This document shows, piece after piece, positions 1-30,399 of a stretch of DNA of 30,399 nt (the stretch's first letter is position 1; each line of letters opens with the position of its first letter). The position numbers and the translations under genes were made by a program. This DNA is from a virus. The stretch covers positions 1 through 30,399 of IMG/VR virus record IMGVR_UViG_3300042691_000990; one strand, written 5' to 3'. Below the pieces are notes generated by a model, which worked only from the letters and a program-made list of their open reading frames with translations, made no database searches and had not been told where the DNA came from.

Positions 1-463
1 CAAGATAGATGAACATTGTGAAACGTCCAAAATAATGAATGTTGCTCAAACGCTTGTATGCGGCAATGTAAGTATCTTTTGGGTTGCTTGTGGCTAATTT
101 TTGGAAATAACCCTGTTGACTTTTGCCAATAATTTCTCGATACGATTTAAAACAGTTAACAAATTCATTGTTGCTTCTTACTCTTGCTCGGTCAGTTTGA
201 AAAACCAGTTTATTCCTATTGGCGACCCACCAGCGTTCAAGCCTGCCAACATCCACGTTTTGATAATCAGGAAATTCGTTGTAGATGTAAAAAACTGTTG
301 GGGCGCAATAACATGTAGCAAAAAGGAATGCAAGCCAATACCGCTGTTCAATATTTAATTCATATCGGTTGGAAACATAGGTCAAACAGTCGTTTTGCGG
401 ATCAATGTCGTTGGCAAAACTGCTTGCTTGGTGGAATGACAAGTATTCTTTCAAACCTTCCAT
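1..463 (-). CDS. HhH-like helical protein of the thymine-hypermodification type (partial, cut by window edge)
   Basis: An uninterrupted reading frame of 154 codons runs off the left edge. It starts at an ATG at 463 behind a GAGG Shine-Dalgarno and overlaps the end of the amidotransferase gene by 13 bases. The visible part is helical and aromatic-rich: an N-terminal segment MEGLKEYLSFHQ, then YVSNRYELNIEQRYWLAF, a YNEFPDY motif, and TDRARVRSNNEF. This resembles, from memory, the helix-hairpin-helix-like domains of phage thymine hypermodification (alpha-glutamyl/putrescinyl-thymine pyrophosphorylase, amino acid:DNA transferase, or the helical part of 5-hydroxymethyl-dU DNA kinase). These act on activated hydroxymethyluracil in DNA. 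The neighbouring kinase, GNAT and amidotransferase fit that role. The exact subfamily is uncertain and the C-terminus is not visible. Confidence 0.6.
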   Translation of the reverse strand, partial: MEGLKEYLSFHQASSFANDIDPQNDCLTYVSNRYELNIEQRYWLAFLFATCYCAPTVFYIYNEFPDYQNVDVGRLERWWVANRNKLVFQTDRARVRSNNEFVNCFKSYREIIGKSQQGYFQKLATSNPKDTYIAAYKRLSNIHYFGRFTMFIYL

Positions 464-1056
464 TCATAAACCTCGTAAGGGTTAAGTGGTTCGGGGTTCA
501 ATAAGGAACGCCGCAAAATGTCGGCTGTTGATGCGATGTAAGTGCATCCAAACTTAGTTGCTTTATATGCTGGTCTGCTTTCGTTTCTAAAAAACTGCAA
601 TGAATCTTTTTTTAATACAACGCCGCTATATGTGATGTTGCTGTTAAGTAAAGCCATTCTATCCTTGCTTTGCAACATGATTTCACCATCGTTGTCGGAT
701 TCCATCTCAATCTTGTAAGCGGTTTCCATTTCCGTTTTGGTTCGCATGTCGATAACGCCGTTGAAAGCCAAGAATTCATCTTTGTAGGACAAAGGCTGAT
801 TGTTAATTGCGGTTTTGTAATCTCCACTTGTGCTGTATCGACAATGACCAATCAATAACTTCGGAAATTTAGCCATTCCTTTTAACAAAGGCATCAGTTG
901 ATTTGATTTGTTAAGTACAGTTTCGCCCGAATGAAGATGCATTGCATAACCATAAGCATGCATACCTCGAATTTTTGATTCAATAAACAGGCGATGCAAA
1001 GTAGCAAACGCTTGTTCAGATGGTTGTGGGCATACGAATCCAATAATGGCGCACAA
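451..1056 (-). CDS. stand-alone class II glutamine amidotransferase (Ntn hydrolase)
   Basis: The 201-residue protein has the full class II glutaminase signature: the nucleophile Cys2 directly after the initiator, GHCRYSTSG at about 70-78 (Arg73, Thr76), NQPL at 86-89, the oxyanion-hole FNGVI at 98-102 and an acidic DNDGE at 121-125. The start is a TTG at 1056. It is fixed by the strong AAGGGG Shine-Dalgarno 8 bases upstream and by the need for Cys at position 2. There is no synthetase or isomerase domain, so it should release ammonia from glutamine for a partner enzyme. It sits between a GNAT gene and the HhH-like gene, so a role in amidating a modified base is a reasonable inference. A peptidase or other Ntn role is possible. 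Confidence 0.85.
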   Translation of the reverse strand: MCAIIGFVCPQPSEQAFATLHRLFIESKIRGMHAYGYAMHLHSGETVLNKSNQLMPLLKGMAKFPKLLIGHCRYSTSGDYKTAINNQPLSYKDEFLAFNGVIDMRTKTEMETAYKIEMESDNDGEIMLQSKDRMALLNSNITYSGVVLKKDSLQFFRNESRPAYKATKFGCTYIASTADILRRSLLNPEPLNPYEVYEWKV

Positions 1057-1068
1057 ACTGTATTCCCC

Positions 1069-1707
1069 TTATTTATTTTTTAGCAATGCTGGTCTTAACC
1101 AAGCTGAACCTACTGCTTGTATTGCTTTTTCTGTCTTTGTTTTCTTTTGAATTCCCCAACCATATGATTCAAGACTTTCCTTGACAAATTGCATTCTAAT
1201 TTTTTGAGCAGGCAATGCTTGAACAGGATTAATGATTGCAAAATTGCGATAAGATATTTGTTCTGACCTCGTAGCAAATAATTTTTGGTCTGAACGCAAT
1301 GAGCCTGTCGGGTCTACTGCCCACCAAATCAATCCATTTTTGTAGTGCCACGTTACCGAACTTGGCGTACATGACATTTTTAATCGCTCCGTTTTTTTTA
1401 TCTTAACAGCATACGCTATCCACGCATCCCAACAAGCTGATGCATAACCTTTGCCTTCACTGCCTTCAACTGTGACAATTTCATACAAATTTGCGTATTT
1501 GTCTTTGTTGAATGTTGCAAAAATTAAACAGACTATTTTTCCATCGATGATGTGTGCAAATGGTGGTGAGTTTTTGTAATTACCAAACCGAAACCACAAG
1601 GAATCTGCTGTTGCTAAAAATTTAGTATTTTTGCCAGCAATGCTGTTTGCAATCAAATTCTTAACTGTATTTGCGCCTACAAAAGCAAATTTGTCATTGC
1701 AATTCAT
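1069..1707 (-). CDS. GNAT-family acyltransferase, probably in DNA hypermodification
   Basis: This 212-residue protein has a central GNAT core: a beta-strand NLYEIVTVE followed by the acetyl-CoA pyrophosphate loop EGKGYASACW at about 83-92, then a helix. The C-terminal part of the fold includes WHYKNGLIWW. The ATG at 1707 follows AGGATAATATTAA and overlaps the kinase stop by 14 bases, so the two genes are probably translationally coupled. Similar GNATs are known in phage hypermodified-thymine gene clusters, where they are thought to act on the amine-bearing base. That assignment here rests on the neighbours. The substrate cannot be read from the sequence. Confidence 0.65.
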   Translation of the reverse strand: MNCNDKFAFVGANTVKNLIANSIAGKNTKFLATADSLWFRFGNYKNSPPFAHIIDGKIVCLIFATFNKDKYANLYEIVTVEGSEGKGYASACWDAWIAYAVKIKKTERLKMSCTPSSVTWHYKNGLIWWAVDPTGSLRSDQKLFATRSEQISYRNFAIINPVQALPAQKIRMQFVKESLESYGWGIQKKTKTEKAIQAVGSAWLRPALLKNK

Positions 1708-2158
1708 TTAATATTATCCTTTTGATTGCTGTATGTACCTCTTGTTCACTTTTGTTGTTGTCGACGATTTCCAAATTGAACGTATAAAATTTTTTTAATT
1801 GCGGTAATTTTTTTATGAAATTATGTTGGTGTTTAAAATTTATAGGGTCGTATTCGGTTGCACCTCGTTTAAGGCTTCTTTCTTTGACAGTTAAGGGTAA
1901 TGAATTCAAAACAATAATTGTTAAATCTGTAAGCCTACTGAATCGTAAAATAGATGGTTCACTTTGATAAATGCATCCATGTGCAATCATTTCAGATTTG
2001 CTAGATTTTATTGCTTTAACTAAATTGTCTACACTACCTATTGCATCTAGACCACTTTTGCCGCCTAAATAATTAAACTGTGGAAATTCTTTTTGCAATA
2101 GATTTGCCTGTGTAGTTTTTCCACAACCGAAATATCCAGCCAAGAAAAAACATTTCAT
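1694..2158 (-). CDS. small P-loop kinase (5-hydroxymethyl-dU DNA kinase-like or nucleotide kinase)
   Basis: The 154-residue protein opens with MKCFFLAGYFGCGKTTQ, a Walker A motif (G8 to T15) of the AAA/nucleotide-kinase type. An NLLQKEFP helix follows, with a later VKERSLKRGATEYDP segment that could be a LID region. The start ATG overlaps the stop of the ParB-like gene as ATGA, which suggests coupled translation. In characterised phages, a P-loop kinase phosphorylates hydroxymethyl-dU in DNA before amino groups are attached. The adjacent HhH-like, GNAT and ParB-like genes make this the favoured role. It could instead be an ordinary nucleotide or RNA-end kinase. Confidence 0.65.
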   Translation of the reverse strand: MKCFFLAGYFGCGKTTQANLLQKEFPQFNYLGGKSGLDAIGSVDNLVKAIKSSKSEMIAHGCIYQSEPSILRFSRLTDLTIIVLNSLPLTVKERSLKRGATEYDPINFKHQHNFIKKLPQLKKFYTFNLEIVDNNKSEQEVHTAIKRIILNELQ

Positions 2159-2772
2159 TTGTTCAGCTTATTTTTTTCATTCTTTAAAAAGTTAATCAGC
2201 ATCATTCCGACATAGGCTTTTTCTTCACGCCAAAACTTAACCAATTCTTGCGCTTCTTCGTAATGTTCAGGTTCAAATTCAATTTGAATTGCCTTACGAA
2301 CACCTTTTGCCATGTCATCAAGCTGTGCGTCAATTTCTTCGTCATCCAACACAGAGTAATCAACATCACCATCTTTTAATTCCGATGGGTCAAACGCCAG
2401 CAAATTAATGTCGAACCCTGCTTCACGCAAATCACCAATTTCAAGCGCCAGCATTTGCTCATCCCATCCGCTGTTAAGGGCAATCTTGTTGTCGGCGATT
2501 ACATAGGCACGTTTCTGTGATTCTGTTAAGTATGCGAGGTCAATGGTTGGCACTTCTTGCATTCCCAACAAAAAAGCGGCTTCAAAACGACCATGACCAG
2601 CAATGATGCCGTTTGTGCCATCTAAAAGGATTGGCTGTGTCCAGCCGAATTCTTTGATGCTGGATGCAATTTGCGCGATTTGACTACTGCTGTGAGTCCT
2701 ACTGTTTCTCGCGTATGGAATTAAATCTTTGAGTGGGCGATAAACAATCTTCAATTTTTGCTGTGTTGTCAT
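2155..2772 (-). CDS. ParB/Srx-fold nuclease-like protein
   Basis: The 205-residue protein has an N-terminal ParB-like domain: a LKDLIPYARNSRTHS opening, a helix, then GWTQPILLD and the NGIIAGHGRFEAA motif at about 54-66, where Gly59 to Arg62 corresponds to the phosphate-binding GxxR of the family. Residues 84-110 (SQKRAYVIADNKIALNSGW) match the usual continuation in phage ParB-methylase fusions. No methylase motif follows. An acidic linker leads to a small C-terminal helical domain from about residue 160. The start follows AAAGGATAAAAC. The protein probably binds or nicks DNA within the modification operon. Chromosome-type partitioning is unlikely because no ParA is visible. Confidence 0.75.
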   Translation of the reverse strand: MTTQQKLKIVYRPLKDLIPYARNSRTHSSSQIAQIASSIKEFGWTQPILLDGTNGIIAGHGRFEAAFLLGMQEVPTIDLAYLTESQKRAYVIADNKIALNSGWDEQMLALEIGDLREAGFDINLLAFDPSELKDGDVDYSVLDDEEIDAQLDDMAKGVRKAIQIEFEPEHYEEAQELVKFWREEKAYVGMMLINFLKNEKNKLNK

Positions 2773-2786
2773 GTTTTATCCTTTCG

Positions 2787-3191
2787 TTAAGCCAAGAATC
2801 TTAACTTATAAAGTGTGCTGTTAATTAAGTTGGCAATGTTGTCAATCTCGTTTTGCAATTCGCTGTCTTGTGGAAAGCCGTTTGCTCTGCGTAATGTTTG
2901 CACATCTTCTTTTAAATATTCCAAATATTCTATTGGGTTCATGTCAGGCATTAAAACAGCAGTGGCAGGGTATTTTGTCAGCAAGCCATACTTGCCTTGA
3001 AATGCTTCAACAAAACTGTCCACAAGGTCGCCAATGCCATCGTAGAACGCACCAAGTGCCATGTGCTGACTGTAACTGCGGCTTTGCAAATGCAAAATGT
3101 GTCCAGTAGTTACGCTGTTAAGCAAACACATTGTAAAGTCCATTACAGGGTCTGCTTGCTTAGCTTCTACGCTGGCGGTAAATTTAACCAT
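2787..3191 (-). CDS. ferritin/Dps-like small phage protein (DUF5856-like)
   Basis: This is a 134-residue helical protein. Residues about 28-66 contain HILHLQSRSYSQH, ALGAFYDGIGDLVDSF and EAFQGKYG. The spacing of His, Asp and Glu recalls the first helices of Dps or bacterioferritin-type four-helix bundles. Small ferritin-like proteins of this kind (DUF5856, recalled from memory) occur in tailed phages without a known role. The start ATG follows a strong AAAGGGGATTCCA. The gene sits alone between two short gaps inside the modification operon. Iron binding or DNA protection is a guess from the fold. Confidence 0.5.
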   Translation of the reverse strand: MVKFTASVEAKQADPVMDFTMCLLNSVTTGHILHLQSRSYSQHMALGAFYDGIGDLVDSFVEAFQGKYGLLTKYPATAVLMPDMNPIEYLEYLKEDVQTLRRANGFPQDSELQNEIDNIANLINSTLYKLRFLA

Positions 3192-3206
3192 TGGAATCCC
3201 CTTTTG

Positions 3207-3533
3207 TTAATTGTCCGACAGCGGGTCAGGCGTGTCAATCAGTATCAAATCTTTTGCCGCCAATTCAGCCCATGTTTTAGTTAACGCATCCAAAAACATT
3301 TTTTGCTTCTGTTCTTTTGTTAATGTATGTCCAGCATCCAAATCGTGATGACAAGCAAAGCACAATGCCGCGCTAAAGTGGTCAGAAGCTTTTATACCGC
3401 GCCCTTTGCCATGAACTGATAGGTTGCTATGCGCCGCTTGCGTTTGCCCCTCTAAGCCGCAATTTTGGCAAGGCAATGATGCAACATTTTTTAAATGCTT
3501 TTTACTGCGCCAGTATTGGAATTTTGCTCTCAT
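3207..3533 (-). CDS. HNH-like zinc protein (DUF1364-type)
   Basis: The 108-residue protein carries Cys22-x2-Cys25, then AAHS with His35, a GKGRGIKASD loop, and Cys58-x2-Cys61-His62-His63. That is the pattern of DUF1364/HNH-like proteins found among phage recombination genes, with a beta-beta-alpha-metal nuclease core and a structural zinc. The start overlaps the upstream gene as ATGA. Such proteins are thought to be small nucleases in phage replication or recombination. Catalysis is not proven by the motif alone. Confidence 0.65.
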   Translation of the reverse strand: MRAKFQYWRSKKHLKNVASLPCQNCGLEGQTQAAHSNLSVHGKGRGIKASDHFSAALCFACHHDLDAGHTLTKEQKQKMFLDALTKTWAELAAKDLILIDTPDPLSDN

Positions 3534-4036
3534 GTAATGTGGACAACCCTATGGTTATTTGACCTAATGTAATTGCCTGTTTTTTCTATCATGCGTTCAT
3601 ATTCTGACCGACTAATGCTTGTGCGTTGTAAATCATGCAAAGCGTAAAGTTCTTTTATGTATCTGATGCCTGTGCCTGTTAAGCCCATCTTGCGTGTTTT
3701 TTCGTAACGATGTGCGGCTTCTTCCATTTCCTTTTGCACAATTTCGCAAACTGCAAGCACTTCAATTCCAATGCCGTTTGTTGCCATTGTTTCTGCAATG
3801 TTAAGCATATCCACCAATGCTCGCCAATCAGCAGTAGTGCCATTGCCTTTAACCATGCTTTCAATTGCGCTTAACTCTCCAAATCTAACCTTATCCAATT
3901 TGTCTTCAGCAGTAATTGCCGCGCCAGTAATAGCGTATTCAATGGGGTTAACTTTGTTCCAAATTTTTCGGCGACATTGTTTTCTCACTCTGTTGCTCTG
4001 CCTTCCATTCTTGCGTTGGCTTGTTCTGTGCGCCAT
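3530..4036 (-). CDS. hypothetical phage protein, basic N-terminus
   Basis: I do not recognise the family. The 168-residue protein begins with a strongly basic stretch (HRTSQRKNGRQSNRVRKQ) and then NPIEYAITGAAI, followed by a predominantly helical body. It overlaps the preceding gene by 52 bases, so its first 17 residues are read from the same DNA as that gene's C-terminus. No ATG, GTG or TTG nearer the conserved-looking body was found. The 3' end overlaps the HNH-like gene by 4 bases. Position and charge suggest a nucleic-acid-linked role, but that is inference. Confidence 0.7.
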   Translation of the reverse strand: MAHRTSQRKNGRQSNRVRKQCRRKIWNKVNPIEYAITGAAITAEDKLDKVRFGELSAIESMVKGNGTTADWRALVDMLNIAETMATNGIGIEVLAVCEIVQKEMEEAAHRYEKTRKMGLTGTGIRYIKELYALHDLQRTSISRSEYERMIEKTGNYIRSNNHRVVHIT

Positions 4037-4317
4037 ATGTCAGTTCTCATTCTTGCCGCTTCTAAATGCCATTTCAAAGTTTCTTCAACTTCAATAGCCG
4101 CCGCCAAACCTTCAAGCAGTTCTAAATAATCAGGGTGCGAATATGCTTCGCGTTCTTGTGCGTTAGCGGCTTCTATGCCTTTAAGCAATGCGTCTTTCAT
4201 TAACAATGCTTTTTTGCTTTTTCTAAATTCTTCAAGATATACACGCTTGCTTTTTGCTTTTGCAAATGCTGGTGAATTTTTTATGATGAAGTCAACAGCT
4301 TGATGTGGTGCATTCAT
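3985..4317 (-). CDS. hypothetical helical phage protein
   Basis: A 110-residue, highly helical and charged protein starts at an ATG at 4317 behind the strong Shine-Dalgarno AGGAGAACG. That site also covers the stop of the VRR-NUC gene (TAAATG junction). The sequence resembles small phage proteins that contain several aligned charged helices (for example FRKSKKALLMKDALLKG and ETLKWHLEAARMRTDIWRTE). No catalytic motif is visible. A packaging, recombination-mediator or other DNA-metabolism role cannot be decided. Confidence 0.75.
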   Translation of the reverse strand: MNAPHQAVDFIIKNSPAFAKAKSKRVYLEEFRKSKKALLMKDALLKGIEAANAQEREAYSHPDYLELLEGLAAAIEVEETLKWHLEAARMRTDIWRTEQANARMEGRATE

Positions 4318-4605
4318 TTATCGTTCTCCTAAAATTTTTAATGCTTGCTCAATTGAACGCACAACATGAACTGGCGAGCCTGTCCACGCATCGTGCCATT
4401 TTTTTTGGTCTTCAGTTAACAATTGCTTGCTAGGCACATTAGAGCCATCTTTTATCTCCATCAAATACAAAATGCCGTGATAACCAACAAGCAAATCAGG
4501 ACAGCCCTTGCCTATGCTTGCCAACGATTGAACGCTTGCGCCCACTTTGCGTAAAGCATCAACTACTTCAGCTTGATTTCGGTCAACTTTTGCCGCTGTT
4601 CTCAT
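4318..4605 (-). CDS. VRR-NUC domain endonuclease
   Basis: The 95-residue protein is a complete minimal VRR-NUC (PD-(D/E)xK) nuclease. A helix with NQAEVVDALRKVGA leads into GCPDLLVGYHG (Asp37), then LYLMEIKDG (Glu50, Lys52), and a C-terminal helix with LTEDQKKWHDAW. Stand-alone VRR-NUC proteins in phages are structure-specific nucleases that can act on Holliday junctions. The ATG at 4605 follows AAAGGCTATGA and overlaps the preceding small gene. It fits the recombination set with the ERF protein elsewhere in the window. Confidence 0.9.
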   Translation of the reverse strand: MRTAAKVDRNQAEVVDALRKVGASVQSLASIGKGCPDLLVGYHGILYLMEIKDGSNVPSKQLLTEDQKKWHDAWTGSPVHVVRSIEQALKILGER

Positions 4606-4804
4606 TCATAGCCTTTGTTAAGTCATCAGCAATACCGCGCCACAATTTGCTAGGGTCTGCATCAAGTCGTTTTGCTTCGTACCAAGCATATTGTTTTGCG
4701 CCTTTCAGTCCAGCCATCCAAATCAAATGTTGTAGTGATTTCTTGTAAATCTCCTGTTGTGAAAAGTGCTTCGTTGATTGCGCTTGGTCTTGTGTTTTGT
4801 CCAT
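4583..4804 (-). CDS. small hypothetical phage protein (overlaps 61-residue ORF)
   Basis: The 73-residue frame contains IWMAGLKGAKQYAWYEAK and LWRGIADDLTKAMNE, a pattern that looks like a conserved phage protein. The start codon at 4804 has only a weak GTAAAAG upstream. More than half of it overlaps the 61-residue ORF in another frame. It ends 23 bases inside the VRR-NUC gene, as is common in this operon. It may be an independent gene, or the second half of one protein joined to the 61-residue ORF by frameshifting. Confidence 0.55.
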   Translation of the reverse strand: MDKTQDQAQSTKHFSQQEIYKKSLQHLIWMAGLKGAKQYAWYEAKRLDADPSKLWRGIADDLTKAMNENSGKS

Positions 4805-4847
4805 CTTTTACGGCATCCAAAAGTTTGTTGGCTTCTTCTATTGTCAT
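4662..4847 (-). CDS. small hypothetical phage protein, ATGA-coupled to the Mom-like gene
   Basis: The 61-residue frame starts at an ATG that overlaps the stop of the Mom-like gene as ATGA, a strong sign of a real, coupled start. Its first half (MTIEEANKLLDAVKDG, then AINEALFTTGDL) reads like a genuine small phage protein. Its second half (after about residue 42) loses that character, while the overlapping 73-residue frame becomes protein-like there. The true product may be short or frameshifted. Confidence 0.5.
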   Translation of the reverse strand: MTIEEANKLLDAVKDGQNTRPSAINEALFTTGDLQEITTTFDLDGWTERRKTICLVRSKTT

Positions 4848-5647
4848 GTTCTTTTTAAGTATGGTTTTATTAAGTGTGCAATGGCATCTAAATGTTGTTT
4901 TTGAATTTGTTTTGTGCCTCTAAAAGCAAAATATCTTCCTTTGCTATGTTGTTTTATTTTTTGTACTGTCGGGAAATACTTAACTACATTTTCAAATTTT
5001 GTGTCCCCACAAATTGCTCTAATACTTCTAGCAGTCCAAATTTTGCCGTTAATTAACCATCCATCTCTATCTAATTTTTTGCTTTTTACGTTAGGGTTTC
5101 CATCACGCATTGAGCCAACATAAGCAAATCCACACGCCTGATAAATTGTTCCAATTTCACCAGCGGCTTCATCTACTGTGCAAGTTATGACTTCATATTT
5201 TGATGGCAACATTTTCATGCTTTGCCTAATCAATTTACTTGCGCTATGTGGGTGCGCCCAATGAACACAAGCGCCTCTACTTAACAAAATCATTTTGCCT
5301 TCGTATCCGTATTTACTCCAATCAGCGCCAGCCGTGCCTTTTTCTCTAGAAATTTTGCCAAGGTTTTCTGAATACTCAGGTCCATAACAAACTACACCAG
5401 CACAAAAGCCTTCAAAAAAAATTCCGTAAGAATGCCAAACTACAGCAGGCATACAGCCCAACCACTCGTAATCTTCAATTATTTTTTGTGCCAGCCCATA
5501 AGTCACTTCTTTGATTTCGGCTTTTTTTATGTCTACATCAATGTTTTCCCACCAATTTCCAAGCAAGTCAGAATCGGAATTCTCTATGCGTCTTTTTTCT
5601 CTAATTTGCTTTTGCCAAGCAACTGAATTGTCTAGAAGTAAATTCAT
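4844..5647 (-). CDS. Mom-like DNA-modification acyltransferase
   Basis: The 267-residue protein matches the Mom family, which modifies adenine in phage Mu DNA and has a GNAT-like fold. Recognisable segments are LSRGACVHWAHPHSASKLI in the middle and TCTVDEAAGEIGTIYQACGF followed by YVGSM. These correspond to the family's SR...S..L block and its GxIGTIY block. The ATG at 5647 lies 4 bases after the preceding stop. A GTG at 5665 in the same frame would add 6 residues but has no clear Shine-Dalgarno. The enzyme probably protects phage DNA from restriction. The exact base product is unknown, and no Com-like translational activator was seen. Confidence 0.8.
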   Translation of the reverse strand: MNLLLDNSVAWQKQIREKRRIENSDSDLLGNWWENIDVDIKKAEIKEVTYGLAQKIIEDYEWLGCMPAVVWHSYGIFFEGFCAGVVCYGPEYSENLGKISREKGTAGADWSKYGYEGKMILLSRGACVHWAHPHSASKLIRQSMKMLPSKYEVITCTVDEAAGEIGTIYQACGFAYVGSMRDGNPNVKSKKLDRDGWLINGKIWTARSIRAICGDTKFENVVKYFPTVQKIKQHSKGRYFAFRGTKQIQKQHLDAIAHLIKPYLKRT

Positions 5648-5651
5648 GAAC

Positions 5652-6107
5652 TCAAATCTTTCCACGCAATTTGTCTAAATTTGAACGAATGTAATCGGGC
5701 ATAGGAACAGCTCTTTGGCGGTCTTTTTCAAGTTGCAGTAGGTAGGGGTCAATTTGTGTTTTTGTGGGCAAATCGGGTACTTCTGCGCCATCCCAACGCT
5801 GTTGATTCAGATAGACCAAAGGGGCTGGAATAAATGCGCCGTTGCCCTTTAGCCATTGCTCTGTTGTCTTCATCCAAACAACGTGCTTAATGATTTGGTC
5901 GGCAGAGTGTTCGCAAAGATACTTTGCCCATTTTTCTTCGCATTGCTTTTTTGCACCTTTGCGCGGTGTTGATGGGTACGCTTTCCAAAATCTATCAAAT
6001 CCACTTTCAAACATTTGAATCTCCATAGGTTTAGCTAGGGTGGATACCAGCAGTATCCTACCTTCTCCATCTCTGTTTACTTTGTTTAATTTATCTTCAT
6101 TGTTCAT
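5652..6107 (-). CDS. replication-associated phage protein (helicase-loader/replication-initiator-like)
   Basis: The 151-residue protein holds the motif FDRFWKAYPSTPRKGAKK near residues 36-51, then WMKTTEQWLKGNGAFIPAPLVYLNQQRWD. This block recurs in phage replication proteins of the DnaT/DnaD-tail and replisome-organiser type. ATG 6107 is chosen because AAAGAATTAAAA directly precedes it, close to the window's ribosome-site consensus. A TTG 15 bases further upstream has no such site. It is the first gene of the leftward operon. A loader of host helicase is the likely role, but the N-terminal winged-helix part of larger homologs is absent. Confidence 0.6.
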   Translation of the reverse strand: MNNEDKLNKVNRDGEGRILLVSTLAKPMEIQMFESGFDRFWKAYPSTPRKGAKKQCEEKWAKYLCEHSADQIIKHVVWMKTTEQWLKGNGAFIPAPLVYLNQQRWDGAEVPDLPTKTQIDPYLLQLEKDRQRAVPMPDYIRSNLDKLRGKI

Positions 6108-6319
6108 TTTTAATTCTTTCAATCACAAAGACCAAGTGCGCTTGACGGGTTAATTCACTTATACACAAAGCCTAGTTTTCCACCTGAGTTACTTTGTGCT
6201 TTAACAGTCGCTTAACCAACGCTGTTCACATTTTTCACAGGGGTGTATCTGTGTGCGGTGTTTCTTGGGTTCAGTCCATGCAGACCATTTGCTAACGCGC
6301 CCTGACGATCTTGTCGCCA
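6108..6319 (-). other. leader/intergenic region upstream of the leftward operon
   Basis: No coding region is supported here. It holds a CACAAAG (6164-6170) ... CTTTGTG (6192-6198) inverted repeat and another CACAAAG at 6124-6130. A TATAAG -10-like hexamer on the minus strand lies at 6163-6158, without a convincing -35. It lies between the candidate small RNA terminator and the replication gene, so it is the likely promoter/operator area for the leftward operon. Confidence 0.4.
6124..6198. repeat. CACAAAG/CTTTGTG repeat cluster
   Basis: There are three copies of a 7-base word: CACAAAG at 6124-6130 and 6164-6170, and its reverse complement CTTTGTG at 6192-6198. The last two form a 7-bp dyad with a 21-base loop. 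The location in front of the leftward operon suggests an operator or mRNA leader hairpin. The repeats are short and could be chance. Confidence 0.35.
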
Positions 6320-6481
6320 AAAGAAAAAACCCCGCAAGATGCTCTGTGGTCTTGGCTCTTGGCGAGAGCAACAGCAAGACGATTGAACAGAGGTCAAAAG
6401 ACTCGCTTGCCGTACGACAAGACCACACAGTACCCTGCGGGGTTTACATCCTCTGTTCAACGCCTTGATGCCACTCAAGAC
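6320..6481 (-). ncRNA. candidate pseudoknotted small RNA with own promoter and intrinsic terminator
   Basis: Read on the minus strand, three long perfect pairings lie within 140 bases: an 11-bp stem (6450-6460 with 6383-6393), a 10-bp stem (6436-6445 with 6327-6336) and a 10-bp stem (6418-6427 with 6345-6354). The first crosses the other two, giving a pseudoknot. Local hairpins add to this: 6464-6468 with 6475-6479 near the 5' end, 6355-6359 with 6365-6369, and 6374-6378 with 6406-6410. The last long stem ends in GCGGGGTTTTTTCTTTT on the minus strand, a terminator-like U tract. A promoter lies just upstream. No plausible protein is encoded. I do not recognise it as 6S, tmRNA, RNase P or a known ribozyme. 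Confidence 0.7.
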
Positions 6482-6487
6482 GCGCGA

Positions 6488-6516
6488 ATTATGCATCAAT
6501 TTTGCACAGTTGGAAA
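6488..6516 (-). promoter_or_regulatory. promoter for the candidate small RNA
   Basis: On the minus strand, TTTCCA (6516-6511, 4 of 6 matches to TTGACA) is followed after exactly 17 bases by CATAAT (6493-6488, 5 of 6 matches to TATAAT). Transcription would start near 6481, just before the RNA's first hairpin. The promoter overlaps the 3' end of the HTH gene. Confidence 0.55.
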
Positions 6517-6684
6517 GCCCTCAGTGTTTTCTGTAAACCATTCGGGCTTAACTTCTCGTAATTTTGCAATTTGTTTTTTTGGCAAAAGTTCGCCATATTG
6601 CGTTACTGCGGGTCGGCTCACTCCGAGAATACGCGCAAGTTGAGCCTTAGAGCCTGCGAGTTTTATTGCGATTTGTGTGTTCAT
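6496..6684 (-). CDS. Cro/YdaS-like small HTH repressor
   Basis: The 62-residue protein is almost entirely one helix-turn-helix unit: IAIKLAGSKAQLARILGVSRPAVTQYG, then LPKKQIAKLREVKPEWF. This is the Cro/YdaS-type fold in which GVSRPAVTQ is the recognition segment. It should bind operators in the adjacent control region, where CTTAAC repeats are found. There is no Shine-Dalgarno before the ATG, and a promoter is placed so that the transcript would start at or within a base or two of it (leaderless). Such proteins set lysogeny or early-gene timing. No integrase is in view, so temperate life is unproven. Confidence 0.8.
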   Translation of the reverse strand: MNTQIAIKLAGSKAQLARILGVSRPAVTQYGELLPKKQIAKLREVKPEWFTENTEGFPTVQN

Positions 6685-6859
6685 GTTAAGGATGATAACA
6701 AAGGGTTAACACAATGTCCAATGTTAATTTGGAAAATAAAAGTATTAAAAACTTAACTTTTTTTGTGAATTCGTTGCTTTTCCGCAAAAAAACTTAACTT
6801 TTTTTTATGGAAGTGAAAATTCGTTAAGTTTTAAGGCACAATTCTTTTATCGGCTTAAC
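6685..6859. promoter_or_regulatory. CTTAAC operator-like repeat array in the divergent control region
   Basis: The hexamer CTTAAC or its complement GTTAAG occurs at 6685-6690, 6752-6757, 6793-6798, 6824-6829 and 6854-6859. Three copies extend to AAAACTTAAC, two of them followed by a run of T. Centre spacings of 41, 31 and 30 bases approximate whole helical turns. The words GTGAATTCGTT and GTGAAAATTCGTT also repeat (6764, 6814). The array lies between the HTH gene and the rightward early genes, so it is probably the repressor's operator region. I could not fix the rightward promoter. Confidence 0.5.
6692..6720 (-). promoter_or_regulatory. promoter giving a leaderless HTH-gene mRNA
   Basis: On the minus strand, TGGACA (6720-6715, 5 of 6) and TATCAT (6697-6692, 5 of 6) are separated by 17 bases. 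The expected start near 6685 coincides with the ATG at 6684. This explains the lack of a ribosome-binding site, as for lambda cI from PRM. Confidence 0.5.
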
Positions 6860-6898
6860 AAACCGATACGAAACAAAATAAATTTCAAAGGATTAAAA

Positions 6899-7078
6899 AT
6901 GGAACAAATCGAAAATTTCAGAAAATTGCTTAAAGCGCAAAGCAAACAAATTATTTTTCAACTGTATTGCCAAACTTGTTTGTCACGAATCAATAGCGCA
7001 GACATTAAAGATATGCGCAAAAGCTGGATGATTCAAGACATTATTGAAGCAAAATTCGGTCATATCAAAAAAGCTTAA
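6899..7078 (+). CDS. small hypothetical phage protein, first early gene
   Basis: A 59-residue frame starts at an ATG preceded by AAAGGATTAAAA, the commonest ribosome-binding block of this window. It reads MEQIENFRKLLKAQSKQ, then a helical body with two Cys (YCQTC) and a basic C-terminus ending in HIKKA. No family is recognised. As the first gene after the operator region, it is probably expressed early. Confidence 0.7.
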   Translation: MEQIENFRKLLKAQSKQIIFQLYCQTCLSRINSADIKDMRKSWMIQDIIEAKFGHIKKA

Positions 7079-7094
7079 TTTAAAGGAATCAAAA

Positions 7095-7310
7095 ATGCAA
7101 CACGTTCAAATCACACCAACTCGCACATACAAAACTGCCGCCAATGCTCACAAAGCCGCAACTGACAAATTTGGCGATATGGATACAAGCGTTTTTGGTC
7201 CATTGCGCTACATTGTTATGCAACATACTGATGGTCGTTTTTTCCCTTTGTTTATTGGTGTTAACGCAATGCAATACGGCGTTCATTTTCATTTCAACAT
7301 TATTGCTTAA
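7095..7310 (+). CDS. hypothetical early protein upstream of hammerhead ribozyme 1
   Basis: The 71-residue protein starts at the ATG after AAAGGAATCAAA. It contains AANAHKAATDKFG and RYIVMQHTDGRFFPLFIG, a compact alpha-beta pattern seen in small phage proteins of unknown function. Its stop lies 2 bases before the first hammerhead ribozyme, so a terminating ribosome would cover the ribozyme's 5' strand. Confidence 0.75.
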   Translation: MQHVQITPTRTYKTAANAHKAATDKFGDMDTSVFGPLRYIVMQHTDGRFFPLFIGVNAMQYGVHFHFNIIA

Positions 7311-7312
7311 CA

Positions 7313-7364
7313 ACACAACTGATGAGGCGTAATGCGCCGAAACCCTAGCGATAGGGTCTTGTGT
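7313..7364 (+). ncRNA. type I hammerhead ribozyme 1
   Basis: All invariant core elements are present on the plus strand. Stem I pairs ACACAA (7313-7318) with TTGTGT (7359-7364). CTGATGA follows at 7319-7325. Stem II is GGCG/CGCC with a five-base loop (7326-7338), then GAAA (7339-7342). Stem III runs from that last A through CCCTA, a GNRA tetraloop GCGA (7348-7351), and TAGGGT. The cleavage residue is C7358, so self-cleavage falls between 7358 and 7359. Stems II and III are closed and stem I is open, which defines type I. It separates two cistrons of the rightward transcript. Confidence 0.93.
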
Positions 7365-7383
7365 AAATTTAAAAGGATTAAAA

Positions 7384-7599
7384 ATGATAGTTTACAAAAC
7401 TGAAGTTAAGCGTAACCCTTGGGCTTGTGAAGTAACTGTGAGCCGCACAAAAATTGGTCGTTGGGTTATTGACCGCCAATTGGCAAAAACAGAATTGCCA
7501 GCCAATACTTTTACTTGTTGGGAACACGCAGAATGGACAGGCAATGCGTGGGCAAATGAAGAACATTTGTGGCGCATAGAAGAACAAGAACACAACTGA
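7384..7599 (+). CDS. hypothetical protein flanked by two hammerhead ribozymes
   Basis: The 71-residue protein starts after AAAAGGATTAAAA. It is rich in Trp, with basic residues at the N-terminus (EVKRNPWACEVTVSRTKIGRW) and acidic ones at the end (EEHLWRIEEQEHN). The pattern suggests a small beta-rich fold. No family is recognised. Its TGA stop (7597-7599) is part of the catalytic CTGATGA of ribozyme 2. Cleavage at both ribozymes would release this gene with its ribosome-binding site as a 277-base RNA. Confidence 0.75.
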   Translation: MIVYKTEVKRNPWACEVTVSRTKIGRWVIDRQLAKTELPANTFTCWEHAEWTGNAWANEEHLWRIEEQEHN

Positions 7600-7641
7600 T
7601 GAGCCGTTAATCGGCGAAACTGCTGTGAAGCAGTCTTGTGT
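7590..7641 (+). ncRNA. type I hammerhead ribozyme 2
   Basis: Same architecture as ribozyme 1. Stem I pairs ACACAA (7590-7595) with TTGTGT (7636-7641). CTGATGA lies at 7596-7602. Stem II is GCCG/CGGC, then GAAA (7616-7619). Stem III is ACTGCT/AGCAGT around a GNRA loop GTGA. The cleavage residue is C7635. Relative to ribozyme 1, stems II and III have different sequences that keep pairing, while the core and stem I are identical. This is internal covariation evidence. The upstream gene's stop codon is inside the core. Confidence 0.93.
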
Positions 7642-7668
7642 AAACTTAACAATCAAAGGAAATTGAAA

Positions 7669-8634
7669 ATGGCTCACTTAATCGAAAACAACGCAATCAC
7701 TGGCAAAGCAGAAATTGCTTACGCAAATGCAACGCCTTGGCATGGTCTTGGTCAGCAGTTAACGCAAAATGCACCCATAGACGTATGGCGTAAAGAAGCA
7801 GGTTTAGATTGGTCTGCAAAGCTGTCTCCCATCATGTTTACTTGGGATGGTCAGAATTATTCCGAAATGGAAAACCAAAAAGTTATTTATCGCGATGACA
7901 CAAATCAGCCGCTTGGCGTTGTGACTGACCGCTACAAAGTTCACCAGCCAGCAGAAGTATTGGAGTTTTTCAATACGCTTGTTCAATCGGCAGGATTCAC
8001 TTTAGAAGTTGCCGGTGCTATCAAGGGTGGAAAACGCATTTGGGCATTGGCTAATGTCAACAAAGAAGCTGTCGTTTTGCAAGATGATGCCGTGCGCGGT
8101 TACTTGCTGTTAAGCACATCTTTTGATGGGACAGCGGCAACCATTGGGCAATTCACAAGCATTCGGGTTGTATGCAATAACACTTTATCAATGGCAGACC
8201 AAGAAAAAGCACCAAGTCGCGTTGTATTGACTCACGGCACACAGTTTGACCAGTCGCTAATGCGTGACCGCTTGGGGCTTGTTGTAAGCGGTTTTGAGGG
8301 CATGATGGACAAGTACCGCAAACTTGCCCGACAAGGTGTTTCCAGCGAATTTGCGCGGGACTTTACCAATACGCTGTTTCCTGCCAGCTACAACCCACAG
8401 ACCAACACATTCAAAGAATCACGCGGTTTTAAGCGTGTTTTGGAATTGTTTGATGGTGCGGGTATGGGTGCTAACAATCATGGCGTATACGGCACAAAAT
8501 GGGGCTTGCTGAACGCTGTCACGCAGTACGTTGACCATGAACGTGGACACAATGTCGATACACGCATGAACAATGCTTGGTTTGGCAATGGCAACCGCAT
8601 GAAGTCACAAGCTGAAGAATTGCTGTTAGCTTAA
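7669..8634 (+). CDS. DUF932 (phage/plasmid-like) protein
   Basis: The 321-residue protein starts at ATG 7669 behind CAAAGGAAATTGAAA. An in-frame TTG at 7636 lies inside the ribozyme and is not used. It matches the DUF932 family common in phages and plasmids: NATPWHGLGQQL near the N-terminus, VTDRYKVHQPAEVLEFF, a central SIRVVCNNTLSMA, and a C-terminal THGVYGTK-like region (NHGVYGTKWGLLNAVTQYVDHERG). The molecular function is unknown, though it is often encoded beside recombination genes such as ERF, as here. It lies directly downstream of ribozyme 2, so its mRNA would begin with a 5'-hydroxyl after cleavage. Confidence 0.88.
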   Translation: MAHLIENNAITGKAEIAYANATPWHGLGQQLTQNAPIDVWRKEAGLDWSAKLSPIMFTWDGQNYSEMENQKVIYRDDTNQPLGVVTDRYKVHQPAEVLEFFNTLVQSAGFTLEVAGAIKGGKRIWALANVNKEAVVLQDDAVRGYLLLSTSFDGTAATIGQFTSIRVVCNNTLSMADQEKAPSRVVLTHGTQFDQSLMRDRLGLVVSGFEGMMDKYRKLARQGVSSEFARDFTNTLFPASYNPQTNTFKESRGFKRVLELFDGAGMGANNHGVYGTKWGLLNAVTQYVDHERGHNVDTRMNNAWFGNGNRMKSQAEELLLA

Positions 8635-8641
8635 CTTTACC

Positions 8642-8655
8642 GCCCCTTCGGGGGC
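8642..8655 (+). other. UUCG-loop RNA hairpin after DUF932
   Basis: GCCCC (8642-8646), TTCG (8647-8650) and GGGGC (8651-8655) form an exceptionally stable C(UUCG)G tetraloop hairpin 7 bases after the DUF932 stop. No T run follows and the next gene starts at 8677. It is more likely a mRNA-stability or processing element than a full terminator. Confidence 0.6.
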
Positions 8656-8676
8656 ATCATTTAAAAAGGATTAAAA

Positions 8677-8808
8677 ATGTACCGCGAACACTATCAAATC
8701 AAATTGGAAAAGCGTAGCAACGCCGCTTATGAATACTTGCTTGCGCTTGTGGCAGGGCTTGTATTTGCATCGCCGCTAATCATTCAAATCATCAAGGAGT
8801 GGAAATGA
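8677..8808 (+). CDS. small single-span membrane protein
   Basis: A 43-residue frame starts after AAAAGGATTAAAA. Its N-terminal third is charged (HYQIKLEKRSNAAYEY) and is followed by a hydrophobic segment LLALVAGLVFASPLIIQII of about 19 residues, then KEWK. It is predicted to cross the inner membrane once. The stop overlaps the next start as ATGA, so the two are coupled. The function is unknown. Small phage membrane proteins of this kind sometimes affect superinfection or membrane physiology. Confidence 0.65.
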   Translation: MYREHYQIKLEKRSNAAYEYLLALVAGLVFASPLIIQIIKEWK

Positions 8809-9065
8809 ACCAGTTTAATTTTCACCTTGACAATGATGATGCCGTGCTCATTGAATATGAGCCAGTTGACTATGATGACCACGGAAACATAGAGTTTGAA
8901 ATCTATGCTTATACCGAAGACGGAAAGGAGATTTGGGATGACCTTACCTCAAGCGAGCAAACCAAAATTGAAACGCAAGTCAAAAAAGATTATGCTGAAA
9001 TCTGTCGTGACAATGCCGCAGAAGCCGCCATCAGTCAATGGGAGTCAAGTCGTGACTTCCCATAA
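8805..9065 (+). CDS. acidic hypothetical phage protein
   Basis: The 86-residue protein starts at the ATG that overlaps the preceding stop, with AAGGAG just upstream. It is very acidic (DNDDAVLIEYEPVDYDDHGN). Such DNA-mimic-like charge is common among phage inhibitors of host enzymes, but this alone proves nothing. A C-terminal helix contains NAAEAAISQWESSRD. It overlaps the next gene by 14 bases. No family is recognised. Confidence 0.7.
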   Translation: MNQFNFHLDNDDAVLIEYEPVDYDDHGNIEFEIYAYTEDGKEIWDDLTSSEQTKIETQVKKDYAEICRDNAAEAAISQWESSRDFP

Positions 9066-9261
9066 TTTGCCCTATACCACGCGAACTGGCTTAAAAATCG
9101 GTTCGTCCTACACGCCACCTACCAAGGTGCGTATGACCGCCGAGGATGAGCATTGGCAAGCCGTTTTGTTGGGCATCAAGCCTTCACATAACTGGGCTTT
9201 GTTTGTAACTTATATCCTCGGAATTTTGACCTTTCTTAAATTTTTAATTGGAACGAAATGA
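9052..9261 (+). CDS. small C-tail-anchored membrane protein (GTG start)
   Basis: The 69-residue frame is assigned a GTG start at 9052 because GGGAG lies 7 bases upstream and coding character begins there. The N-terminal part (TGLKIGSSYTPP, then MTAEDEHWQAVLLG) is soluble. The end ALFVTYILGILTFLKFLIGTK is a hydrophobic span. Its stop overlaps the next start as ATGA. Topology would place the bulk in the cytoplasm. The function is unknown. Confidence 0.6.
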   Translation: MTSHNLPYTTRTGLKIGSSYTPPTKVRMTAEDEHWQAVLLGIKPSHNWALFVTYILGILTFLKFLIGTK

Positions 9262-9452
9262 ATGCAGATTATTTGATTAACCATGCAAAGCAGACCAGCG
9301 ACATTTCCTATCGTGATGGCGTAGCAGAAGACCGCTTGGCTTATCGGTGCGGAATGTTAGAGGGTTACATCAAAACGCTTTGCCAAGAAATTGAAAACCA
9401 CAAAGACGAAATCTTGGCACTAAACCGCCAACTAATTGAAAAGGATAATTAA
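9258..9452 (+). CDS. small helical hypothetical protein
   Basis: The 64-residue protein starts by ATGA overlap. The second half (GMLEGYIKTLCQEIENHKDEILALNRQ) is a likely coiled coil. It directly precedes the ERF gene, as small helper proteins often do in phage recombination cassettes. No family is recognised. Confidence 0.7.
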   Translation: MNADYLINHAKQTSDISYRDGVAEDRLAYRCGMLEGYIKTLCQEIENHKDEILALNRQLIEKDN

Positions 9453-10070
9453 ATGCAAAAAGTATCAGCCGCACTTGTTAAGGCTCAAAAGGCTTTTGGC
9501 AAGGCACTTAAGTCCAGCACTAACCCGCATTTCCGCAGTAAATACGCAGACTTAGCCGCTTGCGTAGAAGCTGTCGTAGATGCGCTAAATGACAATGGCA
9601 TTGCCCTCATGCAACAGTTTCACGAAACCGATAAGGGCGTGATTGTGGAAACGCTGTTTATCCATGAATCAGGCGAGCAGTTAAGCGGTGGCAGATTGTT
9701 TGTGCCAGCAGTTAAGTTGGATGCTCAAGGCATAGGCAGTTGCGCGACCTATGCTCGCCGTTACAGTTTGTTAGCCGCCACAGGGCTTGCGCCCGAAGAT
9801 GACGATGGCAACGCCGCAAGCAAGTCAACACCTCGCATATCACCAACGCAAGGCGCATGGGATGGTTTAAAGCCTGACCGCCAAGCAGTTGTGCAAGATG
9901 TGATGGATGCCATCATGAACAAAATTATTGCCGATGATGTTCATGGCGCTTATGAAGAATATACAGGCATTGAGGATGCCGATGAAAAGATTGCTCTGTG
10001 GTCTAAGCTAGACAGCAAAGTCCGTAGTGCAATAAAAAAGCAAGCTGAACTCGCAAAGGAAAATAAATAA
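9453..10070 (+). CDS. erf: ERF-family single-strand annealing protein
   Basis: The 205-residue protein is a clear ERF-superfamily recombinase: MQKVSAALVKAQKAFG at the start, NPHFRSKYADLAACVEAV near residue 24, VETLFIHESGEQL in the middle, and DAQGIGSCATYARRYSL followed by APEDDDGNAA. ERF proteins anneal single-stranded DNA during phage recombination and circularisation, usually with an SSB. The SSB-like gene follows with a 1-base overlap (TAATG). AAAAGGATAATTAA precedes the start. The C-terminal third (after about residue 135) is a separate helical region. Confidence 0.95.
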   Translation: MQKVSAALVKAQKAFGKALKSSTNPHFRSKYADLAACVEAVVDALNDNGIALMQQFHETDKGVIVETLFIHESGEQLSGGRLFVPAVKLDAQGIGSCATYARRYSLLAATGLAPEDDDGNAASKSTPRISPTQGAWDGLKPDRQAVVQDVMDAIMNKIIADDVHGAYEEYTGIEDADEKIALWSKLDSKVRSAIKKQAELAKENK

Positions 10071-10318
10071 TGGCACACAAAGAAGTCACCGCCATCATGG
10101 GTGAATATGTCAACGCACAAGGCGAGACAAAAAAGAAGTACCAAAAAATTGGTGCAATCATTGATAGCAAACATGGTCCGATGTTGAAGCTGGATTTAGT
10201 GCCGCTTGAATGGAATGGCTATGCGTACATCAATGACCCATACGACAAGGAAAAGCCTAAAGCCGAATCCCGACCCAATCGCAACCGCGATATTCCCGAT
10301 GACGATATTCCCTTTTGA
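10070..10318 (+). CDS. SSB-like single-stranded DNA-binding protein
   Basis: The 82-residue protein ends in DDDIPF, the acidic tip by which SSBs recruit partner proteins. The body has a short beta-rich core (KKKYQKIGAIID, then GPMLKLDLVPLEWNGYAYIND) that fits a minimal OB-like domain. It overlaps the ERF stop by one base, so the two are very probably co-translated as a recombination pair. The family is a common small phage SSB-like protein. Full SSB length (about 150 or more) is not reached. Confidence 0.75.
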   Translation: MAHKEVTAIMGEYVNAQGETKKKYQKIGAIIDSKHGPMLKLDLVPLEWNGYAYINDPYDKEKPKAESRPNRNRDIPDDDIPF

Positions 10319-10328
10319 AAGGATTGAC

Positions 10329-10478
10329 ATGAAAAAAGTATTGTTTGCATTTTGGTTTGCCGCCAGCACCACAATGGTGTATGCCGCTTGTTCAACCCAC
10401 ACTTTCACACAGAATGGTCGCATGGTCACTTGCACCACCTGTTGTTATGGAAACAACTGCAACACAAGCTGTTTCTAA
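10329..10478 (+). CDS. small secreted Cys-rich protein
   Basis: A 49-residue frame starts after AAAGGATTGAC. It has a textbook signal peptide, MKKVLFAFWFAASTTMVYA, with probable cleavage after Ala19 or 20. The mature part of about 30 residues holds six Cys (ACSTH, VTCTTCCYGNNC, TSCF), consistent with disulfides in the periplasm. Early placement next to recombination genes argues against a lysis role. The function is unknown. Moron-like or superinfection-exclusion roles are possible. Confidence 0.65.
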   Translation: MKKVLFAFWFAASTTMVYAACSTHTFTQNGRMVTCTTCCYGNNCNTSCF

Positions 10479-10528
10479 GTATCGGCGCATGGGCAACCAG
10501 TAAGTCGCCAAATTAAAAAGGATTGAAA

Positions 10529-10861
10529 ATGAACATTGAAGATATTGCACACGAACACAAAGAACAATTCAGCGATGAATTCCTGCGCTGGATTCCTGAG
10601 AACGCACACATTTGGATGGCGTTTGAACAAGAGGCATACAAGGTGATTAAAGCAGGGTTTAAGCACTACTCAGCCCGAACCATCATCCATGTATTGCGGC
10701 ATCATTCTGCGCTGTCTGAGCATGGCGTAGATGGCTGGAAGATTAACAACAACATCAGCCCATATCTTGCACGACTGTTTGCAATTCTTAACCCTGCTCA
10801 TGCAGGATTGTTTGAATACCGCACAGCGCACAGAGCAAGACTTGATGGCTTTGCAAGATAA
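10529..10861 (+). CDS. conserved hypothetical phage protein
   Basis: The 110-residue protein starts after AAAAGGATTGAAA. It has FLRWIPENAHIWMAFEQEA, HYSARTIIHVLRHHSAL, and KINNNISPYLARLFAIL. This series of Trp and His in helical blocks recurs in phages of many proteobacteria (memory of the family, no search run). No activity is known. A nuclease or HNH role is not supported because no HNH pattern is complete. Confidence 0.75.
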   Translation: MNIEDIAHEHKEQFSDEFLRWIPENAHIWMAFEQEAYKVIKAGFKHYSARTIIHVLRHHSALSEHGVDGWKINNNISPYLARLFAILNPAHAGLFEYRTAHRARLDGFAR

Positions 10862-10869
10862 GGACAAAC

Positions 10870-11070
10870 ATGACACAAGATGAAAGCCAAGAGCCTGTGG
10901 CGTGGATGGATGCTGATGGCAATGTCAGCGACAACAATGACCACAAATGCTTTTCAATTCCTCTCTACACCCACCCACCACAGCGCACAGAGCAGAACTT
11001 CTGTGCAAGATGCGGTAAACGCACAGCAGACTTGACCACAATTCACACTTGCACACCACCACAGGATTAA
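10870..11070 (+). CDS. small zinc-ribbon phage protein
   Basis: The 66-residue protein starts after AAGGACAAAC. It has an N-terminal EPVAWMDADGNVS block and IPLYTHPPQ, a repeat unit common in phages. A C-terminal FCARCGKRTADLTT...C segment, with three Cys and a His, could bind zinc. The role is unknown. Confidence 0.65.
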   Translation: MTQDESQEPVAWMDADGNVSDNNDHKCFSIPLYTHPPQRTEQNFCARCGKRTADLTTIHTCTPPQD

Positions 11071-11073
11071 CAC

Positions 11074-11223
11074 ATGACAAAAGCACAACAAGTATTTGAA
11101 GCAATGATGCGTTCAAAAGGTCACATAGATTTCAGCAAAACAAAAGACAGATACAACGTGCCAGCCATGCAAACTCGTTGGAATTATTTTTTGCTTGGTT
11201 GGGAAATGCGTAGCGTATATTAA
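11074..11223 (+). CDS. small hypothetical protein
   Basis: A 49-residue frame starts after AGGATTAACAC. It reads MTKAQQVFEAMMRSKGHIDF, then AMQTRWNYFLLGWEMRSVY. This resembles the short phage proteins with a C-terminal WxxFxxGW motif. It lies 3 bases after the preceding stop and 9 before the next start. Confidence 0.6.
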   Translation: MTKAQQVFEAMMRSKGHIDFSKTKDRYNVPAMQTRWNYFLLGWEMRSVY

Positions 11224-11232
11224 GGAAAACAC

Positions 11233-11634
11233 ATGAGCAAATATAAAGAATATATTGAAAAAATACGGTATGAAACAAAAAATAGAGAATTGATAAAACT
11301 TGGTTTGTCTACACGATGCGTAAATGCGTTGCAACAAGTTGGCGTAACAACTTTTGATTTGCTTTTGCAAGTAACAGTAAAAGAATTACAAAAGGATGTG
11401 CCTGATTTAGGTAAAAAAGGAATTGATTCTATTTTGGCTCTCGTATCTTCTAGAGGATTCAAACTTGTTGGTCAGGATGTGTATGAACAAAAACAATGGC
11501 GTATAAACCCAAAACGCACATGGGTAGGGTTGACTGAACAACAGCGCAATGCCATTGAAGATGCTTGCAAAATGATTATTGGCAAACCCGCTTTTGATGC
11601 TATTGAAAAACAATTAAAGGAAAACAACACATGA
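11233..11634 (+). CDS. RNA polymerase alpha-CTD-like protein
   Basis: The 133-residue protein starts after TAAGGAAAACAC. Residues about 20-76 read as an alpha C-terminal domain: LIKLGLSTRCVNALQQVGV, then VKELQKDVPDLGKKGID and LVSSRGFKLV. In Escherichia coli alpha, the residues contacting promoter UP-element DNA are R265, N268, G296 and K298. The equivalent positions here are R28, N31, G60 and K62, all kept. A second part, from about residue 95 (VGLTEQQRNAIEDA), is a helical tail common in phage proteins. The gene overlaps the next as ATGA. It could alter host promoter choice. Another helix-hairpin-helix DNA-binding role is possible. Confidence 0.7.
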   Translation: MSKYKEYIEKIRYETKNRELIKLGLSTRCVNALQQVGVTTFDLLLQVTVKELQKDVPDLGKKGIDSILALVSSRGFKLVGQDVYEQKQWRINPKRTWVGLTEQQRNAIEDACKMIIGKPAFDAIEKQLKENNT

Positions 11635-11879
11635 CAGCAAACGAAAACTTTGACCGAATTTTTACAGGCGTTAAGTTAAATACTGAAATGAATCGCCTAA
11701 TGTTTGTCGCTGGCTATGAAGCCGCGCTTAACGAATTGATGGACAGAAGCCAAGGCGGTACTTTCTCTGCGTATGGTTTGGCGCTGAATATGTATACTGA
11801 AAGCGTCAAGGAAGACTTGGAAAAAATCAGAGACAAAAATGCGAAAGCGCGAAATAATGAAACAGAAAACAGCCTTTGA
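11631..11879 (+). CDS. hypothetical phage protein
   Basis: The 82-residue protein overlaps the alpha-CTD-like gene as ATGA. It includes RLMFVAGYEAALNELMD, a motif frequent in small phage proteins of the same type as the WxxFxxGW family. It is coupled to its neighbour. No known activity. Confidence 0.65.
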   Translation: MTANENFDRIFTGVKLNTEMNRLMFVAGYEAALNELMDRSQGGTFSAYGLALNMYTESVKEDLEKIRDKNAKARNNETENSL

Positions 11880-12042
11880 TTGGCAGAATGAGCCAAGCAT
11901 ATATTTCCGCGATGAACAATTGCGCCGCCATGTGCTTGGTGTTCAGTCAGTCACTACACGCAAGGCAATGGAAGAAAATCTAGCCTCAAAGAAATCCATC
12001 ACCATTTACAGTCTTGCAAAAGACAAAAAGGAGACAAGATGA
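11839..12042 (+). CDS. hypothetical basic phage protein
   Basis: A 67-residue, basic protein overlaps the previous gene by 41 bases. ATGs at 11839 and 11857 are both possible. Neither has a strong ribosome site, so the start is uncertain. It contains FDWQNEPSIYFRDEQLRRHVLG and ends KDKKETR. It overlaps the next start as ATGA. No family recognised. Confidence 0.5.
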   Translation: MRKREIMKQKTAFDWQNEPSIYFRDEQLRRHVLGVQSVTTRKAMEENLASKKSITIYSLAKDKKETR

Positions 12043-12146
12043 TTGCAACAGTTTTTGCTTTAATCCTCGGCGGTGTTATTACCATTGCAACCTTTGTGTG
12101 TCTTGCCTATCTGCTTGCACATCTGCAAGACGTTGACAAAGATTAA
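12039..12146 (+). CDS. tiny single-span membrane protein
   Basis: A 35-residue frame starts after AAAAAGGAGACAAG, a near-ideal Shine-Dalgarno. It is mostly one hydrophobic segment (FALILGGVITIATFVCLAYLLA) with an acidic end (QDVDKD). Its stop TAA overlaps the endolysin stop on the other strand by four bases, so this is the last rightward gene. It might act in the lysis module across the junction, but that is only proximity. Confidence 0.6.
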   Translation: MIATVFALILGGVITIATFVCLAYLLAHLQDVDKD

Positions 12147-12652
12147 GCCAAGTTTTGCGCTTGGGTTTCTACTTCAGCTACACGCCTTGACCAGCCTTTG
12201 CCAAATGTGGCAAATGTTGGCAGGGCTTGTAAGAACGCCAGCCGTTCCTCGCTGAATCGCTGAATAATTAAATCGGGGTTTATAGACTCGCAAGCGGTCA
12301 GGGTCATGTTGCCTATCACACCATCATCATCTACGCCCACAGCCCTTTGTAGTAGCTTTGCGGCACGACTTACGCCGCTATTCACCGCGCAGTCAAACAC
12401 GCATAAGTCAACGCCGTGCGGCAACTTGTCTCCATATACTTTGTCCCAATACTTTGCTTTGTAAAGCGGCGCAACCATGTCAGGCGTTAATGCTCGCATT
12501 GCTGTTTCATCAACAGGATGACCCACCCATTCTTCCCATACTCTTTTTGTAACGCCTAAGTTGGTCATACCGCCGGGGTCTTTTGGGTGATTGACATAAC
12601 CGCCCTCATGCTTGAGCAATGCTTTTAATGCGTCATCAAAGTTGGTGTTCAT
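12143..12652 (-). CDS. endolysin, glycoside hydrolase family 108
   Basis: The 169-residue protein has the GH108 muramidase signature HEGGYVNHPKDPGGMTNLGVT-like block near residue 15 (cut here at HEGGY...PGGMTNLGVT), with the catalytic Glu16. A C-terminal peptidoglycan-binding part includes GVDDDGVIGNMT. It hydrolyses the glycan chain of peptidoglycan at the end of infection. There is no signal peptide, so it needs the holin. Its start overlaps the holin stop as ATGA. It is convergent with the rightward early operon. Confidence 0.92.
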   Translation of the reverse strand: MNTNFDDALKALLKHEGGYVNHPKDPGGMTNLGVTKRVWEEWVGHPVDETAMRALTPDMVAPLYKAKYWDKVYGDKLPHGVDLCVFDCAVNSGVSRAAKLLQRAVGVDDDGVIGNMTLTACESINPDLIIQRFSEERLAFLQALPTFATFGKGWSRRVAEVETQAQNLA

Positions 12653-13146
12653 TTCATTAACCCTTTCATGCTTTCGGTTTTATCTTTGCTAGATTTGCTT
12701 GAGCCGTAAAAAAAACTAATGATTGTTGCCACCGCCGTACCTAACAAGAAGCCCAAAATAATGTCAGCAAAATGGGTGTTCTCTTTTGGCATAGGAATAA
12801 AAGTGACTGCCGCAAAATATGAGCATGATGCAATAGCCCAAAACCAAGCAAACCAATAAATGAAATGCTTGCTAAAAACATCGTCTTGAGTCAGCGCAAC
12901 TTCTTGCATATGGCGAGCCGATGCGCGGTCTGCGTTCTCTAACTCAAACTGTTTAAGGTCAATTTCTGCCAGCTTCATTGCGGCTTCGGGGTCGCCAGCA
13001 ATCGCCTTGGCTACGCTTTCCACGCCATCAGCCACGCCAAATTTGTCTGCCATAGCTTTGACTGCCGCACCGCCCAACGGACCAGCAACAACAGTTGCAA
13101 GGCTAGGGGCTACGCTTTTCAGTAGGTTGAGTAGGTTGTCCATCAT
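12649..13146 (-). CDS. holin (3TM/GTA-holin-like)
   Basis: The 165-residue protein begins with a glycine-rich membrane-prone segment (PSLATVVAGPLGGAAVKAMA) and a soluble helix with NADRASARHMQ, then two clear membrane spans (FIYWFAWFWAIASCSYFAAV and DIILGFLLGTAVATIISFFY). This matches the GTA_holin_3TM pattern. It would open the inner membrane for the adjacent endolysin. A ribosome site AAAGGGA precedes the double ATG. It overlaps the upstream gene by 44 bases. Confidence 0.8.
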   Translation of the reverse strand: MMDNLLNLLKSVAPSLATVVAGPLGGAAVKAMADKFGVADGVESVAKAIAGDPEAAMKLAEIDLKQFELENADRASARHMQEVALTQDDVFSKHFIYWFAWFWAIASCSYFAAVTFIPMPKENTHFADIILGFLLGTAVATIISFFYGSSKSSKDKTESMKGLMK

Positions 13147-13423
13147 TCCCTTTCTGCTTGTTGATTAGACGTTGCATTATTTCTTGTTGTCGTTTAGTTT
13201 CTTGTTTTGCTTCCAGTATGTCCAAATACATTGACCCCATTATCGGCAAAAGAATGCCGAACACAATGACCATGCTGATAAATGCAATTATGAACCCCAC
13301 TTCGCTATCCTCATTTGTCGAATTGCTAGGAACAGGAGGTGGAGGTATGTAATAACTATCATTGCCACCCCGATTATTAGAGCCTTGTCTTGGAGGTTGC
13401 TTAACATTTTTCTGCGTTGCCAT
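13103..13423 (-). CDS. single-span membrane protein of the lysis region
   Basis: The 106-residue protein has a Pro/Asn-rich N-terminus (YYIPPPPVPSNSTNED), one membrane span (VGFIIAFISMVIVFGILLPIMG) and a charged helical tail (EAKQETKRQQEIMQRLINKQK). Its first 45 codons lie inside the 3' end of the preceding gene in another frame. That nesting and the membrane helix recall phage spanin (Rz/Rz1) pairs, but there is no lipobox, so a spanin call is not justified. It lies immediately upstream of the holin. Confidence 0.6.
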   Translation of the reverse strand: MATQKNVKQPPRQGSNNRGGNDSYYIPPPPVPSNSTNEDSEVGFIIAFISMVIVFGILLPIMGSMYLDILEAKQETKRQQEIMQRLINKQKGNDGQPTQPTEKRSP

Positions 13424-13827
13424 GCCGCTTGCCTCGCTTTAGCTTCAGCCTCTAGACGTTCCTTTTCTGCCACCTCGCGTAGCCTTGCAAATTCTTCCTC
13501 GTATCGTGTCCACACCGCACCAAGCGCAGGGTCAACGTGATAGATAAGAAACTCGCGTAACTCGACTGCTTGGCGTTCCAATTCTATTTGGTTGAACACA
13601 TTTTCCAATGCTTGCGCTTGCATGGATTTGTTTTTAGGTGGATTGCGCTTTTGTTCCTCGGCTTCTTTTTTTACTTCTTCGTGCGCCTCAAAGAATTGCC
13701 CTATGTAACCCGATATTTCTTTGGTGATTTTGTGGACTTCACCGCCAGTTTGTTTTATGTCTTTGTAAAGAGCAACGCCTTGCTTAATTGCCGCTATTGC
13801 GGTAAGCGCCAGCGTGAACGGGTCAAT
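13288..13827 (-). CDS. coiled-coil, C-terminally anchored membrane protein with probable AUU start
   Basis: Coding character is unbroken for 179 codons. ATG 13623 would give only 111 residues. The extra 68 codons upstream (IDPFTLALTAIAAIKQG, HKITKEISGYIGQFFEAHEE, then basic linker) look like genuine protein and contain no ATG, GTG or TTG. The reading frame begins 3 bases after the previous gene's TAA. AAGGGG sits 6 bases before ATT 13827, so AUU is the likely start. The body is a long coiled coil (QIELERQAVELREFLIYHVD..., KERLEAEAKARQ) with a terminal membrane span (LIIGVAMIVITYLHLLFLAI). The role is probably lysis or virion membrane-linked. Confidence 0.65.
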   Translation of the reverse strand: MDPFTLALTAIAAIKQGVALYKDIKQTGGEVHKITKEISGYIGQFFEAHEEVKKEAEEQKRNPPKNKSMQAQALENVFNQIELERQAVELREFLIYHVDPALGAVWTRYEEEFARLREVAEKERLEAEAKARQAAWQRRKMLSNLQDKALIIGVAMIVITYLHLLFLAIRQMRIAKWGS

Positions 13828-13830
13828 TTC

Positions 13831-14103
13831 TTACCCCTTTTTGGCATAGAACCATACGCCGCCAATAATCAAAATTAAAAAGCCTTTTGTAATCCAGCTA
13901 ATTGCAGTCTTAAAAGCTGTTTGCTTGGCATCGCGCCATGTCTCCAACAAGCCGCGCAATTCTTTTACATCGCTACCAGCTTGGTCATCGTGCAAACCAA
14001 TGTCAGCTAATGCCCTTTTTGCACCCCATTCAGCCGCCTCGCGCAACATTTCTTTTAGTTCTTGGTCACTAATATTGCGAACCGACAAAACTGGTGAAGT
14101 CAT
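13831..14103 (-). CDS. small membrane protein, DUF6127-like
   Basis: The 90-residue protein has an N-terminal helix (DQELKEMLREAAEWGAKRAL), a linker with HDDQAG, and a C-terminal hydrophobic segment (GFLILIIGGVWFYAKKG). It resembles phage DUF6127 proteins that sit near lysis genes. Its TAA is in the same frame as the following coding region, separated by one GAA codon, so stop-codon readthrough is another possible route to that product. Confidence 0.65.
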   Translation of the reverse strand: MTSPVLSVRNISDQELKEMLREAAEWGAKRALADIGLHDDQAGSDVKELRGLLETWRDAKQTAFKTAISWITKGFLILIIGGVWFYAKKG

Positions 14104-14109
14104 TTTTTG

Positions 14110-15225
14110 TTACCTAAAGAATTTGCCGACCATCCAACAAACTACGCTGTATCTTTCGCCCTCTGTCACATCTTCAACGCCGTGCATGATGAACGATGGA
14201 AACACAAGCACAGTTCCTTTTGTTTGTGGTGGATAGTATTTGTCTTGCCCATTCTGCAAGAAGAACTTTCCACCCTTGAAATTATCGTTCAGGAAAGCTA
14301 ATACAGTCAACTTGCGACATTCATCTCCGTGTTGGATAAAGGTGTCTACATGGGCTTGATATCGACCGCCAGCAGGGTAAGCAAGAAACTCAGCTTGGTT
14401 GGCATGGGTAATGTCAAACTTCCAAGCCGCATGGTTAGCCGCCAAGCCAGCCGCCGCAAGTCTGCCGCCAATGTCCTTATATGTTGGCAACATTACTCGC
14501 TTAACATTTCTTATTTCTAAGTTAACTATTCCAGCATCGCCACCAATAAAAGGTTGTTCTTTGGGTATCTCATCCTTGGTGTAAAGCCTAATTAACGAAT
14601 CGCAGGCATCGCTTGTCAAAATGTCGCTGTATATCCAATGGCGCAATTCTTCGGGCGGTGGCAAATTAAGCGCGGGTCGTTTGTCAAACTTCCATTCAAC
14701 GTGTTTGCCATCAGCATCAACGTAATGCAAAAAGACTTGGGCTTGCCATTTACCTTCTGTGTATGGTTCACGCCAATGGTGCTTTTCCATGCCCCTATAA
14801 AGCACAGCATCACCAACAGCCATGTCAATGCGGCTTGCGTTTTGCTTGCCCTCATCGCCCATGTATATGCCCCACACATCGCCCTCAAAACCAAGGGTTA
14901 GGGTTGCGCTTATCTCACAGCTTTCGCGGTCTGTATGGCACTCTAAAACCTCGTCAGGCGCATATAAACGAGCATAGGAATAAGTTGGGTATAGGCGTTT
15001 GCCTGATGCCTTTTCAAAGTGCGGCAAAAGGTCAACCAGTAATTTGTCAAACACCATTGCGCCATGTACAGCTTGAGATTTTGGGCATTGGTCATCTTGC
15101 GTTGTCTTTTGTTCGGCAACAAGACGCTGTAATTCTGCGGTTAACTCAGCGCATGATTCTTTTGCAAGAAAGTTTTTAAGATGCACATATTTTTCTACGG
15201 CAAATTGACTGAGTTGGTCGCACAT
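14110..15225 (-). CDS. tandem 2OG-Fe(II) oxygenase (two fused domains)
   Basis: The 371-residue protein holds two dioxygenase domains. The first has SYARLYAPDEVLECHTDRE with His97-x-Asp99 and a distal His near 149-150. The second is a prolyl-4-hydroxylase/PKHD type with GGRYQAHVDTF (His292-x-Asp294), FPSFIMHGV (His348) and ERYSVVCW (Arg358). The HxD...H triad binds Fe(II), and Arg358 would hold 2-oxoglutarate. The substrate is unknown. Placement between the fibre and lysis genes suggests hydroxylation of a virion or host surface protein. The gene starts after AAAGGAATAAAT. Confidence 0.85.
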   Translation of the reverse strand: MCDQLSQFAVEKYVHLKNFLAKESCAELTAELQRLVAEQKTTQDDQCPKSQAVHGAMVFDKLLVDLLPHFEKASGKRLYPTYSYARLYAPDEVLECHTDRESCEISATLTLGFEGDVWGIYMGDEGKQNASRIDMAVGDAVLYRGMEKHHWREPYTEGKWQAQVFLHYVDADGKHVEWKFDKRPALNLPPPEELRHWIYSDILTSDACDSLIRLYTKDEIPKEQPFIGGDAGIVNLEIRNVKRVMLPTYKDIGGRLAAAGLAANHAAWKFDITHANQAEFLAYPAGGRYQAHVDTFIQHGDECRKLTVLAFLNDNFKGGKFFLQNGQDKYYPPQTKGTVLVFPSFIMHGVEDVTEGERYSVVCWMVGKFFR

Positions 15226-15273
15226 ATTTATTCCTTTGTAATGTCTTTTAGGTTAAGTTTATAAAGGCTTTGC

Positions 15274-16062
15274 TTAATAAAATTCTTCAACAATAATAAC
15301 TCCTGCATTTCCAGCAATACCAACACTAGATGGGGTGCTGGGTCTGCCGCCGCCGCCAGCACCATAACCAACACCAGCCAAATCTTGCAAACCATAACCA
15401 AATTGAAATGCTGATGCACCTCCAGTACGAACTTGACCCGGCTCTCCATTTGCTCCCCAACGTACTGGAGATGGAGTAAAAGTTCCTCCAGCACCTACTG
15501 TTGGAACTGTTGCCCCGCCGCCGCCCGGATTAGAAATTAATGCGCCAAAACTTGAAGCGCCGCCTGGGCCACCATTACCGTTTACCCCTCCTGCCGTGCC
15601 ACCGACACCAACAGTTACGGTTAATGGACCAGGAACAGAGACTGCTGGCAAATACAAATAACCTACCGACCCGCCACCTCCACCTTTCCCCGGCGTGGTT
15701 GGATTACTACCAGAACCACCACCACCACCTGAACACACAGTAACTTTAACGGCTTTTAAAGTAGGAGATTTTGTCCAACTTGCTGGAGAAGTGTAAATCG
15801 TTACAATTGGCGCGCCGCCAGCCGCAACTTGTGATATCCAAGTCGTTCCATTAGACGTTAAAACATTTCCTAATGTGCCAGCCGCCACAGTTGTTACAGC
15901 ACTTGTTCCTGCCCCAATAACAACAGAGCCTGATGCCAAAGTTGCCACGCCTGTGCCGCCGTTTGCTACTGGCGTTTGGTTATATAAACCCGTAGCCGCA
16001 TTAAGTTGTCCGCTTGTGTTTACAAGATTTGCTAATTGTGAAAGATTGAATGCTTGTGTCAT
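15274..16062 (-). CDS. tail fibre/adhesin with glycine-rich tip
   Basis: The 262-residue protein begins with TQAFNLSQLANLVNTSGQL, followed by a Thr/Ala/Gly-rich segment with NGGTGVATLASG. From about residue 110 it is a polyglycine domain (blocks of GGGGG separated by loops) that ends GVIIVEEFY. Such polyglycine sandwiches form receptor-binding tips in T2/T6-like gp38 adhesins and other fibres. The ATG overlaps the preceding J-like stop. The glycine loops are the usual site of host-range change. Confidence 0.85.
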   Translation of the reverse strand: MTQAFNLSQLANLVNTSGQLNAATGLYNQTPVANGGTGVATLASGSVVIGAGTSAVTTVAAGTLGNVLTSNGTTWISQVAAGGAPIVTIYTSPASWTKSPTLKAVKVTVCSGGGGGSGSNPTTPGKGGGGGSVGYLYLPAVSVPGPLTVTVGVGGTAGGVNGNGGPGGASSFGALISNPGGGGATVPTVGAGGTFTPSPVRWGANGEPGQVRTGGASAFQFGYGLQDLAGVGYGAGGGGRPSTPSSVGIAGNAGVIIVEEFY

Positions 16063-19000
16063 GCCGCCCCCGAGCCGTTGTAAGTTTGTTGAACAAGAAC
16101 TGTTGTGTTGTTGTTTGGTGTTGGCACAAGCGTGTATGAGCCTGTTGCCGTTGTGTAATCTACTGCGTGGTCATAGTAACAACCATTTCCCGATAATTCA
16201 AAATAAAGCGGGTCATAAGAGTAAGAGTAAACCGCTTGACCATTTATTGTGAATGTAGAAACCGCTGAAGGCAAGCCGTTTGGCACACCTTGATTGTTTA
16301 ATGCAAACTGAATAACAGTTAAGTTGCCCGTTACTGTACTTGGAAAGTTGTTAATCGTGTTGCCAACTAAATCATAATCTTGGTCGTTCACAATTGTCCC
16401 ATTTAAATACAACAATTCTGAGCCTGAGATAAGTTGATAAGTTGTTGGCGTGTAATCTGATGCGGCAGACAATGAAGCTGTGTATCTACTAAATGATGGG
16501 TATGTTGAGCCAAGCGCACGATAACGATAAATAGAATTTCCCGCTGTTGCCGTAAAAGCCGCTGTAAACACAATCTGTTTAGTTGTGTAATTAATTGTTG
16601 AAACTGTGTATTGCGTTGGTGAGCCTGTATTAGCAAAAGTCAGCTTATCGCCAGCGTTAATAATTTGATGCGGCAAGTTTGTGTAAGTTAAAGTTGTTGT
16701 GCCTGTTCCGCTTGAATACAACAAACCTAAATCTTCATAGGTTGCCGATGTTGCGGTACTTCTAAACGAAACGCAAGCAACATAATCGCCTAAAGCGCAA
16801 GCGTTGTTCATTGTGAATGTTGAGTTTGTCTCTGTGTATTCAGTAGTGTCCAGCAAAATGCCGTTGCGATAAATTAAATCTTGACCAGTAATGTATCCAG
16901 CTTGTCTTGCTGTTGGAGTGAAAACAGTTTGTCCAGCCGTAGCAGTAAAGTCTTCCGATGTGTAATAGAACCCATCGGGCGGTATAAGCCCAACCACTCG
17001 CCCATAAATGTCAATGGTTAATGTTGCGCCTGACCCTGTAAAAGTTGGTGAGCCGCCAAAGTCTAAAAATGGCGCAAGCGAACCGACAAGCGTTCCATCA
17101 GGATTATTGGATATTGCAATCTGCGATGAGCCGACTGTTGTTGTGCCTGTGCGGGTAAGCTGACCAGTACGAATATCTAAATCAATGTAGTTTGTTCCGT
17201 CAGGCAAAGCAGACCATTGTGATGAATCAAAGCCAGCAGTCGGAACATAAGCCGCCGTGCCAGCCGCATATCCAGCTAGGGCGGTGGCGGTGCTTAACTT
17301 ACGACTGCCGCGAGTTATGTAAGCAAGTTTGTAAGTTGTGCCAAATGTAGGTTGCGCCAAAAACCATGTGTAGTCTGCCGCCACCGCGCTAAATGAAGTT
17401 GATGCAGAGTTATACAACCCATAGTAATTTTTGCCAGTTGGTGAAGATGATATGTTTGTGCCAACTAAATCATCACCATACGCAACAACAATGTATTGCA
17501 AATCATAACTAAAGGTAGTAGGTCGCCATTGAAATACAGCAGATGCAGAACTGTATGCGCTTGCGCCCAAATTGTTAACAGCGCGAGTAAAGAAATACCA
17601 GTTGCCGCTTGCAATGTTAGTTAAGCTGACTTGCAATGGTGTGGATATTGAGTATGGATTGCCTGACGCTTGAATAGCCGTAGTACCAGCAAGCAAACGC
17701 TGGTTGCTTGTAGGGTTTGCAAAAGCTGAATACCAAACTTCCATGTATTGAGTAACGCCACCCGCAGGCGTAGTCAAGTTAACAATAAATGATGGCGTTG
17801 CCGCATTTGGTGATGAAGTGGAAATGCTTGGTGTAGGTATTGCGCCAAAGTTAAGAGGTTGTGGCAACCCAGTATTAGGCGATGGCGTAAATTGCGTAAC
17901 TAAAATATCTGCATAAACATTTTCGTTATATTCGGAAAGCGTTAAGGATGTGGTAATTTGACCATCATCAGTAAAGTTTTCAATTAGTTTATTTAATCGA
18001 AACAGTTTATTTGTCCAGCCATAATTTGCGTTTGTCAGTCCAACAATGTCGCCAGCTTCAAGTTGCAATCCAACATAACCAATCACACATTGGACTTGTA
18101 AATCTTCACGTCCACTTTTAAGAAAACGATTTGCTAAAAGTTGTGCTGTTACGCTGTTATTTACTAACGCAAGGTTAATGGTTTGCTTGTTAACTGGCTC
18201 ATTTGGGTAAAGCAAAGCAGGGTCAATTATAGATAAATCATATATTGTTGAATTAAAACTATCTTGCGCCCCGCTGTCAGGAAATTTAACTTCAGCAATG
18301 TTAAAAGATGACGCAATGTCTAAAGGCGTGACATTTATTGGTCCAATGATGTTAGAATCATTTAACTGCATTGCAATGGAATAACTTGGCTGTTGAACAA
18401 TTACGCCCCAAGTTCCCATAATTTCGTTATACCGCATTAAACAATCACAGCAAGTAGCCATGAGTTGCAAGTTTGTCATTATGGGTTGTGTAGTATCTAA
18501 CTGCCCATTAAATTCAAATCTTGGCTGTGTGTTTGTGCCGCCCGAATAGGGTGTGAAAGAAAAAGGTTGGGCACAATAAGTATTTAATGCCGTTAAAGTT
18601 GCTGTGTCAATATTTGCAAGTGGTATTGCCGCACCATAGCGATGCGATGTAAAGTAATCCAAAAAACAATCGCCGGGTGCGCTTCGGCTATTTGTTACTT
18701 GAAATCTTGTGCTTTGCAAACCTGTTAAATTTGCGTCTTGGTTGTAAGTTACTTTGACAATTGCAAAAGCGCAATTAGTCATTGCTTTACTAACACCCCA
18801 TTGATAAGTTAAATTTGTGTTGCCCATTACTTGTGGGCTATATGCAAAAAATGGAGAATTTGTGGGTGTAGTCGAACCATTCCTATAAAAGTAAAATGAC
18901 AAGTTACCCGCAACGGATGTATCAGACAAACTTGTTGATTCATCTAGTAAAGAAGCAACATCATATCCATTAGCTTTAAATACAACTTTTTTTCCATTCC

Positions 19001-19367
19001 AATAAACATCGCCAAAAGTAATCACATCTGCCGAACCACCAAGATAACCTTCGGTGTTAGTGGTTTCGCATAACGCCATACAGTAATACAAAGTTTGGTT
19101 GTTGCTAGTAATAGAAAGGTCGGTAACTATGCCGCCCACATAAGCAGAGCCATAAATTACAGGGATTTTGTTGTCGCCAGCAGGAGGAACTTGAACTCGA
19201 CTACCGGGATTTAGTTGGTCTTGCCGCGTATTGTTTTGATTTGAGTCAGGAGAATCAGCTTTAGAAATAATTGACGATATAACCATGTTGATGGCAAAAC
19301 TTAATGCCGTCAAAGCAAATCCTGAAATGCCGGGAACCAAAGCGGCGGCAATTAATGAACCAGCCAT
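16059..19367 (-). CDS. tail tip / central fibre protein (J-like)
   Basis: This is the largest protein here, 1102 residues. A hydrophobic N-terminus (LIAAALVPGISGFALTALSFAINMVI) is followed by QVPPAGDNKIPVIYGSAYVGGIV, a hallmark of J-like tail hub proteins. A hub core with RFLKSGREDLQVQCVIG continues to about residue 500. From about 540, beta-rich fibronectin-like segments run to the end (for example YMEVWYSAFANPTSNQR). It should form the tail-tip complex and contact the receptor. The start follows GGATTAAATAAAC. Confidence 0.85.
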   Translation of the reverse strand: MAGSLIAAALVPGISGFALTALSFAINMVISSIISKADSPDSNQNNTRQDQLNPGSRVQVPPAGDNKIPVIYGSAYVGGIVTDLSITSNNQTLYYCMALCETTNTEGYLGGSADVITFGDVYWNGKKVVFKANGYDVASLLDESTSLSDTSVAGNLSFYFYRNGSTTPTNSPFFAYSPQVMGNTNLTYQWGVSKAMTNCAFAIVKVTYNQDANLTGLQSTRFQVTNSRSAPGDCFLDYFTSHRYGAAIPLANIDTATLTALNTYCAQPFSFTPYSGGTNTQPRFEFNGQLDTTQPIMTNLQLMATCCDCLMRYNEIMGTWGVIVQQPSYSIAMQLNDSNIIGPINVTPLDIASSFNIAEVKFPDSGAQDSFNSTIYDLSIIDPALLYPNEPVNKQTINLALVNNSVTAQLLANRFLKSGREDLQVQCVIGYVGLQLEAGDIVGLTNANYGWTNKLFRLNKLIENFTDDGQITTSLTLSEYNENVYADILVTQFTPSPNTGLPQPLNFGAIPTPSISTSSPNAATPSFIVNLTTPAGGVTQYMEVWYSAFANPTSNQRLLAGTTAIQASGNPYSISTPLQVSLTNIASGNWYFFTRAVNNLGASAYSSASAVFQWRPTTFSYDLQYIVVAYGDDLVGTNISSSPTGKNYYGLYNSASTSFSAVAADYTWFLAQPTFGTTYKLAYITRGSRKLSTATALAGYAAGTAAYVPTAGFDSSQWSALPDGTNYIDLDIRTGQLTRTGTTTVGSSQIAISNNPDGTLVGSLAPFLDFGGSPTFTGSGATLTIDIYGRVVGLIPPDGFYYTSEDFTATAGQTVFTPTARQAGYITGQDLIYRNGILLDTTEYTETNSTFTMNNACALGDYVACVSFRSTATSATYEDLGLLYSSGTGTTTLTYTNLPHQIINAGDKLTFANTGSPTQYTVSTINYTTKQIVFTAAFTATAGNSIYRYRALGSTYPSFSRYTASLSAASDYTPTTYQLISGSELLYLNGTIVNDQDYDLVGNTINNFPSTVTGNLTVIQFALNNQGVPNGLPSAVSTFTINGQAVYSYSYDPLYFELSGNGCYYDHAVDYTTATGSYTLVPTPNNNTTVLVQQTYNGSGAA

Positions 19368-19369
19368 GT

Positions 19370-19816
19370 TTATTTAATCCAAGTTTCTTCTAACTTTGCA
19401 AAGCCGAACTTGTCATAAGACAAATCGGGGCTGTTTGTCATTTTACTGATTGCAAAAAATTGGATGCGGTTTTCTTGCTTCCATTCTTCACATTGTTGGA
19501 TGTAGCCATGCAAAAGCCGATGCGCCAGCTTGCCGCCCCTGTACGCCTCATCCAGCCAAAAAGCAATCTCACTAACTTGACTTACGTCAGGATTCCAAAT
19601 GTTTGGATGCTGTGCGGCAATGACCATTCCTACTGCCTCATCATCTTTTTCTGCAAGCAAGATAAAGCCAGCGCCAGCTAATATATTGGAAAGCAATTTG
19701 TCTATATGCTCGCGGTTGTTTGCTTCTTTAAGAAATTGTGTTGGCGCTTGTTTGCGAAAACTTTTAAGCATTCGCACAATATTCTCAATGTCAAATTTGT
19801 TTGCCTGTCTTATCAT
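19370..19816 (-). CDS. GNAT-family acetyltransferase in the tail module
   Basis: The 148-residue protein starts at ATG 19816 with AGGATG 7-8 bases upstream and the usual GNAT opening MIRQANKFDIENIVRML. It contains AVGMVIAAQHPN, VSEIAFWLDEAYRGGKLAHRLLHG (the acetyl-CoA loop, YRGGKLA) and a C-terminal FFAISKMTNSP...YDKFGFAK. Members of this kind occur in the tail module of many siphoviruses between tip and hub genes. The acceptor is unknown; acylation of a tail protein is possible. A TTG-initiated longer form is less likely. Confidence 0.8.
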   Translation of the reverse strand: MIRQANKFDIENIVRMLKSFRKQAPTQFLKEANNREHIDKLLSNILAGAGFILLAEKDDEAVGMVIAAQHPNIWNPDVSQVSEIAFWLDEAYRGGKLAHRLLHGYIQQCEEWKQENRIQFFAISKMTNSPDLSYDKFGFAKLEETWIK

Positions 19817-19826
19817 GTAATTCATC

Positions 19827-20417
19827 CTATTTTGTTTTTCCAAATTGATAGTTTATGGTCTGTATGTAATTAACTCTGTTCATGCTGTCATCAACAGAAT
19901 TCCAAAAAGTCCATGATGGATTGTTTGTGTATCGCCCTGCTGTTCTGTTTTGTAAAATTAGTTGTATGCTTGATGCGCTGATGGTAACTATTCCTAAATA
20001 GTCGCGCACTTCCTCCATGTATTGTTCGCTAATGCTGAAAGAATTTATGTATCCATTAAAAAATTGATACAAACCTGACCCTGCGCCTGTGATTAATTGA
20101 TTATTCTCATCAAAAAACGCGTGCCACATTTCAACTTGTGAGCCTTTAATATCTGCACCAAGAACTATAGCTAGATTAGCTGTATCAATACCAACTAGAG
20201 TGACTGTGGTTTCGTTGGCTGTGCTTTTTATGTCTCGTTGTGCTGAACCTACTTTTACAAGTTGACTTAACCCAGTAAAAGGTAAAGCATCTATTGCTGG
20301 TACAGTAATGTCGTATGGCGCAGTTGAAAAAAGATACACCGCAGAGCCAGTTGTTATGCGAACAAAATCCGCATAGCGAATGACATTTGTTCCTACAACT
20401 GGGGCAATTACATTCAC
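19827..20417 (-). CDS. minor tail protein
   Basis: The 196-residue protein is beta-rich, with a TTGSAVYLFSTAPYDITVP segment and a SSIQLILQNRTAGRYTN close. It has the order and character of a tail-hub minor component. The start is a GTG overlapping the preceding stop (GTGA), with GAGG 8 bases upstream. It follows the 226-residue tail protein in the conserved siphovirus order. Confidence 0.75.
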   Translation of the reverse strand: MNVIAPVVGTNVIRYADFVRITTGSAVYLFSTAPYDITVPAIDALPFTGLSQLVKVGSAQRDIKSTANETTVTLVGIDTANLAIVLGADIKGSQVEMWHAFFDENNQLITGAGSGLYQFFNGYINSFSISEQYMEEVRDYLGIVTISASSIQLILQNRTAGRYTNNPSWTFWNSVDDSMNRVNYIQTINYQFGKTK

Positions 20418-21094
20418 AGCACCACCTCAATTGCGGTAAATGCGCCATCCCATGCAATGAAAGAATCATTGGTCATTGGCACAAGCGTATAGGTTGGGTA
20501 ATCACGCACTACAACAGGAAAAGTCGTGCCTGTATAAGTTGACCCACCCAAGGCTACTGTCGTGCCGTATTGACCGATTACAGCCGCCGTAGCCACGCTT
20601 ACTGTGGTCATCAAAGAACGATGAACAGGAATGTTTACAGTAGCGCCACCGCCTCGCTGAACATTAGCCGTTGCAATGTAAGCATAGCGGTCAATTTGGA
20701 TAAAGTCGCCAGCCTTAACAATATACAAAGATGAACTAATGCTAGGCAATGAGCCAAGCACAATTGTTTTGTTAGCACTAGATGTTTGCACTTGGCAAGC
20801 CGCCGCTTGTACGCCCGACATATCGCCTTGATATTTAATGTAATTAAGCCATCCTGTTGAGCCAAAGTTTAAATATTGCTCGGTGATTCGGTCAGCCGTG
20901 CGGAGTGTAGACAATACGCCGCGATTGGTGCTGTATTGCAAATAATTCATAGGCTTAATGCCAAACTGGAATGGTTGCACAGTCAAAATTTCCGATGTGC
21001 TGATACGCATATTGCGCGAAAGCATTTGACCAGCAAACTTGTGGTCATTTATGTTGACTGTCTCAGCAATGGAAAGTATGGTTTGCAAACTCAT
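20414..21094 (-). CDS. minor tail protein (distal-tail region)
   Basis: The 226-residue protein sits between the tape measure and the hub, where distal tail proteins lie. It reads LQTILSIAETVNINDHKF, LQYSTNRGVLSTLRTADR, and later beta strands with AGDFIQIDRYAYIATA, which resembles a binding or hub insertion region. It starts after GAGGTAACC. The exact equivalent is not identified. Confidence 0.7.
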   Translation of the reverse strand: MSLQTILSIAETVNINDHKFAGQMLSRNMRISTSEILTVQPFQFGIKPMNYLQYSTNRGVLSTLRTADRITEQYLNFGSTGWLNYIKYQGDMSGVQAAACQVQTSSANKTIVLGSLPSISSSLYIVKAGDFIQIDRYAYIATANVQRGGGATVNIPVHRSLMTTVSVATAAVIGQYGTTVALGGSTYTGTTFPVVVRDYPTYTLVPMTNDSFIAWDGAFTAIEVVL

Positions 21095-21097
21095 TGG

Positions 21098-23239
21098 TTA
21101 CCTCGAAACTGGTACGCCTCGGTTGGCTGATTGATAAGCCGCCCAAATCGTGTTCTTATTCTTTGCCAAAAACTGTGTGCCGCTTTGTGTGTCAATGGCG
21201 TTCATGCTTGCAATATATGGTCCGTTGTAGTTGATGGTTTGACCTCCACCCATTGAACTTGCAAGCTGATTGTTTGGAATGATTGTGCCTGACATTCTTG
21301 GCGCAAATATTTCGGGTCCACGCTCACCAACTAAATAACTTGAGCCGCCGCTAACTGAACCGCCTGATGCTCTGCCGCCACTTAACCCTAATTCACCCAA
21401 ACTCATACCTGTGTTGTTAGTTGAAACCATACCGCCGCTACCACCGCCAAACAAGCCGCCAAGCATATCCATAATGCCGCCACCACCACCACCGCCTTTC
21501 AGCGACTTAAACATATCCATCATTTTGGCTTTTGACTCAAGATAAATTAACTCCTGAATCATGTTTCTGACTAAATCTTTAAAGTTTACTTTTCCAGTTT
21601 GCACAAATTGACGCAAAGCACTATCCATACTGCTCATTAAAGAATTGAATGCAGTCTTACCCATTTCCATTCGGGTCGGCATATCTCGCACAAACTCATC
21701 AAAGCCTTTTGTGAATCCATCTGCCATCGTGCCTTCGCGTGATTGACGCGTAATGTCTAGAGCGTCTTTTGCTTGTTGAATAGCCCTGTCTCGCAGTTTG
21801 TTGTTTTCTTCTAATGCCTTTGTTTTTTCATGCTCATTCATTGTTGCAAATGTAGCAATCTGATATTCTTGCTCTGCGTATTGAGCGCGAATACTCATAA
21901 CGTCTTGCGCGTACTTAACTTCTTCGGAGCGCAAATCTTTAAATTGAGAAAGCAATAAAAGATTGGCTCTATCAAAATCTAGTTGCTGGCTTTGTAACCG
22001 ATTGCCTTGCAATATAGATTGATAGGTTTGGTCTTTTAATAACTGCAAATCTTCTTCAGCTTTCAGCCTGCTAATATCCACATCAAGTTCTTTTAGACTT
22101 AATCTGTAATTTGCTTCTGAAAGTTTTTGCGCTTCTTCAATGCTTTTGTTAATCCGCTTGTACCAATCTTCCCTTATCTTGTCTGCGGCGGCTTGTGCCT
22201 TAGTATCAACGCCGATTGTTGTTTGTCGGACAACTGCATCACTACCTACTGCTGGTCTGCCGCCTTTAGGGTAAACATCCGTGCGGATGCCGCGTCTACC
22301 GCCGCTTAAATCGCTGTCAAATTGTGCCTGTGCTTTTCTTTGGTTTTCCAAAAACCTTACATATTCTTCATTTAATTTTTTTACTTCTGCATAACCAGCG
22401 GCAGATTCGCCGTAGGTTTGCATGATTAAGGAAGTGCCAGCAATCTTTTCAAAACCTTTGCCCAAAGCCTCTATTGCTTGTCCTGCGCTGAATGCGTTGC
22501 TTGCAATAGAGTTAAACAATTTGTTCAGCATTGTCAGCTTGGGAAATGCCTCTGCTGACATTTGGTTATTGATTGCACTCAGGCTCGGACCAAGTGCTTC
22601 AACAAAAGCTAATTGCAATTTGCGGATTATTTTTTCAAAGTTATCCCAAGTCTTTGCACCTTCTTTTACAGCATCAATTTGTTGCCTTGTTGCGGTACTT
22701 GTGCTTTGCATTTGCTGTGCAAATGTATCTAACGCAACACCCTTGGCGGCTTTGGAGAATAAATCCATCCCCCTTGCGCCTCGCGTAACTTGGTCTTCAA
22801 TGCCTTCTAAACCTTTTAATGCTTTGCCTAGCAATTCTTCTTGCGATAAAGTGCCTAAATCTTTAAATGAAATGCCAACAGCTTTGAACGCCTTTTGTGC
22901 TTCAAAAGAACCGCTTGCCGCTGTATCAATAAATTTTGTAAATGCTGACAACATCACGCCAGCTTTTTCTGCCGAGCCGCCGCTTGCGTCTAATGCTGAC
23001 CGCAGTTTAATTACAGTATCAATGGCAACATCGTTTGCTTGTGCTACATCTTGTACATCATCGGCAAATTTAAGAGCCGCTACGGACATTGCCGTTAAAG
23101 CAGTTGCGCCAATCTTGCCGTACTGGATTGCGCCTTCCGCAAATTGCTTTAAATTCTTTTCGGCTTTGTTTATGCCCGAAACAAATTCAGCGGCATCAAG
23201 TCCGAGAACTACACCAAGCCGCCCAAGCATATTAGCCAT
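21098..23239 (-). CDS. tail tape measure protein
   Basis: The 713-residue protein starts NMLGRLGVVLGLDAAEFVSGINKAEKNL, a lambda-H/phage TMP opening. A long helical and Ala-rich body follows (coiled-coil at about 365-490: EEDLQLLKD, EEVKYAQDVM), then a glycine-rich GGGGGGGIMDMLGGLFGGG and a SGGRASGGSVSGGSSYLVGE segment near 620-650. The C-terminal part is TMP-like. Using about 0.15 nm per residue, the tail would be near 107 nm. It starts after GGGGTAAAAA and overlaps the chaperone frame by 8 bases. Confidence 0.93.
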   Translation of the reverse strand: MANMLGRLGVVLGLDAAEFVSGINKAEKNLKQFAEGAIQYGKIGATALTAMSVAALKFADDVQDVAQANDVAIDTVIKLRSALDASGGSAEKAGVMLSAFTKFIDTAASGSFEAQKAFKAVGISFKDLGTLSQEELLGKALKGLEGIEDQVTRGARGMDLFSKAAKGVALDTFAQQMQSTSTATRQQIDAVKEGAKTWDNFEKIIRKLQLAFVEALGPSLSAINNQMSAEAFPKLTMLNKLFNSIASNAFSAGQAIEALGKGFEKIAGTSLIMQTYGESAAGYAEVKKLNEEYVRFLENQRKAQAQFDSDLSGGRRGIRTDVYPKGGRPAVGSDAVVRQTTIGVDTKAQAAADKIREDWYKRINKSIEEAQKLSEANYRLSLKELDVDISRLKAEEDLQLLKDQTYQSILQGNRLQSQQLDFDRANLLLLSQFKDLRSEEVKYAQDVMSIRAQYAEQEYQIATFATMNEHEKTKALEENNKLRDRAIQQAKDALDITRQSREGTMADGFTKGFDEFVRDMPTRMEMGKTAFNSLMSSMDSALRQFVQTGKVNFKDLVRNMIQELIYLESKAKMMDMFKSLKGGGGGGGIMDMLGGLFGGGSGGMVSTNNTGMSLGELGLSGGRASGGSVSGGSSYLVGERGPEIFAPRMSGTIIPNNQLASSMGGGQTINYNGPYIASMNAIDTQSGTQFLAKNKNTIWAAYQSANRGVPVSR

Positions 23240-23597
23240 TTTTTACCCCAAATCTTTCTGCGGAAAAACCCGGCGCTTGGCTCATAAACGCAAGCAGTTG
23301 GTCGTTAGCTTGCTGTTTCACTTGTTCATCAGTCAATGGCGGGTAGATGTAATCATACGCATTACCAAGAATGTTGGCTAGTTTATAAGCTGGTGAACCT
23401 GATGCTCTCATGTAGTTAAACACGCCATTGGTCAGGCTTCCAAGCGTGTTAAGCAAGCCATAATTTCCAATCAATCCGTCAGCGTACATGGTCTGCAAAT
23501 TCCCCATTGTTATGTCATCAAACTCCGCTATCGTGTCATGTGTATGCCCATTGAAAATCATCGCGGTGATGACTTGCGTTTTCAATGAGCCAATTAG
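23232..23597 (-). CDS. tail assembly chaperone T part (read by -1 frameshift)
   Basis: The 121-residue continuation follows the slippery site in the -1 frame. It has no good ATG start of its own: a TTG at 23585 lacks a clear ribosome site. Reading CTA ATT GGC TCA TTG gives LIGSLKTQV, then MIFNGHTHDTIAEFDDI. By analogy to lambda G/GT it would be made only as a 283-residue GT fusion. It ends 8 bases inside the tape-measure gene. Confidence 0.75.
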   Translation of the reverse strand, partial: LIGSLKTQVITAMIFNGHTHDTIAEFDDITMGNLQTMYADGLIGNYGLLNTLGSLTNGVFNYMRASGSPAYKLANILGNAYDYIYPPLTDEQVKQQANDQLLAFMSQAPGFSAERFGVKNG

Positions 23598-24082
23598 TTT
23601 CCCCTTGCTTCCTTGTATGTCGGGCTGATTGCTTCAACAATCTTTTCAATCATTTGGCTTTGCACCGACATGGGAAACTCTGCTTCAATTTCCTCATATG
23701 TTAAGTCAGCTAATGATTGGTCAGGCACTTCAGGAATTAACAGTTTAAAAAACTCTGTAATTTTTATTTGCGTCTGCACTTTGGTCTTGGCAGATTCACG
23801 CAAAGAACGACCTTCAACAATCACATCATCTTCTGTAAAGACAAAGATGCTTTCATTTGCAGGATTGTCTTTGAACTCCATCAATGGGTCTGTGATGGTC
23901 TTGTATTCTTTTTCTATGGCTTCGGGGCTTGGCTCTTGGATGCGCTTGTAAATCTCATCTGATTCATGCACATACGGCACACGCACCCGAAAGGTGTGAC
24001 CACCTAATTCAAATTTGCGAGTAAAAATTTTCTCTTTGTTTTCTTCGTACTTCTTGCCAAAGGCATCTGCAAATCGTGTCAT
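23594..24082 (-). CDS. tail assembly chaperone G-like
   Basis: The 162-residue protein starts at ATG 24082 with AGAGGAC upstream. Upstream in-frame starts (MLKKLLTD, 24154) would overlap the HK97-gp10 gene and lack a site. It includes FELGGHTFRVRVPYVHESDE and ESIFVFTEDDVIVEGRSL, typical of siphovirus chaperone G, which guides tape-measure folding. It ends TYKEARGN just before TAA, with a slippery heptamer across the last two codons. Confidence 0.78.
   Translation of the reverse strand: MTRFADAFGKKYEENKEKIFTRKFELGGHTFRVRVPYVHESDEIYKRIQEPSPEAIEKEYKTITDPLMEFKDNPANESIFVFTEDDVIVEGRSLRESAKTKVQTQIKITEFFKLLIPEVPDQSLADLTYEEIEAEFPMSVQSQMIEKIVEAISPTYKEARGN
23597..23603 (-). other. -1 frameshift slippery site GGGAAAC
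   Basis: On the minus strand, the last codons before the TAA (23596-23594) are AGG GGA AAC, containing G GGA AAC, a canonical X XXY YYZ slippery site. It is one base different from the lambda G/GT site GGGAAAG. Slipping enters the T frame, which is open for 121 codons. No strong downstream hairpin was checked. Confidence 0.75.
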
Positions 24083-24083
24083 G

Positions 24084-24632
24084 TTATGTCCTCTTAAATG
24101 CTTGTATTCTTCTTGCCAAAATTTGCCCAAGTCTGTTAACAGTTTCTTGAGCATTACTTTCTAAAGCTGGTCGCAGATATGGATGCGGTGGATTCTTTGC
24201 CGAGCCAAACTCTTGCGACATTGCGCGAGCATCGCTTTCAATTCCCTTAAATGCTTGCGCTTGCTCTTTAGTTGCGCCCATTTTTATAAGACGCTTTCTT
24301 GCCCTTAACAAGCCTTTGCCTTCACTCATCGCCGCTAACTTTTTACCTGATGCCGTAGTTACAGCCGCAATCACAGTATCAGTTTGCGTTATGTATTTGC
24401 TTCGTCTATCTCGTTTGGTTGGTCGCCGCGCTTCTACCAACAAAGACAAACGCAAGCCGCCAGTATCTTCGGGGGCTCGTCTTTGTGCGTCTGATAGAAC
24501 TGGTTTTAAAGCCTCACGCACCGCTGGCACAAGCACTTTGCTGGTTGCTTTTTTGTCGCCAATTTCTGTCGCTAATTGGTCAAAAGCTAACGCAACATCG
24601 CCGATGCCTTCCAGCTTTATGGTGACACCCAC
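24084..24632 (-). CDS. HK97 gp10-like tail-component protein
   Basis: The 182-residue protein has VTIKLEGIGDVALAFDQL at the start, LKPVLSDAQRRAPEDTGGLRLSL and a C-terminal NPPHPYLRPALESNAQETV block, a good match to HK97 gp10/tail-completion family proteins that join head to tail. GTG 24632 is used, with GGAG upstream. It abuts the G-like gene by one base. Confidence 0.85.
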   Translation of the reverse strand: MGVTIKLEGIGDVALAFDQLATEIGDKKATSKVLVPAVREALKPVLSDAQRRAPEDTGGLRLSLLVEARRPTKRDRRSKYITQTDTVIAAVTTASGKKLAAMSEGKGLLRARKRLIKMGATKEQAQAFKGIESDARAMSQEFGSAKNPPHPYLRPALESNAQETVNRLGQILARRIQAFKRT

Positions 24633-24633
24633 T

Positions 24634-24873
24634 TCAGATTCTCCAAGCGCCGGGTTTTACAAGTCGATGAAACAGCAATTCGTTAAGTTCTTTTGCATAT
24701 TCCACCACTTGTTCAGGTGTCATGGTGTCAGCGTGACGCGCCGCTATTTCATGCGCCAAGCTGACTGCTGTCATTTTTTGTTGGGTAAAGCCAAACCAAT
24801 CCTTTCGGTGTTCTGCTTGGCTTACCAAAAACCCTAACAAATCTTGTGTGTTCTGTATTGTCGTGTCTGTCAT
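24634..24873 (-). CDS. small tail-region hypothetical protein
   Basis: The 79-residue protein starts at ATG 24873 (site AGAAGAATAAAA). It is helical: TQDLLGFLVSQAEHRKDWFGF and TPEQVVEYAKELNELLFHRL. It occurs between the tail tube and gp10-like genes. No family is recognised. Confidence 0.65.
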   Translation of the reverse strand: MTDTTIQNTQDLLGFLVSQAEHRKDWFGFTQQKMTAVSLAHEIAARHADTMTPEQVVEYAKELNELLFHRLVKPGAWRI

Positions 24874-24875
24874 TT

Positions 24876-25085
24876 TTATTCTTCTGTTTGTGGTGTTTCT
24901 TGTATGACTTGCGCCACAGGGTTGTATCTTGCAAGAACTGTTAAGCAAACAAATTCTGTTGTATCAGGCTTTGCCTTGGCAAGAGCCGTTGCCACTTCGC
25001 TGGCTTTCACTTCCAACCCTTGAGCAACTAAGTCCAAGGATTGATAAGTAGTAGCCAACACTTCAACAGCGTCAGCGACTTTCAT
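24876..25085 (-). CDS. small hypothetical protein
   Basis: The 69-residue protein overlaps the previous stop by one base (TAATG). It begins MKVADAVEVLATTYQSLDLVAQGLE and is helical with an acidic end. It lies in the tail module. The role is unknown; a chaperone-like role is possible. Confidence 0.6.
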   Translation of the reverse strand: MKVADAVEVLATTYQSLDLVAQGLEVKASEVATALAKAKPDTTEFVCLTVLARYNPVAQVIQETPQTEE

Positions 25086-25597
25086 TAGGAATTACTCCAG
25101 CCGTATTGGTTGCCGCGAGGATGGATGGTGAACACACACTTGGCTTCCGCGCCGGGCTGTGCGTCAATCTGAAACTGACCCACACGACCATTAAAAGCAT
25201 AAGCCACAGTATTCGTTCCATCATAAGCCGCCACCACATAAGTGCGGTCTACCAAGCCCGAATACGCATCAGCGCGAATCAACAACAGACCAGCATCCGA
25301 GGGATTCCATGCCGCTGTGATGGTCATGGATGTTGGTGCTGATTGAGTTGGTATCTTGTCGCTTTGGCGTGAGCCTGCAACCATAAAGTTAGCCACCGCA
25401 TCATCTTGACCAAATGCGGGTACTGCTTCCACATTTAATGCTGTACCTGATGCGCCTGTGCCGCCAGCAGTTGTGCCGACCAGCGTAGCAACTTGCGCTG
25501 TCCAAACAGCTAAGTTTGCGGTAGTGAATGGGGATGCGCTTGTTTGCATCCACATTGAGGCTACAAAGCCCGGTAAGACTTTTGAGGGTAATGCCAT
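25085..25597 (-). CDS. major tail tube protein paralog B
   Basis: The 170-residue protein begins ALPSKVLPGFVASMWMQ. It shares VPAFGQDDAVANFMVAGSRQ, NPSD, DAYSGLVDRTY, RVGQFQIDAQPGAEAK and HPRGNQYGW with its upstream paralog, and so is a second tail tube protein. Its variable region (residues about 22-55) contains a TAGGTGASGTA insertion. Start after AGGAGAATCAAAA. It lies 15 bases after the paralog. Confidence 0.85.
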   Translation of the reverse strand: MALPSKVLPGFVASMWMQTSASPFTTANLAVWTAQVATLVGTTAGGTGASGTALNVEAVPAFGQDDAVANFMVAGSRQSDKIPTQSAPTSMTITAAWNPSDAGLLLIRADAYSGLVDRTYVVAAYDGTNTVAYAFNGRVGQFQIDAQPGAEAKCVFTIHPRGNQYGWSNS

Positions 25598-25612
25598 TTT
25601 TGATTCTCCTGA

Positions 25613-26107
25613 TTAAGCTGTGTTTGTCCAACCATACTGATTGCCGCGAGGGTGCAGAGTGAAAATTGCTTTTGCTTCTGCGCCGGGTTGGGCATCAATT
25701 TGGAACTGTCCTACGCGAGCATTAAAGGCGTAATTAACTGTGCCTGTACCATCGGTAGCTTGTACGATATAAGTGCGGTCAACAAGCCCTGAGTAAGCAT
25801 CGCCACGCACCAGCAACAATACTGAATCGCTTGGATTCCAAGCCACAGTAATTGTCATTGAAGTGGGTGCGCTTTGTGTTGGAATTTTGTCCGACTGACG
25901 CGAGCCAGCCACCATAAAATTGGCAACAGCATCGTCTTGTCCGAATGCTGGCACGGCTTCCACTTGCAACAAATTGCCGCTGATAGTAAGCGGAGAAACG
26001 CTTGCAATCAACGAAAGCTGTGCGGTGGTCAAAGGTGTTGGTGTTGCGCTTGGTTGCACATACAGCGAGGCGGTAAAGCCGGGTAAAACTTTCGTTGGTA
26101 AAGGCAT
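25613..26107 (-). CDS. major tail tube protein paralog A
   Basis: The 164-residue protein begins PLPTKVLPGFTASLYVQP. It is conserved with the next gene over most of its length (see the paralog), which suggests a tandem duplication of the tail tube gene. The beta-rich sequence and place between the head-tail joining genes and the chaperone support a tail-tube subunit. It starts after GGAAGGAAACGAA. Confidence 0.85.
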   Translation of the reverse strand: MPLPTKVLPGFTASLYVQPSATPTPLTTAQLSLIASVSPLTISGNLLQVEAVPAFGQDDAVANFMVAGSRQSDKIPTQSAPTSMTITVAWNPSDSVLLLVRGDAYSGLVDRTYIVQATDGTGTVNYAFNARVGQFQIDAQPGAEAKAIFTLHPRGNQYGWTNTA

Positions 26108-26140
26108 TTCGTTTCCTTCCGATTGATTGCTGAACTTGTC

Positions 26141-26560
26141 TTATGTTGGAATGTCCAAGGTGCAGTCTAAAAAGACTTCGCCAAGTTTTTCTTCGTTGTT
26201 ATAGCTGTTGTATAGCCAAGTCACATCTGCTTTGGCAATCCAAAAACCATTTGTCACACCGCCAAACAAACCACTATATCCATGCAAGGATTGTAGTATT
26301 TGATTGGAAATTGTGAAACCATCTTCTATGACTTGCGTAAAAATACTGATTTGGAAAGTTGGGCGGTCAATGCTTTTATTTGATTGAGTTTGTCCAGTAA
26401 AAACTTCTTGATGAACATTTCTTAACATCCAAGTTATGAACTTTGGCTCAATGGCAAAGTTGCGGTTAAAGGTGGCATAGACAGGCACAGGCGTGACTAT
26501 GCTTTGCAGTTGGAACTGAATCGCTTTGGAATATTGGACTGGATTCTGTTGTGTAGCCAT
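26141..26560 (-). CDS. tail terminator-like protein
   Basis: The 139-residue protein has PVYATFNRNFAIEPKFITWMLRN and IFTQVIEDGFTISNQIL. Located between the head-tail joining protein and the tail tube, it occupies the tail-terminator/completion slot of siphoviruses. It overlaps the preceding stop by one base. The fold is not shown. Confidence 0.6.
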   Translation of the reverse strand: MATQQNPVQYSKAIQFQLQSIVTPVPVYATFNRNFAIEPKFITWMLRNVHQEVFTGQTQSNKSIDRPTFQISIFTQVIEDGFTISNQILQSLHGYSGLFGGVTNGFWIAKADVTWLYNSYNNEEKLGEVFLDCTLDIPT

Positions 26561-26901
26561 TACACCGCCACCACAGGGTCACTACGCACACAAGTTAATT
26601 GTGCAAATTGTCGGTCATTTGTTTCACGCACATTGTCAACACGCCAATCGTAGCCGCGCCAATTTATTGAATATGCGTTTTGATTGTCAACAATTAATTT
26701 TATGTTTGGTGTGTAGTTAACAGTCATTTGCACAATGTCTGTATACACCCTGTATTTGTCAGATATACGAACAGAATTTGCTACATCCGCAATAGTTGCG
26801 CGAGTACGAAACCAAAGTGTTTGCGTTGTGCTTTGTTCGCCAAAGTCACTCTTGCCAAATGACAAAGTGTTAACGGCAATGTTTTCGTAACGCTTAACCA
26901 T
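26560..26901 (-). CDS. head-tail joining (head closure) protein
   Basis: The 113-residue protein is beta-rich: ENIAVNTLSFGKSDFGEQ, LWFRTRATIADVAN, DIVQMTVNYTPN and NWRGYDWRVDNVRETNDRQF. This is consistent with the SPP1 gp16/HK97 gp8-like head-closure fold. It follows the connector gene directly (TAAATG). Confidence 0.7.
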   Translation of the reverse strand: MVKRYENIAVNTLSFGKSDFGEQSTTQTLWFRTRATIADVANSVRISDKYRVYTDIVQMTVNYTPNIKLIVDNQNAYSINWRGYDWRVDNVRETNDRQFAQLTCVRSDPVVAV

Positions 26902-27576
26902 TTACATCACCAATGGTTTGTAAGGTCGTAGCAATGTAGAAACACCAAATGGTATTTCTGATTTTGCGCCTACTGTATCTCCGACAGTTGAACGATTGTT
27001 GTAAAGATGCGTGAACAATAATAAGCCAGCTTGCTTGACTACTGGATACAGCGCAATCGGGTTTACAGGGCTAACATACTCACAGGACACAGGGCTTGTC
27101 ATGTTGCTGTTTAAATCGCTTGGAAGCGTTTGTAACACCACTTTATTGCCTGAGTTGTCGTAGTAGTATGTCGATGACGAAACAGTTGTTAAAACAGGCG
27201 GTGTGGCATCATTGAAATACTTAACATTTGTGATGGTCACGCCGCTTGCTGGTGTTGCGTTATTTTGCGAGACTTCGGGCAAATCTAAGGACAAAGGCGT
27301 TCCATACAAACTTGTGGCGTTGTAGTACACGCGATAGCTTGTGGCAAAAATACTCATGCCCAAATAATCTTCAATGGCTTGGCGAGTTGCCAATTCCAAA
27401 CTGCTTAAGTAAGTGTCTTGGCTTGTATCGTCAAACAAGTTAAGTTGTTGGCGAATCTCGGCAAGTGTCAGCCATGCGGTTGTGTTGTCCCGCGCAATCT
27501 GTTCAAACTTTTCATAATTGAACGGATTGCGGGTTGGCGCACCAATGGTTAAATAGCCAAGTTGGTCAACAGACAT
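26902..27576 (-). CDS. gp6-like head-tail connector
   Basis: The 224-residue protein has the gp6 pattern: AWLTLAEIRQQLNLFDDTS, SSLELATRQAIEDYLGMSIF, and a C-terminal VVKQAGLLLFTHLYNNR. HK97 gp6-like connectors dock below the portal. It lies just downstream of the second capsid gene. A Thr-rich insert near 105-140 separates the helices. Confidence 0.85.
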   Translation of the reverse strand: MSVDQLGYLTIGAPTRNPFNYEKFEQIARDNTTAWLTLAEIRQQLNLFDDTSQDTYLSSLELATRQAIEDYLGMSIFATSYRVYYNATSLYGTPLSLDLPEVSQNNATPASGVTITNVKYFNDATPPVLTTVSSSTYYYDNSGNKVVLQTLPSDLNSNMTSPVSCEYVSPVNPIALYPVVKQAGLLLFTHLYNNRSTVGDTVGAKSEIPFGVSTLLRPYKPLVM

Positions 27577-27578
27577 GG

Positions 27579-28613
27579 TTAGACACCAACCAAACGGATG
27601 CCAGCAAAGGGGTCGCGCACAGTAGAAACCAATCGTTTCTCTGCGTACAAAGTTATAAAGCCGGGCGTAGTTTGCTCAAACGCTTGCACGTTCATTTCTT
27701 CCACATCGGCAATGGTCACAAAGTTTGTCCAGTTTGCTAAGTACACGCTGAAATTACCAGCGCCAACAGTTTGCATATATGGATTTGCAATCACAGGAAA
27801 GCCAAAAATATTTTTTATTGCACCGCCCTCATTACTGCCCACTTCAGCAAATTCTCTGATTGCGGCTGTACCCGGTCCAAGGTTACGCAAGTCATGAATT
27901 GTTTGTGGGTGCATCATCCAAGCCGTATTGGGCAAATTCCAGTATTGAGCAGGAAACAATCGCGCCATATCTGTAAGGTCTGCATAACTAATTGCCGCCG
28001 CCGCTTGTGTGTAAGTTGCAATGCTATGAATGCCGTTTGTGATTGCTGTGCCACTTGTGCCATAAGCAGAAGCCGCCGCAGTCGTGTACATATTCAGACC
28101 ACGCAAACCATCTACGCCGCCAGTTGTGGTGGTTGTAGAGCCTGCTTGGTCATTGTTAATAATCATTGAATTGGCTTCTTGTGTGCCAAATTCTTGAAAC
28201 AAGTCCTGCACCAAAGTTTCATCTAAATAATTTACATCAGTTAAAACAGCAGAACGGATTGGTAGTTGCGCTGTAATCACGCGAGTTGGTATTTGCCAAA
28301 TGCTTGTGTTTGTGTTGGGTGTTCCGCTATCAGGCGTGAACGTGTAACCCCAAGGGTTAGCCTGTGTAGTTGCGTTACCAGTTTTTGCAACAAACTGCAC
28401 CGCGCTTTGACCGCTACGGACAACTTGTCTTGCAACTTGACGCAATGGGTTAGCAAAACGCAACGCGGCAAACGCATCATCGAATAAAGTGCGACCACCA
28501 ATATTGTTTCCTGACCCTGTAATAGCAGACGCTTCACGCAAGTCAATCTTGACTTTATCGCCTGTTTCAATTGTTTGCTTAATACCAGTAAGGATTCGTT
28601 CGGTGATGCTCAT
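27579..28613 (-). CDS. second HK97-type major capsid protein (no delta domain)
   Basis: The 344-residue protein starts at ATG 28613 (GGAAAACAAA). TTG 28625 gives no better site. It lacks the N-terminal coiled-coil scaffold of the upstream paralog but has the same HK97 body: FANPLRQVARQVV, NNDQAGSTT, GVDGLRGLN, and TTPGFITLYAEKRL near the end. A terminator separates the two genes. It may be a minor capsomer, vertex protein or replacement copy. Confidence 0.88.
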   Translation of the reverse strand: MSITERILTGIKQTIETGDKVKIDLREASAITGSGNNIGGRTLFDDAFAALRFANPLRQVARQVVRSGQSAVQFVAKTGNATTQANPWGYTFTPDSGTPNTNTSIWQIPTRVITAQLPIRSAVLTDVNYLDETLVQDLFQEFGTQEANSMIINNDQAGSTTTTTGGVDGLRGLNMYTTAAASAYGTSGTAITNGIHSIATYTQAAAAISYADLTDMARLFPAQYWNLPNTAWMMHPQTIHDLRNLGPGTAAIREFAEVGSNEGGAIKNIFGFPVIANPYMQTVGAGNFSVYLANWTNFVTIADVEEMNVQAFEQTTPGFITLYAEKRLVSTVRDPFAGIRLVGV

Positions 28614-28643
28614 TTTGTTTTCCAAAAAAGGTTGCTAAAAAAA

Positions 28644-28667
28644 GGTGGAGGTTTTTACGCCTCCACC
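28644..28667 (-). terminator. intrinsic terminator between capsid genes
   Basis: On the minus strand, an 8-bp perfect stem GGTGGAGG/CCTCCACC (28667-28660 with 28651-28644) with an eight-base loop is followed by seven U. It lies after the long capsid gene and before the short capsid gene, so it should raise capsid mRNA over downstream genes. Confidence 0.85.
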
Positions 28668-28679
28668 CAAGGGCAACGA

Positions 28680-30029
28680 TTAGGTTGAAGTGCCAGTAGA
28701 ACGATAACGAACACCAGCGTTAGGGTCACGAACCGATGTAGCCAAACGCTTCTCGCCGTAGAACGTGATAAAGCCGGGTGCTGTTTGGTCATAGCGGCGC
28801 ATAACCATGTTCAAGCGATCCACAATTGTGTGGAATCTTGAGAAGTCAGCAAAGTACATGGGGTAAAGGCTGTTAGTACCAGCCGCACCAGTTGTGCCTT
28901 GGAATGGGTTATCCAAATATTTATTGATAACCACATCAAAGCCCAACATTTGACCAATGATGCCATCAGGGTTCAAAGATTCAACAGAGTTAAAAATTGG
29001 ACGACCATTGGTATCTTGCAAGCCACGAATAGCTTGAGCCAAAATTGGATTAACCATGAACTTAGCGTTTGCTGTCCAATATTGTTGTGGCAACGCATAC
29101 ATGAAGTTAATCACATCTTTGTATGCAATATTGTTCAAGCCAACAGTATTGACGTTGGAAGTCAACTGGTCATAGGTCGCCAAGCTGTGCAAGCCAGTTG
29201 TTGAGCCTGTGCCGCTTGTACCAAATGCCGCTGTTGATGCTGTGCCGCCTGTGTAGGTAGCATTTGCACCAGCGTATTGGTCAAGACCACGCAAGCCGTT
29301 TGTACCGCCGTAGGGGTTAGATGCTGATTGTGCGGCTTGGTCATTGTTTTGAACCATTGACAAGGCTTCGCTTTGTGCGAATTCTGCCAACATATCATCA
29401 ACGACATTACCTTCTAAACCATCAATGTCATCCAATGCGGCTGTACGGATGGGAAATTGCACGTTCAAATCTTGCAAAACTAATTGCCAAATTGAGGTGT
29501 CTTCAGTTGTTGCCGCGCCGTTGTTTTGGATGGTGTATCCCCAAGCCGCGCCAGCGTTACCTGTCTTAACTCGGAATTGGTAAGAAGAACCATCGGTTGC
29601 AACTGTGCGAGAAACACCACGCATGGGGTTAGCCAAACGCAGAGCCGCAAACACAGGGTCATAGCCTGTACGACCACCTTGGTTGTTACCGCCAGCAGTC
29701 AACGCAGATGCTTCTTGCAAATACGCATCGTATTGTCCAGCGTCTTCAAACATCTTCAGTTCTTTTTCGCCTTGGCGACCAGCTTTGTAGTAAGTGGCGA
29801 TTTGCTCACGCACAGCACGATTCACGTCACCACGCACAGTTTTGTGAGGTGCGCGAATGATTGCAGGCGCTTGCACAGTTGCCAACTTAGCTTCAAAAGC
29901 GGACAGCTTTTCGGCTACATCAGCTTGCACAGCGGCAATGGCTTCAGGGATTTTTGCTTCTACTGCTGATACTGCTTCGGCTTGTTTAGCTTCGATAGCA
30001 TCCAGCTTTTCAAGGATTGCTTGGGACAT
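28680..30029 (-). CDS. HK97-type major capsid protein with delta domain
   Basis: The 449-residue protein begins with a coiled-coil delta/scaffold domain (MSQAILEKLDAIEAKQAE..., to about residue 62), then VRGDVNRAVREQIATYY and the HK97 capsid body with LANPMRGVSRTVA, NNDQAAQSAS, GGTNGLRGLDQYAG, and TAPGFITFYGEKRLATSV. The delta domain would be removed by the protease encoded just upstream. It is paralogous to the next gene, indicating duplication with loss of the scaffold. GAAAGGTTAATC precedes its ATG. Confidence 0.93.
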   Translation of the reverse strand: MSQAILEKLDAIEAKQAEAVSAVEAKIPEAIAAVQADVAEKLSAFEAKLATVQAPAIIRAPHKTVRGDVNRAVREQIATYYKAGRQGEKELKMFEDAGQYDAYLQEASALTAGGNNQGGRTGYDPVFAALRLANPMRGVSRTVATDGSSYQFRVKTGNAGAAWGYTIQNNGAATTEDTSIWQLVLQDLNVQFPIRTAALDDIDGLEGNVVDDMLAEFAQSEALSMVQNNDQAAQSASNPYGGTNGLRGLDQYAGANATYTGGTASTAAFGTSGTGSTTGLHSLATYDQLTSNVNTVGLNNIAYKDVINFMYALPQQYWTANAKFMVNPILAQAIRGLQDTNGRPIFNSVESLNPDGIIGQMLGFDVVINKYLDNPFQGTTGAAGTNSLYPMYFADFSRFHTIVDRLNMVMRRYDQTAPGFITFYGEKRLATSVRDPNAGVRYRSTGTST

Positions 30030-30031
30030 GA

Positions 30032-30399
30032 TTAACCTTTCAGTCGTTTATCTAACAGTTTGGATAACTCACGCAGTTCTAATGCGTTGAGTAGTTCGGT
30101 CACATCCACATCGGACTCACTCTGTTGTGGCGCATTTTCAATCGGGGCTTGTTTCGCATCACGCGATTCCAAAACCTTCTTGAAGACAGATGCGGAAGTG
30201 ACCGCATCTTTTTTGGAAATCCCTGCTTCGCGCAGAGCCTTTTCCAAATTCTTTAGATTGGCAGAACCATCATTTCGGAAATATTCCAAAGCATGAACTT
30301 CTGCCATTGGGTTGTTTGGATACATCACCACGCTAACTTCACGCAAGCCGCCTTTAGTGATTTGGAAATAACCTTCATCGGTGTCATCGCCAGCCATCA
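30032..30399 (-). CDS. prohead protease, C-terminal part (partial, cut by window edge)
   Basis: The 121 or more visible residues contain YFQITKGGLREVSVVMYPN and NPMAEVHALEYF, the end of a caudovirus prohead serine protease (LxEVSlv...pxNPxA). An acidic, helical C-terminal tail follows. The catalytic His and Ser lie upstream, beyond the window. Its stop lies 2 bases before the long capsid gene, the usual order for HK97-like phages. Confidence 0.8.
   Translation of the reverse strand, partial: MAGDDTDEGYFQITKGGLREVSVVMYPNNPMAEVHALEYFRNDGSANLKNLEKALREAGISKKDAVTSASVFKKVLESRDAKQAPIENAPQQSESDVDVTELLNALELRELSKLLDKRLKG

Follow-up and report, generated by a model that had tools for sequence, protein, structure and literature searches.

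Compact type I hammerhead ribozymes at phage gene junctions and their probable role in punctuating polycistronic transcripts

Sequence, folding, and covariance analyses of a 30.4-kb virus record (30,399 nt, IMG/VR record IMGVR_UViG_3300042691_000990; here called the window), which carries phage capsid and tape-measure genes, identified two type I hammerhead ribozymes, HHR1 and HHR2, that bracket a small phage gene. They belong to a family of compact type I hammerheads whose position at gene junctions suggests that they punctuate the polycistronic phage transcript, probably self-processing it into complete monocistronic units. This family is a compact variant of the clustered prophage hammerheads reported in 2011. 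Hammerheads flanking small phage genes were already known (PMC3088659; PMC6155905); in prophages, several flank single genes or short blocks, and processing of long transcripts has been proposed for them (PMC3088659). An earlier sequence-only reading of this DNA had held the pair to be exceptional, which it is to a lesser degree: a 2011 paper had already described gene-flanking hammerheads in prophages (PMC3088659), and two or more copies occur on many of the viral contigs found here.

HHR1 (7313-7364) and HHR2 (7590-7641) lie, with all their elements, on the plus strand and were recognized by sequence, fold, and a covariance model, R1. In HHR1, stem I is formed by ACACAA (7313-7318) and TTGTGT (7359-7364), and the core consists of CUGAUGA (7319-7325), GAAA (7339-7342), and UC (7357-7358), with stem II at 7326-7338 (GGCG..CGCC) and stem III at 7343-7356 (CCCTA GCGA TAGGG). 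HHR2 has the identical stem I sequence (7590-7595 and 7636-7641), the core elements CUGAUGA (7596-7602), GAAA (7616-7619), and UC (7634-7635), stem II at 7603-7615 (GCCG..CGGC), and stem III at 7620-7633 (CTGCT GTGA AGCAG). The loops of stem II are UAAUG in HHR1 and UUAAU in HHR2. All required core positions (C3 U4 G5 A6 N7 G8 A9, G12 A13 A14 A15.1, and U16.1 H17) are present in both copies as CTGATGA, GAAA, and TC; stem I is the open helix and stems II and III are closed by loops, which defines type I. The MFE folds contain the three-way hammerhead junction for both (z about -2.5). Cleavage is predicted between 7358 and 7359 and between 7635 and 7636. Sequence and folds thus bear out the earlier claim of two type I hammerheads with an intact core at these coordinates, and the two cut positions that it had predicted hold on the sequence. 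The pattern CTGATGA-N(8-25)-GAAA occurs twice in the whole window, only at the HHR1 and HHR2 sites, against 0.25 occurrences expected from shuffles. A chance origin of the motifs was ruled out by the shuffles, by a scan of reversed sequence, and by the stem I pairing found in hits to a core-only pattern. Neither ribozyme was read as an intrinsic terminator, as a terminator scan of positions 6500-9300 listed none at either site.

Both ribozymes are intercistronic, as the sequence-only reading had placed them, with translated ORFs on either side, all on the plus strand. The upstream small gene (71 aa, 7095-7310) has its stop codon 2 nt before HHR1. The bracketed gene (71 aa, 7384-7599) has a weak match to phrog_29640 in PHROGs, and its stop codon, TGA at 7597-7599, lies inside the HHR2 core; homologues occupy the same slot in three related loci (L008, L011, and L018). 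Downstream, a DUF932 gene (321 aa, 7669-8634; Pfam PF06067, E = 1.1e-52; phrog_1221, E = 4.5e-63) has its start codon 33 nt past the second predicted cut, and a gene for an Erf-type annealing protein or recombinase lies further along the same operon. The middle fragment of 277 nt foreseen by the earlier reading follows from the cut positions (7359-7635, plus strand); this predicted RNA would consist of a 25-nt leader, the 71-codon ORF, and the HHR2 stems at its 3' end. No named phage was found among the blastn matches to window positions 7090-8640.

The covariance models used differ in whether they detect HHR1 and HHR2. The sequence-only reading had set beforehand, as grounds for refuting its claim, a score below threshold for both copies in an Rfam model search; both copies scored below threshold, which formally counts against the hammerhead claim. 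No Rfam 15 family reached its gathering score for either copy. Under a permissive search, the best match of both was RAGATH-1-hammerhead (RF03152), at 22.8 and 21.7 bits where the gathering score is 56.3; Hammerhead_3 (RF00008) followed in another permutation, at 17.2 and 15.9 bits with 48.5 required, and Hammerhead_1 (RF00163) was unlisted for the stretch even at E 10. We built the covariance model R1 from 40 diverse phage hammerheads that included none of the window's stem I types. It scored HHR1 at 65.2 bits (E = 1.4e-15) and HHR2 at 66.4 bits (E = 6.6e-16). Among 35 hammerheads in 11 sources, R1 found all, with E values of 3.4e-11 or lower, and the Rfam models found none at gathering score. 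Since Rfam also misses these 35, its silence was not taken as a refutation; the failure lies with the Rfam models and not with HHR1 and HHR2. These results expose a blind spot of Rfam 15 for compact phage hammerheads, all 35 of those in the tested sources falling under the gathering score.

Hammerhead_1 and Hammerhead_3 (RF00163 and RF00008) describe the same catalytic core and three-helix junction as are seen in the window copies, and RAGATH-1 (RF03152) likewise has a short open stem I and the core CUGAUGA/GAAA/GUC. Compared with the RAGATH-1 model, stem III is shorter in the window copies, and stem II of the family differs and carries a UNANU loop.

Between HHR1 and HHR2, stems II and III have changed in sequence with their pairs kept, as had been correctly noted from the sequence. 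The claim built on this comparison, that pairing is under selection, was thinly supported by two copies, and it is covariation in the wider family that supplies the evidence. The least circular test used the 137 hits of a core-only pattern, which set no condition on the pairing of stem I. Stem I was paired at all six positions in 87% of these hits, the free stem II pairs in 93%, and stem III in 89%; when the partners were slid by 1 or 2 positions, full stem I pairing fell to 0%. In 40 diverse copies without the window's stem I types, whose rows had been selected as paired, both partners vary in 12 of the 14 pairs. Compensatory changes thus occur in all three stems, and we therefore conclude that RNA pairing is under selection. 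Close orthologues at one site keep the stem I sequence, and stems II and III are replaced fast with pairing intact. Coding overlap was considered as the cause of stem I conservation and rejected, as stem I is about equally conserved where it is non-coding. The overlap leaves its own trace in the window clade: several unrelated small proteins end in -HN (for example window 7590-7599 and loci L004, L008, L010, L011, L016, and L019) because stem I of the ribozyme encodes those residues.

Relatives of the window pair are numerous. A pattern with the window's stem I matched 20 viral contigs, many of which hold more than one copy (two or three); the partner copy usually has the stem I GAACAA/TTGTTC. 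Broader pattern scans of viral contigs gave at least 514 loci with at least 828 hammerheads, at least 669 of them distinct; the full-structure finder returned a single match in reversed sequence against the 828 in true sequence (514 loci). The family follows one plan. Stem I has exactly six pairs in 646 of the 669 distinct copies among the matches listed, and it is followed by an A/A mismatch in 117 of the 137 hits to a pattern that left this position free. The core is CTGA[T/C/A/G]GA, and the predicted cut follows UC or UA. For those copies sampled with no loop imposed, the three fixed positions of the stem II loop U-N-A-N-U were conserved at 99%, 95%, and 83%, and among the matches listed stem III is short, with a loop that is mostly GNRA or UNCG. 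The conserved UNANU loop, together with the conserved A/A and AA where stem I ends, would fit a putative tertiary contact between the stem II loop and the periphery of stem I. R1 also matched two isolated phages, Flavobacterium phage elemoA (MT497017; E = 1.6e-12) and Pelagibacter phage HTVC131P (OR420738; E = 3.4e-10). A strict pattern gave only three matches in bacterial genome contigs, namely in Mucilaginibacter (L140), a Burkholderiales MAG (L141), and a Pseudomonadales MAG (L142), which presumably are prophages or phage contigs in bins.

The placement of these ribozymes at gene junctions is what points to a function. Among the matches listed, the ribozyme itself contains the upstream stop codon in 330 of the 636 copies with an upstream ORF, and the stop codon precedes C3 by 7 to 12 nt in another 238; the downstream start codon lies 18 to 35 nt after the cut (median, 26) in 531 of the 610 copies with a downstream ORF. 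Under a stricter ORF rule applied to the first sample (n = 201), the upstream arrangement was seen in 151 copies against 16% of random positions and the downstream arrangement in 149 against 19%. All copies lie on one strand in every one of the 191 multi-copy loci among the matches listed. With stop and start codons so placed, cutting would leave both neighboring genes whole.

The simplest and most likely account of these observations is that the polycistronic phage mRNA processes itself. Each ribozyme would fold after it is transcribed and cut itself in the intercistronic gap, with no protein enzyme. As each cut would come after the stop codon of the upstream gene and leave 25 to 33 nt ahead of the start codon that follows, each released piece would be a complete mRNA: the upstream piece would end in the stem II and III hairpins with a 2',3'-cyclic phosphate, and the downstream piece would carry a 5'-hydroxyl on a short leader that contains its ribosome-binding site. 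Cutting would thereby separate neighboring genes and set the ends and stability of their mRNAs without a host enzyme. A precedent for such an outcome is the early mRNA of T7, in which RNase III sites are cut between cistrons to give monocistronic mRNAs with 3' hairpins, also next to the RNA polymerase gene; that processing requires the host enzyme, whereas a ribozyme would do the cutting in the present case, with 5'-hydroxyl and cyclic phosphate ends as the result. By analogy with the T7 sites, cleavage may affect mRNA stability, and it may also affect translation. That cleavage would occur in the cell is suggested by the intact core, the covariation, and the published activity of prophage hammerheads (PMC3088659). 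In that work, Perreault et al. found that three tandem prophage hammerhead sets cleaved during in vitro transcription and that A. tumefaciens prophage hammerheads also cleaved in E. coli, while 4 of the 18 consensus hammerheads tested showed no cleavage (PMC3088659). One point against a processing role is that a terminating ribosome would cover the core and could suppress the fold. No gene logic backs the role, because most flanking genes are without known function.

A 2017 review called the role of prokaryotic hammerheads an open question (PMC6155905). The geometry measured here, with stop codons that fall at or within the ribozyme, start codons that follow the cut at about 26 nt, and co-directional copies, offers a testable answer, mRNA punctuation, and the likely members in elemoA and HTVC131P, which have named hosts, make this role testable in infected cells. 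The clusters described by Perreault et al. (PMC3088659) likewise comprise several hammerheads flanking phage genes; in comparison, hundreds of type I copies with one compact plan are described here in viral contigs, and the stop/start geometry is measured. Our search of the open-access literature returned no paper on this compact phage hammerhead family or on its stop/start geometry.

A wider reading can be entertained tentatively. Throughout phages, compact hammerheads might dissect whole polycistronic transcripts into monocistronic and, in some phages, circular mRNAs, replace processing by host RNase, and be tuned by terminating ribosomes. It draws on a T7-like contig of 39.8 kb (loci L521 and L522; G021 10000-39798), which also speaks for mRNA punctuation itself. 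The polymerase, primase-helicase, and DNA polymerase genes of this contig are T7-like, and R1 has 14 matches on it, all on one strand, with ribozymes on both sides of the single-subunit RNA polymerase gene.

Cleavage might instead be coupled to translation, in that a ribosome terminating at the ribozyme would block folding and cutting would report translation of the upstream gene. The stop codon inside the ribozyme in about half of the listed copies speaks for this, as does the use of the core's own UGA as a stop codon in HHR2 of the window. We nevertheless consider such coupling unlikely, as the overlap could arise simply from tight gene packing, the effect would differ in the 238 listed copies with the stop codon 7 to 12 nt before the core, and there is no evidence of a ligand or switch.

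We think it quite improbable that the two cuts serve to free the 277-nt fragment for joining of its ends, by HHR2 or a host ligase, into a stable circular mRNA that would encode the 71-aa protein. The route would run through pairing of the 5'-hydroxyl end UUGUGU with ACACAA of HHR2, as in retrozymes and viroid-like RNAs, in which two hammerheads of the same orientation likewise bracket a short RNA with religatable ends. The identical stem I of HHR1 and HHR2 would allow it, and in the MFE fold of the fragment its own ends do pair into the HHR2 junction. Family-wide, full pairing between the 3' strand of a copy and the 5' strand of its next neighbor is possible in 43.6% of adjacent pairs, compared with 7.0% between loci, most often at short spacing, and adjacent copies share stem I in 33% of cases against 3% between loci, stems II and III being shared in 6% each. 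In contrast to retrozymes, the insert here is a phage protein gene inside an operon, and neighboring stem I sequences usually differ in the window clade: most relatives have GAACAA/TTGTTC first and ACACAA/TTGTGT second, sequences that match only in part. Orthologues at one site also have an unusually conserved stem I, and concerted change of stem I was seen in 0 of 94 comparisons with orthologous neighbors, a weak negative since the comparisons are mutually non-independent. On these two grounds a shared stem I needs no ligation, and coevolution of neighboring stems was rejected as its sign; moreover, Perreault et al. could not detect circular or spliced products (PMC3088659).

Least of all do we credit a role of the conserved core and stem I as linkers through which a phage recombinase exchanges gene cassettes, with RNA cleavage incidental: several unrelated small genes do fill the slot before the second ribozyme in the window clade, and an Erf-type recombinase is encoded in the same operon, but ribozyme junctions are conserved (at least 75% identity) in 41% of cases against 38% for plain junctions of the same genes and are thus swapped no more often, which rejects a recombination hot spot, and selection on RNA pairing is evident from the compensatory changes in the three stems.

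Some further observations concern the relatives and the window. Two sites, in the loci L006 (5195-5249) and L013 (2399-2453), retain the core and intact strands of stem I, yet R1 matched neither; stem II of the L006 copy is mispaired next to the core, and both copies are probably decayed or variant. In the window, a strong hairpin (GCCCC-TTCG-GGGGC, 8641-8657) lies just past the DUF932 stop codon, ahead of the next gene, without a U-run after it. An ORF at 14110-15225 on the minus strand resembles a PHROG named ferrochelatase in its first half and 2OG-Fe(II) oxygenase PHROGs in its second. Also on the minus strand are genes resembling glutamine amidotransferase (451-1056), ParB-like nuclease (2155-2772), and Mom-like DNA modification (4844-5665) genes, which possibly serve to produce modified phage DNA.
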